From: Desulfoferula mesophila
GTDB taxonomy: Bacteria > Desulfobacterota > Desulfarculia > Desulfarculales > Desulfarculaceae
Length of the DNA stretch: 64,000 nt
NCBI RefSeq assembly: GCF_037076455.1
Contig: NZ_AP028679.1
Location: forward strand, 3,301,501 to 3,365,500
Direction of reading: 5' to 3'
Below are positions 1 to 64,000 of this stretch, piece by piece. Both the position numbers and the translations under genes were made by a program. The notes beneath the pieces are model-generated. The model searched no databases, was not told the origin of the DNA, and saw only the letters and a list, made by a program, of their open reading frames with translations. Positions within the stretch are counted from its first letter, which is position 1, and each line of letters begins with the position of its first letter.

Positions 1-4
1 TACC

Positions 5-44
5 AGGGGTGGGCCCGTATGAGCCTACCGGCGGGCCCACCCCT
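5..44. terminator. 13-bp perfect hairpin at the left edge
   Basis: The arms AGGGGTGGGCCCG (5-17) and CGGGCCCACCCCT (32-44) are perfect inverted complements around a 14-nt loop. No T-run follows on the plus strand. It probably ends or stabilises a transcript of a gene lying left of the window. Confidence 0.5.
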
Positions 45-108
45 GCCCACCCATTGAAAATCAGACGGCAGGCGCTGAAACGACCGGCAAGAGAACGAGA
101 GGGATCAA

Positions 109-789
109 GTGAAGATGCAGTCCACGGCCATAGCGATTGTCTTGGGGTTGCTGCTGATTTGCCTGCCCCACTTGGCCCGAAGCGAACAAGGACCGGACAA
201 GCCCCCTCCCCAGGTTGATCTGAACGGTGACGGCAAGGTCAGCCTTGAGGAGCACTTGGCCTGGGAAAAGCGCATGTTCGCCAGCTACGACACCAACGGC
301 GACGGCTACCTTGAAGTTGACGAGGTGGCCAAACAGTCCGAAACCATTACCTTGCCCGACGTTGCATCCAACGAAAAAAAACCGGACGGCGATTTGGCCC
401 TGAAGGAACAGGAACCCACTATATATAAGTTCAGTCCCGATTTGGACCAGGACGGAGACAACCGGCTAAGCCTGAAGGAACATTTGGATTACCAGACCAA
501 AAAATTCAACAGCAATGACTTGAACGGCGACGGCCAATTGACCATGCAGGAAATCAGGGACAAGGCGCGAATGGCCCAGGCAGAAGCCATGGCCAAGCTG
601 AAGATCATGCAGGAGCAGTGGCAGCTGGATAGCAAGAACACTCCTGGTCCTTTGCCCCAGGTCGAAGCGGACAACAAAACCGCCAGCATTGCCCAAGTGC
701 CAGCGGCACCCCCCAGGAAATTCACATTTCAAGAACAGCCATCATCGGGGAAAGGTTCTTTAACTCTAGAAAAATCTACTCTCAAGTGA
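109..789 (+). CDS. Secreted EF-hand calcium-binding protein
   Basis: The N-terminus is a signal peptide (Lys, then a long Leu/Ile stretch ending near LARS). Three to four EF-hand loops follow, seen as DLNGDGKVSLEE, DTNGDGYLEVDE, DLDQDGDNRLSLKE and DLNGDGQLTMQE, arranged as two pairs (about residues 35-75 and 110-150). Each has Asp at loop positions 1, 3 and 5 and a Glu near position 12, so calcium binding is well supported. The C-terminal 70 residues are low complexity and rich in Pro, Gln and Lys. The start may be GTG 109 or ATG 115; a purine-rich GAGAGGG lies upstream of both. The role is unknown. The next genes are a CsgD-like regulator and a curli-chaperone-like protein, so a matrix or surface role is possible but is only inferred from position. 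Confidence 0.8.
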   Translation: MKMQSTAIAIVLGLLLICLPHLARSEQGPDKPPPQVDLNGDGKVSLEEHLAWEKRMFASYDTNGDGYLEVDEVAKQSETITLPDVASNEKKPDGDLALKEQEPTIYKFSPDLDQDGDNRLSLKEHLDYQTKKFNSNDLNGDGQLTMQEIRDKARMAQAEAMAKLKIMQEQWQLDSKNTPGPLPQVEADNKTASIAQVPAAPPRKFTFQEQPSSGKGSLTLEKSTLK

Positions 790-886
790 ATAAGCGTAGT
801 ATTATGAATTCACATGTTAAAACTCTAGGATTTTCCCCTGTGACCTGCCAGGCGTGTGCTGCCCACGCGCGCTATGGAGTACAGCG

Positions 887-1576
887 ATGAACTTGGTAAT
901 GAAAAACCGCGAGGACACCAGCCAAAGGAACCTCAAGGTGCACGTGGCGGGTGGGCAGCGCCTAACCAACAAGTTGGTTTGCGGCCTGCTTTCAGCCAAT
1001 GAAGGCATGATCCCCTCCGAAGGCCCCCTGGATGACCTTCCTTTGCTCATCGACGGGGGCGAGGACCAGAAGCCCGACGTGGTCCTTCTGGACTACTTCA
1101 CGCCTGAGGTACAGGAGCGCCTCCACGAGGATGGCCTAAACCTGCTGGTCAGCCTGAAGGGCACCCCGACCATCGTGTTCAACTTCGGCCAGGAGACCCA
1201 TTCCAAAAAGTGGATCGTCAACGGCGTGCGCGGCGTGGTCTATGCCGAGGAGAAGCCCGAGATCATCGTCAAGGCGGTGATGGTAGTCTCCATGGGGCAC
1301 ATGTGGTTCCCCCGGGAAGCCATGTCCAAATGCCTGAGCAACAGCTGGGACGACAAGCCCAAGCAGAAGCGGGAAGAAGGCGACCTCACCAACCGGGAAA
1401 AAGAGGTGCTTTCCTTGGCGGCGGAAGGCTTCAGCAACGCGGCCATCGCCGACAAGCTGTTCATAAGCGCCTACACCGTGAAAGTTCATATGCAAAACAT
1501 CTATAGAAAGATCGGTGTTCCCAATCGTGTGACGGCATCCATTTGGGCCCGAAAGCACTTGGACCTCGAAGCATAG
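887..1576 (+). CDS. CsgD-like LuxR/FixJ-type transcriptional regulator
   Basis: About 229 aa. The N-terminal 130 residues resemble a response-regulator receiver but are degenerate. The Asp in VVLLDYF is kept, but the acidic pair after strand 1 is absent (VHVAGGQ) and the usual Lys near the end of the receiver is replaced (VVYAEEK). The C-terminus is a clear LuxR HTH, with LTNREKEVLSLAAEGFSN and then the recognition helix around ISAYTVKVHMQNIYRKIGV. Start ATG 887 is chosen because GGAG sits 7 nt upstream; an in-frame GTG at 854 has no good ribosome-binding site. CsgD, the curli master regulator, has the same plan of an unphosphorylatable receiver plus LuxR HTH. The next gene looks like a curli chaperone, which supports a CsgD-like role. 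Exact orthology is not proven. Confidence 0.8.
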   Translation: MNLVMKNREDTSQRNLKVHVAGGQRLTNKLVCGLLSANEGMIPSEGPLDDLPLLIDGGEDQKPDVVLLDYFTPEVQERLHEDGLNLLVSLKGTPTIVFNFGQETHSKKWIVNGVRGVVYAEEKPEIIVKAVMVVSMGHMWFPREAMSKCLSNSWDDKPKQKREEGDLTNREKEVLSLAAEGFSNAAIADKLFISAYTVKVHMQNIYRKIGVPNRVTASIWARKHLDLEA

Positions 1577-1623
1577 AAAGTGGCGTTTTGCAACGGAGCG
1601 AACGGCATAGGCCAGGAGGATGC

Positions 1624-2022
1624 ATGGCGGCGAAAGCCATTGTTTTGGCGGCGATATTCATGGGGCTCGGCATGACCATGCCGGCTCCGGCCGCTGCCAT
1701 GGTCAAACCCGAGGTCAAGTTATGGCTCTCGGTGGAGCGTGGCGCCAACAACATGGTGACGCTCCAGCCCATGTGCCGCTCCCATGAGCGCCAACAAGTC
1801 GATTACACCCTCTTGGTGATCAAGCAGGGAGCAAATGGGTCCAGCACCAACAAACAGGGCGGCAAGGCGGTTTTGATACCCGACCACAATACCCCGCTTT
1901 GCCGGATCAGCCTTAATCTGTCCGACAACGACGACTGCTGGGCCAAAATAGTGGTGAGAGACAAAAAAGGCATATTGGCCGAAAAAACCATCAAGCTCAC
2001 CGGAGAAGGCGCCGAAATCTGA
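1624..2022 (+). CDS. CsgC/CsgH-like curli chaperone (periplasmic)
   Basis: About 132 aa. A signal peptide (MAAKAIVLAA... ending near PAPAAAM) precedes a small beta-rich domain. The core pattern Y-T-L-x-V-x-K-x-G-x-x-G-x-S-x-x-x-Q-G-G, a short turn, then L-x-L-x(3,5) and a strand ending in A-K-I-V-V-x-D matches what I recall of the CsgC and CsgH folds. Those proteins bind curli subunits in the periplasm and stop premature amyloid formation. AGGAGGA lies directly upstream of ATG 1624, 47 bp after the CsgD-like gene, so co-transcription is likely. No CsgA, CsgB, CsgE, CsgF or CsgG is visible in the window. The mature domain has three Cys residues rather than the CxC pair of E. coli CsgC. Confidence 0.6.
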   Translation: MAAKAIVLAAIFMGLGMTMPAPAAAMVKPEVKLWLSVERGANNMVTLQPMCRSHERQQVDYTLLVIKQGANGSSTNKQGGKAVLIPDHNTPLCRISLNLSDNDDCWAKIVVRDKKGILAEKTIKLTGEGAEI

Positions 2023-2278
2023 GGCTCGAAATGAGTTTGGATTGTCAGGTGGCGCGATGCGCCCAAATTTAACATTTAAGAGTCCCCACACCCAGGCTAC
2101 CCCTCCTGCCCAACTTTAGGAACCCAACTGAATAGGCTTCATGCCGCCAAACCATGACTTGGGCGCGGTTGCCGTCTTCACGCCTTGCCCCGTATGGCTC
2201 GGTAGCCCAGCTCGCCAGGTGCCCCGCATGGATTTTTCCTCGTGAGCGGGCTCCCGGGAGGGCGAAAGGGTCCATCCC

Positions 2279-2296
2279 TTTTGGGATATCCCAAAA
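2279..2296. promoter_or_regulatory. 18-bp perfect palindrome upstream of the CheB-CheR gene
   Basis: TTTTGGGATATCCCAAAA reads identically on both strands. It lies 77 bp before the start of the CheB-CheR-PAS gene in an otherwise gene-free stretch (2023-2373). It could be an operator for a dimeric repressor. The remainder of the gap is GC-rich and may fold, but I recognise no known riboswitch in it. Confidence 0.4.
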
Positions 2297-2373
2297 TATT
2301 TTGTGTTTTATTTGGGTTAAGGGCGCATTATTATAAAGTAGGTAATCGTCAGTTTAAAAACTTGGGGGGTCTA

Positions 2374-5300
2374 ATGACCACTTCGGCTGATAAAAAACAT
2401 CAGGCCGAGCCTGACGAAAAGCATCATAAAAAAGGGGAGGCTTCCCAAAGCCGCGCCGGCAAGGCCGTGCGGAAAAAGAGCCCCAAAGCCGCAACCCCCA
2501 AGGGCGGCAAAGGGAGCCGACCCGGCGCTGAGCCTGGCGGGCAAGACCTAACCAAGGGCCCGTCGTTGTCGTTGGTGGGGGTGGGCGCCTCGGCCGGCGG
2601 CTTGGAAGCCTTGCAGGAATTGCTGGGCGCCCTTTCGCCCACCCAAAACGTGGCCATGGTGGTGTTGCTGCACCAAGACCCACGCCACAAGTCTCAGCTC
2701 GCGCCTCTATTGCAGAAAAACTGCTCTTGGAAAGTAGTCGTCATCGAGGACGGCCAGGCGCCGGTCGCCCAGCAGGTTCATGTATGCCCGCCCGATATGC
2801 AGGTGGTCGTCAAAAACCATCTTTTCCACCTCCAAAAATTGCCGCGGGACAAATCCTCCAAAATTGATGTGCTGTTCGGCTCCCTGGCAAGCGGTTTTGA
2901 AAACCATAGCGGGGCCATAATCCTTTCCGGCGCGGGCAGCGACGGCTCCTTGGGGATAAAGGCGATCAAAGAGGCCGGCGGCCTGGTGGTGGTGCAAGAA
3001 GAGAGCAGCGCCAAATACCCCAGCATGCCGCACACCGCCGAAGCCACGGGCATGGCCGATTTCGTGCTCAGCCCCCGAGACATGGCCCGGGTGGTGCTTG
3101 CCTACTACGACGTGACCGGGAAAATGGTCCAGTCCGAAGACGACAAGAATGAGGATTTCTCGTCGACGGCGGGCGAAATATTCAAACAGGTCAAGCGCAT
3201 AACCGGGCATGATTTCACCGACTACAAGGACAGCACCATGCGACGCCGGGTGGAGCGGCGCATGGGCTTGCACCTGGTGAATGATTACCAAAATTATCTG
3301 CGCATCCTTCGGGACCAGCCGGAAGAGTCCCCACTTCTGTTCAGGGAGCTGTTGATCGGAGTTACCTCCTTTTTCCGCGACCCCGAGGCCTTCGAGGCGC
3401 TCAAGACCAAGGCCATATTGCCCCTGTTGAAGCGCTGCGAGGACGGCCAGTCTTTGCGGGCCTGGGTGCCGGGCTGCTCCACCGGCCAAGAGGCCTACTC
3501 CGTGGCCATGGTGTTGTGGGAGTGCATGCGCGAGTTGAACCTGGGACTGAAGCTGCAGGTGTTCGGCACGGACATTGACCCCGAGGCCATAGCCAAGGCG
3601 CGCGAAGGGATTTATCCAGCCAGCATCACCGGGGAGGTCAGCCCCCAACGCCTGCAGGATTTCTTCGTGGCCGCAAACGGCCATTACCAAGTGCGCCAGG
3701 CTTTGCGCGACTGCCTGGTCTTCAGCGTCCAGGATGTGCTGCGCGACCCGCCCTTTTCACGCCTGGACCTTTTGGCCTGCCGCAACCTGCTCATTTACCT
3801 GAAGCCGGAGGCGCAACAGCGGCTCCTGGCCTTGTTCCAATACACTCTGCGCGACGACGGCATCCTTTTCCTGGGCTCCTCGGAATCCACCGGCCGCCAG
3901 CAAGACCTTTTCAGAGCCCTGGACACCAAACAAAAGATCTTTCGCAAGAGGAGGCTGCCGCCCATCGCCCGGCCGGACATCAAGTTCCCCATCGGAGGCC
4001 TTTCCCAGGGGCTGCGGGACCACTTCGAGCCCGCGCAATTCCACCACTACATGGGCGGGAGCCATGATGACAAGCTGCTGGAGACAGTGCGCGACATTCT
4101 GCTGGGGCAGTTCGCACCCGCCGCGGTGGTGGTGGGCTCCCAGGGCAACATCATCTATGTGATGGGCCGCACCGGCCGTTACCTGGAGCTGGCTCCCGGC
4201 CCCTCGGTCATGAACGTGTTGCAGCAGGCCCGGGAGGGGATCAGGCCAGAGTTGCAACTTTTGTTGCGCCGGGCGGTGCACAGCAAAGAGACCCAGCGCG
4301 AGTACGGCCTCAAAGTGAAGGCCGACGGGGAATCCCGTCAGGTGGATTTGACAGTGCGTCCACTGAAGACCGAGTTCTTCGACGCGGATCTGTATCTGGT
4401 GGTGTTTCAGGAAGCGGCGCATCAGCCGATCTTCGATGCCGACGGCAAGGCGGGCCAGGGTTCCAACTTGGAGCAACTCAGGGGCAAACTGGAAAAGATG
4501 GCGGCGGATCTGGAGCTAGCCAGGGAATCCCGACAGGCCACCATAGAGGAGCTGGAATCTTCCAACGAAGAGCTCAAATCCATGAACGAGGAGTTGCAAT
4601 CGACCAACGAGGAACTGCAGTCAACCAACGAGGAGCTGGAATCCTCCAAAGAGGAGCTGCAGTCCATGAACGAGGAGCTTTCCACGGTAAACAGCGAACT
4701 CCGCGAAAAGCTCCAGGCGCTCCATCGGGCCCAGAGCGACATCGCCAACCTGCTCAATTCCACCAAGGTGGCCACCATATTCTTGTCGGCGGAAATGACC
4801 ATCCAGCGCTTCACCCCCGAGGCTAAGGGGGTGGTGAACATAATCAATTCCGACCTGGGGCGGCCCCTGCGGGATCTCGCCACCAACCTGAAGGACCAGG
4901 ATTTACTCGGCGACGCACAAAAGGTCCTGGAAACCCTGCAACCCATCAGCCGAGAGGTGCAAACCAACGAGGGCCGCTGGTACCAGATGACCATTATGCC
5001 CTACCGCACGGTGAGTAACGTAATCGACGGGGTGGTGATGACCTTCGCGGACATTGACGCCTTGAAAAAGACCCAAGGGGAGTTGGAGGAGCAGGGAGCT
5101 TTTGTGCAAAAGATTATCAGCACCCTGCGGGAACCGTTCCTGGTGCTGGACGACCAAATGCGGGTGCTCATGGCCAACCAGTCCTTTTACGATTATTTCA
5201 AGGCGGCCCCCGACCAAACCGAGGGCAGCCGCCTGATGGACTTGGCGGACAAGACCTGGGACAGTAAGGCCCTAAATTCATTGCTGCGCAGGGTGTTGGA

Positions 5301-5463
5301 AAAAGAAGGGGAGATTGAAAACCATTCCCTGGAGGCGGTGTTCCCAATCGTGGGAGGCAAGCATTTGGCTCTTAATGCCAAGCTCATGCTGCGCAACTCC
5401 GGGGAGAAAAACGTCCTACTGGCCATCGATCCTAATCCCGTCGCCTGCCCCGAGGGAGAGTAG
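2374..5463 (+). CDS. CheB-CheR fusion with coiled coil and PAS domains
   Basis: About 1029 aa. A charged linker (residues 1-60) precedes a CheB methylesterase domain (about 65-250) with the catalytic Ser in GVGASAGG, His in LHQDPRHKS and Asp in GAGSDGSLG. A CheR methyltransferase domain follows (about 275-525), with TSFFRDPEAF and the SAM-binding WVPGCSTGQEAYS. After a linker comes a heptad-rich coiled coil of repeated SNEEL/TNEEL units (about 715-780), then two PAS-like domains to the end. There is no receiver domain. This layout is a known family that pairs glutamyl methylation and demethylation with sensing, often outside classical chemotaxis. ATG 2374 follows a GGGGGG ribosome-binding site. 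The gene ends 6 bp before a PAS-LuxR regulator, so the two are probably co-transcribed. Confidence 0.9.
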   Translation: MTTSADKKHQAEPDEKHHKKGEASQSRAGKAVRKKSPKAATPKGGKGSRPGAEPGGQDLTKGPSLSLVGVGASAGGLEALQELLGALSPTQNVAMVVLLHQDPRHKSQLAPLLQKNCSWKVVVIEDGQAPVAQQVHVCPPDMQVVVKNHLFHLQKLPRDKSSKIDVLFGSLASGFENHSGAIILSGAGSDGSLGIKAIKEAGGLVVVQEESSAKYPSMPHTAEATGMADFVLSPRDMARVVLAYYDVTGKMVQSEDDKNEDFSSTAGEIFKQVKRITGHDFTDYKDSTMRRRVERRMGLHLVNDYQNYLRILRDQPEESPLLFRELLIGVTSFFRDPEAFEALKTKAILPLLKRCEDGQSLRAWVPGCSTGQEAYSVAMVLWECMRELNLGLKLQVFGTDIDPEAIAKAREGIYPASITGEVSPQRLQDFFVAANGHYQVRQALRDCLVFSVQDVLRDPPFSRLDLLACRNLLIYLKPEAQQRLLALFQYTLRDDGILFLGSSESTGRQQDLFRALDTKQKIFRKRRLPPIARPDIKFPIGGLSQGLRDHFEPAQFHHYMGGSHDDKLLETVRDILLGQFAPAAVVVGSQGNIIYVMGRTGRYLELAPGPSVMNVLQQAREGIRPELQLLLRRAVHSKETQREYGLKVKADGESRQVDLTVRPLKTEFFDADLYLVVFQEAAHQPIFDADGKAGQGSNLEQLRGKLEKMAADLELARESRQATIEELESSNEELKSMNEELQSTNEELQSTNEELESSKEELQSMNEELSTVNSELREKLQALHRAQSDIANLLNSTKVATIFLSAEMTIQRFTPEAKGVVNIINSDLGRPLRDLATNLKDQDLLGDAQKVLETLQPISREVQTNEGRWYQMTIMPYRTVSNVIDGVVMTFADIDALKKTQGELEEQGAFVQKIISTLREPFLVLDDQMRVLMANQSFYDYFKAAPDQTEGSRLMDLADKTWDSKALNSLLRRVLEKEGEIENHSLEAVFPIVGGKHLALNAKLMLRNSGEKNVLLAIDPNPVACPEGE

Positions 5464-5469
5464 AAAAAC

Positions 5470-6477
5470 ATGAGCGCTTGGCCGAGCAATCTCGGAGATG
5501 AGCTGAGGAAAAGGGCGGAAAAGCTGATAGATGAAAGCCCGCTCGATCCGCCGCCCGATACGGCCGACGCATTGGTGCTACTCGAGGAGCTCCGGGTTTA
5601 TCAGGCCGAGCTGCAGGTGCAAAACGATGATCTGTGCCGCGCGCAAGAGGAGTTGGTTCAGAGCCAGGCCCTTTACCGCAGCCTGTTTCATTTGTTGCCC
5701 ATAAGCTGCCTTCACCTGGACCCCACCGGCCGCATTACCCAGGCCAACGCCGAGGCGGCCCGGTTCCTATGGAGCAAGACCGGCCTGGGGGACAAGTTTC
5801 TGGTCAGTTACGTGGCCTCGGAATACCGCGAGGTGTTCCGGGCCCACTTCAGCGAGGCCTCGCAATCCTTGGACCCGGTGAAGTGCAATTTGGCCCTGGC
5901 CCCGTCCGGCGAGGGCCGGGCGATGGTGGAAATGCACACCATCGGCCTGCATAACGAGGACAAGGAGGTCCCGGAGGGTTTTTTGACCACCTTGGTGGAT
6001 CTCAGCGGTCATCTGGCCTTTGAAAACGAGCTCCAGGGAAAAAACGTCAAAATCCACGAGACCAACGTGGCCTTGAAGGTGCTGCTGGAAAACCGCGACC
6101 AGGAGCGAATGGAATTGGAAGAGTCGGTGCGCGCTTCGGTGAAGCAATTGGTCATGCCCATGCTGGATCAATTGCGCCTGACCGATTCCCGCAGAGAGCG
6201 CGACGCCTTGCTGGATGTGGTGGAAAGCCACCTGGCCAAGATCACCTCGGGATTCACCCAACGCTTGTCCTCGGTGGAGTTCGGGCTGAGCCAGAGGGAG
6301 TTGGAGGTGGCCGCTCTGGTCAAGGAAGGCAAGACCAGCGATCAGATCGCCGACCTTTTGTGCATCAGCCACAGCGCGGTAATGTTTCACCGGAACAACA
6401 TCCGCAAAAAACTCGGCCTGAAAAGCAAGAAGATTCGGCTTGCCGTGTTCCTGCGGCAGATGTCCATCTCCCCGTAG
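5470..6477 (+). CDS. PAS-LuxR transcriptional regulator
   Basis: 335 aa. The N-terminal 60 residues are helical with a heptad-like segment (ELRVYQAELQVQNDDL). A PAS domain follows (about 65-185, with LDPTGRITQANAEAARFL), then a helical linker and a C-terminal LuxR HTH (about 270-330, LSQRELEVAALVKEGKTSDQ... HRNNIRKKLGL). It begins 6 bp after the CheB-CheR-PAS gene, which suggests that the upstream sensor feeds into this regulator. This plan recurs in deltaproteobacterial signalling clusters. Target genes are unknown. Confidence 0.85.
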   Translation: MSAWPSNLGDELRKRAEKLIDESPLDPPPDTADALVLLEELRVYQAELQVQNDDLCRAQEELVQSQALYRSLFHLLPISCLHLDPTGRITQANAEAARFLWSKTGLGDKFLVSYVASEYREVFRAHFSEASQSLDPVKCNLALAPSGEGRAMVEMHTIGLHNEDKEVPEGFLTTLVDLSGHLAFENELQGKNVKIHETNVALKVLLENRDQERMELEESVRASVKQLVMPMLDQLRLTDSRRERDALLDVVESHLAKITSGFTQRLSSVEFGLSQRELEVAALVKEGKTSDQIADLLCISHSAVMFHRNNIRKKLGLKSKKIRLAVFLRQMSISP

Positions 6478-6600
6478 ATCACCCGCAGGCATTATCAGTC
6501 CGCAACTGCCTTTTAACCGAGCATTTACTACCTATCTCCCCGGTTGGGCCACGGTTATCCTAGTAGTTGACAAGCATTTAAATGAGGCGGCGCCAGGGTG

Positions 6601-6695
6601 GCCCCGGGGCACGCGTGCGTGCCCGGGCAAAGCGCCCCCCGTGGCGAGCTGCGACGCCTCGCCGCCCTAGGGAACCGGCTCCAAGGGCGCTTTTT
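6601..6695 (+). promoter_or_regulatory. Structured leader ending in a terminator-like stem
   Basis: Two nested elements lie just before the PAS gene at 6720. The first is a strong hairpin around GGGCACGC and GCGTGCCC (about 6607-6626). The second is a long-range stem pairing AAAGCGCCC (6629-6637) with GGGCGCTTT (6685-6693), directly followed by T residues. The stem encloses a further small hairpin (GGCGA and TCGCC). It looks like an attenuator or riboswitch expression platform. I could not match it to a named class. Confidence 0.35.
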
Positions 6696-6719
6696 GACCA
6701 TAAACCAAGGAGTCCTAAC

Positions 6720-7367
6720 ATGACCGCAAGCTTGATAAAAAAGGAGTTGGCCAAGTTGCGGGTATATATAAAGGAAATGGAAATGTCGGACAGCGGGGAC
6801 CAACAGGCGATCGCCAAGGACGTGGCCGGTTCGCTGGACCGCCTGGAGTATTGGTGCGAGGAGTTGAGCTATCGCCTCAGCGGCGCTCTGGCCGAGGCCG
6901 GCGAAAAGAACCGAAAAGAGCGCGCGAACCTGGGGCGGCGGGATTTTTTTCAGAACGTATTCCACAAGGCGCCGGTTGGTTACCTGGTGATCGACTCCCA
7001 GTCCAGGGTGGCTGAAACCAACACCGCGGCGGAGGGCATACTGCGCCAGAGCGGCATCTCGAGAAATGATCGCGACCAACTCCTAGCGGTGGTGCGGAAG
7101 CATTTCCAGGTGGGGGTAAAAACGCAATTGCCGGTCAGCCAGATGGTTCTGATCAACTCCGGGGATGCTCAACAGGGCTGGCTCCAGGTGACCAGCAAGA
7201 TAATGCCGGACGAGAACGGGGAGCCGGTTCTGCTCAGCGCCCTCACCGAGCTTAAAGATTTCGGGCACCTTTTGGGGAAACGCCCACGCTGCCTGATGCC
7301 TTTCCGTTTCATAAGCTCCCGGAAGGCCTCGGCGATGCCGTTAAGTTGGCTGGTGAGTAAGGCTTGA
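6720..7367 (+). CDS. Small PAS-domain protein
   Basis: About 215 aa. The first 60 residues are helical and charged; residues about 75-185 form a PAS domain (FHKAPVGYLVIDSQSRVAETN). No output domain follows. The last 35 residues (after LTELKDFGH) are basic and unlike a PAS end, so a frameshift close to the C-terminus is possible. ATG 6720 is chosen because AAGGAG lies 8 nt upstream; an open frame to 6582 runs through a structured GC-rich leader and lacks a ribosome-binding site. It probably works by protein-protein contact within this regulator cluster. Confidence 0.7.
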   Translation: MTASLIKKELAKLRVYIKEMEMSDSGDQQAIAKDVAGSLDRLEYWCEELSYRLSGALAEAGEKNRKERANLGRRDFFQNVFHKAPVGYLVIDSQSRVAETNTAAEGILRQSGISRNDRDQLLAVVRKHFQVGVKTQLPVSQMVLINSGDAQQGWLQVTSKIMPDENGEPVLLSALTELKDFGHLLGKRPRCLMPFRFISSRKASAMPLSWLVSKA

Positions 7368-7446
7368 TGATTGGGGTTGTCTGAATCCACCTAGGGGCAG
7401 GCGGTGGCGTAAGGGCGCGTTAGGTAAAAACCAAGTTGGGGTCGGC

Positions 7447-8133
7447 TCAATAAATATCGGTGATCCCTTCCCTGATCGCGATTTTGGTCAGTTCGACCGA
7501 GTTCTTAATATTCAGTTTTTCCATGATGTTTCGCCTATGCACGTAAACCGTGTTGGTGCTGAGATCCAATTCGGAAGCGATCTCCTTGGTGTTTTTGGCG
7601 CTGGCCATCATCGTGAGTATTTCAGTCTCCCGCTTGGTAAGCAGAGACCAGTCGGGGGCCGGGTCCGAATTGCTGCTATATGGTTGGTCCATCAATACCA
7701 CGCTGGCGATGGTGGGGGAGATATGAACTCCCCCAAAGGAAACCACGTCAATTGCCTCCAGCAACTCGTTGAAACTACAGCTTTTAAGTAAAATACCCGA
7801 GACGCCGCCCCTGATCATTTCCAGGATGCTCAACCGGTCCAATTGAGGTGCCAAGCCGATGACTTTAGTATGTTTGCAATCATTTACGATCATGCTTGCG
7901 GCTTGCTCATTTTTCATGTCCATCATCTTGCCTTGCATGATGGCTATGTCCGGAGAAAGTTTTGCGCACAGTTCCAGCAATTCCTGACCGTTTGAGGCAT
8001 GCCCGACGACTTGGAGTCCGGGCTTGCACCTCAAGAGGGTGCATAAGCCCTCCCGGGATATTGCATAGTTTTCGGCAACTACTATTTTGATAGGCTCGGT
8101 AAGAGGTGTGATGGGTCCACTTTTTGAACTCAA
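7447..8133 (-). CDS. NarL/FixJ-type regulator with an atypical receiver
   Basis: 228 aa: a receiver-like domain (about 14-130) and a LuxR HTH (about 160-225, LLTKRETEILTMMASAKNTK... VYVHRRNIMEKLNI). The phospho-acceptor position reads DIAIMQGKM, with Gln where Asp is expected, and the acidic pair after strand 1 reads VVAEN. The Lys in LLKS is kept. Regulation is therefore probably not by normal aspartyl phosphorylation. The likely start is TTG 8133, preceded by AGGAGGG. It faces away from the PAS gene and has more AT than its neighbours. Confidence 0.8.
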   Translation of the reverse strand: MSSKSGPITPLTEPIKIVVAENYAISREGLCTLLRCKPGLQVVGHASNGQELLELCAKLSPDIAIMQGKMMDMKNEQAASMIVNDCKHTKVIGLAPQLDRLSILEMIRGGVSGILLKSCSFNELLEAIDVVSFGGVHISPTIASVVLMDQPYSSNSDPAPDWSLLTKRETEILTMMASAKNTKEIASELDLSTNTVYVHRRNIMEKLNIKNSVELTKIAIREGITDIY

Positions 8134-9137
8134 CTCCCCGCCCTCCTTTAAAAAGATACAAGCGCGATGAGATAACGCGAAGCCAAAACTAGTTGCAACT
8201 TACAAAGGGAGGGGGCACCACAAGCGGCTGAGGTGTGCATAAGCATCCCTATTTCACCTGCTCTTGACTTAAGGCAACCTTCCCTCTGGACCCTATTGTG
8301 AAAATGTTCGCGTTTACCTAGTTAAGGCTTCGTCTCTCATTCGCTGGCTTCAACAGCATCGCATTCCCCGGCTTTTTACGGCCGTGGTTTGCATGGGTAG
8401 TTGGCACGGTGCTTGACCCTTGCGATTTCTCTTAAGACACCGTAACAACGATATCAATCGGGCAGGAGTTTTTTGTATGAATAGATGATAGCAAGAAATG
8501 ATGCCAGACATACATTAGTTTAAATACAATAAATATATAGGCAATACCTAGCAATTCATTTTGGCTGGTATAATTTGGGCTCCACTATACGATAGCGACC
8601 ACTAAAAGGCAACTGTTTGTAACCCTGGTGTCACGATTAAGACGCATCCCTTTCTAGCTAATTATTCGTTATTTTTGATATATTTATAAATAGCCACCCA
8701 CATATAAGCCGCTACGGGTTCATGGAAACCTCTCAAGACAGATGGACTGCGACTGTGTTAATCGCCAGCCATAAATGTTAGCTGCTTAATAATACCTTCA
8801 GTCTTTCGGTTTAAAAAAGCCTGCCTTTTGCTCTCCAGCACAGGCAAAACAGCCGCCTGGCATATCCGGGCGTAAATCCTACCCTTTCTGCCATGCCACA
8901 GGCCAAGGCCTCAAGCGTTTCAACATTTTTATATCTATAAATATCAACTACATGCATGCCAGGCTACATCTTTATATCAGTATTTACCTAGCTATTATCA
9001 ATATGTCTGCACGGTTTGAAGTTTGTTTCTAGGGGTGCATGATTGATTACCGATGCAGAAGGAAGGGAATAGCGCCAGCTAGGCTAGCCAGGGTTAATGA
9101 GCTTAAGCTAAAGCATGGCCAGAAAAAGGAACTGGAA
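8134..9137. other. AT-rich intergenic stretch without a convincing gene
   Basis: About 1 kb without a supportable gene on either strand and with clearly lower GC than the surroundings. At 8403 a TGGCAC-N5-TTGA sequence resembles a sigma-54 -24/-12 element but lacks the C of GC at -12 and is more than 700 bp from the next start. Divergent promoters for the flanking regulators are expected here but none could be fixed. Confidence 0.5.
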
Positions 9138-9509
9138 ATGGCAAAAATACTATTGGCTGATCCAGAATTGAAAACTTGTCTACATAGTGGGCCATTAGAA
9201 CAAAATGGCCATGTGGTGACCGTGGTGGATGAAGAGCATCACCTTTACCGTGCGATAAAAAACTTTAATCCTGATGTGGTGGTCACCAACTATTTGGCCG
9301 ACATGAAAGCAGTGAATGAATTATGTAGAGCGATGGATGGACACCACATCAAAAAGCCGACGCTGGTCATCAGTACCCAAGACAAGCATTGGGCCGTGTT
9401 TCTTTTTGATGCGGTGGCTGGGTACTTCAATATATCGCCCATGCCGGGCAATCTCGCGGACGTCTTGACCAGCGTAATCGACCGAGTGCAAACCACGGGA
9501 GAATGTTGA
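9138..9509 (+). CDS. Stand-alone receiver-like protein lacking the phospho-Asp
   Basis: About 123 aa with the alternating strand-helix pattern of a receiver and no output domain. The first strand ends ILLADPE, keeping one acidic residue. The phospho-acceptor strand reads PDVVVTNYL, with Asn at the acceptor position. ATG 9138 follows AAAAGGA; the frame is open back to 9039, but that part is basic and unlike a receiver. Probably a pseudo-receiver that acts by binding a partner. Confidence 0.6.
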   Translation: MAKILLADPELKTCLHSGPLEQNGHVVTVVDEEHHLYRAIKNFNPDVVVTNYLADMKAVNELCRAMDGHHIKKPTLVISTQDKHWAVFLFDAVAGYFNISPMPGNLADVLTSVIDRVQTTGEC

Positions 9510-9787
9510 GTTGCCCCTGATTGCTTTGCCGTCGGGCGCTTGGGTTCGGTGTTGCCTGCCCCTCCTTTAAATGATCCGGAGGGCGACTTGGGCTCTTTTC
9601 AATGGTGTATGGAGGCCCAACAAGCCGCAGATCTCGAGGAGATGTCGAAAGTATAATTGGCGTGACCGGCCTAAGATGCACATGAGGGTTTGTAAGTGTT
9701 TGCCCTGACCGCCTCGATGTTACCCGGGAGTCTCCATTAGCTAAAACATCAAATCTGTCCCAGGGGCTTTGACTCCAAACAAAAGGC
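9510..9787. other. Intergenic stretch, nothing recognised
   Basis: About 280 bp between the receiver-like gene and the promoter of the GntR operon. No coding frame, repeat or RNA is recognisable. Confidence 0.4.
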
Positions 9788-9821
9788 TTGACAACTACAT
9801 ATTTTAGATTTTATAAAATAT
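9788..9821 (+). promoter_or_regulatory. Sigma-70 promoter with overlapping operator for the GntR operon
   Basis: TTGACA (9788-9793) and TTATAA (9811-9816) are separated by 17 bp. A perfect inverted repeat, ATATTTTA (9799-9806) and TAAAATAT (9814-9821), overlaps the spacer and the -10 box. The position suits autoregulation by the GntR-family protein encoded next. Confidence 0.55.
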
Positions 9822-9913
9822 AAAATGCGTGAGGCGAGGGGCACCAAATCAAGCCTCCCTCCCGGGCCAAACCTAAGTACTTGGCCAATAACGACATGAT
9901 GACGGGTAGTTAG

Positions 9914-10603
9914 ATGATCAATTCCGAGGATAGCGGCAGAAAGCGAAGAGGCGGCTATCGCACCATGACCGAGATAGCAACCGAGGCTATCAAGGAAGCG
10001 GTTTTGCAGGGCCACTACAAGCCCGGCAAGCGCCTCATTCCCGCACAACTGGAAAGTGAGCTTAACCTTGGCCGGGTGGCTATACGGGAGGCCCTGCGCG
10101 AACTGACCGGTTCCGGCCTGGTGGTTTCCGTGCCCAACAAGGGAGCCATTGTGGCCGAGGCGGTGGACGCCGAGGAAATGCGTGAGGTTTTTGAAATCAG
10201 GTACGACCTGGAAGGCAAGGCCTGCGAGTTGGCCGCCACCCGGATCAGCGAGGAGGAACTGTCCAAGCTCGAGCGCCTGAACGTCGATTTGGCCGGCTAC
10301 CAGGAGAACCCCCGGGAGTATTTCCTCCTCAACCGGAAGTTCCACCTGGATTTCTACCGTGCTTCCGGCTGGGACTTCCTTTGTCACATCATCGCCCAGC
10401 TCTTTGATCGTGTGCTGGTCTTCCGTAGCATCCACCCAATCAGCCAGGACTCCATCCCCTCCTACGTAGACCACCACGCAGAGTTACTGGCCGCGGCCCG
10501 GAAACGGGACGGGTCCCGGGCCAAGGAAGTCATGACAAGGCACCTGGAGTCCGGCTATCAGAGCTTTTTGTCCATCCTTAAGAAGAACGACCTCCGCGGC
10601 TAG
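9914..10603 (+). CDS. GntR-family regulator, FadR/FCD subfamily
   Basis: 229 aa. A winged HTH of the GntR type occupies about residues 18-85 (GHYKPGKRLIPAQLESEL, then VAIREALREL). An all-helical FCD ligand-binding domain follows (about 95-225), with metal or ligand-binding His residues at FHLDFYR, DHHAEL and RHLESGY. Such proteins usually sense organic acids and repress a nearby catabolic or transport operon. It ends 17 bp before a CoA transferase and heads a run that continues into a TRAP transporter, so it is probably the local repressor. Confidence 0.88.
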   Translation: MINSEDSGRKRRGGYRTMTEIATEAIKEAVLQGHYKPGKRLIPAQLESELNLGRVAIREALRELTGSGLVVSVPNKGAIVAEAVDAEEMREVFEIRYDLEGKACELAATRISEEELSKLERLNVDLAGYQENPREYFLLNRKFHLDFYRASGWDFLCHIIAQLFDRVLVFRSIHPISQDSIPSYVDHHAELLAAARKRDGSRAKEVMTRHLESGYQSFLSILKKNDLRG

Positions 10604-10620
10604 GCGCAAGAGGAGATTCA

Positions 10621-11826
10621 ATGGAAAACGTGGCTTCGAACGGGCCTCTCCATGGCATTAAGGTATTGGACTTCGCCCATGTTCTTTCCGCCCCCTACAC
10701 TACTATGTTGCTGGGCGACCTGGGCGCCGAGGTGCTGAAGGTAGAGAAGCCTGGCATGGGCGACGGCCTACGCAACTCCCCGCCCCTGCAGAAGGGAGAG
10801 AGCTCCTACTACTTCTGCGCCAACCGCAACAAGAAATGCATTGCGGTGGATCTGAAGCGCCCAGATGGCGTGGAACTTATCAAGGGCATGATGGGCGAAT
10901 TCGACGTGCTGGTGGAGAACTTCCGGCCTGGGGTGATGGACCGCCTGGGCCTGGGGTACGAGGCAGCCAAGGCCATAAGGCCCGACGTCATCTACGCCTC
11001 CCTGAACGCCTTCGGCGAGCATGGCCCCTACCGCGACAAGCCTGGGTTTGAGCTGATCGTCCAGGCGCTCACCGGCGTGGTCAGCGTCACCAGCCCCGAG
11101 GGTGGCCCTCCGGCCAAAGTCCAGATCCAGATGGTGGACCTGTGCGGCGGCATGTTCCTGTGCATCGCCATCCTGGGAGCCCTTTTCCACCGCCAGAGGA
11201 CCGGTGAGGGGCAGCGGGTCAATACCTCCCTTTACGAGGCCACGGTGGCCATGATGACCAACTTGGTGGGCATCGCTCTCATGGGGGCCAAGGTGCCCAC
11301 GGGCATGCGGACCCGCAACCCCCAACTGTTCCCTTCCCAGGCATTTAAGACCAGCGACGGCCACATAGCAGTGGTGTGCACCCCTGACCACTGGTCGCGG
11401 TTTTGCGGGGCCCTGGGCAAGGAGGAGTGGATAAAGCACCCACAGTACGGCAACGTGCGCTGGCGGGTGGAGAATTACGACCAGATGGAGCAACTGGTCG
11501 AGCAGGTGACTATCACCAAGAGCACCGAGCAGTGGCGGCAGCTGCTGGAAGCCGCCCAGGTTGCCTGTGGCCCCCTGAACCGGGTGGAGGACATGTTTGC
11601 CGATCCCCAGTTCAAGGCCCTGGACCTGGTGACCGAGATGATGCACACCGTGGCTGGCAAGATAAAGATATTGAGGCCGCCCTTCTCTCTTTCACAAACC
11701 CCCGCCCGAGTCCGCTTGCCTCCTCCAGCACTAGGAGAGCACACCAGGCAGGTCCTTGAGGAGATGGGCCTCAGCCAGGAACAAATAGAGCGCCTCGTGG
11801 ATGAAGGCATCGTGCAAACCCTTTAA
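10621..11826 (+). CDS. Class III (CaiB/BaiF family) CoA transferase
   Basis: 401 aa, the normal family length. The N-terminus has GIKVLDFAHVLSAPYTTMLL and GDLGAEVLKVEKPGMGD, and further on VENFRPGVMDRLGLGY. The catalytic Asp is expected in the QMVDLCGGMF region (about residue 175). The family moves CoA between carboxylic acids by a ping-pong mechanism. It lies between a FadR-type regulator and a TAXI-TRAP transporter, so it probably activates the acid the transporter brings in. The substrate cannot be told from sequence. Confidence 0.9.
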   Translation: MENVASNGPLHGIKVLDFAHVLSAPYTTMLLGDLGAEVLKVEKPGMGDGLRNSPPLQKGESSYYFCANRNKKCIAVDLKRPDGVELIKGMMGEFDVLVENFRPGVMDRLGLGYEAAKAIRPDVIYASLNAFGEHGPYRDKPGFELIVQALTGVVSVTSPEGGPPAKVQIQMVDLCGGMFLCIAILGALFHRQRTGEGQRVNTSLYEATVAMMTNLVGIALMGAKVPTGMRTRNPQLFPSQAFKTSDGHIAVVCTPDHWSRFCGALGKEEWIKHPQYGNVRWRVENYDQMEQLVEQVTITKSTEQWRQLLEAAQVACGPLNRVEDMFADPQFKALDLVTEMMHTVAGKIKILRPPFSLSQTPARVRLPPPALGEHTRQVLEEMGLSQEQIERLVDEGIVQTL

Positions 11827-11900
11827 CCCAGGGAGACTTAAAGCCAGCCGCCGTTGCCTGGACGCGGCCGTCGCTGAAACATTTTCGAGGAGGTTGACCC

Positions 11901-12899
11901 ATGAAACAGTTACGGATTTTAGGTGTGGCCGTTTTGATGGCGACTATGGCGCTGGTCTGGTCGGGTGCGGCCTGGGCCCAGACGAACCTGAGCCTCATAA
12001 CCGCCCCCTTTGGCACGGGTTCCTACGTCTTGGGATCCGCCCTGGAGCAGATCACCAAAAAATACTCCAAAAACCTCCAGATCACCTCGTCCGAGTCGCC
12101 GGGCCTGGTTTTCAACTGCCGCAAGCTAAACAAAGAGCCAGAGCTCAAGAAATCCATGTTCATGTCGTTCACCGTGGGCATCAACTGGCTGGCCACCGAA
12201 GGCAAAAAGCCCTTCAAGAAGAAGTATCCCTCCGCCCTGTTGCTGGCCAACTATAACCTGATCTCCTGCTGGTTGGTCACCCTGGACCCCAAGATCAAGA
12301 CCCACCAGGATCTGGTTGGCAAGAAGATCGCCCTGGGCCGCGCCCCCCAGATCTCCTGGACCATTGAGCCGGAGATGATCATTCGTTATGGCTGGGGGCT
12401 AGCCGACAAGATCGATATTCAAAAGGTTGGCACCAAACCGGCGGTGCGGGCCCTGCTGGACGGCCTGGTGGACGCCGCCATCATCGGTGGCTATGCCGAC
12501 CCGGTTAGCGGGACCATGTCCCCCAGTCCCCAGACGGTAGAGTTGCTGGCCTCGGGCAAGACCCTATACCACATTCCCTGGGGAAAGGAGGCGGTGCAGA
12601 AGGTCATCGACCGGGGCCTACCCATCGCCCACTATACTATCGCCCCCAAAGCCGTGGCCGGCCTGAACCAGCCCATGGACTCTTTCTGTGACATGGTTTC
12701 CTGGCAGGCCTATCCTGAGCTTCCCGAGAAGGCTGCTTACGAAACTGTCAAGCTGATCATAGATCACGTTGGCGATTTCAAGGACTACCACGCCCTTGGC
12801 AAGCTGATGTCGCGCAAGTCACTGGCCTATGGCTGGGATCCCAAGCGCATCCATCCTGGCGCCCTGAAGGCCTACCGGGAGGCGGGCATCATTAAGTAG
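11901..12899 (+). CDS. TAXI-family TRAP transporter solute-binding protein
   Basis: 332 aa. A signal peptide ends at AWAQ (about residue 27). The mature part starts LSLITAPFGTGSYVLGSAL, typical of the TAXI group of TRAP binding proteins, and continues with TSSESPGL and VGKKIALGRAP. It binds a small organic solute in the periplasm and delivers it to the permease encoded next. AGGAGG precedes the ATG. A stable hairpin separates this gene from the permease gene, a common way to make more binding protein than permease. Confidence 0.88.
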   Translation: MKQLRILGVAVLMATMALVWSGAAWAQTNLSLITAPFGTGSYVLGSALEQITKKYSKNLQITSSESPGLVFNCRKLNKEPELKKSMFMSFTVGINWLATEGKKPFKKKYPSALLLANYNLISCWLVTLDPKIKTHQDLVGKKIALGRAPQISWTIEPEMIIRYGWGLADKIDIQKVGTKPAVRALLDGLVDAAIIGGYADPVSGTMSPSPQTVELLASGKTLYHIPWGKEAVQKVIDRGLPIAHYTIAPKAVAGLNQPMDSFCDMVSWQAYPELPEKAAYETVKLIIDHVGDFKDYHALGKLMSRKSLAYGWDPKRIHPGALKAYREAGIIK

Positions 12900-12905
12900 G
12901 GTAAT

Positions 12906-12937
12906 CTGGCCATCCCGGTTCTGACCGGGATGGCCAG
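12906..12937 (+). promoter_or_regulatory. Intercistronic 14-bp hairpin between binding protein and permease
   Basis: CTGGCCATCCCGGT (12906-12919) pairs perfectly with ACCGGGATGGCCAG (12924-12937) around a 4-nt loop. No T-run follows. It should protect the upstream message from 3' exonucleases or partly stop transcription, lowering permease expression. Confidence 0.65.
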
Positions 12938-12992
12938 CGGTTACCAAGGCAGCAGCGGCCTTTGGAAACTCTCGATAATTAAGGACATGGCT

Positions 12993-14906
12993 ATGCAGGG
13001 TGGATCTCAGGGGCTAGCCTCGCGGATCGTTGAGAAGCTATTCATCGCAATGGGTTTGGCGATGTTCACCTACCAGATGGTGAGCACCCAATATCTTTTT
13101 GTCGGCAGCTTCGAGCACCAGAACATCCATCTGTTTTTTGCCCTTTTCCTGGCCTTCCTGAACCTCATGCGCCTGCGAACCAGCCCCTGGCTGTGGGCCA
13201 TGCAGACGGTGCTGCTATTGGCAGGCATATTGTGCACCGTCTACGTGGGCCTGAATTTGGAGCACCTGGAAGAGGTGGTGGGTTATCCCGACCCGGTTGA
13301 CGTCTTGGTCGGCTCTGTACTAATCGTGCTCTCCCTGGAGGCCACTCGCCAGGCCTGGGGGCTCACCCTGCCCATCGTGGCAATCCTGTTCATCCTCTAC
13401 TTTTTCTTCGGACAATATATCCCCGGCCCCTTGTATCACCGCGCCTTCAACTTTGACTACGTTATCTCCTATCTGTGCATAGGGCTCACCGGGGTCTATG
13501 GCACATTCCTTTCCATTTCGGCCAACCAGATATTCCTCTTCGTGGTCTTCGGCTCCCTGCTCAGCGTGATCAAGATCAACGACTTCCTCTACGAGGCGGG
13601 TAAAGTGGTGGGACGTCATCTGGAAGGGGGCCCGGCCCAGACAGCGGTTGTTTCCAGCTCCCTGGTGGGCATGGTTACTGGTGCCGCGGTGGCTAACGTG
13701 GCCATCACCGGGGCCTTCACTATCCCTTACATGAAACGTGTGGGCTACTCGCCGGCACTGGCCGGGGCCATCGAGGCTACCGCCTCCACCGGAGGGCAAC
13801 TGATGCCGCCGGTCATGGGAGCCGCTGCCTTTTTGATGGCTTTTTTCGTGGGGGTGCCCTACGCGGACATCATGCTGGCCGGCATCCTTCCCGCCGTGCT
13901 CTTTTATCTGGCGGTCTTCTTGGGGGTGCAGCTGGTGTCGGTGGCTAGCGGTATCAAAGCCCCCAAGGAGAAGGCCGATTGGGCCTTGATCCGGCGCCGC
14001 GCCCCCCTGTTCGTTGTGCCGGTTGGGCTTATCGTCCTGCTCCTGCTCCTGCGCTTCAGCCCCATGCTGGCCGCCTTCTGGGCCATCGTGGTCGCCCTGG
14101 CCCTGGCCTTCCTGTTCCGGGAGACGCGCCCCACCTGGCCCGAGCTGGCCCGCTGCCTGGCCAAGGGATCTCTAGTGGGGGCGAAGATAGCAGTGTCCCT
14201 GTGCGTGGTGGGCATGATCGCCCAGACCCTGGTAACCACCGGCTTGGGCAGCAAGATCGCCGGGCTGGTGGAGGCCCTGAGCGGGGGAAACGTATTTATC
14301 GCCCTGATGATGACCATGGTGGTCTCCATCATCCTGGGCTGCGGGGTGCCGCCGGTGGCGGCCTACAGCTTGGTGGCCATCGTCACCGTGCCCGCCCTGA
14401 TCAAGATGGGCGTGGTCCCCCTGTCGGCCCACTTCTTCTGCTTTTACTTCTCCATCATCTCCGCAGTTACCCCGCCAGTGGCCCTGGGCGCCTTGGCCGG
14501 CGCCGGCATCGCGGAGGCCAACTACTTCCAAACAGCGACGAAAGCCTTCAAGCTTTCCATTGCCGGTTTTATCATCCCCTACCTCATCGTCTACAACCCG
14601 GTGCTCACCCTACATGTGGAAAACTGGGCCTGGGCGCTGGGGTCCCTGATCTCCATACCCATTGGCCTGATGACCCTGTCGGCCGTAATTTATAACGTGG
14701 GGTTGATCAAGTTCACGGTTGGGGAAAGAATATTGGCCCTGGCCTGCAGCGCCTCCATGTTCGGCTACTGTACCCTGCGCCAGTTCGAGCACATTCCCTT
14801 GGAATATCCCTTCTTGGCGATAGGCTTGGGGACCTTTGCCTACCTAATATTCAGCCAAGTCAAGAAGGTCAAGACCAAGGCGAGGGCCGTAAACACGGCG
14901 CACTGA
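12993..14906 (+). CDS. Fused TRAP transporter permease (4TM-12TM)
   Basis: About 637 aa, almost entirely hydrophobic. The N-terminal part has about four to five membrane segments (DctQ-like). The remainder is the large DctM-like channel part, with GTFLSISANQIFLFVVFGS, GAAVANVAITGAFTIPYMK, TASTGGQLMPPVMGAAAF and SAVTPPVALGALAGAGIAEA, all hallmark TAXI-TRAP permease segments. Start 12993 is chosen because AAGGA (12981-12985) is 7 nt upstream; an earlier in-frame ATG at 12930 falls inside the intercistronic hairpin. It works with the preceding binding protein as a secondary, ion-driven importer. Confidence 0.9.
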   Translation: MQGGSQGLASRIVEKLFIAMGLAMFTYQMVSTQYLFVGSFEHQNIHLFFALFLAFLNLMRLRTSPWLWAMQTVLLLAGILCTVYVGLNLEHLEEVVGYPDPVDVLVGSVLIVLSLEATRQAWGLTLPIVAILFILYFFFGQYIPGPLYHRAFNFDYVISYLCIGLTGVYGTFLSISANQIFLFVVFGSLLSVIKINDFLYEAGKVVGRHLEGGPAQTAVVSSSLVGMVTGAAVANVAITGAFTIPYMKRVGYSPALAGAIEATASTGGQLMPPVMGAAAFLMAFFVGVPYADIMLAGILPAVLFYLAVFLGVQLVSVASGIKAPKEKADWALIRRRAPLFVVPVGLIVLLLLLRFSPMLAAFWAIVVALALAFLFRETRPTWPELARCLAKGSLVGAKIAVSLCVVGMIAQTLVTTGLGSKIAGLVEALSGGNVFIALMMTMVVSIILGCGVPPVAAYSLVAIVTVPALIKMGVVPLSAHFFCFYFSIISAVTPPVALGALAGAGIAEANYFQTATKAFKLSIAGFIIPYLIVYNPVLTLHVENWAWALGSLISIPIGLMTLSAVIYNVGLIKFTVGERILALACSASMFGYCTLRQFEHIPLEYPFLAIGLGTFAYLIFSQVKKVKTKARAVNTAH

Positions 14907-15257
14907 GCGAAGGCGACACCGTGATTTGCACCCCAAACCCTATTTTTAAGTTAGGATTTGGGCCGAGCAAGGGAGGGCGACGATGGCCAGGGAGCACTAT
15001 TCGGCCGAGCAGATGATGGGCAGTCGGCGCTCACTTGCAGTGTATCTTGCATCTGCTGCTGCAACTAGTGGGCATTCCATCAAATGAAGGTTGTCGGCTA
15101 TACCTTTGAATAAGGCCTACCAAACCAAAATCATAAAAGCATTTACAAGGTAAGCTGGGCAGCCACCGGAAACTATTGTTCTGCTGGTCTCACAGGCCAA
15201 TTTTTATTCCAGAATCGACGATCTCGGCAGGCGGAGGGGTTGGGTAGGTATAAACAA
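14907..15257. other. Intergenic stretch left of the integrated elements, with a dispersed repeat
   Basis: No coding frame is supportable. At 14946-14981 there is a sequence that recurs inverted inside element 2 at about 27469-27504 (core AAGTTAGGATTT, GGGCC, GGGAGGGCGAC, with a few changes). The boundary between old chromosome and mobile DNA must lie in or near this stretch. Confidence 0.5.
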
Positions 15258-15524
15258 ATGAACTGCCCTGCCTGTAACAGCTTCCAAGTGCACGTCCTGG
15301 CCACCCAAGCGGCGATCCGGGCCGGATGCTACGAAAAGACCGCAGCGGTCATCGGGGCCGAAAACCTTATAAAACCTGATATCGCGGCATCCATCCAGGC
15401 GGCCATGCACGCCAGGGCCGAGCGCACCCGGATCACCGCCGACAAGGTGGTGGGGGAGTTGGCCAGGTGGGATTCGCTGAGCTGCGCCATTGAACTACTC
15501 ATCGAAAAACTGCTCTGGGTTTAG
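15258..15524 (+). pseudogene. Fragment of a phage terminase small subunit
   Basis: The segment ATQAAIRAGCYEKTAAVIG, then ENLIKPDIAASIQ and ARAERTRITADKVVGELAR, matches the N-terminal HTH region and following helix of terminase small subunits, which bind phage DNA at the packaging start. The part before it (NCPACNSFQ) does not belong to that family, and the usual C-terminal half is missing, so this is a truncated or fused remnant. It sits between the chromosome and the leftmost tRNA-Phe repeat, beside the tail of an integrase gene. Confidence 0.6.
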
Positions 15525-15590
15525 TGCTACCAAGCGTTCAGCAACGACGTTCAACTCCACCAACTTTCATTTTATTTCACCAAAAAATGT

Positions 15591-15659
15591 GGCACAGCGG
15601 TGGCACAAGCCCGTCTTCTCACAAAAAAAGAGGCTAGCCCGATTAGGCTAACCTCTTGA
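15591..15659 (+). pseudogene. 3' remnant of a third tyrosine integrase gene
   Basis: The last 13 codons, ending TKKEASPIRLTS and stop, are the same peptide as the end of the element 1 integrase at 22981, and the distance from stop to the tRNA repeat is the same (6 nt). Two GGCACA motifs 11 bp apart (15591 and 15602) correspond to the GGGCACA arm repeats at the end of the element 1 integrase. The rest of the gene is gone. Confidence 0.7.
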
Positions 15660-15665
15660 TTTTGT

Positions 15666-15712
15666 TGGTGCCGAGGGACGGAGTTGAACCGCCGACACGG
15701 GGATTTTCAGTC
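15666..15712. repeat. att site 1: 47-bp copy of the tRNA-Phe 3' part
   Basis: These 47 bp equal 22988-23034 and the 3' part of the intact tRNA-Phe at 37595-37641, from the CCA end to the anticodon loop. The sequence then diverges (GAAACCG instead of CCCTGCT), so no tRNA is encoded here. It is the left boundary of element 1 and the right boundary of the older remnant. Confidence 0.9.
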
Positions 15713-15831
15713 GAAACCGTGTAATCAGCAAGGAGTAAGTGATTTCGGGTAACTAGCTAACATCACACAGACTAAGCTTGGCTCAATGGGTTGGGAAATG
15801 GTAGGGTGAGCCAGGCTTTTTGTGTAGCGGT

Positions 15832-15852
15832 GGGCACAGTTTCGGGCACAGT
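15832..15852 (+). repeat. Arm-type integrase repeats, left end of element 1
   Basis: Two copies of GGGCACAGT start at 15832 and 15844. The same motif pair with the same 12-bp offset occurs at the other end of the element (22921, 22933), as expected for integrase arm-binding sites. Confidence 0.6.
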
Positions 15853-15863
15853 CGGGGGAACCC

Positions 15864-16814
15864 ATGGTGGACAAAGACGTTGTTAATTATCTAGTTGAAG
15901 CCTTGGAGATAACCAGCGCCGAGGAACGGTTCGGTGCGGAAATTGAAAAACACACCAATGTAATACCCAAGGAAAGGATTCCTGAGCTATTACATGATCG
16001 CGGCGACTATGCAGCCATTGATCGTTCTAGAGTTAATTTTTTATTAGATTTGTCAGTTGAGTTGTGTGTTCAGTCCATGCAAATAGCCCATGCAACTAGA
16101 CCGATCAGTGAAACCCAAGCCGTCATCGATCGATCTTACAAAGATTTCGGGGAAAATGTAAACAAGGAGCATCTAAAGACAGCCCAAAATAATATGCTTG
16201 AATATTACAAGAAATTTAAGAAGGTGAACAGCGATGAGCGAAAAAAATTAATAAATAACATGCCAGATATGATCGTATCAAGATGGAAAGTAGATCGTGT
16301 TCTTAAATTTTTCTTTCTAGACAACTACACCCAAATCAAGATATTTTTAACATTACTAGACACAAAATTCCCAAATGGAGGGTATGAGCCAAACGACGTT
16401 ATACAATATTTGTCTTCGCTGATTTATTATCATTTATTAATGGCATCAACCGCACCGCCTGAACTTAATAATGCAATGTATCTAGTCACCAGCAAAGTGG
16501 CACTTTTGGCTGGACATATGCTCGCAACGTTTAACGGGGTGAATGAGCGAGCTGATGCAGGGATTCGTGGTGTAAAGGTCAGAACAGACAAGGGCAACGA
16601 GTTGGACAAATGGATAGCACACGTTTTTTTGCGTGAACTAGACCCCGAAGAACGAAAACCACCGGGAACTGCTGTACATAAGAAAATTAAGAATAGGCTT
16701 GAAGTAATGGCTAGTGATAGCACCGAAATCGCCAACCTGATAAAGGGTGGCGTTAGTTACGACAGAGTAAGGCGCGCTCTACAGGAATGTGGTGAGTGGC
16801 CTTTGAAAAAGTAG
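15864..16814 (+). CDS. AT-rich hypothetical protein of element 1
   Basis: 316 aa, mostly helical by eye, with no signal peptide or membrane segment and no family I recognise. Base composition is clearly more AT-rich than the host, so it is recently acquired cargo. It is the first gene inside the left end, the accessory position in many integrative elements, and is set off by a palindrome pair and a terminator from the replication gene. A defence or host-interaction role is possible from position alone; there is no motif evidence. Confidence 0.6.
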   Translation: MVDKDVVNYLVEALEITSAEERFGAEIEKHTNVIPKERIPELLHDRGDYAAIDRSRVNFLLDLSVELCVQSMQIAHATRPISETQAVIDRSYKDFGENVNKEHLKTAQNNMLEYYKKFKKVNSDERKKLINNMPDMIVSRWKVDRVLKFFFLDNYTQIKIFLTLLDTKFPNGGYEPNDVIQYLSSLIYYHLLMASTAPPELNNAMYLVTSKVALLAGHMLATFNGVNERADAGIRGVKVRTDKGNELDKWIAHVFLRELDPEERKPPGTAVHKKIKNRLEVMASDSTEIANLIKGGVSYDRVRRALQECGEWPLKK

Positions 16815-16822
16815 AACCACAC

Positions 16823-16893
16823 TTGCATGACCTAGGTCTTGCAAAATAAAATGCACTAAAAATAAATATATTTGCACGACCAAGGTGTTGCAA
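16823..16893. repeat. Two related 22-bp palindromic repeats before the RepA-like gene
   Basis: TTGCATGACCTAGGTCTTGC continues to AA at 16844 and is a near-perfect palindrome. A second version, TTGCACGACCAAGGTGTTGC plus AA, lies at 16872-16893, 49 bp further on. They could be operators for the RepA-like gene or part of an origin. Confidence 0.5.
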
Positions 16894-16895
16894 AA

Positions 16896-16923
16896 GGTCG
16901 CCCCTTTTCTGGGCGGCCTTTTT
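16896..16923 (+). terminator. Rho-independent terminator after the AT-rich gene
   Basis: GGTCGCCC, a short CTTTTCT loop and GGGCGGCC are followed by TTTTTA. It ends the transcript of the 15864 gene, or attenuates read-through towards the RepA-like gene. Confidence 0.7.
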
Positions 16924-16985
16924 ACGTAATGATGCGTTTAACGAAAGGTTGATTTGGTTTTGTTTATATACAGGAGATTGTTTGA

Positions 16986-18011
16986 ATGAATGTAAGCCTT
17001 GCCGAAGCAAGCAACCCCGAAGAAAACAACACGCCGATAGCCGATAATGATTCCACGCCTTCACTTCATGACCCCACCATTGAACCAGACAAGCAAGATC
17101 AGACCGTTGGGCACTACTTAACAACCTTCTCTGCTGTCGCCTTGGAAGATTTACTATGCCTTGGGTTGCCCGAGAGGGGCCACCTTCTAGACCCGATCTT
17201 CCCCAAGCCAGTGCTAGCAATGCTGTTTGCCCCAACAGGCACGGGGAAGACTTACGCCGCACTGAGCATTGCATACGCCGTGGCAAGCGGTGGGGAAGTA
17301 TTCAAATGGCAAAGCCCCAGCCCCAAGCCTGTCCTGTACTTGGACGGCGAAATGTCAGCAAGGGTCATGAAAGAACGCTTGGCCCAGATCGTAGCTGGAG
17401 CCAGTCAGCAAGCCCCGCCTGGTTTTTTTAAAATCGTGACCCCCGACCTAGTGCCCGATGGCATCATGCCCAACCTGGCGAAGCCCGAAGGCCGCGAACT
17501 GCTTGAACCTTTGTTAGATGAAGTTGACCTGATTGTCGTGGACAACATCGCTACGCTTGCCAGGGTAGGCAGGGAGAACGAAGCCGAGTCGTGGCTACCA
17601 GTTCAGAGCTGGTTACTGGTTCAGCGTCGAGCGGGCCGGTCTGTGTTGCTTGTTCACCATGCCGGTAAGGGGGGACAGCAAAGGGGAACATCGGCCAGGG
17701 AAGATATTCTCGACACCGTTATAAGCCTTACCCGCCCTTCTGACTACCAAACCAGTGATGGTGCTCGATTCGTAGTCAACCTGACCAAAGCCCGTGGATT
17801 GACCGGTCAACAAGCCGACCCTTTTGAGGTCGCTATCACCGACTTACCTACCGGTGGTCTGGGATGGGCGGTTAAGGATCTCAAAGACCTTCGGCTTGAG
17901 CAGGTTACTGGGATGAAAAACCTTGGGATGACCATTAGGGAGATCGCCGAGGAAACAGGCATCCCACGCTCAACCGTCTATCGACTTACTAAGAAACTGG
18001 AGGGGGAATGA
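16986..18011 (+). CDS. RepA-like hexameric helicase/AAA ATPase
   Basis: 341 aa. A RecA-fold ATPase core carries Walker A APTGTGKT (about residue 80), LYLDGEMS, Walker B DLIVVDNIATL and a LLVHHAGKGGQQRGTS motif, all typical of plasmid RepA and AAA_25 proteins that unwind origins or restart replication. The last 45 residues form a short HTH (MTIREIAEETGIPRSTVYRL). AGGAG precedes ATG 16986. The gene overlaps the next one by 4 bp (ATGA), and the next gene contains an iteron-like cluster, so this is probably the replication module of element 1. Confidence 0.85.
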   Translation: MNVSLAEASNPEENNTPIADNDSTPSLHDPTIEPDKQDQTVGHYLTTFSAVALEDLLCLGLPERGHLLDPIFPKPVLAMLFAPTGTGKTYAALSIAYAVASGGEVFKWQSPSPKPVLYLDGEMSARVMKERLAQIVAGASQQAPPGFFKIVTPDLVPDGIMPNLAKPEGRELLEPLLDEVDLIVVDNIATLARVGRENEAESWLPVQSWLLVQRRAGRSVLLVHHAGKGGQQRGTSAREDILDTVISLTRPSDYQTSDGARFVVNLTKARGLTGQQADPFEVAITDLPTGGLGWAVKDLKDLRLEQVTGMKNLGMTIREIAEETGIPRSTVYRLTKKLEGE

Positions 18012-18541
18012 TGAACACGGATTGCCAAACGTCCTATGTGTCCCACCGTCCCACTCTCTATAAAGTGGGACAGTGGGACAAGGGGGGCGAAAGTGGGACA
18101 AGCCCTGAGACAGCAAGTGGGACGGCAGACCTCAAGTCATTGGCATTACACGTATTATACCAAACCAAAATGGGACAAGCGCGGGACGGGGCACGGGACA
18201 CGCTGTCCCAACCCCTAAAAGCGCCTGGGACAGCCGCCTGTACGGGTACCATCCCAGCCTTGACCAAAGAGGAAAGCCAAGAGGTCATTGGCTGGCCTGT
18301 CCAGACCCAGCGTGTCTACACCCGCCTACTGGACCACTTCGAGGCCAGAGGCTTCCCTCTACTGCAAGCTGAACGTCTTTCCTTCACAACTCTTATTGTT
18401 TTGAAGAAGCGCAAAGGCTGGCCCTTGATCCTGGTGAGCGATCTACCACCTGAGATAGGGCGGGCAATCGGGTATGTGCTAGACGCTTTTCCCGGCACAA
18501 AGTTGATGAATTACAGGCACAAAACGGTCACAGCGCAATGA
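18008..18541 (+). CDS. Element protein containing the GTGGGAC repeat cluster
   Basis: 177 aa. The C-terminal 75 residues (GWPVQTQRVYTRLLDHFEA, then LKKRKGWP) match the middle of the element 2 protein at 33744-34421, so this is a shared family of unknown function. The N-terminal 90 residues are low complexity because their DNA is packed with GTGGGAC motifs; in all frames the peptides differ, so selection seems to act on the DNA. The gene overlaps both neighbours by 4 bp, showing translational coupling with the RepA-like gene and the HTH gene. Confidence 0.65.
   Translation: MMNTDCQTSYVSHRPTLYKVGQWDKGGESGTSPETASGTADLKSLALHVLYQTKMGQARDGARDTLSQPLKAPGTAACTGTIPALTKEESQEVIGWPVQTQRVYTRLLDHFEARGFPLLQAERLSFTTLIVLKKRKGWPLILVSDLPPEIGRAIGYVLDAFPGTKLMNYRHKTVTAQ
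18039..18232. repeat. Iteron-like cluster of GTGGGACA motifs
   Basis: GTGGGACA or its complement occurs at 18039, 18065, 18073 and 18093, with near copies at 18048, 18117, 18171, 18194, 18204 and 18226. The copies at 18065 and 18073 are directly adjacent. Both orientations occur and spacing is irregular. The position right after a RepA-like gene suggests an origin of replication. Confidence 0.55.
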
Positions 18542-18777
18542 AACGTACTGGGATTGTTGAGAAAAGAGCGGCAAAGGGGATTAGTAATCGAATGAACCAA
18601 AGGCTTTTAACGCTGAAACAGGCGGCAGATTACCTTGGCCTGACCACCTGGGCCATGCGGGAACGGGTCTGGAATGGGGATATCCCGGTGGTGAGGTTCT
18701 CCAATGGCCGAAAGCAATACATCGACGTTCAAGACATTGAAGCCTTTATCAAGGCGAACAAGGAGCGGATCGCTTGA
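18538..18777 (+). CDS. AlpA/excisionase-type HTH protein
   Basis: 79 aa. The pattern LLTLKQAADYLGLTTWAMRE, then the wing WNGDIPVVRFSNGRKQYIDVQDIEAFI, is that of small MerR-like HTH proteins used as excisionases or AlpA-type activators. It starts within the stop of the previous gene (ATGA) and is the likely partner of the integrase at 21908 for excision or its transcriptional activator. Confidence 0.75.
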   Translation: MKRTGIVEKRAAKGISNRMNQRLLTLKQAADYLGLTTWAMRERVWNGDIPVVRFSNGRKQYIDVQDIEAFIKANKERIA

Positions 18778-18779
18778 GC

Positions 18780-19001
18780 TTACTCCTTAATCGGCAGAGG
18801 CCCCTTGCACTCCCTGCAAGCCTGAAGCTCAAATCTGTATTTTTCTTTAGCCAAAAGCCTTTGCTTAAAGGCATCGCAACTTTGCTTATTCAGAAAGCGC
18901 ACACAAGGGTTATGGCGGCAAACGTAGGGCAGAGGAATCTGAACTTCTGGCTTAGGCAATTGGCGCATCTCCGGCTGGGCAAGCAAGCCGGAGGCTATCA
19001 C
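18780..19001 (-). CDS. Possible small Cys-rich protein on the opposite strand
   Basis: 73 aa with four Cys residues in two groups (YVCRHNPCVRF, then QACRECKGPLP), a pattern like small phage or element zinc-binding proteins. The GTG start at 19001 has no strong ribosome-binding site. The opposite-strand frame here has no family features, which favours this one, but it could be non-coding. Confidence 0.35.
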   Translation of the reverse strand: MIASGLLAQPEMRQLPKPEVQIPLPYVCRHNPCVRFLNKQSCDAFKQRLLAKEKYRFELQACRECKGPLPIKE

Positions 19002-19085
19002 ATAACTCTGCTTGAGCCAAGAAGGAACAAAAAGCGGGGTGCCCCAACCAACACGGTCGAGACACCCCTAACAAGGAGGATGATC

Positions 19086-19199
19086 ATGCGCGCTATCCGC
19101 CTGAATGAATCCTACTCATTTTCTTCGGGCGCTGTCAACCCGAAGATGGTTGATCGCCTAGATGATGAGCAAACCCCAAGCAAAAAGGAAAAGAAATGA
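19086..19199 (+). CDS. Small protein coupled to the terminase-like gene
   Basis: 37 aa (MRAIRLNESYSFSSGAV...), preceded by an ideal AAGGAGG 6-7 nt upstream (an ATG at 19080 is also in frame). It overlaps the next start by 4 bp (ATGA). A longer open frame back to 18774 has no ribosome-binding site or family features. Function unknown. Confidence 0.5.
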   Translation: MRAIRLNESYSFSSGAVNPKMVDRLDDEQTPSKKEKK

Positions 19200-19600
19200 G
19201 CAAGCCAGCCAAGCAGGCACACGAAGAGAACATTTTGGAATATCTAACTAATCCCGACAACGAATGGCCGACTAGGCAAGACCTGGCTACTAAGGTGCTG
19301 GGCATATCCCAGGGGATGCTTTACCAGCACTTCACCGGGGCTGAACTGGATCAGCTAGAGGCCGAAGCCTTGAACCTTCGCCGCTCCCAGATAGCCCGCT
19401 ACTCCGTGAAGGTTGATCGTGCCTTGTACGACAAGGCCGTTGAGGGTGACGTATCAGCCATGAAGCTCTGGTATCAGCGCATGGAAGGCATGGGCCAGGA
19501 TGCTCCCCCCACTGGCAAGCTGGTTATCTGCTGGGAAGAACCGGAAGCCCTACCCGTGCAGGAACCCAAGCTGATCCCGGAGCACGGCGAACATGGGTAG
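19196..19600 (+). CDS. Terminase-small-subunit-like DNA-binding protein
   Basis: 134 aa. An N-terminal HTH (WPTRQDLATKVLGISQGMLY) is followed by helices ending LYDKAVEGDVSAMKLWYQRM, a pattern found in phage terminase small subunits and related packaging proteins. No large terminase subunit is near, so if it is a TerS it would have to work with a helper phage, as in satellite elements. The 30-residue C-terminal tail is acidic and Pro-rich. Confidence 0.55.
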   Translation: MSKPAKQAHEENILEYLTNPDNEWPTRQDLATKVLGISQGMLYQHFTGAELDQLEAEALNLRRSQIARYSVKVDRALYDKAVEGDVSAMKLWYQRMEGMGQDAPPTGKLVICWEEPEALPVQEPKLIPEHGEHG

Positions 19601-19684
19601 GGGGACCCCCGCATATATACGAGGGGGGCGGGGTCATGGGGACCCCTCGGCGAACGTAATTGTAAAAAATCAGGTTTCTCAGCC

Positions 19685-20056
19685 ATGACCACCCCCTTGA
19701 AGAGCATCAGACAGAATTGTGTCGAATGCATGGGCGGCAGCTATCAGGCGATTAACGATTGTCCTTCCCAAAACTGCCCCCTCTGGACGGATCGGAGCGG
19801 CAAGAAACGCAAAGGACAGCGTCCCCTCTCAGCTATCAAGGGCTTTTGTTTGGAATGTGTGGGAGGGCTGGAAGAAGTCAAGAAATGTATCGGCAAGATG
19901 CTTTTTGGTCCGGACTGCCTGCTACACCCCTACCGTTTAGGCAGGAACCCCCGAAAACGGGGCCAGGGTCAGGTGCAAAACCTGTTCAGATCGCCCAATG
20001 GCGAGGGGGTTGACGCTCCAGAATCGCATGAAGACGGCCAACAGATGGTTGGCTAG
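19685..20056 (+). CDS. Double zinc-finger-like element protein
   Basis: 123 aa. Two related Cys-rich units, IRQNCVECMGGSYQAINDC and FCLECVGGLEEVKKCIGKM, each continue to a further Cys (NCPLW; DCLLHPYRLGRNP). The spacing suggests two zinc sites. I have the impression of a phage- and element-associated family without assigned function. The last 35 residues are disordered-looking. Confidence 0.6.
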   Translation: MTTPLKSIRQNCVECMGGSYQAINDCPSQNCPLWTDRSGKKRKGQRPLSAIKGFCLECVGGLEEVKKCIGKMLFGPDCLLHPYRLGRNPRKRGQGQVQNLFRSPNGEGVDAPESHEDGQQMVG

Positions 20057-20343
20057 GACTTTCGCTCTCTGACAATTAAATAGAGTAATAATTTAAGGTT
20101 ATCTTATACGAGAGATAACCTCCATGTAATAAATCGTAATATATAGGTGTTGTGCTGCCGCGCACGCCAAATCATTAAAGGTGGGACAAAACGGTACATA
20201 TAGTTTTTTCTGGTCTATTGCTTTGGGGGTGGGGAGTACCGGATCAGATGGGACCCGTTTGGCGGTGACGGTCCTTCCGCTCAACACACAAAAAGATACC
20301 TCCCCCAGGCCGTGGGCGATGATTCCGACTAGAGAGGCTTAGG
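20057..20343. other. Gene-free stretch with a small inverted repeat
   Basis: No supportable gene. AGGTTATCT (20096-20104) and AGATAACCT (20113-20121) form a 9-bp inverted repeat, a possible operator or terminator. One more GTGGGACA copy lies near 20182, outside the main cluster. Confidence 0.4.
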
Positions 20344-20574
20344 TTACTGGTCGTTTTTGTCTTTCAGTTTTTGGATAAGTTGTTCTAAGTCTTGCTGATT
20401 TTGTTGGTCGATGGGGTTGGGGGTTCTGGCTATCGAGCCATCTTTGGTGACGATAGAGCCACCGGTATCAACGATAACGTCCCCGTTGGGCATTGTGAGT
20501 ACGTCCCCCGGCTGGGTACTTGGGATAATAACGGTTCCTGCCAGCAACCCGGCAAGTATGAGTTGTTTAAACAT
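20344..20574 (-). CDS. Small secreted hypothetical protein
   Basis: 76 aa starting MFKQLILAGLLAGTVIIP, a signal peptide or lipoprotein-like leader without a Cys lipobox. The mature part is Gly/Asp/Asn/Gln-rich and ends in a helical QQDLEQLIQKLKDK. ATG 20574 has GGAAGG about 7 nt upstream. It lies between the zinc-finger gene and a Sel1-repeat gene. Function unknown. Confidence 0.6.
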   Translation of the reverse strand: MFKQLILAGLLAGTVIIPSTQPGDVLTMPNGDVIVDTGGSIVTKDGSIARTPNPIDQQNQQDLEQLIQKLKDKNDQ

Positions 20575-20632
20575 GATTAACCTTCCGAACAAGTTATGGG
20601 TTAAAGGGCAGGCGATATGGTGGCTAAAATGG

Positions 20633-21205
20633 TTATTTTGATGGTTTCCACTCGCTGGCAAGGCGCTGGGCTTCGGCTATTTGTTGGGGGGTCATTTTAG
20701 CAGCGATCATGTCCCGCCCTTTTTGAGCAAGTTCTATTCCCTGAGCGGCAGCCAGGTTAAACCACATATGTGCTTTGATGTAGTTTTGCGGAACCCCCTC
20801 GCCGTTGGCATATAAATACCCTAGGTTGTATTGAGCCCCAACGTTCCCCTGCTCTGCCGCTTTGTTGTACCAGTAGGCTGCCTTTTTATAGTTCTGAGGT
20901 ATTCCTTGGCCATTTTCATACATCTCGCCAAGGCTGGCTTGGGACTCAACAAAGCCCTGCTCGGCGGCCTTTCGATACCAAAAAATTGCCTTCTTGTAAT
21001 CTTGGGGTACGCCTTTGCCAAAGAAATACATAACCCCCATAGTGTTCTGATTTTGTGCATCTCCCTGTTCAGCCAAAGACAGAAAAATTTTTATGGCTGT
21101 TGCGTAATCGCCTTTCATAAAAGCTGCCCAACCTTCTTCCGAACCAGCCCACGCCGGTTGTGCCAGGCACAGGGCAAGCAGAATGGCCAAGGCTATTTTT
21201 TTCAT
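20633..21205 (-). CDS. Secreted Sel1-repeat (TPR-like) protein
   Basis: About 190 aa. A signal peptide ends at AWAG. At least three to four Sel1 repeats of about 36 residues follow, with AEQGDAQNQNTMGVMYFFG, KGVPQDYKKAIFWYRKAAEQ and repeats of the same form. These form helical scaffolds for protein contact, often at the cell envelope. ATG 21205 follows a purine run GGAGGGGGAAA. Element-borne Sel1 proteins may alter the host surface or envelope stress signalling; this is inference only. Confidence 0.8.
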   Translation of the reverse strand: MKKIALAILLALCLAQPAWAGSEEGWAAFMKGDYATAIKIFLSLAEQGDAQNQNTMGVMYFFGKGVPQDYKKAIFWYRKAAEQGFVESQASLGEMYENGQGIPQNYKKAAYWYNKAAEQGNVGAQYNLGYLYANGEGVPQNYIKAHMWFNLAAAQGIELAQKGRDMIAAKMTPQQIAEAQRLASEWKPSK

Positions 21206-21311
21206 GGTTTCCCCCTCCCCCGTCTGGCGCAGACATTTTAGCACACCCCCTTAGGCTTATGGGTAAGCGGCCATCCTAGAGTGGGTTCAGGCTTGCGCGG
21301 GGAGTGTTATC

Positions 21312-21395
21312 AACCGGAATGAGGCGCAGGCCATTCGACTGACCCTGGCCTACGCCACCGTCAAGGAACTACAGAGACGCAAAGGCGCTCCTTTG
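21312..21395 (+). pseudogene. Fragment of the shared element protein family
   Basis: The frame reads NEAQAIRLTLAYATVKELQR and RKGAPL, matching the AEALAYATMQELKRRRGG region of the element 2 protein at 33744-34421 and, less closely, the 18008 protein. No start and no upstream homology remain, so it is a short decayed copy. Confidence 0.5.
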
Positions 21396-21407
21396 AATTA
21401 CTTAGTT

Positions 21408-21587
21408 TTACTGCTTTGCTTTTGGTGCGGTGGTATTCGCAGCCTTGAAATGCTTTAAGCCTGTCTCAATTAATATTCTCAGCGCTTCGGCGCGTGAAGG
21501 TATTCTGTTTGAATAACGGAAATCCTCGACTTCCTCCCACAAGTCTTCATCCATCACAAAGCTAGTTATGGGCTTTTTGCTCGGCAT
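21408..21587 (-). CDS. Ribbon-helix-helix DNA-binding protein
   Basis: About 59 aa. A strand (KKPITSFVMDEDLW) followed by two helices with SNRIPSRAEALRILIETGL fits the CopG/RHH fold, small dimeric repressors. It is transcribed away from the integrase. The intergenic DNA holds a TTGACA and two tandem ATAGGTTA repeats (21639-21654), the sort of site RHH proteins bind, so it may repress itself and integrase. Confidence 0.7.
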   Translation of the reverse strand: MPSKKPITSFVMDEDLWEEVEDFRYSNRIPSRAEALRILIETGLKHFKAANTTAPKAKQ

Positions 21588-21632
21588 TATTCCAAATACC
21601 ACCCTTATGCCGAAAAAATCAATAACTATCAC

Positions 21633-21654
21633 TTGACAATAGGTTAATAGGTTA
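21633..21654. promoter_or_regulatory. TTGACA with tandem ATAGGTTA operator repeats
   Basis: TTGACA (21633-21638) is followed immediately by two perfect direct repeats ATAGGTTA (21639-21646 and 21647-21654). It lies between the RHH gene and the integrase gene, which are divergent. Confidence 0.5.
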
Positions 21655-21720
21655 TTAACTTAATAATATATGCTGAACCTTGGCGCGGGTGGCTCCGTTA
21701 TGGCCAATACAACGAAACTA

Positions 21721-21843
21721 GACCCGAGTTCCCCCGAGCGGCGACGCCGGGGCGGCCTTCGCCAGGGGCCGAGCAAGGACTCGGGTTTTCCTATGGCAAA
21801 AAGATGCCCCCGGGCAGCGGGGGGTAGTGCTGTCCCGGGGGCG
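21721..21843 (+). ncRNA. Candidate structured RNA upstream of the element 1 integrase
   Basis: Two strong folds lie in tandem in a GC-rich island within AT-rich element DNA. The first closes with ACCCGAGT (21722-21729) and ACTCGGGT (21779-21786) and encloses further GC pairs. The second pairs GCCCCCGGGCAGC (21806-21818) with GCTG-T-CCCGGGGGC (21829-21842), 13 bp with one bulge. An open frame crosses it but gives an Arg/Gly/Pro-rich peptide with no family features. Confidence 0.4.
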
Positions 21844-21907
21844 GTGGCTATCGGTCTATTTTAAAATGACCGTAGCCAATTCTAGTTTAACAGCAAGGAG
21901 GTAGAGA

Positions 21908-22981
21908 ATGGGTATGATCTATCAGAGAGGCAATATCTACTGGATCAAGTATTACCGCAACGGAAAACCCTACCGTGAATCAACCCGCAGCACTAAAGAA
22001 TCAGATGCCAAAAGGTTGTTGAAGAAGCGTGAGGGCGAAATATCCGAGGGCAAGCTTCCCGGCGTCTACTACGACAAAGTGCGGTTTGATGAGCTAGCCA
22101 CAGACTATTTGAACGACTACCGTATCAACGGCAAAAGCACCCTTAACAAGGCCGAGAGGATCGTCAAGCTTCACCTGGAGCCATTCTTCGGTGGCTACAG
22201 AGTCACCAACATAACAACCGCCCTAGTGAGAGAGTACATTGCCCAACGAATGGAAGCTGGGGCCGCAAACGCCACCATCAACCGGGAACTAGCGGCCCTG
22301 AAACGGGCCTTCAACTTAGCCAGCCAATGCACCCCGCCCAAGGTCCCCCAGGTTCCCCATATCCCCATGCTCAAGGAGAACAACACCCGCAAGGGCTTCT
22401 TGGAGCATGACCAGTTCCTAGCCCTGCGTAATGCCTTGCCTGAACACCTTCAGGGCCTAGTGACCTTTGGCTACAAAACCGGGTGGCGCTTGGGGGAGAT
22501 AACGGGGCTTACCTGGGATCGTGTCGACATGGTGCAAGGAATCGTGAGGCTTGAGGCAGGTGAAACCAAAAACAATCAAGCCCGTACGGTCTACTTGGAT
22601 GATGAACTCAAGGCGGTCTTGAGGAATCAGTTTGTTAAGCGCCACCTTGGATGCCCTTACGTCTTCCATCGGGAGGGCAAAAAGGTAGGGCGGTTTGACA
22701 AGGCATGGAATACCGCTTGCGCCACCGCCACACTTCACGGGGCTATCTTCCATGACCTCAGACGTACGGCTGTACGCAACATGACGAGAGCCGGGGTCCC
22801 TGAACGGGTAGCCATGATGATAAGCGGCCACAAGACCCGCTCAGTGTTTGACCGCTACAACATCGTATCCGCCGAAGACCTCAAGCAAGCCGCCGCCAAA
22901 CTTCAAGCCTACCTGCCCACGGGCACAGTCACGGGCACAACCACAAAAAAAGAGGCCAGCCCGATTAGGCTAACCTCTTGA
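21908..22981 (+). CDS. int: Tyrosine recombinase/integrase of element 1
   Basis: 357 aa. The N-terminal arm and core-binding parts (MIYQRGNIYWIKYYRNGKPY; NATINRELAALKRAF) precede the catalytic domain with Arg in TGWRLGEITGL, His-x-x-Arg in HDLRRTAVRNM, His in SGHKTRS and Tyr in FDRYN. It probably inserts element 1 at the 3' end of tRNA-Phe. AAGGAGG precedes ATG 21908. Its last codons overlap a hairpin (22952-22977), and att site 2 begins 6 nt after its stop. The last 12 residues are identical to the remnant at 15659. Confidence 0.92.
   Translation: MGMIYQRGNIYWIKYYRNGKPYRESTRSTKESDAKRLLKKREGEISEGKLPGVYYDKVRFDELATDYLNDYRINGKSTLNKAERIVKLHLEPFFGGYRVTNITTALVREYIAQRMEAGAANATINRELAALKRAFNLASQCTPPKVPQVPHIPMLKENNTRKGFLEHDQFLALRNALPEHLQGLVTFGYKTGWRLGEITGLTWDRVDMVQGIVRLEAGETKNNQARTVYLDDELKAVLRNQFVKRHLGCPYVFHREGKKVGRFDKAWNTACATATLHGAIFHDLRRTAVRNMTRAGVPERVAMMISGHKTRSVFDRYNIVSAEDLKQAAAKLQAYLPTGTVTGTTTKKEASPIRLTS
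22921..22940 (+). repeat. Arm-type integrase repeats, right end of element 1
   Basis: GGGCACAGT at 22921 and GGGCACAA at 22933, 12 bp apart and inside the 3' end of the integrase gene, mirror the pair at 15832/15844. Confidence 0.6.
22952..22977. terminator. Hairpin at the end of the element 1 integrase
   Basis: GAGGCCAGCC and GGCTAACCTC form an imperfect stem, with a run of A before it (T-run on the minus strand) and TTGATTTT after it. An almost identical hairpin lies at 15630-15655. It may stop transcripts coming from either side of the att site. Confidence 0.6.
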
Positions 22982-22987
22982 TTTTGC

Positions 22988-23034
22988 TGGTGCCGAGGGA
23001 CGGAGTTGAACCGCCGACACGGGGATTTTCAGTC
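22988..23034. repeat. att site 2: 47-bp copy of the tRNA-Phe 3' part
   Basis: Identical to 15666-15712 and to 37595-37641. It is the junction between elements 1 and 2. After position 23034 the tRNA pattern is lost, so it encodes no working tRNA. Confidence 0.92.
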
Positions 23035-23152
23035 TCAATGTCTAGATACTCTCCGCATACCCACAAAAACGTTATTCTCCGTAATTATGCATAAATTAGC
23101 CTTGATACGCTACGCCACTTTACGCTAAAATTCCCTTAGAAACTCTCCCTGC

Positions 23153-23172
23153 TGCTTACGCAGTGCTTACGC
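23153..23172 (+). repeat. Arm-type integrase repeats, left end of element 2
   Basis: TGCTTACGC occurs at 23153 and 23164. The same pair with the same 11-bp offset and orientation recurs at 37529 and 37540, just inside the other end. Confidence 0.65.
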
Positions 23173-23199
23173 GGATAACATGAGACTCTGGAGGGATTT

Positions 23200-24396
23200 T
23201 TGGCGAAGCTCACCAAACGGCGTATTGACAGCATCAGGCCTGGAAAAAAAGACGTGGTGTTGTGGGATAGCGAAGTCCAGGGTTTCGGGCTGCGTGTGAT
23301 GAAGGATACCGGCTACAAGAGTTTCATAATCCAATACCGGGCCCAGGGCCGAAGCCGCCGTCTTACCATTGGGCGCTATGGGCTCATGACCTTGGTTCAG
23401 GCCCGCAAAGTTGCTAGGGAGAAGTTGTCGGCAGTTGACCAGGGTGGTGACCCCGCGGAAGAAAAGAAGTTGGGTCGTCAGGCTGTAACCATCAAGGAGC
23501 TGGCCCAACGATACCTTGAAGAACACGCCAAGGTGAAGAAAAAGCCTGCCAGCACTTTCCGTGACGAGCGGTTGCTAGGGCGCTTCATCCTGCCAACTCT
23601 CGGCACACGCCAGATTAAAACTATCACCAGGGCAGACGTTGCTGCGCTGCACCATAAGATAGGCCAGGAGACCCCCATCCAGGCTAACCGCACCCTGGCC
23701 GTGTTCTCCAAGATGATGACCCTGGCTATCCGGTGGGGCCTATACCCAAACGAAAACCCTTGCCGCCACGTGGAGCGCTTCAAGGAACGCAAGCGGGAGC
23801 GCTATCTCAGCCAGGATGAGTTGGCCCGCCTGGGCCAGGTCCTGAACGAGGCCGAAGAGAACCAGCTGATTTCCCCTACCGCCGCCGCCGCCCTGAGGCT
23901 GTTAGCTTTATCTGGCATGCGTAGGAGCGAAGTACTCAGCTTACAATGGAGTTGGATTGACTTCGAACGTGGCGTAATCTTTTTCCCGGATTCCAAGACC
24001 GGCCAGAAGATCACGGCCCTTGGAGCGCCCGCTCTGGAGCTCCTGGACAACATTCCGAGAACTGCTGGCAATCCCCATGTATTCCCGGGCAAAATATTCG
24101 GCCGCCCACTCCACGACCTTAACAAGCCTTGGCAAATGGTGCGGGAGAAAGCCGACCTCAAGGGCGTTCGTCTTCATGACCTTCGTCACACCCATGCCAG
24201 CGTAGGGGCTGCGGCCGGGCTTTCCCTGCGGGTTATCGGGGCCCTGCTGAACCACACCCAGGCTGCCACAACCCAGCGTTACGCCCACCTGCCCCAGGAT
24301 CCCGTGAAGCAAGCCGCCGATCAGGTGGCCAGCCTAATTGATGGTGCCATGAAGGCGCCGGCAAAGCGCAAAGTGGTTGATATCGATAAAGGCTAA
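23200..24396 (+). CDS. int: Tyrosine recombinase/integrase of element 2 (P4 type)
   Basis: 398 aa. An N-terminal DUF4102-type arm-binding domain (KDVVLWDSEVQGFGLRVM, RRLTIGRYGLMTLVQAR) is followed by the core-binding and catalytic domains, with Arg in SGMRRSEVLSLQW, HDLRHTHAS, NHTQAATTQRYAH. The family is that of P4 and many genomic-island integrases that use tRNA 3' ends. The start is TTG 23200 with GGAGGG 8 nt upstream. It differs from the element 1 integrase, so the two elements arrived separately. Confidence 0.93.
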   Translation: MAKLTKRRIDSIRPGKKDVVLWDSEVQGFGLRVMKDTGYKSFIIQYRAQGRSRRLTIGRYGLMTLVQARKVAREKLSAVDQGGDPAEEKKLGRQAVTIKELAQRYLEEHAKVKKKPASTFRDERLLGRFILPTLGTRQIKTITRADVAALHHKIGQETPIQANRTLAVFSKMMTLAIRWGLYPNENPCRHVERFKERKRERYLSQDELARLGQVLNEAEENQLISPTAAAALRLLALSGMRRSEVLSLQWSWIDFERGVIFFPDSKTGQKITALGAPALELLDNIPRTAGNPHVFPGKIFGRPLHDLNKPWQMVREKADLKGVRLHDLRHTHASVGAAAGLSLRVIGALLNHTQAATTQRYAHLPQDPVKQAADQVASLIDGAMKAPAKRKVVDIDKG

Positions 24397-24533
24397 AAAG
24401 GGCGCCTGCAGGGTTGCTTGCATTTCCTATATTCAAAAACTAAGTATCTTGCTGAGTTCAAGGTGTAGCCGGCAGGCTTAAGTGGGGTAATGTAATTTGT
24501 GTCAAAGGAAGCAATTAAAAGTTTCAATAGAAA

Positions 24534-24567
24534 GCGCGGCGTTTCGGATGGTACCGAAACGCCGCGC
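24534..24567 (-). terminator. 14-bp hairpin downstream of katG
   Basis: GCGCGGCGTTTCGG and CCGAAACGCCGCGC form a perfect stem with a 6-nt loop. Read on the minus strand it is followed by TTTCTATTG, a weak T-run. It lies between the ends of the convergent integrase and katG genes. Confidence 0.7.
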
Positions 24568-24620
24568 TCACGTGGAAACTGAAGGCGCCTTAGACGCCCT
24601 CAAATACGTTCATGGCCCGA

Positions 24621-26828
<2,208 letters not shown>

Positions 26829-26870
26829 CTAAACATCATCAACAACCATATTGCCATGGGAATAGCGCTT

Positions 26871-26889
26871 CTCCAATTGTGAATTGGAG
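26871..26889. promoter_or_regulatory. Inverted repeat upstream of katG
   Basis: CTCCAATT (26871-26878), GTG, AATTGGAG (26882-26889) is a perfect 8-bp dyad 64 bp upstream of katG. A possible operator for a peroxide or metal regulator; it is not a canonical PerR box as I recall that motif. Confidence 0.45.
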
Positions 26890-26929
26890 TAAATTGATTG
26901 GCGGTTCCCCTTACGATCATTCTAGCTGA

Positions 26930-27654
26930 TTGGAGCCCTGTGATAGTACGAGGCAACTCGCACTAATGCTTATCTTTGTACAATTTTCCCGACATGCAAA
27001 AATTATGTCCATCAAGGACAATTTGTTGCGTGACAGTGACCTTCACCCAACCCTAGTACTAAGGCAAGGGCTAGTATTTTGGCCCATCGCGGTTATAGGG
27101 CCTTGGTTAGGGATGCCCCCGGTCCAAATTCCTGTTCGTATTTAGGTGGAAAGTAATGTAGGTCGTGCAAGCTACGCACTCAGTTTCGGGACAGGAATTC
27201 AAGTAGTGCTAAACAAGATGCATTGCCTTGGTGTACAGGCGATATTCAGGTAGCAAATCTTAGGTTAAATCTCACTGAGGGAGCCAGGGTTAAACTTGTA
27301 GCCGATATTGTTAAATGAGAGCGTCTTCCTAAAGTTAACTTGTGTATGCACAAGTATATTTTTAAAATGCGTAAAGTTGTCCATCTCCTAACCTGTAACC
27401 AATGGGAGACGCGCCTCAAGAAACTTGCCGATGATCTGCTTGGCCGAATTGTGGTTTCTGGCTGTTGTCGCCCTCCCTCTCTAGGCCCAAAATCCTAACT
27501 TAGAATCCTGGCTACTTTAGGAGGGGCAGGTCAATTCGTGGCGCCCTCAATATAGCATTGTCTAAACCTATCACTGGTATAGTGATCGTGGCAGATCATC
27601 CGAGGGGGAACCAGTTTAAGGCAGACCCCACATGAAAGGGCGCAAGATTCAAAA
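26930..27654. other. AT-rich gene-free stretch with a dispersed repeat
   Basis: No open frame with a ribosome-binding site or family features. At about 27469-27504 lies the inverted partner of the 14946-14981 repeat (same core blocks, a few changes). The rest has no recognised structure. Confidence 0.45.
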
Positions 27655-29658
27655 TCATCCTGGAGGTTGAGTTACACCGCGTTTGATGTATGGAGGCATA
27701 TGCCGCGCTCCCGTGCTTTTAATGTATCCAACCGCGTACTCTAAATCACCACCTGAAGGATATATTTTTAATCCATCAAAACCCCGGACCGTGACAAGTT
27801 CCGGCACGTTGACCACATAGTTTCGCAGGCCACTATTTTTCGATTTCCCTTTGATCTTTACTACTCCAATCGACTCTTTTCCAAGCAAGAATTCTAGTCG
27901 GTAATCATCGTTTCCGTCTAGACTAATTTTCAGTAATTTTCCTCGTAATAATTTTTCAAACACGATCTCAACTCCAACTGCCATGATCTTTAAGTTGCCT
28001 TCTGCATCCAAGGGAGAGCCCTCTTTTTTGGGTTCGCCAAGTTTTGTGTGAGCAAGCATAACTCTTGGAGTAAAACCGTTTAGGTCAGCGGTGGCTGTGC
28101 CATGCGTGTCTCGTACGAAAAGATAGGGGTTAAGCCAATTGGACATAAAGCTAACATCTTCCAAGATAGGCAACGAGGTCGCAAACAGCTTGTTTAAAAT
28201 TAGTCTGAAAGTATTGACGGGGCTTATGGTGTCATACACACCATTTGTGTGGCCATCCGGGAAATGAAATGCATTTAAAATACCCAGACGTTCTAAAAAA
28301 TAAGTTTTTTCTATTTGGTCCCAGTTCAGAGTCGAACCCGGGCCATGGTCGCCCTGCAATACGATCATCAGAGGTCTAGTGCTCGTTGCCTTTATGTGAT
28401 CCAATATTTTAATTATCCTAAGGTTCACATATTGTAGTTGCTCCCTGTATTCTTTTATGTAAATTTGTCTGCGCTGTTCGCTTCCTTTTATTCTATGGCT
28501 CCCGTCTGCTATTGAAATACTTGGGCAATCCGATTTTTTCCCCCTAGGAACGAATATGAATGGTGGGTGTGGAATCGTAATGTGGGCGAAAACAAAAGTG
28601 GGCCGATTATAACCAGCAGGGATGTGAAGCCGATCAAGAGCTCCGAGTATGGAGCTTTGATAAAGGGTCATTTTATAGTGTGTAAATTTTAACCATGCCA
28701 AAAAGTATTCAAGTGGGGTGGATCGCAACACCAAATCATCAAAATACGTAAATCCCCCCACGGACTTGTCTGCTCCTCTTATATTCGTGGGAGAATACCA
28801 GCATGATAAGGCTACAAATTCATATCCTTTTTTTTTCAGAAAACTTACGAGGCGGCTTTTTTGAATCATTGATATTAGTGGCCGCCGATCATATGATTTC
28901 GTTCTAACCGCCGATGCAACCTCGTCCAAATAACAAAAGTTCAGGGAACTGGCAAGAGATAAGATAGTTTGACAGTAATTTGCCTTTGATTTTTCGGCAA
29001 CAAAAAAACCCATAGATTTAAGTCGATCTAAAAATGGTTGATTGTCGAACTTGTAAATATTCTCCAGAACATCTTTCCTAGCGTAACCGTCCAAAATAAT
29101 ATAATAAATATGAGGCAAGGTGGACTTGGGCGGATCAGGCCCTTTTGCATCAACAGTTGGTCTCATTGTTACTGGCTTAACCGCGATTTTCGAATCCACG
29201 GTATAAAGACAGCTTACCGCAATTGTAACCAATTGGGCTACAACTATGTAGGTTGCGAATCCATTGTATAATCTTGTAAGCGTCAAATAACTGCGGCGAA
29301 ACAAAATAACGGGGAGAAGACATGCAAAAAATAACCCAGACCAAATGCACAGCAGCTTATATGGGATTACTTGAAAATCTGATTTACTAGTAACAAACAG
29401 CAATACATCGATTGCGAAACCCAATGAAAAAAAACTGAATAAAAAAGCAGAAAGGATTAGAAAGTTCCTCCTTAAGTTTTTTCCGAGAGCATAAACTATA
29501 CCCATCAGGATCAGAGCCAAAGCTACTATAATGATGGCCGGTCTTGTAAGCGCCGCCAGTGGGATTATAAGCCTGTTTTGGATATATAAAAAAAGGACAG
29601 GCGCAATGGCTAGCAGAACAGGATGAAAGGGAAAATCCAAAAAACGGTTAATTTTCAA
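27655..29658 (-). CDS. Membrane sulfatase-like (alkaline phosphatase superfamily) protein
   Basis: 667 aa. About five membrane segments occupy residues 10-165. The extracytoplasmic part starts with PHIYYIILDGYARKDVLENI, the metal-site strand of the sulfatase/phosphoglycerol transferase fold, and has IPHPPFIFVP and LQGDHGPGS, the later metal ligands. Relatives modify lipopolysaccharide, teichoic acids or surface glycans by moving phosphoethanolamine or phosphoglycerol; the substrate is unknown here. The C-terminal 130 residues are beta-rich and not recognised. Start TTG 29658. GC content is well below the host, so this was acquired. Third gene of a three-gene operon. Confidence 0.75.
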   Translation of the reverse strand: MKINRFLDFPFHPVLLAIAPVLFLYIQNRLIIPLAALTRPAIIIVALALILMGIVYALGKNLRRNFLILSAFLFSFFSLGFAIDVLLFVTSKSDFQVIPYKLLCIWSGLFFACLLPVILFRRSYLTLTRLYNGFATYIVVAQLVTIAVSCLYTVDSKIAVKPVTMRPTVDAKGPDPPKSTLPHIYYIILDGYARKDVLENIYKFDNQPFLDRLKSMGFFVAEKSKANYCQTILSLASSLNFCYLDEVASAVRTKSYDRRPLISMIQKSRLVSFLKKKGYEFVALSCWYSPTNIRGADKSVGGFTYFDDLVLRSTPLEYFLAWLKFTHYKMTLYQSSILGALDRLHIPAGYNRPTFVFAHITIPHPPFIFVPRGKKSDCPSISIADGSHRIKGSEQRRQIYIKEYREQLQYVNLRIIKILDHIKATSTRPLMIVLQGDHGPGSTLNWDQIEKTYFLERLGILNAFHFPDGHTNGVYDTISPVNTFRLILNKLFATSLPILEDVSFMSNWLNPYLFVRDTHGTATADLNGFTPRVMLAHTKLGEPKKEGSPLDAEGNLKIMAVGVEIVFEKLLRGKLLKISLDGNDDYRLEFLLGKESIGVVKIKGKSKNSGLRNYVVNVPELVTVRGFDGLKIYPSGGDLEYAVGYIKSTGARHMPPYIKRGVTQPPG

Positions 29659-29729
29659 AATACCCCAACCTTGACATTGAACTCAACCAGAACGAGAGAT
29701 CTACCTACAATGTCATGATGTAAGTGGGA

Positions 29730-31160
29730 TCAATCGAGGGGTTCTTGTCCCAGGAACAGAACCCGCGTATCACTGAGTCTCTTAACTTGGTCTACCTTCC
29801 GGAAGTGCCGCCCCAAAGCTTCTTTGAAATTTTCAAGGTCATACCAGCCGTAATCTACCCCAGGTCGACGCGGTAACCGCTTGGTCATGGGGTCATTAAT
29901 GTCGACATATTCGACTAACAAAGCCTCGTTTTGAAACTCCTTCAGCGCGCCCAAGGTTCGGTCGAAATTCCAACCACTACTGAAAATCAGATGATGCATC
30001 AGGGCCAGAGCTAGGACGGCATCAGCCTTTATGCGGTGGGGCAAGGTGTCATACTCCAAGTTGCGCCAGCCAAGCATAGGGCTCGGGTTGGTGAGATCCG
30101 CCACCAGCGGAAGAATGGTCAAGTTTTTTTGACGTGCTTTGATGAAAAGACGTTCAATACAGTCGGGGTCGGCATCAAGGGCGGTCACTTTGACACCTTT
30201 TTGGGCAGCAAGACAGGCGAAGTTGCCTAAATTACAGCCCACGTCCACTACCGTGGAATACTGAAGATGGTCCAAAACCCGCGAGACCGCCTCTTGCTTA
30301 CGCTGCAATTGCCCTTCATCGGTCTGGTTGTAATAGTCCACCCATTCTCGCCGCATGCGCGGCCCTTTTATTTTCTCTACCGTTCGTCGAAGGGATGTAA
30401 AGAACCTCAATTTGGCCTTGGTAGTATTTACAAAATTCATGATTTTGCCCGAGGTTGTGGACATGTACGAACGGTCCTGTGCACGCCCCAGCTTCCCGGC
30501 AAAAAACTCCGGTATGGCCAAACGGGAAAAGTAATCCCTTAGAACTAGCTTATGCGACAACCCAAGGGCTTGGGAAGTTTGCCTGGCGTTGATGCCATCT
30601 AAGTTGTCCTTGAGCAGGCTGAGGACCAAGGAAGATTTACCAGCAGCATGAATATAGAGGGGAAAAAGGAAATGATGACAAAATTGCTGGTAAGCAGCCC
30701 ATAAATATTGTTCGTCATCGGTAACAAGGGAGCTGAAATCTATAAAAACGGGGTGAGTATCCTTAAAAAAAACGTTAAAAGAGGCCGCATCCTGGAGAGT
30801 AATTTTTTTTTCAATCAACTGTATGGCGATGTCCAAGGTAACTAGGGCAGCCTCCCGCAACATGGAAAAAGGCCACTCGTAGGAATAATTTTTTCGGCTT
30901 ATGCGCTGGTGACTAACCACCAAGTCAAACCCCGGCAGCGTAATCTCCGCCTTCTCGTGCGTGCGCACTATTTTGCCTTGGTCCATCAGTGCAAGCACGG
31001 TGGGATCGTAAAGAATTGTGCGATAAAAATCAGAACAATGAGGGAAAAAGGCCCTTAAAATCTCATCCTGCTGGGAGAACACCCTGGCCATCGGATCAAC
31101 GTAGGAATTTGGGTCGAGCACTATGTTGGGGGTGGCAGGGAGATCACTCCCCGGTTTCAT
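29730..31160 (-). CDS. SAM-dependent methyltransferase, NoeA-like
   Basis: 476 aa. The C-terminal 200 residues are a class I methyltransferase with the SAM-binding motif STVVDVGCNLGNFACLAA, then VTALDADPDC and LALALMHHL. The N-terminal 280 residues (YSYEWPFSMLREAALVTLDI, DTHPVFIDFSSLV) have a kinase-like look and match my recollection of NoeA-type nodulation methyltransferases that act on glycan or lipid-linked substrates. It overlaps the upstream small membrane-protein gene by 4 bp and is followed by the sulfatase-like gene 71 bp on. Confidence 0.7.
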   Translation of the reverse strand: MKPGSDLPATPNIVLDPNSYVDPMARVFSQQDEILRAFFPHCSDFYRTILYDPTVLALMDQGKIVRTHEKAEITLPGFDLVVSHQRISRKNYSYEWPFSMLREAALVTLDIAIQLIEKKITLQDAASFNVFFKDTHPVFIDFSSLVTDDEQYLWAAYQQFCHHFLFPLYIHAAGKSSLVLSLLKDNLDGINARQTSQALGLSHKLVLRDYFSRLAIPEFFAGKLGRAQDRSYMSTTSGKIMNFVNTTKAKLRFFTSLRRTVEKIKGPRMRREWVDYYNQTDEGQLQRKQEAVSRVLDHLQYSTVVDVGCNLGNFACLAAQKGVKVTALDADPDCIERLFIKARQKNLTILPLVADLTNPSPMLGWRNLEYDTLPHRIKADAVLALALMHHLIFSSGWNFDRTLGALKEFQNEALLVEYVDINDPMTKRLPRRPGVDYGWYDLENFKEALGRHFRKVDQVKRLSDTRVLFLGQEPLD

Positions 31161-31363
31161 CGTTTACCTCTTGAGCGGAAAAAAGCCATTATTTTTTTGC
31201 GGAAGATGGTGATGACACCGCTCACGGCAGCCCCCAATAAGATGATGATCTGATAGATCATTCCTCCGGTGCCTGGATCAACATAGGCATGTGCGGCGGA
31301 AGGCACCACCAACAGGATCACAAATAAAACAATTGAAATCCTCAAAATAGACTTCCCCCTCAC
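31157..31363 (-). CDS. Small membrane protein heading the envelope operon
   Basis: 68 aa: a signal peptide or first membrane segment ending at AHAYVDPGTGG, then a second membrane helix (IIILLGAAVSGVITIF) and a basic tail. The AYVDPG(T/S)G motif recurs in small proteins placed beside sulfatase-like or glycan genes. GTG 31363 is the longest start; TTG 31345 has GAGGGGGAAG 6 nt upstream and is equally likely. Possibly an assembly or anchoring partner for the two enzymes downstream. Confidence 0.65.
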   Translation of the reverse strand: MRGKSILRISIVLFVILLVVPSAAHAYVDPGTGGMIYQIIILLGAAVSGVITIFRKKIMAFFRSRGKR

Positions 31364-31637
31364 CTAGACAACGCGAAGCTATTATTGGATAGCATCATAC
31401 GAACGGCGTGCTAGACCGACACCTCCCCTCTGGACAAAATGGCCTCGTTTCACTCTTGGCAATACTTCCTAAAACCCAATTGTTTTTATTACGAAATTGT
31501 TTACCTGTCAATTAGAAATCTGTTTTGCTAGCGCATTTTTGGTCGCCCGTCTACAGGTTGGACAGAACTGATTTTTACTTTTGCGGCAGGTGACAAAGTC
31601 GTCCCGAGTGGGGTTAATGCAACGGCTAAGATGAGAT

Positions 31638-31649
31638 GAGTGTGGTCAT
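31638..31649 (+). repeat. Left subterminal inverted repeat of the IS
   Basis: GAGTGTGGTCAT lies 60 bp before the transposase start. Its exact complement, ATGACCACACTC, lies at 33248-33259 and, in the first copy of the duplicated right end, at 32987-32998. Confidence 0.6.
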
Positions 31650-31708
31650 CCCCCCGCTTTGGGACAATGGTCTTGGGTACTTAGAGACCATTAAAGGGAG
31701 GGTTGACC

Positions 31709-32743
31709 ATGATTTATGTTGGCATGGACATTCACAAGAAGACCACGACTTTTTGCGCTTTGGATCAGGAGGGCAAAGTCATCCACCGGGGTACGGTTCC
31801 CAGCGGTGAAACTGGATGGCTTGATGCAATCCATCGTTGGCCCAAAGACGAAATAGCGGTTGCTCTTGAAACTGGCTCCATGACCTGGTGGGTGGTGGAT
31901 GTGTTGCGTGAGGCTGGAATTGAGCCCATCGTGGTCGACGCCCGTCAATTCAAAATGATCGCCGACAGTAAGAAGAAGAGCGACCGCCACGATGCCCGGG
32001 CCCTTGCCGATGGGCTGCGAGGTGGCTTGGCTGAGCGAATCGCGGTCAATGTGCCTAGAGAAAAAGCACGTCGGGCCCGCTCTTTGATGCAGACTCGGCA
32101 GCAAATTCTCAAGCAGCGCAATATGACGGTAAACGCAGTAAAGGCCATGCTGCGTTCGGTTGGGGTGGAGATGAAAAAGGCCCAATGGCCCAAGGATAGC
32201 CACTGGGAAAAAGTCCTTGATAATCCGGCGGTGCCCATTTGGATGAAGCCATTCCTGATCACCCAACGCAGCATCTGGGACCACTTGGAGCAGCAAAGGC
32301 AGGAGTTTGATGCCTTGGTCCATGAGGAGTTGAGCTGTTGGCCTGAGGCGCAACTGCTTCTGGAGATGCCCGGTTTCGGCCCCATCGTCACCCTGGGCAT
32401 TCTCAGCGGCATAGATGACATAAAGCGTTTCAGGCGCTCAAATCAGCTGGCCAGTTATGCCGGTCTGATCCCCTCGTCCCGTGACAGCGGAGCGGTGCAA
32501 CGCCGGGGAGGGATAACCCGCCAGGGACGAAGTCTGATGCGCTATTTCGCGGTGCAGGCCGCCTGGGCGGCCATGCGCAGTAAGAATCTCACGATCCCTT
32601 TGCGTAAATGGTCCCGCAGGCTGATTGTGAAGCGGGGAAAGAAGGTGGCTGCAGTTGCCTTGGCCAGAAGACTTCTAGTCCTGGCCCACAAGCTATTGAC
32701 CACCGGAGAAGTTTATAACTCCAAATACCCAGTCGTGGCCTGA
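31709..32743 (+). CDS. IS110-family (DEDD) transposase
   Basis: About 344 aa. The N-terminal RuvC-like DEDD domain has YVGMDIHKKTTTF, ALETGSMTWWVVD and KKKSDRHDARALADGL. The C-terminal Tnp_20 domain has MPGFGPIVTLGILSGIDDI, SYAGLIPSSRDSG and RRGGITRQGRSLMR, holding the catalytic Ser. GGGAGGG lies 6 nt before ATG 31709. Members of this family are guided by an RNA encoded in the element's own non-coding end. The gene appears intact. Confidence 0.93.
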   Translation: MIYVGMDIHKKTTTFCALDQEGKVIHRGTVPSGETGWLDAIHRWPKDEIAVALETGSMTWWVVDVLREAGIEPIVVDARQFKMIADSKKKSDRHDARALADGLRGGLAERIAVNVPREKARRARSLMQTRQQILKQRNMTVNAVKAMLRSVGVEMKKAQWPKDSHWEKVLDNPAVPIWMKPFLITQRSIWDHLEQQRQEFDALVHEELSCWPEAQLLLEMPGFGPIVTLGILSGIDDIKRFRRSNQLASYAGLIPSSRDSGAVQRRGGITRQGRSLMRYFAVQAAWAAMRSKNLTIPLRKWSRRLIVKRGKKVAAVALARRLLVLAHKLLTTGEVYNSKYPVVA

Positions 32744-33003
32744 GCAAAAAGGAGATTGTTGGCCTAAAAAAAGCGAACGCGCTATTCGAGGATTGGCGTC
32801 GAACCTGAAATACTTGCTTGTGGCCGGGACCACGTTGCTAAGATGAGGGGCGCCAATTCTCGATCCACATCCATGCGCCGGGTCTTAACTGAGCGCGAAG
32901 AGAAGCTTGAAAGCGCGATCGCCCTTAAACTGGCTTTGTCCGGAAAAAAGGAAAAGGCCTATTGATAAATTTTGCCCTTGACCAGAATGACCACACTCAG
33001 AGA
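32743..33003 (+). repeat. 261-bp tandem repeat, copy 1 (IS right end)
   Basis: Begins at the transposase stop codon (AGCAAAAAGG at 32743). It appears identical to 33004-33264 over its whole length by eye. Ends in the right inverted repeat followed by AGAGA. Confidence 0.9.
32787..32917 (+). ncRNA. Candidate bridge/seek RNA, copy 1
   Basis: CGAGGATTGGCG (32787-32798) pairs with CGCCAATTCTCG (32851-32862), 12 bp with one G-U. It encloses a hairpin GTGG-CCGGGA-CCAC (32820-32833). A second hairpin around GCGC (32893-32896 and 32913-32916) follows. A two-lobed RNA downstream of an IS1111-type transposase is where the guide RNA is expected. Confidence 0.5.
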
Positions 33004-33264
33004 AGCAAAAAGGAGATTGTTGGCCTAAAAAAAGCGAACGCGCTATTCGAGGATTGGCGTCGAACCTGAAATACTTGCTTGTGGCCGGGACCACGTTGCT
33101 AAGATGAGGGGCGCCAATTCTCGATCCACATCCATGCGCCGGGTCTTAACTGAGCGCGAAGAGAAGCTTGAAAGCGCGATCGCCCTTAAACTGGCTTTGT
33201 CCGGAAAAAAGGAAAAGGCCTATTGATAAATTTTGCCCTTGACCAGAATGACCACACTCAGAGA
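33004..33264 (+). repeat. 261-bp tandem repeat, copy 2 (IS right end)
   Basis: Apparently exact repeat of 32743-33003. It is followed by AAAGGTTAATTG rather than a third copy. Confidence 0.9.
33048..33178 (+). ncRNA. Candidate bridge/seek RNA, copy 2
   Basis: Same predicted fold as copy 1, shifted by 261 bp (CGAGGATTGGCG at 33048). Whether both copies are expressed or only one is used is unknown. Confidence 0.45.
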
Positions 33265-33397
33265 AGAAAGGTTAATTGCTGAGTTGCATAAACTTGAATC
33301 AACTTATTGTTGCTAGGTTCAATTATTGTAGGCGGCATCAGCACATACTTTCAGGCTTTCTCGTACGGCGCTTCAGCATCTTAAATGTAAGGTTTTT

Positions 33398-33733
33398 TCA
33401 ACCCTCCATGGGCTTCGTATTTGACCATCCCGGCTTGAAGCCATTTTGGGCCGATTTAGCTTTACCCTCCTCAGTACGCGGTCCAGTTGATAGACCGCCA
33501 TGAAATTTACAACGGCCTCCCCGGTAGAGAACTAATTGCTTACATGGTGTCCCCGCTCTGGTCTTGGCGCCGCAAGTCATGTCAACCAATTCAGGTGGAA
33601 GTGGTGGGTAATTTGGTGGAGGGCAGCGGTATCCTCTACGTTTCCACTCCTGGCTTTTGATTTCGCATTCCTTTTGGTGGATCCGCAGCAGCCTGATTTT
33701 TTCTTCTCGGTTCACTATTTTCAGCTCACGCAA
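33398..33733 (-). CDS. Element 2 protein with Cys/His HGG-STGP motif
   Basis: About 111 aa if it starts near the end of the upstream gene; the open frame runs further but overlaps the upstream coding frame, and no clear ribosome-binding site was found, so the start is uncertain (TTG 33733 used). The C-terminus has CGAKTRAGTPCKQLVLYRGG, then CKFHGGLSTGPRTEEGK, a known phage- and island-associated motif likely to bind zinc. The preceding part is helical and basic. Function unknown. Confidence 0.55.
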   Translation of the reverse strand: MRELKIVNREEKIRLLRIHQKECEIKSQEWKRRGYRCPPPNYPPLPPELVDMTCGAKTRAGTPCKQLVLYRGGRCKFHGGLSTGPRTEEGKAKSAQNGFKPGWSNTKPMEG

Positions 33734-33743
33734 TTCATTTGGT

Positions 33744-34421
33744 TTAATGGTTATCGTTGCAAATGCCCCAGTTAGCGGTATAGGCCGAGCATCTGTGTGG
33801 AACATTTGGCCACTGCCCACGGTTTTTGTCCCAGGCATCGCTCCGGCATAAGCCCAGGGCATGTTGAACATCGCCCGTGCCAGGCTGGAAATGTTGACAG
33901 TCACAACAACAGACATTGTTTTCTCGGCTTGGTTCTCGGCCTTGGGTTGTCGAGGCCGATGCGGGCACCCATTCGGCCTTAACCCCGCAGCCGAAAACAC
34001 CTCTGGCCGTACCGACGGCTAAAGCCAACTCGCCGGGCATCCTGGGCGAAGTGAACTTGACTAGGCCCCCCCTGCGCCGCTTCAATTCTTGCATGGTCGC
34101 GTAGGCCAAGGCCTCAGCCTCGGATAAGACAAAGCCCTTGGATTCGAAGTGGTCAAGAAGCGCCACAAACACCCTCTGGGTTTCGGGGGGCCAGTCTTGG
34201 ACTTCTTGGAATTGTTCCGGGGCAAGGGGGGGGATGCCTTCCGGCGTTTCACCTTCGGACTGAAGCTCAGTGAGCAGTTCCTCTTTGTGCTGGCGAGCCA
34301 GGGCCACGGCACGGGCGGCCTGCGCACTTGGTAGGCTGTTTAGGCCGGCGACAACAAGCCGTCCGTCTGGGTAGAGGCGCGGCTCGGCTCCAAGTTCCCG
34401 AAGCATAGCCACCGTGGTCAT
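33744..34421 (-). CDS. Element 2 protein: TubC-like N-terminus and Cys-rich C-terminus
   Basis: About 225 aa. The N-terminal 55 residues (MLRELGAEPRLYPDGRLVV ... HKEELLTEL) look like a TubC_N docking unit often attached to primase-type proteins. The middle (DWPPETQRVFVALLDHFES, ATMQELKRRRGG) is shared with the element 1 protein at 18008 and the fragment at 21312. The C-terminal 60 residues have CCCDCQHFQPG, GLCRSD and HRCSAYT, a likely zinc site. ATG 34421 follows GGAGGTGGAG and overlaps the stop of the upstream helicase gene by 4 bp. Confidence 0.65.
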   Translation of the reverse strand: MTTVAMLRELGAEPRLYPDGRLVVAGLNSLPSAQAARAVALARQHKEELLTELQSEGETPEGIPPLAPEQFQEVQDWPPETQRVFVALLDHFESKGFVLSEAEALAYATMQELKRRRGGLVKFTSPRMPGELALAVGTARGVFGCGVKAEWVPASASTTQGREPSRENNVCCCDCQHFQPGTGDVQHALGLCRSDAWDKNRGQWPNVPHRCSAYTANWGICNDNH

Positions 34422-36049
34422 ATCTCCACCTCCGGCGGACCAGCCCACCGATCCACTGCCAGATCAAAGTTCGCTTGCGAATTATGAGAATTTTGAGAAT
34501 TATCTTTTCCACCGCGGAGGTCAGCCGGAGATAATTCGCATAATTCGCATTGTTCGCAAAGCGTGAAGACCGTTTTGGGCTTGGTTTTGGCCGGTTCTCG
34601 CTTTTCGGCCACTCTGCCCGAAGCAATCAGCTCTTGAAGGGCGGCCGCAAGCCGGGCCTTGCTGACGTGGTTGTTAAACACCTTGAACAGTTCGGTTGCC
34701 GAGAGCGGCCCATCCTCCAAGGCGGAAACAACCCGCTGTGCGACAGAATCGGGCTCCCGGCCGCCAAAGATATACAGCGCCGAGTCTCGGCAGTAGGCCC
34801 ACAGGGCTAAGGCAGCTTCGAGGTGGCAAGACTCTATCTGATCAGCGCAATCCAACAGGGCATAGATCAGCGCTAAGCGCAACACTTGGGCTTCCCCCCG
34901 GTTGATAACCGACCCGGCCAAACCAGGGTGGTCCTGGGTTAGCTCAGGGTAGGTGCACCGCCAGAGGTCGCGGGCTCCAGGCGCAAGTTGAACCAGACGT
35001 GGCTCCCGACAAGCCCCCAGGGCGGCCAACACCCGGCCCTGTAGCCGCTCAACTCCTGCTTGGGGCATGGCCTTGGGAAAGGGGACCAACTTTCGTCGCC
35101 TGGCACACAGCCACAAGAATCTGTTGGCATATCCGTTGAGGGCTTCAACTTCGCCAAGCTGGCGATCCAGTTCCGGGCCGGTGATATGGGTGACAATCCC
35201 AATATGCGCTCCGGTGACTTTGGTGCGGTTGCTTTTGGTGAGTGGCTCAACGTTCCCCGTATCCCAAAGGGTCCGCAGCACAGTTGATAGGGTATTACCC
35301 TCGCGCTTGGTACACTGAAGTGCGGCGGCCAGCTCTTCATCAAGCACATACAGCCGCTTGTTTTCCTCTCCAGGGTCGGTCACCACGAATTGCCCCTGGC
35401 CGGTCCTTTTGTCCACCTGCCAGGTTTCCACAGGGTCCCTGACCCTGAAGACCAGGCCCTCCCCAGTACTAAGGGGCCCTGGCGACCTATGGGCGGGAAT
35501 GTGGCCCCGGCTGTCTTGGAAAGTAAAAAGCCGTTCGACCGGCTGGCCGCTGGTGCCCTTGCGTGCCTTGCTACTGGCACCCACCACCACGGCGAACAGA
35601 CGCGGGGGATGCACAGCCTCCCCTACCTGAACGTGCGGACCTGGGCCTGCTTCGATACCGAAGCGCACCAAGAATGTCCCCAAAACGGCGGCAGGGTCGG
35701 CCTCTGAGTCCTCACAGGCCATACGTGCGAAGTCACCAGCCAGGCCATGCAGGGCAGCCCTTGGCAGTACGGGCCAGGAGCGAATGTTTGGTTCCCACGC
35801 TGCCGGACCTTCTATTGGGGCGGTTTCTACTGACCCCGGCTCCTGGGCGGCTTCCACCTGGGACCTGACGGCTTCCAATCCCTCATCCTGGGCCAGGTCG
35901 TTGAAGTCGGTCTTTTCCTTGCTGGGTTTGACGAATGAAGGCAGGACCACCTTACCCCCCACGGCCCGAGCCGCCGCCATGGCTTTTGTTCGGCCTGGAT
36001 TGCCCGGCGTGGCGCGATCATCGTCGCCAACCACTATGATGTCCCTCAT
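34418..36049 (-). CDS. Primase-helicase, C-terminal part (end of Toprim plus DUF3987-like)
   Basis: 543 aa. The first 40 residues (RDIIVVGDDDRATPGNPGR) are the C-terminal half of a Toprim domain with its DxD motif. The remainder resembles DUF3987-type helicase proteins of phages and islands (VVVGASSKARKGTSG as a nucleotide-binding loop, then LDEELAAAL). The last 70 residues are Cys- and Asn-rich. The first half of the Toprim fold is in the previous gene, which ends in the ATGA overlap, so the two are probably one primase-helicase split by a frameshift, or coupled translationally. Confidence 0.7.
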   Translation of the reverse strand: MRDIIVVGDDDRATPGNPGRTKAMAAARAVGGKVVLPSFVKPSKEKTDFNDLAQDEGLEAVRSQVEAAQEPGSVETAPIEGPAAWEPNIRSWPVLPRAALHGLAGDFARMACEDSEADPAAVLGTFLVRFGIEAGPGPHVQVGEAVHPPRLFAVVVGASSKARKGTSGQPVERLFTFQDSRGHIPAHRSPGPLSTGEGLVFRVRDPVETWQVDKRTGQGQFVVTDPGEENKRLYVLDEELAAALQCTKREGNTLSTVLRTLWDTGNVEPLTKSNRTKVTGAHIGIVTHITGPELDRQLGEVEALNGYANRFLWLCARRRKLVPFPKAMPQAGVERLQGRVLAALGACREPRLVQLAPGARDLWRCTYPELTQDHPGLAGSVINRGEAQVLRLALIYALLDCADQIESCHLEAALALWAYCRDSALYIFGGREPDSVAQRVVSALEDGPLSATELFKVFNNHVSKARLAAALQELIASGRVAEKREPAKTKPKTVFTLCEQCELCELSPADLRGGKDNSQNSHNSQANFDLAVDRWAGPPEVEI

Positions 36050-36750
36050 CGGTATCCTCTCCGAGCAATGCGGGCCACCGCCTCCAAGTTGCCGGCGTTG
36101 AAAGCCACCAGTACCGTAGCGCCTGTAGCCTCATGCGAGGAGAGGCCTGTGGCTAACCCCTCACAGATAAGCAATGGGCCATCAGCGCTGCCTTTGATAA
36201 GGAAAAAACCGCCGGCCATTTTGCCGCCGGATAGAAAACGCTTGTCGCCACTGGGGGAAATGGTCTGGAGCGATTGTATTTCCCCATCGGCCCCGTATAC
36301 GGGAACCAGCAGCTTGCCGCCCATGCCTATAGATAATTGCGGGCAGGGCTTCACCCCTTTGCGCTCCAGGTAGGGGTGGCTCGCGCAAGGTTTGGCTTTG
36401 GCCAGTATTTTGTTGGCTCGGGCCGCCGCCTCGGCATAGCAGCGGGCTTGCTCGGCCTCACGCTTTTTGCGGGCGGACTTTACCTTCTCTGCCCACTCGC
36501 GGCGTTCGGCCTCGGTTAGGTGCCGGCCGCCACCGAAAGTCCACGCGCCCCGGTATCCTGTGCGGAAGTTTTCGAAAAACCCTGAAGGCTTATCGTTATC
36601 ACGAAGAATATAGGAACCATCCAGGGATCCGCGCTTTCCTCCCTCCACGGGGACGCGATTGAATTTGCCATCTGCCAAGATTGACCCATGGGGGCGCAGT
36701 CCCGCAGCCTCTATCTTTTCCCGGAATTCGTTAATGGCGACGCTATCCAC
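36046..36750 (-). CDS. Primase, N-terminal part with half a Toprim domain
   Basis: 234 aa. After a DUF7146-like N-terminus (FFENFRTGYRGAWTFGG) come HPYLERKGVKP and IGMGGKLLVPVYGADGEIQS, then the first half of a Toprim domain with its catalytic Glu in LLICEGLATGLSSHEATGA. The frame stops at ARRGYR, just before the strand that would carry the DxD motif; that strand opens the next gene. GTG 36750 start overlaps the HTH gene. Toprim primases make RNA primers for element replication. Confidence 0.75.
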   Translation of the reverse strand: MDSVAINEFREKIEAAGLRPHGSILADGKFNRVPVEGGKRGSLDGSYILRDNDKPSGFFENFRTGYRGAWTFGGGRHLTEAERREWAEKVKSARKKREAEQARCYAEAAARANKILAKAKPCASHPYLERKGVKPCPQLSIGMGGKLLVPVYGADGEIQSLQTISPSGDKRFLSGGKMAGGFFLIKGSADGPLLICEGLATGLSSHEATGATVLVAFNAGNLEAVARIARRGYR

Positions 36751-36979
36751 TCAGCTGGTCCTCCATCGAAGAGGTGCTTTCTCTAAGGCCAGCCTTGATC
36801 CAGGAGTCCAAATCCTCACGCCGGTACCTCACGGAACCACCCAACTTTACGTAGCGAGGGCCACCACCACGAAATCTGAAGTTTGTGAGGGTGCGTGGCG
36901 ACATATTTAAATATGTCGCCGCCTGGGTCGTGACTAACAATGCTGAGCCATGGTTTGGGGTCATTTCGTCGATAACCAT
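36743..36979 (-). CDS. AlpA/excisionase-type HTH protein of element 2
   Basis: 78 aa. VTTQAATYLNMSPRTLTNFR, then GGGPRYVKLGGSVRYRREDL, is a classic small HTH with wing. It heads the leftward operon HTH, primase (two parts), Cys-rich protein, HGG-motif protein, so it may activate that operon or serve as the excision factor. It is related in type, not closely in sequence, to the element 1 HTH at 18538. Confidence 0.8.
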   Translation of the reverse strand: MVIDEMTPNHGSALLVTTQAATYLNMSPRTLTNFRFRGGGPRYVKLGGSVRYRREDLDSWIKAGLRESTSSMEDQLSG

Positions 36980-37528
36980 TCACCGCTCCTTTACAGTTGA
37001 ATAACCGTTTTCTGCGTTACACCAATCACTACGTCACTCGGTACTCGTTGCCACTCCCAGGGTTACATAGGGAACTCCGGAAATCTCCTGCCAAGTGCCA
37101 ATTACATAACATCCTGTAAATATGGGTTAAACGCCATTAGAGTTGCTGTGTTTACTATACATTGCGTGACAGAAGACGGGGTAAATAGGCGGTAAAGTTA
37201 AAGTGTTTACATTAACAGTGACTCAATTATTTGGGTTGGTTTGTTGAAGTTCGATGGCAGCGGACTGTGATGGGCAACTCGACGGTGGGCCCTTTTGGGG
37301 GCGCTGGGATTAAAATTAAGGTCCGATTAGTGCAGACCTCTTAAATAAGCCCCTGGGCCGCTGGAGAAATTGCGCGGTCCAGGGGCCATACCCCAATGCT
37401 AATTTCAAGTTGGCTTATGATCAGGTCCAAATTAATTTTTGGGCCCTCCGTTGAGGTGGTGTTGGATTGCTTGGGCCACTTTTAGTCCATTACGCCCAGG
37501 GGGCAAGACGTGCCAAAATGGCGCCTCA
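36980..37528. other. Gene-free right arm of element 2
   Basis: No coding frame. It should hold the promoter of the leftward HTH-primase operon. A hairpin pairs CCCCTGG (37350-37356) and CCGC with GCGG and CCAGGGG (37379-37385). Function unknown. Confidence 0.45.
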
Positions 37529-37548
37529 TGCTTACGCCGTGCTTACGC
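37529..37548 (+). repeat. Arm-type integrase repeats, right end of element 2
   Basis: TGCTTACGC at 37529 and 37540, 11 bp apart, the same as the pair at 23153/23164. Confidence 0.65.
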
Positions 37549-37556
37549 GAAAAAAT

Positions 37557-37586
37557 AAGGGCTTAGGCCGAATGGCCTAAGCCCTT
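37557..37586 (-). terminator. Rho-independent terminator of tRNA-Phe
   Basis: AAGGGCTTAGGCC, a 4-nt loop and GGCCTAAGCCCTT form a perfect stem. On the minus strand ATTTTTTCG follows. It lies 8 bp past the tRNA 3' end and must be supplied by element 2. Confidence 0.85.
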
Positions 37587-37594
37587 GAAATCTT

Positions 37595-37641
37595 TGGTGC
37601 CGAGGGACGGAGTTGAACCGCCGACACGGGGATTTTCAGTC
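37595..37641. repeat. att site 3: 3' part of the intact tRNA-Phe
   Basis: The 47 bp shared with att sites 1 and 2; here they continue into a complete tRNA, so this is the reconstituted target site. Confidence 0.92.
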
Positions 37642-37670
37642 CCCTGCTCTACCAACTGAGCTACCTCGGC
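37595..37670 (-). tRNA. tRNA-Phe (anticodon GAA)
   Basis: 76 nt read on the minus strand. The acceptor stem GCCGAGG pairs with CCTCGGC. The D arm contains AGCTCAGTTGGTAGAGC, the anticodon loop is CTGAAAA (anticodon GAA) within GGGGA/TCCCC, the T arm contains GGTTCAACTCC, and CCA is encoded. The 3' 47 nt double as the attachment site of the elements to its left, so integration rebuilds the gene each time. Confidence 0.97.
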
Positions 37671-37827
37671 CAATGTTGTCCGGTTTTCACCGCCGCCCCA
37701 GGGGCCTTGGCTGAAACCCAGGCTTTTTATACCGCTCCGCCCGATGGGCGTCAAGGGCTAAGCCTTGCTTAACCCGAGTCCTTTTGCTATTTACAGGGAA
37801 CCATCTTTGTAGCGCAGTGGGGGGAAC

Positions 37828-39357
37828 ATGCTGGCAACCGTGACTTCATTGGCCGTGCTGGGGGTACGGGCTTATCCCGTACAAGTGGAAGTGGACCTGG
37901 CCCCTGGATTGCCCGCCTTCAACACCGTGGGGTTGCCCGACGGCGCGGTGCGCGAATCCAAGGAACGGGTGCGCGCCGCCCTGGCCAACAGCGGTTTTTA
38001 CCTGCCGGTCAACCGCATCACCGTGAACCTGGCCCCGGCCGACATCAAGAAGGAAGGCGCGGCCTTTGATCTGCCCATGGCCCTGGGCATCCTGGCCGCC
38101 TCGGGCGCGGTGCCCGCCGAGGCGCTGCTGGGCCTGGGGGTGGTGGGCGAGCTGGCCCTGGACGGAGCCATCCGACCGGTGCGCGGGGTGCTGCCCATGG
38201 CCGCCCGGGCCCGGGCCCTGGGGCTCAAGGCCCTGCTGGTGCCCGAGGCCAACGGCCCCGAGGCGGCGGTGGTGGAGGGGCTCAGGGTCTACACGGTGGG
38301 TCGCCTGGACCAGGCGGCTTCCCATCTTTTGGGGCGCGAGGAACTGCCCCAGGCCCAGGCCGACCCCGCCCTGCTGGCCCTGGGCCAGGATAGCCACGGC
38401 CTGGACCTCAACGAGGTGCGCGGCCAGGAGCACGTGAAGCGGGCCCTGACCATCGCGGCGGCCGGGGGGCACAACGTGATGATGGTGGGCCCGCCGGGCA
38501 GCGGCAAGACCATGCTGGCCCGCCGCCTGCCGGGCATCCTGCCCCCGCTCAGCTTCGAGGAGGCGTTGCAGGTCACCCAGGTGGCCTCGGTGGCGGGCAC
38601 CCTGTCCTCGGGCCAGGCCCTGGTCACCGCCCGCCCCTTCCGCTCGCCCCACCACACCATCAGCGACGCGGGGCTCATCGGCGGCGGCACCATACCCCGC
38701 CCCGGCGAGGTGAGCCTGGCCCACCAGGGGGTGCTGTTTCTGGACGAGCTGCCCGAATTCAAAAAGAGCGTCCTGGAGGTGCTGCGCCAACCCCTGGAGT
38801 CGGGAGTGGTGACCATCACCCGGGCGGCGGCCACGGTGGATTTCCCGGCCCGGGTCATGCTGGTGGCGGCCATGAACCCTTGCCCCTGCGGCTATTACGG
38901 TGATCCCAAGCGCCAGTGCACCTGCGCCCCCCAGCAGGTGCGCAACTACTTCAACCGGGTGAGCGGGCCGCTGTTGGACCGCATCGACATCCAGGTGCAG
39001 GTGCCCGCCGTGCCCTTCAAGGAGCTGGCGGCGGACACCGCCGGGCCGCCTTCGGCCACGGTGCGCGAACAGGTGGTGACCGCGCGGGAGCGCCAGGCGG
39101 CTCGCCTGGAAGGCAGCGGGGTGTTTTGCAACGCCCAGATGGGCACCGCCCTCACCCGGAAATATTGCCGCCTGAGCAACGCGGGGCTCAGTCTGCTGGA
39201 AAAGGCCATGGAGCGCCTGGGGCTTTCGGCCCGGGCCTATGGGCGCATCCACAAGATCGCCCGCACCATCGCCGACCTGGAGGGCAGCGAGACCATCGAG
39301 TTGCAGCACCTCAGCGAGGCCATCGGCTACCGCAGCTTGGACCGCAATATCGCCTAG
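37828..39357 (+). CDS. comM: YifB/ComM-family Mg-chelatase-like AAA+ ATPase
   Basis: 509 aa, the usual length. The N-terminal domain has VDLAPGLPAFNTVGLPDGAV and KKEGAAFDLPMALGIL. The AAA+ core has Walker A MVGPPGSGKTMLARRLPGI, Walker B VLFLDELPEF and the Cys-bearing NPCPCGYYGD...CTC loop. Relatives are hexameric helicases that extend branch migration during natural transformation. First chromosomal gene right of the tRNA-Phe site, transcribed away from it. Confidence 0.93.
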   Translation: MLATVTSLAVLGVRAYPVQVEVDLAPGLPAFNTVGLPDGAVRESKERVRAALANSGFYLPVNRITVNLAPADIKKEGAAFDLPMALGILAASGAVPAEALLGLGVVGELALDGAIRPVRGVLPMAARARALGLKALLVPEANGPEAAVVEGLRVYTVGRLDQAASHLLGREELPQAQADPALLALGQDSHGLDLNEVRGQEHVKRALTIAAAGGHNVMMVGPPGSGKTMLARRLPGILPPLSFEEALQVTQVASVAGTLSSGQALVTARPFRSPHHTISDAGLIGGGTIPRPGEVSLAHQGVLFLDELPEFKKSVLEVLRQPLESGVVTITRAAATVDFPARVMLVAAMNPCPCGYYGDPKRQCTCAPQQVRNYFNRVSGPLLDRIDIQVQVPAVPFKELAADTAGPPSATVREQVVTARERQAARLEGSGVFCNAQMGTALTRKYCRLSNAGLSLLEKAMERLGLSARAYGRIHKIARTIADLEGSETIELQHLSEAIGYRSLDRNIA

Positions 39358-39775
39358 ATTTTATAATATGGTTGTTGGCCTCTATACGGTTTAGGCTTGA
39401 CAGGAACCTGGTTTCCGGTAATTTGAGGGCCTCCAGCAAAAGCATCTAAAGGAGATTTTTTGTTTATTAAATCAATGGATGCTGTGTCAATCGTTGCCGA
39501 CCAGGGCAGCAACCTCCCGGTGGCTGATTGATCATAGCTCCGCGGCCTTACTGAAAAGCTGTACCCCCATCGAGACGGACCGATTCCTTCGCGTCCGTTC
39601 CCCCGCGGATCTCTGATCGAGAATCTACCGTTATAGTTGCGCCCTCCGGCGGCAACGTCCCCTACGACAAAAAATCGGACAATCAAAAATGCGGCGGTCG
39701 GTCGCTGGTTCTTCCCTGAGCAGACCCCTGCGCCGGCAAGCCCGCAAAAAACCATAGTAGGGATAGGTCTCGACC
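39358..39775. other. Gene-free stretch between the comM-like gene and rsgA
   Basis: About 420 bp without a convincing gene; the open frames here lack ribosome-binding sites and family features. A promoter for rsgA is expected near 39700. Confidence 0.4.
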
Positions 39776-40879
39776 ATGAGCATCAAACCAAGCGCCAACC
39801 CAAACCAAAACAACGGCCACTTGTCGCGACTGGGGTGGACTCCCCATTTTCAGGCCCAATTGGACCACCTTTCTAACGAAAGAGTTACGCCGGCCCGCGT
39901 GGTCGGGGTGAGGAAAAACAGCTTTCAGGCCAGCGACGGCCGGCGGGAATGGCTGGCCACCCTGGCGGGCAGGCTCCGGCACGACCCCGGCGGCCCGCTG
40001 CCGGTCACCGGAGATTGGGTCCTCATGAACGATACGGTGATTCACGGGGTGCTGACCCGCAAGAACGCCTTGTCTCGGGGCGCGGCGGGAGCCCGCAACC
40101 AACGGGATGAACGCGCGCCGAACGAACAGGTGATCGCGGCCAACCTGGACACCATCTTCATCGTCTGCGGGCTGGACCGGGATTTCAACCTGCGCCGCAT
40201 AGAGCGCTACCTGACCCTGGTCTACAACTGCGGCCTGAGCCCGGCCGCCATCCTGACCAAGGCGGACCTTCACCAGGATCCGCCCTCTTGCGTGGCCCAG
40301 GTGGAGGCGGTGGCCCTGGGCGTTCCCGTGCACCTGACTTCCGTTGCGAACGACGCCTGCCTGGCCCAGTTGGAGCCGTATTTGGCACCAGGCCGGACCG
40401 CCGCGATGGTGGGCTCTTCCGGGGCGGGCAAATCCACCTTGGTGAACCTCCTCTGTGGCAGAGAGGTGCAGCCCACCCGTTCCGTCAGCGCACAGTTGGG
40501 CAAGGGCAGGCACACCACCACCACCAGGGATCTGATCATGATGCCCCAGGGGGGCATGGTGATCGACAACCCCGGCATTCGGGAAATCGCTTTTTGGGAC
40601 CTGGATGGCGGAATCCAAGCCGCTTTTCCCGAAATCGAGCAGTTGGCCCCGGAGTGCCGCTTTGCCGACTGCAGCCACAGCCATGAGCCAGGCTGCCGGG
40701 TCCAAGAGGCGGTGGCGCAAGGCGAAATCCCCCGGGACCGGCTGGAAAACTACCTCAAGATGAAACGCGAGTTGGAATACCTGGCCCAGCGCCAAAATAA
40801 AGGCGCCGGCCGGGTGGAAAAGGAGCGCTGGAAACCGGTGGCCTTGCAGGTCAAGGCCATTAACAAGCGCAAAGGCTAA
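39776..40879 (+). CDS. rsgA: Ribosome small-subunit-dependent GTPase A
   Basis: 367 aa. An OB-like N-terminal part is followed by the circularly permuted GTPase domain, with the G-motifs in the order G4 (ILTKADL), G1 (VGSSGAGKSTLVNLL), G2 (GRHTTTTRD), G3 (DNPGIRE). The C-terminal zinc knuckle is CRFADCSHSHEPGC. RsgA helps late maturation of the 30S subunit. The GxxxxGKS and permuted order leave little doubt. Monocistronic by spacing. Confidence 0.95.
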   Translation: MSIKPSANPNQNNGHLSRLGWTPHFQAQLDHLSNERVTPARVVGVRKNSFQASDGRREWLATLAGRLRHDPGGPLPVTGDWVLMNDTVIHGVLTRKNALSRGAAGARNQRDERAPNEQVIAANLDTIFIVCGLDRDFNLRRIERYLTLVYNCGLSPAAILTKADLHQDPPSCVAQVEAVALGVPVHLTSVANDACLAQLEPYLAPGRTAAMVGSSGAGKSTLVNLLCGREVQPTRSVSAQLGKGRHTTTTRDLIMMPQGGMVIDNPGIREIAFWDLDGGIQAAFPEIEQLAPECRFADCSHSHEPGCRVQEAVAQGEIPRDRLENYLKMKRELEYLAQRQNKGAGRVEKERWKPVALQVKAINKRKG

Positions 40880-40902
40880 ATTAACCTACTTGCCTAAGAG
40901 TC

Positions 40903-40933
40903 GGCGGGGGCTGGCACTTGACCAGTCCCCGCC
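40903..40933. terminator. Hairpin between convergent rsgA and flavoprotein genes
   Basis: GGCGGGGGCTGG (40903-40914) pairs with CCAGTCCCCGCC (40922-40933), 12 bp with one G-T. No long T-run on either side. The position between convergent genes suits a shared terminator. Confidence 0.5.
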
Positions 40934-40958
40934 GCTTGTGGCCTAAAGCGGTGCCGCC

Positions 40959-41603
40959 CTACCCGGCCAGGCGCGCCCCGATCTCTCGGCCCAGTTCCTG
41001 GGCCCTTTGCCACACCTCGGTCTGGTCCTCCACCCGGCGGAACTTGTCCGGGGTGACTTCGGTGTTGTCCGGGCCGAACACGTGCGGCAAGGCGCTCATG
41101 GGACAGGTGGGGCCATAGCCGCAGACCAGGCACCTGGGGTTGCCGGTTACCCGCAAGGTGCCCAGAACCTCCATGCCCTCCCAGGCCAGCGAATGGGCGA
41201 TCTGGTCGGCGGCCGCTTCCAACCCCGGCCTGCCGCGCCCATTGCCCGTGGCCACGGCCACGGCCAGCTTGCCCCGGTTCAGGCCCCTTCGGTGGCGCAG
41301 GGAAAACAGGCGCTCCAAAAACAGCTTGGTGAAGCCGTTCATGGTGCCGTAGGTGGCGTGGCCGCCCACCACCAGGGCTCCGGCGCGGCGCACCTTCTCG
41401 GCCAGGGCCGGAAAGTCGTCGTTGACCTTGCACACGTTGTCCGAGCGGCAGCCCAGGCAGCCCCGGCAGGGCCCCACCTCGAGGTCGCTTAGCTTGACGA
41501 ACTCGCCGGGCAGGCCGCTGGCCTCCAGGACCGCCCGCACCAAACGGTCGGTGTTGCTGTTTGCCACGGGACTGCCGGATACGCCGAGGATTTGGGGCTG
41601 CAT
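40959..41603 (-). CDS. Iron-sulfur flavoprotein / NAD(P)H-dependent FMN reductase family
   Basis: 214 aa. The flavodoxin-like fold starts ILGVSGSPVANSNTDRLV (FMN phosphate loop). A Cys cluster (VGPCRGCLGCRSDNVCKVND) fits a 4Fe-4S site as in Isf proteins. GGHATYGTMNGF binds the flavin ring. Additional Cys residues (PRCLVCGYGPTCPM) may form a second site. Such proteins transfer electrons from ferredoxin or help to detoxify oxygen and peroxide in anaerobes. Convergent with rsgA. Confidence 0.85.
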   Translation of the reverse strand: MQPQILGVSGSPVANSNTDRLVRAVLEASGLPGEFVKLSDLEVGPCRGCLGCRSDNVCKVNDDFPALAEKVRRAGALVVGGHATYGTMNGFTKLFLERLFSLRHRRGLNRGKLAVAVATGNGRGRPGLEAAADQIAHSLAWEGMEVLGTLRVTGNPRCLVCGYGPTCPMSALPHVFGPDNTEVTPDKFRRVEDQTEVWQRAQELGREIGARLAG

Positions 41604-41747
41604 GGTGTCTACTCCTTAAATACCGCCGAGGTGTTCATCCCTACTTGGCTGCTTGCAATACTACCCCCGGCCGGTCTTGCCGGTGGTAGCGACGGCTACA
41701 AGGAGATCAAATTGTCTGTTTGCGCGCGGCCCCGACGAAGAACGCCC

Positions 41748-42875
41748 CTAGCTGCCGGGATCCGGCGAGAGTTGTTCCGGCGCGCCCTTGTTCACCACGA
41801 AGCGCTGGTACCAGGCCCAGACCAGGCAGGTGAAGGGGATGGCCAGCAACAGGCCCAAAAAGCCCAGCAGCTTGCCCCAGACGGACAGCGACAGCAGCAA
41901 AAAGGCCGGGCTCAGGCTCATGGTGCGGCCCACGATGCGCGGAGTGAGGAAGGTGTCCTGGGTGACCTGCACCACCGCGAAGACCCCGCCGGTGAGCCCC
42001 AGCATCATCCATACCCCATGCCCGCCGTCCAGCCCGGCCATGACCGCCAGGAAAAAGGCGGGCACCAGGCCCAGCAGTTGCAGGTAGGGCACCATGTTCA
42101 GCATGCCGATAAACAGGCCCAACAAGATGCCCAAGGGCAGGCCGATGATGCTGAAGCCGATGGCGAACAGCACGCCCACCAGCCCGGCCACCGCCGCCTG
42201 GGCCCGGAAGTAGCTCCGGAGCGCGCCGGTGAAGTCGTCCACCAACTCCAAGGTGCGCCGGCGGTAGGCCGGAGGCAGAGACTCGCGCCATCCCTTGGTT
42301 ATCTGGTCCAGGTCCAACATCAGGAAAAAGGCGTAAAGGCCCACCACCACCAGGCCGGACAGGGCCGCGAACACGCTGCCTACCTGGCCCAGGAGCCCCC
42401 AAAGGCCCGGCAGCAACTTGCGGGCCAGGGAAGCCAACATGCCCCACATGTCGCTGGAGCCCAAAAACTCCTTTACCGCCGGCCGATCCAAAATGGACTG
42501 CACCAGGGGCAACAGCTTGGCGGGAAGCTCGTGGGCCGCCTTTTGGGCCAGGTCGGAGTTGTTGGCCAGATTCTGCACCAGCGTGGCGGCGTGGCTGATC
42601 TCCCGTCCCACCAGAGGAACCACCGCCCACGCCAGGCCTACTCCCACGGCCAGACACAAGAGCAGGCTGAGCAGCACCGCGGCCAGACGATTCTTTACCA
42701 GGCGCTGCAAAAGCTCCACCAGGGGATTGAGCAGATAGGCCAGCACCAGGGCGGCGGCAAAGGGCATGAGCACGTCGCTCAGATAGGACAGTAACCACAC
42801 CAGCCCCACCAGCAAGGCCCCGCCCATGGTCAGACGCACCACCCGGTCAAGGGTGTAGGGTTTTTGGTTCGTCAT
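41748..42875 (-). CDS. AI-2E family transporter (YdiK/PerM type)
   Basis: 375 aa with about eight membrane segments: an N-terminal pair, a long cytoplasmic or periplasmic helical stretch (about 60-145), then a block of five or six. LPLGILLGLFIGMLNMVPYL and GRTMSLSPAFLLLSLSVWG are typical of the family. Members export small molecules or act in ion exchange; the substrate is unknown. It follows the universal stress protein gene by 16 bp and is probably co-transcribed with it. Confidence 0.88.
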   Translation of the reverse strand: MTNQKPYTLDRVVRLTMGGALLVGLVWLLSYLSDVLMPFAAALVLAYLLNPLVELLQRLVKNRLAAVLLSLLLCLAVGVGLAWAVVPLVGREISHAATLVQNLANNSDLAQKAAHELPAKLLPLVQSILDRPAVKEFLGSSDMWGMLASLARKLLPGLWGLLGQVGSVFAALSGLVVVGLYAFFLMLDLDQITKGWRESLPPAYRRRTLELVDDFTGALRSYFRAQAAVAGLVGVLFAIGFSIIGLPLGILLGLFIGMLNMVPYLQLLGLVPAFFLAVMAGLDGGHGVWMMLGLTGGVFAVVQVTQDTFLTPRIVGRTMSLSPAFLLLSLSVWGKLLGFLGLLLAIPFTCLVWAWYQRFVVNKGAPEQLSPDPGS

Positions 42876-42891
42876 TGGTCGTAGTGTTTCC

Positions 42892-43347
42892 TTAGGCTTG
42901 CTTCAAAGATGGATTGATCACCAGCACGGGGGTCTTGGAGTGCTTGAGCACCCTCTCGGTAACCGAGCCGAAAAAGGCGGCCTCGCCGCCTTCCCGGCTG
43001 TGGGTGGCCATCACCACCAATCCGGCGTTCTCCGAGGCGATGAGCTTGAGTATTTCCTCGGCCGGATCGCCCTCTACCACGTGGTGAATAAAGGCGGGAC
43101 AACCGGACAGCTCCTGTTCGCAAATGCGTTCCAGTTGCTTCTTGGCGTAATCGCATTCCATCGCTTGCAAACTCTTCAGGTGCTCACCGGCGTCGCCGTA
43201 AATGTGATCATACTGGCGCATGTCCTCGGCCACGTAAACCAGGTGTACCTGCGCTCCATATTTCTGGCTGAGGTCCAGCACATACGGCAGCGCTTTGGCG
43301 CTGAGCAGGGAAAGGTCGGTGGGCCAGAGTATTTTATTTATCTGCAT
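42892..43347 (-). CDS. Universal stress protein (UspA family)
   Basis: 151 aa, one Usp domain. It starts KILWPTDLSLLSAKALPYVL and ends with GLVVMATHSREGGEAAFFGS, then VTERVLKHSKTPVLVI, the ATP-binding G-2x-G-9x-G(S/T)-like tail in a variant form. AAGGAG precedes the ATG. Such proteins support survival under starvation or energy stress. First gene of a pair with the AI-2E transporter. Confidence 0.9.
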   Translation of the reverse strand: MQINKILWPTDLSLLSAKALPYVLDLSQKYGAQVHLVYVAEDMRQYDHIYGDAGEHLKSLQAMECDYAKKQLERICEQELSGCPAFIHHVVEGDPAEEILKLIASENAGLVVMATHSREGGEAAFFGSVTERVLKHSKTPVLVINPSLKQA

Positions 43348-43516
43348 GGCCGTACTCCTTGCTTGATTGGGAGTTGTAATGCGCTAATTTCATCTTAAGC
43401 CGCCAGGAGGGAAGCCCGCAAGCGGCACCGGATTCGGTTGACCGGGGGCAAGGTGGGCCTTAGTATTAAGGCGAGTTCCATCATGTAAACAACCGACTGA
43501 CGGAGTGTTAGCCGAA

Positions 43517-44248
43517 ATGCAAACGACCTTTACTCCTCCGCCGCTACCCGCCACCCTAAGCACCCAGCAGCAGGAGAGAGTCAGCGCGTTCATGCGCCGC
43601 GTCTACAATTGGATGGCCGGCGGCCTGGCCCTCACCGGCCTGGTGGCTTGGTGGGCCCAGGGCAGCGAAGCGGTCATCAGCGCCCTGTTCAACCCCCAGA
43701 CCGGCGGCCCCACCATGCTCTTTTGGGTGCTGGCCATCGGCGAACTGGGCCTGGTGTTCGGTATCAGCGGCATGGTGCACCGCCTGAGTTCATCCACGGC
43801 GGGCCTGCTTTTCGCACTTTATTCCGCCCTCAACGGCCTGACCCTGTCGTTCATCTTCCTGCTGTATACCCAGGCCTCGTTGGTAAGCACCTTTTTGATC
43901 ACCGCCGGCACCTTCGCCGTGGTCAGCGTGTGGGCCTACACCACCAAGCGCGACCTAAGCGGCTGGGGCCAGTTTTTGTTTATGGGCCTCATCGGCATAA
44001 TCATCGCCTCGGTGGTCAACATGTTCCTGGCCTCGCCCATGCTCTACTGGATCGTGAGCTACGTCGGGGTGGGCATCTTCGTGGGCCTCACCGCCTATGA
44101 CACCCAGTGGCTTCGGCAGATGGCCCTGTCCGGTCAGATGGATGAGGAGACCGGCAACAAGGTGGCCATCGTGGGAGCCCTCAAGCTCTATCTGGACTTC
44201 ATCAACCTGTTTTTGATGCTACTACGCATCATGGGCGACCGCCGCTGA
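43517..44248 (+). CDS. Bax inhibitor-1/YccA family membrane protein
   Basis: About 243 aa with seven membrane segments. FMRRVYNWMAGGLALTGLV and the C-terminal GLTAYDTQWLRQMA are family signatures; the latter holds Asp residues of the calcium/proton-sensing site. ATG 43517 has GGAG 11 nt upstream; GTG 43505 is also in frame. Divergent from the stress-protein gene. Bacterial relatives are pH-sensitive calcium leak channels or FtsH modulators. Confidence 0.92.
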   Translation: MQTTFTPPPLPATLSTQQQERVSAFMRRVYNWMAGGLALTGLVAWWAQGSEAVISALFNPQTGGPTMLFWVLAIGELGLVFGISGMVHRLSSSTAGLLFALYSALNGLTLSFIFLLYTQASLVSTFLITAGTFAVVSVWAYTTKRDLSGWGQFLFMGLIGIIIASVVNMFLASPMLYWIVSYVGVGIFVGLTAYDTQWLRQMALSGQMDEETGNKVAIVGALKLYLDFINLFLMLLRIMGDRR

Positions 44249-44290
44249 TCGCCTACAAATCAGTAAACTGAACCCGGTTCATGACGTACC

Positions 44291-44320
44291 TTGACAGGTG
44301 CGTGAGCCTACCTATAGAAT
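44291..44320 (+). promoter_or_regulatory. Sigma-70 promoter of the por operon
   Basis: TTGACA (44291-44296) and TATAGA (44313-44318) are 16 bp apart (TAGAAT at 44315 would give 18). It lies 47 bp upstream of the first por gene. Confidence 0.6.
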
Positions 44321-44366
44321 CTTGTCTTCGACCTACAAGAGAAGGCAATTTTACAAGGAGTTTCCC

Positions 44367-44915
44367 ATGATTGAGGTTCGTTTCCATGGCCGAGGCGGCC
44401 AGGGGGCCGTCACCTCGGCCGAGCTGATGGCCCTGGCGGCCATCGAGGAGGGCAAGTACGCACAGGCCTTCCCCAGCTTCGGTCCCGAGCGACGCGGCGC
44501 TCCGGTTCAGGCCTTTCTACGTATAAGCGATGAGCCCATCCGGTTGCGGGAGAAGATCTACGAGCCGGACGTGGTCCTGGTGTTGGATCCCTCCCTCTTG
44601 GCCACCGGCGGGGTGAAAAACGGGCTCAAGCCCGGCGGCACCCTGGTGGCCAACAGCGCCAAGCCGGTTGCCGATGTGCGCGGCGAGTGCGGCTTCAACG
44701 GCCGCACCGCGGTGGTGGATGCCGGCAAGATCGCCGAAGAGGAGTTGGGCGTGCCCATCACCAACACCACCATGCTGGGCGCCCTGCTCAAGGCGGCGGG
44801 TCTTATCGACCTGAACTCCATCAAGGGACCCATCGAGCACCGCTTCGGCAAGATCGCCCAGAAAAACTGGAACGCCCTGAATCGGGCTTATTCCGAAACC
44901 GTAATCGAGGAGTAG
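44367..44915 (+). CDS. porC: Pyruvate:ferredoxin oxidoreductase, gamma subunit
   Basis: About 182 aa. EVRFHGRGGQGAVTSAELMA and FPSFGPERRGAPVQAFLRI are hallmark gamma-subunit motifs that help to bind CoA. AAGGAG sits upstream of ATG 44367; an in-frame start at 44298 lies within the promoter region. First of four genes (gamma, delta, alpha, beta) forming the archaeal-type PFOR, which interconverts pyruvate plus CoA and acetyl-CoA plus CO2 with ferredoxin. Confidence 0.92.
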   Translation: MIEVRFHGRGGQGAVTSAELMALAAIEEGKYAQAFPSFGPERRGAPVQAFLRISDEPIRLREKIYEPDVVLVLDPSLLATGGVKNGLKPGGTLVANSAKPVADVRGECGFNGRTAVVDAGKIAEEELGVPITNTTMLGALLKAAGLIDLNSIKGPIEHRFGKIAQKNWNALNRAYSETVIEE

Positions 44916-44919
44916 GATC

Positions 44920-45249
44920 ATGGCCGATGAAGGCATGTTCCCTTGGAAAGATTTGCCCTTGGGCTGCGCCGGGACCGAACCCGGCTCCAGCCGCCGCTTC
45001 AACACCGGCGACTGGCGCAGCCGCCGCTACCCGGTGACCGACCGGGAAACCTGCATCAAGTGCGGGTTGTGCTGGATCATCTGCCCAGACATGGCGTATA
45101 GCCCCGACCCCAAGGACGAGGGCTACTTCACCTGGGATGGTTACTACTGCAAAGGCTGTGGCATCTGCATCGAAGAATGTCCCAAGGACGCCATCAGCTG
45201 GAAGGAAGAGAAGGAGGAGGACAAATATGGGCCGGCGTGTGGGGCTTGA
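44920..45249 (+). CDS. porD: Pyruvate:ferredoxin oxidoreductase, delta (ferredoxin-like) subunit
   Basis: 109 aa with two 4Fe-4S motifs, CIKCGLCWIICPD and CKGCGICIEECPKDA. It passes electrons from the TPP centre to free ferredoxin. Its 3' end overlaps the alpha-subunit start by 23 bp. Confidence 0.93.
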   Translation: MADEGMFPWKDLPLGCAGTEPGSSRRFNTGDWRSRRYPVTDRETCIKCGLCWIICPDMAYSPDPKDEGYFTWDGYYCKGCGICIEECPKDAISWKEEKEEDKYGPACGA

Positions 45250-46402
45250 GGTTTCCTTGGCCTGCGCCGAGGTCGTTGGTCTTTGCAACGCGGACGTGGT
45301 GGCGGCGTATCCCATCACTCCCCAAACCCATATAGTTGAACACCTCTCGGAAATGGTGGCCGACGGCCACCTGGACGCCGAGTTCGTGCCCGTGGAGAGC
45401 GAGCACAGCGCCATGAGCTGCTGCGTGGGCAGCAGCGCGGCGGGCGCCCGCACCTTCACCAGCACCAGCAGCCAGGGCCTGGCCCTGATGCACGAGATCC
45501 TGTTCATCGCCGCCTCCCTGCGGCTTCCCATCGTCATGGCCGTGGCCAACCGCTCCCTGAGCGGCCCCATCAGCATCTGGAACGACCACAGCGACATCAT
45601 GGCCGAGCGCGACATCGGATGGATCCAGACCTTCGCCGAGAACGGCCAGGAGGTGGTGGACCTGACCATGCACGCCTTCAAGGTGGCCGAGGACAAGCGG
45701 GTCTGCCTGCCGGTGGCGGTGAACCTGGACGGCTTCATCCTCACCCACGTCATCGAGCCCATCGAGATGCCCGACAAGGCCGAGGTGGAAGCTTATCTGC
45801 CGGGCTTCGAGCCCAGCCAAAGCCTGGACCCGGCCAATCCCATCTCCATGGGCATAGTGGGTATGCCGGAGATCTACACCGAGGCCAAAAAGGCCAACGC
45901 CGTGGCTCTGGAAGAATCCTACTCGGTGATCAAAGAGCACTGGGAAGGCCTGGCCAAGCAGTTCGGCCGCACCTACAAGCCCATCGAGACCTACCGCACC
46001 GAAGACGCGGACACCGTGTTCGTGACCATGGGTTCCCTGGGCGAGACCACCATGACCGCGGTGGACCAGATGCGCGAGGACGGCATCAAGGTCGGCCAGG
46101 TGCGCATTCGCCTGTGGCGGCCCTTCCCGGTGGACGACTTCATGGAGGCCATCGCCGGAGCCAAGACCCTGATTGTTATCGACCGCGCCCTGAGCCCCGG
46201 CCTGCCGGCCGGTCCGGTAGCCACCGAGCTCAGGGGCATGATGTACGCCAAGGGCGCCAAGCAGTACGTGGCCAACTTCGTCTGCGGCCTGGGCGGCCGG
46301 GACGTGACCCGGGCCCAGTTCGTCGAGATGTACCACTCGGCCCAGAAGGCGGCGGCCAGCGGCGCAGAGATGTCCTGCCAGATGGTGGGGGTGAAAGAAT
46401 GA
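45227..46402 (+). CDS. porA: Pyruvate:ferredoxin oxidoreductase, alpha subunit
   Basis: About 391 aa. VVAAYPITPQTHIVEHLSEM (the YPITP loop), VESEHSAMSCCVGSSAAGAR and STSSQGLALMHEIL are the family signatures. ATG 45227 has an ideal AAGGAGGAGG upstream. It carries the pyrimidine-binding half of the TPP site. A 4-bp overlap with the beta gene shows tight coupling. Confidence 0.95.
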   Translation: MGRRVGLEVSLACAEVVGLCNADVVAAYPITPQTHIVEHLSEMVADGHLDAEFVPVESEHSAMSCCVGSSAAGARTFTSTSSQGLALMHEILFIAASLRLPIVMAVANRSLSGPISIWNDHSDIMAERDIGWIQTFAENGQEVVDLTMHAFKVAEDKRVCLPVAVNLDGFILTHVIEPIEMPDKAEVEAYLPGFEPSQSLDPANPISMGIVGMPEIYTEAKKANAVALEESYSVIKEHWEGLAKQFGRTYKPIETYRTEDADTVFVTMGSLGETTMTAVDQMREDGIKVGQVRIRLWRPFPVDDFMEAIAGAKTLIVIDRALSPGLPAGPVATELRGMMYAKGAKQYVANFVCGLGGRDVTRAQFVEMYHSAQKAAASGAEMSCQMVGVKE

Positions 46403-47355
46403 TTAGCGCAGCCGAAGCACTGAAGGATTTCCAGAAGATAACCCCCAAGACCATTCCCTTGGTGGAGCCTTTCTCCAAGGGCCACCGCGCCTGCCAGGGC
46501 TGCGGCGAGGTCTTGGCCCTCCGGATGGTGGCCAAGGCGGTGGGCATGGACATGATCGCGGTGAGCGCCACCGGATGCATGGAGATCATCTCCTCGTCCT
46601 ACCAGACCGCCTGGGAAACCCCCTGGATTCACGTGGCTTTTGAAAACGCGGCCGCCGTGGCCAGCGGCGTGGAAGCCGGGCGCAAGGCCTTGATTCGCAA
46701 GGGCAAGATCAAGGACACCGGCGCCAAGATCGTGGCCTTCGCCGGTGACGGCGCCACCGCCGACATCGGCCTGCAGGCCCTGTCCGGGGCCCTGGAGCGC
46801 GGCCACGACTTCACCTACATCTGCCTGGACAACGAAGCCTACATGAACACGGGCATCCAGCGGTCCAGTTCCACCCCCTACGGAGCCATGACCACCACCA
46901 GCCCTCCGGGCCCCTTGTCCAAGGGTCAGATGACCTGGAAAAAGAACATGCCCATGATCGCGGCGGCGCACAACGTGCCTTACGTGGCCACCGCCTCCCC
47001 GGCCTGGCATGTGGACCTGATGAACAAGGTGAAGAAGGCGGTGACCATCCCCGGTCCGGCCTACATTCACATCTACAGCCCCTGCCCCACCGGCTGGCGT
47101 TGCGGCCCCGAGACTTCCATCGAGGCGGCCCGCCTGGCGGTGCAGACCAAGGTGTTCCCTCTCTTCGAGGTGATCGACGGCCAGTTCATCCTGAGCCGCG
47201 AGATCAAAAAGCCCAAGCCCGTCGAGGAATATCTCAAGGGACAACGGCGGTTTAGTCACCTTAAGCCGGAAGATGTGGCCTACATACAAAAACGAGTGGA
47301 CGCGGACTATGAACGTCTGCTAAAGTTAGTTCAGGTCACCAACCCGGAGGCCTAA
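46399..47355 (+). CDS. porB: Pyruvate:ferredoxin oxidoreductase, beta subunit
   Basis: About 318 aa. Cys residues for the proximal 4Fe-4S cluster are in HRACQGCGEVLALRM and SATGCME, and further on PCPTGWRCGPE. The TPP-magnesium motif is FAGDGATADIG, then LDNEAYMNTGIQRSS. Last gene of the operon, followed 16 bp later by a strong terminator. Confidence 0.95.
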   Translation: MISAAEALKDFQKITPKTIPLVEPFSKGHRACQGCGEVLALRMVAKAVGMDMIAVSATGCMEIISSSYQTAWETPWIHVAFENAAAVASGVEAGRKALIRKGKIKDTGAKIVAFAGDGATADIGLQALSGALERGHDFTYICLDNEAYMNTGIQRSSSTPYGAMTTTSPPGPLSKGQMTWKKNMPMIAAAHNVPYVATASPAWHVDLMNKVKKAVTIPGPAYIHIYSPCPTGWRCGPETSIEAARLAVQTKVFPLFEVIDGQFILSREIKKPKPVEEYLKGQRRFSHLKPEDVAYIQKRVDADYERLLKLVQVTNPEA

Positions 47356-47371
47356 TTACATAGCCCCCCAC

Positions 47372-47440
47372 CCCTGCGTGCCACTGTCCGCTTTGTAAAA
47401 ATTTTACTGGGCGGTGGCACGCAGGGATTCTTTTTTTTAA
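47372..47440 (+). terminator. Rho-independent terminator of the por operon
   Basis: CCCTGCGTGCCAC (47372-47384) pairs with GTGGCACGCAGGG (47414-47426), followed by ATTCTTTTTTTT. The loop is about 29 nt. Confidence 0.88.
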
Positions 47441-47655
47441 CACCTAATGTTAGATGTGAATCTACCCAACCGGCGGACGGCTTGATAAGCGAGGCAGCGG
47501 ACCAGGGGCGCCGTTACGTCGCAGGCTGGCTTTGCCGCTCTGGCGTCAGTTCGCTCGGCTTGAAATAGAAAAGACCGTCGTCCGGCACTTCATGGCGGGT
47601 GTTGGCGCCTTGGCTTCAGCCAGGCGACCGCCTCTTGTTTCCCAAGCCCCCTCCC
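47441..47655. other. Short intergenic stretch, nothing recognised
   Basis: About 215 bp between the por terminator and the end of the convergent radical SAM gene. Open frames here are shadows without ribosome-binding sites. Confidence 0.35.
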
Positions 47656-48603
47656 CTACTCCCGCCAGCGGGGCACCATCTTCTCGGTGGCCGAAGCCAA
47701 GCCCTGCACATAGCCCCGGCTCAGGCCCAGACGCTGCATGGCCTCGGTGGCCTCTTGGTACTCGGCCTGTTTGATGCGCCGCTCCATCCCCGGCGTCTCG
47801 GCGGCCTTGTAGGTGGGAAAATACTGGCTCATCAGGCTGACCCAGGCCCCAGGGCCGCAGATCTCGGCGATCCGGGCCAAGACCTGGGGCGAACCGGAAA
47901 GCCCGTTGGGCAACACCAGGTGGCGCACCATCACCCCCCGGTAGGCGATGCCGTCGTCCTCCAGCTTGAGGTTGCCCACCTGGCGGTGCATCTCGGCCAG
48001 GGCGCTCTGGGCGCCGGCCACGTAGTTGGCGGCCTGGGATAGGCGCTCGGCCACCGCCTCGTCGGCGTACTTGAGGTCTGGCAGGTAGATGTCGATCAGG
48101 CCTTCCATCTGGCGCAGCACCGCCGCGCTCTCGTAGCCCGAGGTGTTGTACACCACCGGCAGGGCCAAGCCGTAGCCCCGGGCGATGGCCAGGGCCTTGA
48201 GGATCACCACCAGGTGGGGGGTGGGGGTCACCAGGTTGATATTGTGGGCGCCCGCCATCTCCAGGCCCAAAAACACCCCGGCCAGGTCCTGGGGACTGGT
48301 CTCTTCGCCGCCCCCGGCCTGGCTGATCTGCCAGTTCTGGCAAAAGCGGCAGGCCAGGGTGCAGCCCGCGAAAAACACGGTGCCCGAGCCCTTGGTTCCG
48401 CTGATGGGCGGCTCTTCGCCGAAGTGCAGTTGGCTGGTGTTCACCGCCGCCGTTTGGGCGGCGGCCCGGCAAAAGCCCAGCTCCCCGGCCAGGCGGTCCA
48501 CCCGGCAGCGGCGGGGGCACAGGACGCAGGAGCGCAGGGATTTCTCCAGGCGCGCGGCAACGCGCTCATACTCCCCCGGCGGGGGAAAAAGTTCGGCGCT
48601 CAT
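47656..48603 (-). CDS. Radical SAM protein, PflA-like
   Basis: 315 aa. An N-terminal Cys group (SCVLCPRRCRVDR, GFCRAA) precedes the radical SAM motif FFAGCTLACRFCQNWQIS (CxxxCxxC), VTPTPHL and YNTSGYES. It belongs to the glycyl-radical-activase-like group whose partners are often unknown. It lies 7 bp after an aldehyde dehydrogenase gene on the same strand, and a DUF362 gene precedes that; DUF362 proteins and radical SAM enzymes are both common in anaerobes. Confidence 0.85.
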   Translation of the reverse strand: MSAELFPPPGEYERVAARLEKSLRSCVLCPRRCRVDRLAGELGFCRAAAQTAAVNTSQLHFGEEPPISGTKGSGTVFFAGCTLACRFCQNWQISQAGGGEETSPQDLAGVFLGLEMAGAHNINLVTPTPHLVVILKALAIARGYGLALPVVYNTSGYESAAVLRQMEGLIDIYLPDLKYADEAVAERLSQAANYVAGAQSALAEMHRQVGNLKLEDDGIAYRGVMVRHLVLPNGLSGSPQVLARIAEICGPGAWVSLMSQYFPTYKAAETPGMERRIKQAEYQEATEAMQRLGLSRGYVQGLASATEKMVPRWRE

Positions 48604-48610
48604 CCATCCC

Positions 48611-50170
48611 TCAGTCGGCCCGGAACATGCGGGGCAACAGCCTGATCAGGCGGCGCAGCCCGGCGGCGCGGCGCTCCAGGCCGTGGCCGTAAAGAAACTC
48701 CACGAGGCCCTTGAGGCCCTGGTATTGCTCTCGGCTCTGAGGATACCACCACAGGTCGCGCTTGGCCCAAGGCAACAGGTCGTTCACGATGGTCTGCACC
48801 TGGGTCATCTCGTTGAAGCCCTCGCGGCCGTGGCTGCGGCCCAGGCCCGAGTTTTTGAAGCCGCCCCAGGGGGCCTCGGCCAGGCCGTGGCTCATGAGGT
48901 GGTCGTTGATCATCACCACCCCGGCCTTCACCCTCCGGGCCAGGCGCAGGGCCGCCCCCCGGTCCTTGGACCACACCGAGCCGGTGAGCCCCAGGTCCGA
49001 GTCGTTGGCCAGGTGCACCGCCTGGTCCATGTTGCCCACGGGCATCACCGCCACCACCGGGCCGAAGGTCTCCTCGCGCATCACCCGCATGCCGTGATCC
49101 ACCTGGGTGAGCACCGTGGCGGGCAGGAAGTTGGGGCCCGCGGGGCAGGCGCTCTGAGCGAAAATCTTGGCCCCGTGGGCCAGGGCGTCGGCGATGTGGG
49201 CCTTGACCAGCTCCACCTGGCGCAGGGTGGTCATGGCCCCCAGGTCCACCTGGAAGTCGGTGTCGTAGCCCACCCTGAGCGCCCGGACCCTGTTTCCCAG
49301 GCGCTCCAGGAAGGCCGTGGCCACGCCGTGGTGCACGTAGATGCGCTCCACTCCGCCGCAGGTCTGGCCGGTGTTGACCATGCCCCCCCAGGCCGCCCCG
49401 GCGGCCGCCCGCTCCAGGTCGGCGTCCGGGCACACCAGCATGGCGTCGTTGCCCCCCAGCTCCAGGTTCACCGGGGTCAGGCTGGGCGCGGCCAGGGTCA
49501 TCAGCTCGCGGCCCACCGCCACCGAGCCGGTGAAGAACAGCTTGTCCACCCCGGCCTCCAGCATGGCCGGGCCCGCCTGGCGTCCGGGCAGGTTGAGGCA
49601 GGTGAACACCCCCGGCGGCAGGCCCCCGGCGGCCAGGCAGCGGCTCATGGCCCGGGCCACCATCTGGGTCTCGCTGGCCATCTTGAGCAGCACGCAGTTG
49701 CCCGCCAGCAGGGCGCAGACCACCTCGGAAAAGGGGATGGTGAAGGGATAGTTCCAGGGGCTGATGATGCCCACCACTCCCCAGGGTTGGCGGGCCAGGC
49801 GGGTGCGTTTGTTGGCCAACAGCCACAGGGCCGGGCCGGGATGCGCGTCCTTGAGCCAAGCCTTGGCCTTTTTGGCGTAATAGTCGGCCGCCGCGGTGGC
49901 GGGCAAAACCTCGGCCACCAGGGCGTCGGTTCGGGTCTTGCCGTTGTCTCGGGCTATGGTCTCGGCCAGGTGGTCGGCGTTGTCGGCCAGGAAGTCGCGC
50001 ACCTTTTGGATGGCCTTGGCCCGCTGCTTAATCGGCGTGGCCGCCCAGGCCGGTTGGGCCCGGCGGGCCGCCTGGGCCGCGGCCAGCACCTCCGAGGGCC
50101 CCTGCAAGGGCACTCGCCCGATCTCTTCGCCGGTGGCGGGATTGATGCAAATGGTCTCGTCCATGTTCAA
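48611..50170 (-). CDS. Aldehyde dehydrogenase family protein
   Basis: 519 aa. NAD-binding and catalytic motifs are present: GIISPWNYPFTIPFSE (Asn), FFTGSVAVGREL, LELGGNDAMLV (catalytic Glu) and MVNTGQTCGGVERIYVH (catalytic Cys), and the end motif PWGGFKNSGLGRSHGREG. A C-terminal extension of about 60 residues (DLWWYPQSREQYQGLKGL) occurs in a subset of the family. Substrate unknown. 20 bp after the DUF362 gene, 7 bp before the radical SAM gene. Confidence 0.92.
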   Translation of the reverse strand: MNMDETICINPATGEEIGRVPLQGPSEVLAAAQAARRAQPAWAATPIKQRAKAIQKVRDFLADNADHLAETIARDNGKTRTDALVAEVLPATAAADYYAKKAKAWLKDAHPGPALWLLANKRTRLARQPWGVVGIISPWNYPFTIPFSEVVCALLAGNCVLLKMASETQMVARAMSRCLAAGGLPPGVFTCLNLPGRQAGPAMLEAGVDKLFFTGSVAVGRELMTLAAPSLTPVNLELGGNDAMLVCPDADLERAAAGAAWGGMVNTGQTCGGVERIYVHHGVATAFLERLGNRVRALRVGYDTDFQVDLGAMTTLRQVELVKAHIADALAHGAKIFAQSACPAGPNFLPATVLTQVDHGMRVMREETFGPVVAVMPVGNMDQAVHLANDSDLGLTGSVWSKDRGAALRLARRVKAGVVMINDHLMSHGLAEAPWGGFKNSGLGRSHGREGFNEMTQVQTIVNDLLPWAKRDLWWYPQSREQYQGLKGLVEFLYGHGLERRAAGLRRLIRLLPRMFRAD

Positions 50171-50190
50171 CTCACTCCAGGTCGTCGGTT

Positions 50191-51621
50191 TCAGCCCGCC
50201 AGCCTATGGCCGAGGCGCCCGGCGCGCATGCGCAGATAGGCCAGGTTGATGGGAAGCAGCAGCCGCAGGTCGAAGTTGGGGTTGGCCACCCCGCCCAGGG
50301 AGGCCAGGTAGTGCACGTGGTCGGCCACGCTCATGGTGCAGGCCGGGGCGTGCAGCCAGCGCCGCCCCCGCCCGGCCAGGCAGCGGCCCAGGGCCTGGAC
50401 GGTCTTGAAGATCAGGTCGTTGCCGGGCCGCCGGTGGGGGTTGTGGGCCTGGGGGGGCAGGTAGCTGGGCTTGATGATCACCGATTCCCCGTCGATCTCC
50501 CCCTGCCAGGAGGTGCAGGACCCGGCGAAGAGCACCTTTTCGTCCGGGGCCAGGTTCAAGGGCCCCTCCACCCGCCCCACCACGTAGCGCACCTTGCCCA
50601 TCTTGCTCTCCACCAGGGGGTCGAAACCCCGCAGGATGTGCATGGCTTCTTGCAGGGCTCCCGGACAGCCCCCCCAGCAGTAGTCGCGGGAATGCGCCTC
50701 GGGAAAGGCGCCCACCGTGCAGGTGAGCGGACCGTCCTGGAAATAGTCGTCCACCCGCTCCAAACAAAACTGAAAGTTTTCGGTGCGCCGCTGGACTTCG
50801 TCCAGAGGAAAGTCGCCGCAGATCTCTATCTCGTTCAGGTCCAGGGGGCCCAGGCCCCGCGCCGCGGCCAGCTTCAGGTGAATCAGCTGGGACGGCTGCA
50901 CCCGCACCATGGCGCAGCCCACCGCGTCCACCGCGCAAGGGTTGGTGCCCATGACGATGGCCCCCAGATCAAAGGGGTCGGGGGTGAGCATCATTTTTTG
51001 CCCGGCCACGATGCCGTCGATGGCGATGAAATCCTGGCCGGCCGCCTGGTTGATATCGGCTATCTTGTGTTCCAAAAAGCTGTTGTGATCCAGCAGGCGG
51101 TGGGGGTCGTCCTGGATGCCGATGAAGTTCTTGAGGCTCAGGGTCATGCGGGTCCAGGGATGGGCCTTGAACTTGGGCAGGTTGAAGATGAAGTCCGCCT
51201 CCAAGACCGGCCGGGGCAGGTAGATCTCCCGGCGCAGGCCGCCCGCGCCCACGGCCACCCTGCGGTGGGGAGTCTCGTCAAAGTAGTGGGCCTTGGCCCC
51301 CTGGCGGCGCAGAACCGCGGGATAGCCCGCCTGGTCGAAGCAAAAGCGGGTGGGCACGGTGATGCCCGAGCGCTCGCCCACCCCCAGCTCGCTGATTTCC
51401 GGGCCGCCCACCTTTTTGGCGGCCATCAGCGCCCCTTCCAAGAACTCGGGGCGGGTGTAGGCATAGGGAAACACCTCGCGGTGGGCCAACACCACGTTGG
51501 GCTTGGCCAGCACCTTGCCCCGGGGCTTTACCCCCAGCTCGGCCATGCCTTCGGCGATGATCCCGGCGATTAGGCCGGGGTCGTAGCGGTCGCAGCGGCG
51601 GATGATCACCTTGGGCTTCAC
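50191..51621 (-). CDS. DUF362-domain protein
   Basis: 476 aa. GKVLAKPNVVLAHREVFPYA, FIFNLPKFKAHPWTRMTLSLKN-type spacing and VDAVGCAMVRVQP are typical of DUF362, a family of unknown but redox-linked role, often with ferredoxin domains. No CxxCxxC ferredoxin cluster is seen here, although single Cys residues recur (RDYCWGGCPGALQ). The C-terminal 150 residues carry GSCTSWQGE. First gene of the group with aldehyde dehydrogenase and radical SAM genes; the YedK gene precedes it with a 9-bp gap. Confidence 0.85.
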   Translation of the reverse strand: MKPKVIIRRCDRYDPGLIAGIIAEGMAELGVKPRGKVLAKPNVVLAHREVFPYAYTRPEFLEGALMAAKKVGGPEISELGVGERSGITVPTRFCFDQAGYPAVLRRQGAKAHYFDETPHRRVAVGAGGLRREIYLPRPVLEADFIFNLPKFKAHPWTRMTLSLKNFIGIQDDPHRLLDHNSFLEHKIADINQAAGQDFIAIDGIVAGQKMMLTPDPFDLGAIVMGTNPCAVDAVGCAMVRVQPSQLIHLKLAAARGLGPLDLNEIEICGDFPLDEVQRRTENFQFCLERVDDYFQDGPLTCTVGAFPEAHSRDYCWGGCPGALQEAMHILRGFDPLVESKMGKVRYVVGRVEGPLNLAPDEKVLFAGSCTSWQGEIDGESVIIKPSYLPPQAHNPHRRPGNDLIFKTVQALGRCLAGRGRRWLHAPACTMSVADHVHYLASLGGVANPNFDLRLLLPINLAYLRMRAGRLGHRLAG

Positions 51622-51630
51622 GGCGTCCCC

Positions 51631-52317
51631 CTAGCCAAAAAGTTCTCCGGACACGGCCACCGGCTCCAGGAGCTCCGGTCCCTCGCTGGCCGCCGAGTTG
51701 ACCCGCCGCGATACGGGATGGGCCTGCATGTCCCGGGCCGCATAGGGCCGGAGCAGCCCGCCCAGCTCGGCGGGCGGGGTCTCGGGGTCCAGCCAGGCGG
51801 CCTCGTCCCCGGGCTGGAGCATCACCGGCATCCGCTCATGGATGGGCGCCACCACATGGTTGGCCGTGGTGGTGATGATGGTGAAGCTCCTGAGCTCCTC
51901 CCCCTCCGGCCCGTGCCAGCGATCCCACAGCCCGGCCAGGGCAAAGGGCGCCCGGTCCCGGCGGGCCAGAAAATAGGGCTGCTTGCCCTGGGCGGTCGAG
52001 GCCCACTCGAAAAAGCCGTCCGCCGGCACCAGGCAGCGGCTTCGGCGAAAAGGCCCGCGATAGGCGGGCTTGTCGGCCACGGTCTCGGCTCGGGCGTTGA
52101 TCATCTTGTAGCCCACCCGCTCCTCTTTGGCCCAGGCGGGCACCAGGCCCCAGCGCAACAGCTCGCCGCGCCGCCCCTCTTCCCCGGCCAGCACGGCCAG
52201 GGCCTCCTGGCCCGGCGCCAGGTTGAAGCGGGGCGCATACCCCGGCGGCCCCGCAGAGAAGCTGAACCGGTCCTGGTATTCGGCGAGGCTTTTGCTTTGG
52301 GTGAAACGGCCGCACAT
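51631..52317 (-). CDS. SOS response-associated peptidase (YedK/HMCES family)
   Basis: About 228 aa. Mature start MCGRFTQS exposes the catalytic Cys2 after Met removal. Further family motifs are WGLVPAWA, MINARAETV, RCLVPADGFFEW (the active-site Glu near the end) and IHERMPVML (His). These proteins form a stable thiazolidine crosslink with abasic sites in single-stranded DNA. ATG 52317 is fixed by the required MCGR start; a longer frame upstream is spurious. Confidence 0.93.
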   Translation of the reverse strand: MCGRFTQSKSLAEYQDRFSFSAGPPGYAPRFNLAPGQEALAVLAGEEGRRGELLRWGLVPAWAKEERVGYKMINARAETVADKPAYRGPFRRSRCLVPADGFFEWASTAQGKQPYFLARRDRAPFALAGLWDRWHGPEGEELRSFTIITTTANHVVAPIHERMPVMLQPGDEAAWLDPETPPAELGGLLRPYAARDMQAHPVSRRVNSAASEGPELLEPVAVSGELFG

Positions 52318-52351
52318 GGTGGGACTATTTGAGCACAGCGGAGGCCGAGAA

Positions 52352-53059
52352 TCAATCGCCGGCCGCCGCCCGGTCCAGGTACAGGAGCAACTCCTCTTGG
52401 GGCCGCAGACGGGCGGCGGGCATCTGGGGGTCGCCGCCACGCAGACGGGCCACCACCGGGGCCTTGGCCGCTCCGCTCACCAAAAGCAGTATCTGCCGGG
52501 CCTGGTTGAGAGCCCACAGGCTCAGGCTCACCCGAGGCACCGAGGGCTCCAGGTGAGCCGGCGCGGGCACCGGCACCACCCAGGCCGCGCCCTGGGCCAG
52601 GCCGTGGCCGCCGGGGAACAGGCTGGCCACGTGGCCGTCCGGGCCCAGGCCCAAGAGCGCCAGATCAAACTCGGGCCGCCCCTGCTGCGCAAAATAGCCC
52701 TTGAGCCGCCACTCGTAGTCCCGGGCCGCCTCCTGGGGGGCGAGCTGGCCCCGGATGGGATGGAGGTTGTCCGGGGGCAGGGCCTGGGGCGGGCCCAAGG
52801 CGGCCAGCGCCGCGCCCCGGTTGCTGTCCGGGTGCTCGGCGGGCACGCAGCGCTCGTCCCCCCAAAACACCTGGGTCTGGGCCCAGGGAAAGGCGGGGTC
52901 GCCGCCCATTAGCCGATAAGCCTCCAGGGGGGTGGAGCCCCCGGCCAGGGCCAGGCTGAACTCCCCCCGGGCCTCCACCGCCCGCAGCGCGGCGGCGCGC
53001 ACGAACTCGGCCGTGGCCCGGGACAGGGCCGCCTGGTCCTCGAATACCTCCACTCGCAT
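52352..53059 (-). CDS. pgl: 6-phosphogluconolactonase
   Basis: About 235 aa. FSLALAGGSTPLEAYRLM, VFWGDERCVPAEHPDSN and LALLGLGPDGHVASLFPG are the family signatures. It hydrolyses 6-phosphogluconolactone, the product of Zwf. ATG 53059 lies 4 bp downstream of the zwf stop, so the two form one transcript. Confidence 0.93.
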   Translation of the reverse strand: MRVEVFEDQAALSRATAEFVRAAALRAVEARGEFSLALAGGSTPLEAYRLMGGDPAFPWAQTQVFWGDERCVPAEHPDSNRGAALAALGPPQALPPDNLHPIRGQLAPQEAARDYEWRLKGYFAQQGRPEFDLALLGLGPDGHVASLFPGGHGLAQGAAWVVPVPAPAHLEPSVPRVSLSLWALNQARQILLLVSGAAKAPVVARLRGGDPQMPAARLRPQEELLLYLDRAAAGD

Positions 53060-53063
53060 GGCC

Positions 53064-54581
53064 CTACTCCAGCGGGTTGTTGTAGGGGTGGCCGGGCCAG
53101 AGCTTGGCCGCGTCGCTGGGGCCCCAGCTGCCCGCCCGGTAGCGGTGCAGACGGTCGGCCCGGTCGCCGCATTGCTCGCAGGCCTCCAACACCGGGTCCA
53201 AAAAGGCCCAGCAAAGCTCCACCCCGTCTTGCCGCCAAAAGAGCATCTGGTCGCCCAGCATGGCGTCGACCAGGGCCTTTTCATAGGCCTCCATGCCCTG
53301 GCGGCCCGCCTGGTCCTGATAGGAGAAATGCAGGCGCACGGTGCGCAGGCCCACCTGAGCCCCCGGCTGCTTGGCCTGGAAATAGAGGGTGATCTCCTCC
53401 TTGGGCTGGATGTCCAACACCAGGCGGTTGGTCTGAATGTCCTCTCCCAACACCCGGCGGAACAGGGAATGGGGCACCTCGCGGAAGTTAATGGTGATGC
53501 GGGTGAGCTTTTCGGTGAGGCGCTTGCCGCTGGTCAGGTAGAAAGGCACCCCCTGCCAGCGCCAGTTGTCCACGTACACCTTCATGGCGGCAAAGGTGGG
53601 GGCCAGGGAGCTGGGGTCCACCCCCGGTTCGGCCCGGTAGGCGGGCACCGGCTTGCCGTCGATCTCCCCGGCCTCGTACTGGGCCAGTACCAGGTAGTCG
53701 TACAGCTCCTCCAGGGGGAAGGGGCGCAGGCTGCGGAACAGCTTGGTGCGCTCGTCGCGCACCCGGTCGGCCTCGAAAAGCGAGGGCGGCTCGGCGGCCA
53801 CCAGGGCCAAAAGCTGCATCATGTGGTTTTGGAACATGTCCCTGAGCACCCCGGCCTGCTCGTAGTAGCCGGCGCGGTGCTCCACCCCCAGGGTCTCGCC
53901 AGTAACGATGGACACCTGGTCGATGAAGTTGCGGTTCCACAGGGGCTCGAAGATGGCGTTGGCAAAGCGGAACATCATGATGTTTTGCACCGTCTCCTTG
54001 GCCAGGTAGTGGTCGATGCGAAACACCTGATGCTCCTGGAAGCCTTGGCCGATGGCCCGGTTTAGCTCCCGGCTGGATTCCAGGTCGCGGCCAAAGGGCT
54101 TTTCCACCACCAGCCGCCGCCAGCCCCGCTCTTCTTGCGACAGCCCCGCCCGGGCCAGGGTGACGGCCATGGTCTGGTAGAGAGTGGGGGGAATGGCCAG
54201 CTCCAGGATGCGGTTGCCCCCCACCCCGTGCCGGGCGTCCAGTTCGTCCAGGCGTGTGGCCAGGGCCTGGTAGCTCTCCACCTGGTCGTAGACCACCGCC
54301 TGGTAGTGCAACCGGTCGGCAAAGGCCTGCCAGGCGCCCATGTCCAGGCCCCTGCTCTCCACCGCCTGGCGCATTTTGTCCTGAAACTGCTCCCGGCTCA
54401 TCTCGCTGCGGGCCGCGCCGCAGATGTAGAAATGCTCGGGCGTGGCCCCGGAGGCGAACAAGCGGTACAGGGCGGGCACCAGCTTGCGCCCGGTGAGGTC
54501 GCCCGAGGCCCCGAAGATCACCACCGCGCAGTCTTCGGGCCGCTTGAGCGTATCCGGAGGGTTCAACTTGTCTGGGGCCAT
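53064..54581 (-). CDS. zwf: Glucose-6-phosphate 1-dehydrogenase
   Basis: 505 aa, normal length. The dinucleotide loop is VIFGASGDLTGRKLVPAL, the substrate site FRIDHYLAKETVQNIMMFRF contains RIDHYLGK in the variant RIDHYLAK, and VEKPFGRDLESS is also conserved. First committed step of the oxidative pentose phosphate pathway, making NADPH. It is followed by pgl; no gnd is seen nearby. Confidence 0.95.
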   Translation of the reverse strand: MAPDKLNPPDTLKRPEDCAVVIFGASGDLTGRKLVPALYRLFASGATPEHFYICGAARSEMSREQFQDKMRQAVESRGLDMGAWQAFADRLHYQAVVYDQVESYQALATRLDELDARHGVGGNRILELAIPPTLYQTMAVTLARAGLSQEERGWRRLVVEKPFGRDLESSRELNRAIGQGFQEHQVFRIDHYLAKETVQNIMMFRFANAIFEPLWNRNFIDQVSIVTGETLGVEHRAGYYEQAGVLRDMFQNHMMQLLALVAAEPPSLFEADRVRDERTKLFRSLRPFPLEELYDYLVLAQYEAGEIDGKPVPAYRAEPGVDPSSLAPTFAAMKVYVDNWRWQGVPFYLTSGKRLTEKLTRITINFREVPHSLFRRVLGEDIQTNRLVLDIQPKEEITLYFQAKQPGAQVGLRTVRLHFSYQDQAGRQGMEAYEKALVDAMLGDQMLFWRQDGVELCWAFLDPVLEACEQCGDRADRLHRYRAGSWGPSDAAKLWPGHPYNNPLE

Positions 54582-54670
54582 GTCCTACTCCCAAGGTTGT
54601 TGCCCGGCGCGCTTATCGCATCTTCAGAATAGCAGATCGATGCCACTCCCCGGCCAGCCCCAAAAATAAA

Positions 54671-54699
54671 CCCGGACGGGAGACGTGCTCCCGTCCGGG
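54671..54699 (-). terminator. Rho-independent terminator of the transketolase gene
   Basis: CCCGGACGGGAG (54671-54682) pairs with CTCCCGTCCGGG (54688-54699). Read on the minus strand TTTATTTTTG follows. Confidence 0.85.
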
Positions 54700-54721
54700 T
54701 CTTGATTCGCCAAAGATCGCT

Positions 54722-56722
54722 TTATTTGGCCACGAGCTTCAGGGCCGTGTTGACCACGTTGTCCAGGTTGAAGCCCAGCTTGTCCATGACCACCGGGCCG
54801 GGGGCGCTCTCGCCGAAGCGGTCCAGGCCGATCACCGCGCCCTGGTCGCCCACCCAGCGTTCCCAGCCCAGGGTGGTACCGGCCTCGATGGCCAGGCGGG
54901 CCTTTACCTGGGGCGGCAGCACCTTGTCTTTGTAAGCTTGATCCTGGTCTTGGAAAAGCTCCCAGCAGGGCATGGACACCACCCTGACCAGCAGGCCCTT
55001 GCCTGCCAGTTCCTTGGCCGCGGCCAAGGCCAGGGTCACCTCGGAGCCGGTGGCCATGAGGATCAGCTCCGGCGTGGTTTTGCTGTCCTGGAGCACGTAG
55101 GCTCCCTTGGCCACTCCCTTGGCGATGGGATGGGCCTGGGGGTCCAGGCAGGGCAGCTTCTGGCGCGAGAGCACCAGGGCCACCGGGCCGTGCTTGTGCT
55201 CAAGGGCCAGGCGCCAGGCGGCGGCGGTCTCGTTGCCCTCGGCCGGGCGCATCACCGTGAAGCCGGGCATGGCCCTGAGGGACATCAGGTGCTCCACCGG
55301 CTGGTGGGTGGGGCCGTCCTCGCCCACCCCGATGCTGTCGTGGGTGAAGATCCAGATGCTGTGGCAGCCCATGATGGCCGACAGGCGCAGGGCCGGGCGC
55401 ATGTAGTCGCTGAACACGAAGAAGGTGGCCCCGTAGGGAATCACCCCGCCGTGCAGGGCCATGCCGTTGACCACGGCGCCCATGCCCAGCTCACGCACCC
55501 CGAAGTGGATGTTGCGGCCGCCGGGCTCCTGGCCCAGGCGCATGTCGCCGCTACCCGCGATGAGCGTCTTGTTGCTGGGGGCCAGGTCGGCCGAGCCGCC
55601 CACCAGGTTGGGCACCTTCAGGGCCAGGGCGTTGAGCACCTTGCCGCTGGCCGCCCGGGTGGCGATCTTCTCGCCCTCCGCGAACACCGGCACCTCGGAA
55701 TCCCAGCCCGCGGGCAACTGCCCGGCCAGCTCGTCCTGCAGGCGGGCGGCCAGATCGGGATACTCGCCGCGGTAGGCGGCAAAGGTCTTTTGCCAGGCCC
55801 CCTGCTCTTTCACGCCCCGCTCCTGCCCGGCCCGGAAAAACTTCAGGGCCTCATTGGGCACGCAGAAGTTGTCGGGCTTGCAACCCAGGGCCTGGCGGGT
55901 GGCCTCGATGGCCTCGGCCCCCAGGGGCTCGCCGTGCACCCCCGAGGTGTCGATCTTGGGGCTGCCGTAGCCGATGTGGGTGCGCACCGCGGTGATGCTG
56001 GGCTTGCCGGTCTCGGCCCTGGCCGCCTCCACCGCCGCGGCCATGGCCTCCAGGTCGTTGCCGTCGGCCACCTTTTGGGTGTGCCAGCCGTAGGCCGCGA
56101 AACGGGCCATGGCGTCTTCGGTATAGGTAAGCTCGGTGTCGCCCTCGATGGAGATGTGGTTGTCGTCATAGAGGTAGATGAGCTTGCCCAGCTTCAGGGT
56201 GCCGGCCAGGGAGGCGGCCTCGCTGGCCACGCCTTCCATCAGGTCGCCGTCGCTGACGATGGCGTAGGTGTAGTGGTCCACAACCTCGTAGCCGGGGCGG
56301 TTGTAGGTCTGGGCCAACCAGCGCTCGGCCAGGGCCATGCCCACGCCCATGGCGAAGCCCTGGCCCAGGGGCCCGGTGGTGGCCTCCACCCCGGGGGCCA
56401 CGCCGTGCTCGGGGTGGCCGGGGGTCTTGCTGCCCCACTGGCGGAATTTCTTGATGTCTTCCAGGGAGAGGTCGTAGCCGGTCAGGTGCAGCATGGCGTA
56501 GAGAAGGGCCGAGCCGTGCCCCGCGCTGAGTACGAAGCGGTCCCGGTTGGCCCACAGGGGATCGGAGGGGTTGTAGTGCATGAAGCGGGTCCACAGCAGA
56601 TAGGCCATGGGAGCCGCGCCCAGGGGCATGCCGGGGTGCCCGCTGTTGGCCTGCTCTACCATGTCGGCGGCCAGCATGCGGATGGTGTTTACGGCCAACT
56701 GCTCCAGATCCTTGTCGCTCAT
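54722..56722 (-). CDS. tkt: Transketolase
   Basis: About 666 aa. Motifs include [19 protein letters not shown], the TPP-magnesium site [19 protein letters not shown], the C-terminal TPP site [20 protein letters not shown] and [19 protein letters not shown]. Moves two-carbon units in the non-oxidative pentose phosphate pathway. ATG 56722 is preferred over GTG 56725. Same strand as zwf and pgl but with its own terminator. Confidence 0.96.
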
Positions 56723-56942
56723 CACGCCTCTCCCGAGGTTGGAGTGCAGGGAAACAGAACCGCGCCCAGCCCCGTGGCCGGCGATCCCTTTCCCGGATTG
56801 TGCTTGTCACCATGCGCCGGGGCCAGAGCCCGGCCCCCCAAGACTATGCCAAACGCTTTCGCATGACAATAGTCTTTGGCGACCCCAATACAAGGGCCAA
56901 CCGGGGCCGGCGCGGCCCCGGTCGGCCGGTTTTGGCGCGGCC

Positions 56943-58835
56943 TCAGCGGCTGGCGAACATGCCTCCTAAACGCATCAGCAAGCTGATGTCGCCCTGCACC
57001 TTGTACAGGCCCTGCATGAAGGCGGCCTGGCCGTCCTGGCGGCCGTAGGCGATGTCCAGCCAGACCTGGGCCGGGGTCTCGATGGTCAGGGTGGGGTTGT
57101 CGGCCTTGCCCTCGTGGAAGGCGCAATTGCCCCCGGCTATGCTCAGGTAGGCGTCGAAGTTTTCGGTGCCGCTCACCTTGAACTGGATCGTCGCCTCCAG
57201 GCCCTGGGCCTGGTCGGGGTGGAAGGCCTGGGGCATGCCTTCGATGAGTTGGTGGCAGTTCTGGGGCAAATCCGAGGGGTGGGGGCTGGCCAGGCGAGCC
57301 TGCTCGGCCGCGTCGGGCCCGGCCTGCATCATCTTCTTCTGCTTGCGCTCGGCGATCATATGCTTTACCCAGGCCTCCCGCCCCGCATCGCCCAATTCGG
57401 ACGTGGGAGCCCAGGTCTGGTCCGTGTACTTCTCAAACCCCTGGAAGAAACCCTTTTCCTCCCAATGGCGATAATCGGCCTGCATCACCCCGTCTTTGTT
57501 GGCCTTCACCAGCCAGCCCATGTGCAGATAGAAGAACAGGTCGTGGCTGGTGCCGGGGTAGCGCCGCTTTTCCTTGACCGCCCGGGCCAGGTCGCGGGCC
57601 AAGTCGCGGGCCCGGGCCTCCACGGTTTCCCGCCCCAGGAAGCCGCCGGGGCCGGTGGCCATGGCCGTCAGGGTGCCCACCGAATAGGACCCGTAAACAT
57701 GCAGCATCTGGGCCAGGTAATCGGCCACCTCCACCTCCTGGAAAACCGCGGCCACGCTGATGGCCAGGCCGGGCTTGTAGGTGTCCCGGGGCTTGTGCCC
57801 CCAGCCCAGGCTGCGGTCGATGAAGGTCTTCATCTGGGCGGTGACGTGGAAGAAGTACACCGGCGAGGCCAGGATGATGCCGTCCGCCTCCAGGAGCTTT
57901 TTCACCAAACCGCGGTGGTCGTCGGGAATCCAGCACTTGCCCTTTTCCAGGCACACGGCGCAACCGGTGCAGTAGTCGATCTCCTTGTCGTTGAGGCCGA
58001 TGACCTCCAGAATCAGGCCTTCCTCCTCCAGGGTGGGGCGCAGCATCTCGATCATCTGCGCGGTGTTGCCGATGGCCCCGTGGGGCGAGCCGTTCAGGGC
58101 CACTATGGTCTTTTTCGCGGACATGGTTTCCTCCGTGGTCTGGCGCGCCATGGCAGGCGGCGCGATAGGCTCGGACGCGGGGCGCGCGGCGGGCGACGGC
58201 GAGGCGCTCCCTGCCAGCGGCTCCAGGCCCAGCTTGCGTTGGTAATAGGCGGGATATTTTTTGGTGAAAGGCAGCCCCAGGCCCAGCATCAGGCCCAGGG
58301 GGATCGCTCCGGTTAACAGGGCCTGGGCCCAGGGACCCGCCAGGGCGGGCAACCGGGCCGCCAGGGTGGCGCTGAGCGCGGCGGCCAGAAACAGCAGGCA
58401 CCAAACCAGGGTCATGTTGCGGTTGATGCGCCGGAAAACCTCGGTTGCCCACACCGCCTCGGGGGTGTTGCGCTTGGCAAAGGCCTCGGTAAAAGGCGGC
58501 GCGCCAAAGGCCCAGGGCAGGCTAACCCCGGCCAAAAGCACCCAGTACAGCCAAGCCACGGGCCCGGCGGCCAGGGCCCGGCCCAGGCCGGAGGGCCAAA
58601 GCCAGACTCCGGTCACGGCCAAGAGCAGGAAGGCCCCAAAACTCAGGTCGATGGCCGTGGCCCGTCCGGCCCGGCGCAGGGGAGCCAGGGCGGCCAGGGC
58701 GGCGGCAAAAAGGCCCAGGGCCAGCCAGCGCATCGGGCCCAGCGGCCATCCGCTGGCCTGGCCCGCGGTGATCAACACCGCCGAGGCGGCCATGGGCGCC
58801 AAGCCCAAAATCCTCCAGCGGCGGGTGGAGTTCAT
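56943..58835 (-). CDS. Three-part fusion: membrane domain, iron-sulfur flavoprotein, SCP2-like domain
   Basis: 630 aa. Residues 10-200 contain about six membrane segments. Residues 240-420 are an NADPH-dependent FMN-reductase-like flavodoxin fold (IVALNGSPHGAIGNTAQMIE) with the Cys cluster YCTGCAVCLEKGKCW. Residues 525-630 look like an SCP2 sterol-carrier domain (FKVSGTENFDAYLSIAGGNC ... YKVQGDISLLMRL). A strong internal ribosome-binding site (GGAGG, then ATG 58124, MSAKKT) lies between the membrane and flavoprotein parts, so a soluble form of about 394 aa may also be made. It overlaps the upstream MerR gene by 4 bp. The lipid-binding end suggests a membrane or hydrophobic substrate. Confidence 0.7.
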   Translation of the reverse strand: MNSTRRWRILGLAPMAASAVLITAGQASGWPLGPMRWLALGLFAAALAALAPLRRAGRATAIDLSFGAFLLLAVTGVWLWPSGLGRALAAGPVAWLYWVLLAGVSLPWAFGAPPFTEAFAKRNTPEAVWATEVFRRINRNMTLVWCLLFLAAALSATLAARLPALAGPWAQALLTGAIPLGLMLGLGLPFTKKYPAYYQRKLGLEPLAGSASPSPAARPASEPIAPPAMARQTTEETMSAKKTIVALNGSPHGAIGNTAQMIEMLRPTLEEEGLILEVIGLNDKEIDYCTGCAVCLEKGKCWIPDDHRGLVKKLLEADGIILASPVYFFHVTAQMKTFIDRSLGWGHKPRDTYKPGLAISVAAVFQEVEVADYLAQMLHVYGSYSVGTLTAMATGPGGFLGRETVEARARDLARDLARAVKEKRRYPGTSHDLFFYLHMGWLVKANKDGVMQADYRHWEEKGFFQGFEKYTDQTWAPTSELGDAGREAWVKHMIAERKQKKMMQAGPDAAEQARLASPHPSDLPQNCHQLIEGMPQAFHPDQAQGLEATIQFKVSGTENFDAYLSIAGGNCAFHEGKADNPTLTIETPAQVWLDIAYGRQDGQAAFMQGLYKVQGDISLLMRLGGMFASR

Positions 58836-59566
58836 GAAAGCATCTCCTCGTCCTTAAGGTGGTGCGCCTTGGCCACCCGGTGCTGGAACAGGCGATCGAT
58901 CACGTAGATGCGCATGGTGCGGGCCGACTGGGTAAGGGCCAGGGTCATCTCGGCGTCGGCGGCGGGGGGCAACTCCTTGGTAAGCCGCAGACGCAGGGCC
59001 ATCTCCTGATCCACGATCATGGCGCCCAGGCGGTTATAAAAGGACAGATCCTTGGGGCTCACCCCCCTCTCCATGTCCCGGGCCAACATCCGCCCCACGG
59101 CCAGGTCTTGCTGGTCGAAACGCCCCGGCTCCAGGGGGAGCAAGAGCCCGGCGTCCTGGCAACTTTTCAGGGCCTGGGCGCTCAGGCCGCTCTGACGCAG
59201 GAACTCCCGCTGGTTCAACATAGGGCCCTGCCCCTGGCCGAAGATCTCCTGCCCCAAGGCGATGAGAGCCTCCAGGTCCTGCCCTTGAGCCTGGGCTTCC
59301 AGGATGACCTTGATCTTGCCCAAAGGCAGGCGGTGTTGGCTCTGCATGCGCTTGATCAGCTGGGCCCGCTCCACGCAGGAAGGATGGTAATAGGCCATGT
59401 TGGGGCTGGTCTTCACCGGGGCGGGCAAGAGCCCTTGCTCCACGTAATACAACAGCGTGGATTTGGGCAGGCCGGTGGCGGTCACCAATTGGTTCATGCG
59501 CAGGCCCAAGGAGTCGCCCGCGCCGCCGCCGTCTCTTTGGCTTGGTTTTTTGTTTTTAGCGCTCAT
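58832..59566 (-). CDS. MerR-family transcriptional regulator
   Basis: 244 aa. The MerR HTH and wing are LRMNQLVTATGLPKSTLLYY, then VEQGLLPAPVKTSPNMAYYH, with a coiled-coil start and a C-terminal effector region of about 130 residues. A palindrome in the divergent promoter region is probably its operator. It overlaps the fusion protein gene, so it likely controls that operon and may also act on the divergent binding-protein gene. Confidence 0.88.
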   Translation of the reverse strand: MSAKNKKPSQRDGGGAGDSLGLRMNQLVTATGLPKSTLLYYVEQGLLPAPVKTSPNMAYYHPSCVERAQLIKRMQSQHRLPLGKIKVILEAQAQGQDLEALIALGQEIFGQGQGPMLNQREFLRQSGLSAQALKSCQDAGLLLPLEPGRFDQQDLAVGRMLARDMERGVSPKDLSFYNRLGAMIVDQEMALRLRLTKELPPAADAEMTLALTQSARTMRIYVIDRLFQHRVAKAHHLKDEEMLS

Positions 59567-59599
59567 GACTCCAGGCTAGGCCGGGCCCTGTTTTATGTC

Positions 59600-59624
59600 A
59601 AGTGTAAAGTGCCACCCTACACTT
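59600..59624. promoter_or_regulatory. MerR-type operator between divergent genes
   Basis: AAGTGTA (59600-59606), 11 bp, TACACTT (59618-59624): a dyad of the size MerR-family proteins use. It lies between the merR-like gene and the NMT1-like gene. Confidence 0.6.
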
Positions 59625-59709
59625 TTTATTTAATGCCGGCGTTTCCCCTGCCCGCCCTATTGCCAGGGGGGGGCGGCGGGGCTACCATGGGGCCGGAGGT
59701 AAACCGGCG

Positions 59710-60699
59710 ATGCGCCTAATGGATCGTGGTAAATTTTGGGTTGCGGCCCTTATGGCCTGCGCCCTGCTGTTGGCCGCGGCCCCGGCCGGGGCGCTCACCA
59801 AGGTGAGCCTGCAGTTGCAATGGGTGCATCAGGCCCAGTTCGCCGGCTTTTACCTGGCCCAAGACCTGGGGCTGTACCGCCAGGCCGGCCTGGAGGTGGA
59901 AATCCGCCCCGGCGGGCCGGGCGTGGATCCCCTGGGCGAGCTGGCCGCGCGGCGTTGCGACTTCGCCCTGAGTTGGCTCTCCGAGGCCATGGTGGCGCGC
60001 TCCCAAGGGGTGGAGCTGGTCAACCTGGCCCAGTTGGTCCAGCGCTCGGCCCTGCTGCTGGTGGTTTTCAACGACAGCGGCATCCGCAACATCCGGGATC
60101 TGAACGGCCGCAAGGTGGGCCTGTGGCGGCGTCAGTTCGCGGTGCCTCCCCGGGCCCTGTTCGCCAAGGCGGGCATCCAGGTGGAGGAAGTGAACCAAAG
60201 CGTGTCCATGGCCCCCTTTCTGCAGCGGGCGGTGGACGCGGCCACGGCCATGCTCTACAACGAGTACGACCAGATCTACCAGGCCGGGGTGGACCGGGAC
60301 GAAATCACGGTTTTCGACTTCGCCGAGCAGGGGCTGAACTTCCCGGAAGACGGCCTCTACGCCATGCAAGACACCTGGAAGCAGCGCGCCCAGGTGTGCC
60401 GGGCCTTCACCCGCGCCAGCCTGGAGGGCTGGCGGCGGGCCTTTGCCCAGCCCGAGCTGGCCCTGGCCGCGGTGATGAAGCGGGTGAACGCGGCCAAGCT
60501 GGCCAGCAACCCGGCTCACCAGCGCTGGATGCTTAAAAGCATGCAGGATCTCTACACCCACCGGGTGGGCACCGCGCTCCTGGGCCAGCTTTCGCCCTAC
60601 GACCTCTTGCAGGTGAACCGCATCCTGGTGTCCCAGGGCTTTATCCCCGCGCCGGTGGAGGCCCAGGGCTTCGTGGCCGAGGCCTGGAAAGAGCCATGA
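59710..60699 (+). CDS. NMT1/THI5-like periplasmic binding protein
   Basis: 329 aa. A signal peptide ends near AAPAGA. The mature part, VSLQLQWVHQAQFAGFYLA, then GLYRQAGLEVEIRPGGPGV, is the classic NMT1/THI5 binding-protein start. GGAGGT lies 9 nt before ATG 59710. No ABC permease or ATPase follows; the next gene, overlapping by 4 bp, is a sensor nucleotide cyclase. The protein may therefore be a ligand sensor rather than a transporter part. Confidence 0.85.
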   Translation: MRLMDRGKFWVAALMACALLLAAAPAGALTKVSLQLQWVHQAQFAGFYLAQDLGLYRQAGLEVEIRPGGPGVDPLGELAARRCDFALSWLSEAMVARSQGVELVNLAQLVQRSALLLVVFNDSGIRNIRDLNGRKVGLWRRQFAVPPRALFAKAGIQVEEVNQSVSMAPFLQRAVDAATAMLYNEYDQIYQAGVDRDEITVFDFAEQGLNFPEDGLYAMQDTWKQRAQVCRAFTRASLEGWRRAFAQPELALAAVMKRVNAAKLASNPAHQRWMLKSMQDLYTHRVGTALLGQLSPYDLLQVNRILVSQGFIPAPVEAQGFVAEAWKEP

Positions 60700-62579
60700 G
60701 CGATCCAGGACTGAAACCGCGCTGGCTGCGCCTCAGGGCTCGCTTCGTCATCTTCGTGCTCAGCGGGGTGGCGGTGGTGGCCACGGCCATGGCCCTGATC
60801 AGCCATTGGGAGGCCTCCTCGGCCCTCCTGGAGTCCAGCCAGGAGCAGCTGCTGGATCTGGCCTCGGCCCAGGCGGGGGAGTTGGCCCGGCGTCTGGTCA
60901 AGGTCAGCGCCCCGGCCCTGGACCTGGCGGTGACCCTGGAGGAGGTGGGCGTTTCCGGCGAGGCCATGGCCCGCCGCCTGCTCAGCCAAAACCTGGTGGC
61001 CAACCCCCGGGTCTACGGCATGGCCCTGGCCCTGGCCCCCTACTCCTTCGCCTCGGACCGGCGCGCCTTTTCCGTCTATGCCTATCGCTCGCCCCAGGGC
61101 CTCAAGGTCATCGACCTGGACAGCCCGGCCTATGACTACCCCAGCCAAAACTGGTATCTGGTGCCCACCCTGCTGGGCCATGGCGTGTGGAGCGAGCCCT
61201 ATTTCGACGAGGGCGGCGGCGACATCCTGATGTCCACCTTCTCCGCGCCCATGGTGAAAAAGGGCCAGGTGCTGGGAGTGGTCACCGCCGACGTGGACCT
61301 GGGCTATTTGGGCCGGGAGGTGCGCTCCCTGGCGGTCAGCGAAGGGGGCTACGCCTTTTTGATAACCCGCCAGGGCACTTTCCTGGCCGGCCCCAAGGAC
61401 GAACTGGTCATGCGCCAAAGCATCTTCTCCCTGGCCGAGGAGATGCACAGCGCCGAGCTGCGCCAACTGGGGCGGCGCATGGTGCGGGGGGCCAAGGGGG
61501 TGCTCCGGATCAAGGACCCCATTAGCAAGCGGGACGCCTGGTTGGCCTATGCCCCGGTAAAGGGGGTGGGCTGGAGCTACGGGGTGGTGGCCCCGGAAGA
61601 CGCGGTGCTGGCCCCGGTGAAAAATCTGACCCGCCACCAGATGTATTTCGCGCTGGGCGGCCTGGGGCTCATGGGCATCGTGGTGTTTCTCATGGTGGTG
61701 GGGCTGACCAAGCCGGTGAAGCTGCTCACCCACGGAGCCAAGCGCCTGGCCGGGGGGGATCTCCTGACCAGGGTGACCGGCATCCGCCCCGGCGACGAGG
61801 TGGGCGAGCTGGCCCACACCTTCAACACCATGGCCGGAGACCTGCACGCCCACGTGGAGGAGCTCAAGCGCAAAAAGCAGCAGCTGGAAGACAGCCTGCA
61901 CCGCATCGAGCTATTGGAGAACATCGAGAACACCCTGAGCAAGTTCGTGCCCGCCTCGGTGAAGGCGCGCATCGACGAGGCCCCCGAGGCCCCGGACCTG
62001 AACAAACGAGAAACCGACGTGTCAGTGCTGTTTTTGGACGTGGCCGGCTACACCAAGATGAGCGAGCAGGTGACCGGCGAGGACATGAACTTCTTGATCG
62101 AGCGCTACTTCTCCAGTTTCCTGGACGACATCTACCAGAACCACGGCGATATCAACGAGACCGCCGGGGACGGGCTGATGATCATCTTCCAGGACGACGA
62201 CCCGGTGCAACACGCGGTGAACGCGGTGAACACCGCCCTGGCCGTGGAGCGCAAGGTGGCCAAGGTGAACCAGGAGTTGGCCGGGCGTTTCCAGCCGGTG
62301 CGGGTCAACATCGGGGTCAACTCGGGCACCGCGCTGGTGGGCAGCTCGCGCTTCGAGGGCCTTGCGGGCACCCGCTGGACCTTCACCGCCAGCGGCTCGG
62401 TGACCAACAACGCGGCGCGCATCGGCGCCCTGGCCACCGAGGGCAAGATCTTCATCGGACCGGAGACCGCCCGGCGGGTGGGGGACCGCTTCGAGATCGC
62501 CGGCATCGGCCCCCAACGCCTGAAAAACGTGGCCGAGCCCTTGGAGGTGTTCCAGGTCTTGGGCGCCAGGCCGGCCTAG
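60696..62579 (+). CDS. Membrane sensor class III nucleotide cyclase
   Basis: 627 aa. Membrane segment (about 17-38), a large periplasmic dCache-like sensor (about 40-305, with YDYPSQNWYLVPTLLGHGVW), a second membrane segment, HAMP (about 330-385), a coiled linker (LLENIENTLSKFVPASVKAR) and the cyclase domain (about 440-620). The two metal Asp residues are in VLFLDVAGYTKM and ETAGDGLMI. The Asn/Arg pair is in VTNNAARI. The two purine-selecting positions appear to be Glu (INETAGDG) and Ser (ASGSVTN) instead of Lys and Asp of adenylate cyclases, so the product may be cGMP, or selectivity may be loose. Overlaps the binding-protein gene by 4 bp. Confidence 0.88.
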   Translation: MSDPGLKPRWLRLRARFVIFVLSGVAVVATAMALISHWEASSALLESSQEQLLDLASAQAGELARRLVKVSAPALDLAVTLEEVGVSGEAMARRLLSQNLVANPRVYGMALALAPYSFASDRRAFSVYAYRSPQGLKVIDLDSPAYDYPSQNWYLVPTLLGHGVWSEPYFDEGGGDILMSTFSAPMVKKGQVLGVVTADVDLGYLGREVRSLAVSEGGYAFLITRQGTFLAGPKDELVMRQSIFSLAEEMHSAELRQLGRRMVRGAKGVLRIKDPISKRDAWLAYAPVKGVGWSYGVVAPEDAVLAPVKNLTRHQMYFALGGLGLMGIVVFLMVVGLTKPVKLLTHGAKRLAGGDLLTRVTGIRPGDEVGELAHTFNTMAGDLHAHVEELKRKKQQLEDSLHRIELLENIENTLSKFVPASVKARIDEAPEAPDLNKRETDVSVLFLDVAGYTKMSEQVTGEDMNFLIERYFSSFLDDIYQNHGDINETAGDGLMIIFQDDDPVQHAVNAVNTALAVERKVAKVNQELAGRFQPVRVNIGVNSGTALVGSSRFEGLAGTRWTFTASGSVTNNAARIGALATEGKIFIGPETARRVGDRFEIAGIGPQRLKNVAEPLEVFQVLGARPA

Positions 62580-62600
62580 GACGTCAGGCCAGCGGGGCGC

Positions 62601-63227
62601 TTACTTGCCCCACAACTCCTCCAGGCGCTGGTCGCGGCCGCAGCTCCAGCGGTAATACTTATAGCGGATGGGGTTCTTCTGGTAATAGTCCTGGTGATAG
62701 TCCTCGGCCGGGTAAAACGGCCCGGCGGGGACTATCTCCGTGTAGACAGCCCCCAGCTTGCCGCTCTTCTCCAGGCGCTGCTTGGACTCCAGAGCCAGGC
62801 GCTTCTGCTCATCGTCGTGATAGAAGATGGCCGTGCGGTACTGATTGCCCACGTCGCAGAACTGGCGGTCCTTCACCGTGGGGTCGATGTTGCGCCAGAA
62901 CACATCCAACAACTGGGCGTAGGTAATCTTGGACGGATCGTAGACTACCTCCAAGGCCTCGGCGTGGCCGGTGCCCCCGGCCGACACCTCCTCGTAAGTG
63001 GGATCTTTCACCGTGCCGCCGGTGTAGCCCGAGGTGGTGGAGATTACCCCGGGCAGTTTGTCAAAGGGCGGCTCCATGCACCAAAAGCAACCGCCCGCGA
63101 AGGTGGCCGTCGCCGTCTTGCCTTGTTCGCTGCTCATATCCTTCCCCATGGCCGAGGCGCCCAACAACACGCTGGCAGCCAGAATCACGGCCCACAGCCA
63201 GTGCTGGTTTACTCGTTTCCCGCTCAT
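62601..63227 (-). CDS. msrA: Peptide-methionine (S)-S-oxide reductase, exported
   Basis: 208 aa. A signal peptide or membrane anchor ([19 protein letters not shown]) precedes the MsrA domain with the catalytic Cys in [15 protein letters not shown], then SGYTGG and [20 protein letters not shown]. It repairs oxidised methionine, here in the periplasm. No msrB is visible next to it. Confidence 0.93.
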
Positions 63228-63330
63228 TTTTGCCTCTCGCTAAGTTCACCTACGTAATAGGATAGGTTCTTATTCGCTCCGAGGCAAATTGAGCGGGCGG
63301 CGGGGAAGGTTGGGTTGGCGGGAAAAAGCT

Positions 63331-63501
63331 TCAGCGGGACTCCAGGTCGTCTTCCTTCAGCTCCCGGCCGCAGGAGGGGCAGCGCTCCACCTCCTGCTCG
63401 TCAGGCCCGAAAAAACGGCAGCGCCAGCCCTGGGCGCCGTGCAGGTATTCGATCCAGACCTCCTGGCCGCAGGGGCAGTAGCCCACGTTGCTGAAAATCA
63501 T
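63331..63501 (-). CDS. Small zinc-ribbon protein
   Basis: About 56 aa. Two Cys pairs, YCPCGQEVWIEYL and RCPSCGREL, flank a beta hairpin and would bind one zinc. ATG 63501 gives MIFSNVGYCP. It lies 16 bp downstream of the cobO stop, so it is probably co-transcribed. Function unknown. Confidence 0.65.
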   Translation of the reverse strand: MIFSNVGYCPCGQEVWIEYLHGAQGWRCRFFGPDEQEVERCPSCGRELKEDDLESR

Positions 63502-63517
63502 CGCGGCACCGCCCGGC

Positions 63518-64000
63518 CTAGAACTCCACGCCCTTTTGGGCGGCCACCCCATTGTCGGCGTGATGTTTGCGGGCCTCCATGACCGTGACCATGTCGGCCA
63601 GGTCCATGATCTTTTCCGGGCAGTCGCGGCCGGTGAGCACCAGGTGCAAACTTGGCGGCTTGTCCTTAATAAGTTGGGCCACCTCGTCGGGGTCCACGAA
63701 ACCCATGCGCATGGCGATGTTGATCTCGTCCAGGACGATCAGGTCCCAGCGGCCGGAGGCCACCTCGTCGCGGGCCATCTCCCAGCCCTGGCGGGCCGCC
63801 TCGCGGTGGGAGGTGCGGTCGGCGCCGGGCCGGATCAGCCCCTGGCCGGTAGCGCGAATCTCCACCCCGGGCAGCTTGCCCGCGGCCTCGAACTCACTGT
63901 AGCCCTTGCCGCTCTTGATGAACTGGATGATGAGGATGCGCCAACCATAGCCCGAGGCCCTGAGAACCAGCCCCAGGGCGGCGGTGGTCTTGCCCTTGCC
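63518..64000 (-). CDS. cobO: Cob(I)yrinic acid a,c-diamide adenosyltransferase, partial
   Basis: Frame open to the window edge; 160 codons visible, N-terminus missing. The P-loop GKGKTTAALGLVLRASGYGW is at the edge, then IQFIKSGKGYSEFEAAG and WDLIVLDEINIAMRMG (Walker B and substrate site), LTGRDCPEKIMDLADMVT and a C-terminal YKHAD-like motif KHHADNGV. The enzyme adds the adenosyl group to corrinoids. A CobO/BtuR identity is clear. Confidence 0.92.
   Translation of the reverse strand, partial: GKGKTTAALGLVLRASGYGWRILIIQFIKSGKGYSEFEAAGKLPGVEIRATGQGLIRPGADRTSHREAARQGWEMARDEVASGRWDLIVLDEINIAMRMGFVDPDEVAQLIKDKPPSLHLVLTGRDCPEKIMDLADMVTVMEARKHHADNGVAAQKGVEF

Follow-up and report, generated by a model that had tools for sequence, protein, structure and literature searches.

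Within the 64-kb stretch of DNA that we analyzed (the window), a cluster of short repeats directly downstream of a helicase gene is very probably the iteron replication origin of an integrated 7.4-kb mobile element (element 1), whose RepA-type helicase (Rep) would bind the repeats through a C-terminal helix-turn-helix (HTH) domain and load there after excision. The array itself, the layout it shares with its relatives, the conservation of its DNA and its co-variation with the HTH were all computed here. A preliminary description of this DNA had proposed that the cluster may be an origin used with a RepA-like ATPase; the presence of a RepA helicase that carries an HTH, the same layout in most relatives and a repeat word that tracks the HTH all lend support to that proposal.

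Between positions 18040 and 18231 of the window, we counted 11 GGGAC cores, 8 in forward and 3 in reverse orientation, against 0.32 expected for this length from the window background (Poisson P of about 7e-14). The array is the densest 200-bp segment of the window for this core, the runner-up containing 4. About ten GTGGGAC(A) motifs in both orientations within 200 bp had been described; the cluster stands, but only 6 copies are exact GTGGGAC, and a count near ten is reached by allowing one mismatch outside the core. Likewise, motifs described as directly adjacent do form close pairs (18040/18048, reverse; 18065/18073, forward), but their starts are 8 bp apart, which leaves one base between the 7-mers. 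Taken singly, GTGGGAC occurs across the window at about the expected frequency (10 observed versus 9.5 expected), and the signal is therefore one of clustering. Many such motifs spread over the genome would have counted against a specific role; in the 4.48-Mb genome, the pattern of three close GTGGGAC copies was found at the array only, as two overlapping matches. The array is organized as follows.

18039 to 18080, unstranded: core double dyad, TGTCCCAccGTCCCActctctataaagTGGGACAgTGGGACA, with two reverse and two forward iterons around a 14-bp centre
18095 to 18123, forward strand: first iteron triplet (18095, the degenerate TGAGACA at 18106-18112, and 18119) in 12-bp steps, a layout that matches relatives
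18131 to 18160, forward strand: AT-richer segment between the triplets, a candidate melting region, encoding LKSLALHVLY (family SLKALAxxVLxR)
18172 to 18199, forward strand: second iteron triplet (18172, 18183 and 18195) in 11-12-bp steps
18205 to 18231, unstranded: two outlying iterons, 18205 reverse and 18227 forward

The AT content of the 30-bp stretch between the triplets is 67%, a value that refers to the window only. A scan of the array region against Rfam returned no RNA family. Two more GGGAC sites, GTGGGAC at 20181 and ATGGGAC at 20248, lie between genes of the element (20181-20254).

The array lies inside element 1, the boundaries and recognizable genes of which are listed here together with the tRNA gene related to its ends.

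15620 to 23034, unstranded: mobile element 1, 7.4 kb, with 93-bp direct repeats (98% identical) as its boundaries
15620 to 15712, unstranded: distal copy of the att repeat, comprising the 3' half of tRNA-Phe and downstream sequence
22942 to 23034, unstranded: proximal copy of the att repeat, the 93-bp partner of the distal copy
37595 to 37670, reverse strand: intact tRNA-Phe; both att repeats contain an identical copy of its 3' half (anticodon loop to CCA)
21908 to 22981, forward strand: tyrosine integrase of element 1 (Pfam Phage_integrase, 2.1e-21; PHROG integrase)
18538 to 18777, forward strand: AlpA/excisionase-type HTH_17 protein
19196 to 19600, forward strand: small terminase-small-subunit-like protein (PHROG terS, 5e-8; Pfam match below cut-off)

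The tRNA-Phe locus constitutes a third copy of the att repeat (84%). With an integrase, att sites, a small size and no structural genes, element 1 displays traits of a phage satellite. In 19 further genomes from this genus and family the rep gene is absent, as expected of a mobile element. A second integrase (23200-24396) is encoded just past the proximal att repeat and, together with the intact tRNA-Phe, suggests a second element inserted in tandem between 23.0 and 37.6 kb.

The protein that would read the array is encoded immediately upstream of it.

16986 to 18011, forward strand: rep, an RSF1010-RepA-type helicase (AAA_25) of 341 aa with a C-terminal HTH (Pfam AAA_25, 1.2e-25)
17886 to 18002, forward strand: Rep C-terminal HTH, residues 301-339; positions 316-317 and 326-328 rank with the strongest predictors of the iteron word

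Residues 303-339 of Rep match several HTH families in Pfam, and the best match to Rep by sequence among solved structures is RSF1010 RepA (PDB 1g8y, 4e-7). An AlphaFold (AF2) model built with 59 family members as input had a pLDDT of 89, and Foldseek again ranked RSF1010 RepA (1g8y) as the top match to it, with an E-value of 3e-12. A fold search of viral models with Rep returned only generic phage helicases and primase-helicases. Residues G85, G87, K88, D186 and H225, of the helicase and P-loop, are invariant in the family. Given the AAA_25 and HTH matches and the agreement on 1g8y by both sequence and fold, Rep is a RepA-type helicase to which a DNA-binding domain has been added C-terminally. 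It is thus distinct from a stand-alone helicase that lacks such a domain and leaves the origin to be read by RepC, and it is of the AAA_25/RepA type rather than the DUF927 or D5/Primase_Cterm type of SaPI and PICI Reps.

Two collection scans yielded 76 homologous loci (77 sequences including the window) from hosts in Pseudomonadota, Thermodesulfobacteriota, Acidobacteriota, Nitrospirota and other phyla. Phage records contained no Rep relative and plasmids gave one partial match; tblastn searches with the other window genes identified no conserved set of neighbours around the relatives besides integrases. In most homologous loci, the region directly 3' of the rep stop is crowded with a short word, which varies among loci (GGGAC, GCAAC, GAAAC, GGAAC, GCACC, GCGAC, GAGAC and a few single cases). 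Words were called from counts compared with shuffles; a free-width EM motif search, which ended up on motifs of low information content, was abandoned. We also searched for a double dyad of any word, w-n(2-4)-w-n(9-16)-w'-n(2-4)-w', where w' is the reverse complement of w. Such a dyad, with the geometry w-n3-w-n14-w'-n3-w', occupied the post-rep position (within 400 bp of the rep stop) in 60 of the 77 sequences and in none of the shuffled regions. Its centre is roughly CCTAGG, with CTAG present in 20/60 loci against 2.8 expected from shuffled spacers. On its 3' side, forward iterons follow at 11-12-bp steps, frequently grouped into two triplets separated by about 43 or 54 bp, and the window array adheres to this plan of dyad, triplet, gap and triplet. 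Spacings between same-strand iterons in the range of 10-70 bp are periodic at 10.5 bp (R 0.78; R 0.19 for a period of 3). The preliminary description had pointed to the same cluster downstream of related RepA genes as a check, and the layout is indeed there, albeit with a varying word. It had also held that relatives with the gene but no repeats would refute the idea: many relatives without GTGGGAC carry another word in the same layout, but a few divergent ones (L006, L050, L063 and L065) show no clear array.

Additional double dyads with the same word were observed in L014, L016 and L019, some 1 kb 5' of the rep stop, and elsewhere in L056, L057 and L058; being away from the origin position, these may be operators or second origins. 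Several relatives have a TOPRIM and/or CHC2 primase domain, either next to Rep or in the same polypeptide, so that the replication module is complete there. A scan for TOPRIM covering four of the long Reps (L040, L042, L045 and L068) identified an N-terminal TOPRIM fused to AAA_25 in L040, L045 and L068, the first two of which also have a recognized HTH, and no TOPRIM match in L042; other long Reps (about 560-665 aa) include L003, L052 and L061. The rep-ori order is of the SaPI/PICI kind, with a primase in several relatives and none recognized by a domain scan of the element 1 proteins. A broken rep remnant is present in a genome of the same class (G041 C1:1588704-1589252; L086, L094), nearest to the delta-proteobacterial GGGAC group.

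The variation of the word among relatives allowed us to compare it with the protein. Across 60 dereplicated loci, sharing of a word correlated with HTH identity when ATPase identity was held constant (partial Mantel r 0.43, 0/2000 permutations), and its correlation with ATPase identity when the HTH was held constant was not significant (r 0.04, 349/2000), figures that are limited both by word classes assigned by the authors from counts in the same regions and by the coarseness of identity as a measure. The seven columns of the whole protein that best predict the word (residues 327, 302, 316, 326, 303, 333 and 328) all fall in the HTH, and the word requires at least 19 changes on the tree of the ATPase domain. 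In close pairs, helix and word both differ: L071 (TKGY, GAAAC) versus L072 (NKGY, GCAAC), L040 (SLAT, GAAAC) versus L045 (GLGT, GGAAC), and L017 versus L030. In a forward test, words of newly fetched loci were predicted from the nearest HTH of the first set. At HTH identities of at least 0.5, 5/6 words were predicted (two from one genome) and the sixth was tied; below about 0.45, predictions failed for L112, L113, L116 and L117. Success with close HTHs and failure with remote ones indicate, at the level of sequence, that the link between word and HTH is real and that the code cannot yet be extrapolated. Residues 301-303, outside the recognition helix, also carry word signal, and a simple side-chain readout of the word is therefore not established.

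The array also lies within an open reading frame.

18008 to 18541, forward strand: downstream ORF of 177 aa that holds the array and overlaps the rep stop

The repeats could in principle be a low-complexity coding repeat, a by-product of selection on the downstream protein. Such an ORF (at least 85 codons, beginning within 30 bp of the rep stop) is open in 41/60 loci, and a short peptide, SLKALAxxVLxR, is conserved with varying codons in about 25 loci; its usual place is between the triplets, as for the window copy (18131-18160). However, the GGGAC cores of the window occupy all three reading frames, and among homologous ORFs each of the three frames is represented in how the dyad is read (15, 13 and 8 loci), even inside the GGGAC class, bearing out the earlier remark that no peptide repeat explains the motifs. 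Moreover, the spacing is helical rather than codon-like, and some loci that lack such an ORF still have an array. On the grounds of frame usage and helical spacing we rejected the coding-repeat explanation, which is hardly credible. Iteron columns are more conserved than spacers in 13/13 pairs (e.g., 0.98 versus 0.73), with only a slight difference in the closest pairs. Since the dyad is not tied to any one frame, it is the DNA of the array, and not a peptide repeat, that selection keeps. The conserved peptide may serve as a contact site for Rep or for a replication protein of the host; some loci have a similar stretch at the N-terminus of the ORF instead.

An operator or silencer, through which Rep would control its own operon and downstream genes while replication starts elsewhere or never, could account for the extra same-word dyads near the rep start or elsewhere in the six loci named above and for the similarity of the Rep HTH to those of regulators. 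We consider it unlikely: at least 10 helically phased sites 3' of a helicase gene far exceed what an operator needs, the array lies within an ORF and away from the promoter in most loci, and its layout resembles that of PICI and SaPI origins (PMC7581432, PMC6092414). A centromere-like partition or incompatibility site, or a packaging signal, is very unlikely. Repeats adjoining an initiator gene can serve partition, and a terS-like gene is nearby, but no ParA or ParB was found among the element 1 proteins scanned, and the word co-varies with the HTH of the helicase itself.

For the replication origin that we favour, from sequence comparison we strongly infer that the Rep HTH binds the array. 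The HTH would engage the double dyad first, as two inverted pairs around roughly CCTAGG, and Rep would then occupy the helically phased triplets on either side of the AT-richer stretch. Rep so bound could position helicase rings head to head, their placement would melt the DNA, and melting would permit theta-type replication after excision. It is also reasonably likely, though with less assurance, that element 1 represents a new and widespread class of self-loading RepA-HTH initiator helicases with a single geometry (CCTAGG double dyad, phased triplets and an ORF with SLKALAxxVLxR), in which the word is rewritten together with a few HTH residues. If so, the family embodies a natural recognition code in which each element has a private origin. 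The relatives provide a large natural data set in which initiator and origin change matching parts jointly while the geometry stays constant, and origin specificity, and hence incompatibility of co-resident elements, becomes testable through swaps of a few residues. A dyad 3' of an AAA_25-HTH gene further serves as a signature for finding such elements, which are scarce in the plasmid and phage collections searched.

Among known systems, the closest helicase fold to Rep by both sequence and structure is RepA of the RSF1010 (IncQ) RepA/RepB'/RepC system. The iterons of RSF1010 are bound by a separate protein, RepC, whereas in element 1 helicase and HTH form a single protein, and its relatives have a primase of the TOPRIM/CHC2 type, not RepB'. 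Phage lambda likewise has origin iterons inside a coding sequence (ori-lambda), but there the array resides in the initiator gene, O, and O is not a helicase. In SCCmec, the C-terminal domain of the helicase Cch2 binds short repeats lying immediately 3' of the helicase gene, as we propose for Rep, but these are three intergenic AAGTG repeats and the helicase is D5-type (PMC7581432). A 2018 survey of integrated elements suggested a possible origin-reading role for winged-helix domains located C-terminally alongside RepA and other helicases; its PrimPol-PV1 RepA-helicase/winged-helix proteins share with Rep a helicase, a C-terminal DNA-binding domain and residence in integrated elements, but are fused to archaeo-eukaryotic primases, and the word 'iteron' is absent from that paper (PMC5862659). 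In the open-access papers that the search covered, we found no description of the array or of iterons with AAA_25-HTH helicases.

The nearest parallel is the Pri-Rep-ori module of SaPIs and PICIs (SaPIbov1, EcCICFT073). In SaPIs, the Rep C-terminal domain recognizes iterons just downstream of its own gene (PMC7581432), and a rep-ori segment from a Gram-negative PICI drives plasmid replication (PMC6092414). As we propose for element 1, an iteron origin lies directly 3' of a helicase-initiator gene and is read by the Rep C-terminus, with two iteron sets flanking an AT-rich stretch; an integrase, an excision function and sometimes terS are likewise present (PMC7581432, PMC6092414). The helicases differ, in that SaPIbov1 Rep is DUF927-related and SaPI5 Rep has Primase_Cterm (PMC7581432), whereas the ATPase of element 1 is RepA/AAA_25 and its array is contained within an ORF and combines a fixed double dyad with a wide choice of interchangeable words. 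By analogy, then, element 1 would work like a SaPI/PICI replicon, and what appears new is the other helicase family, the placement of the origin within an ORF, and a fixed geometry in which the words are exchangeable.
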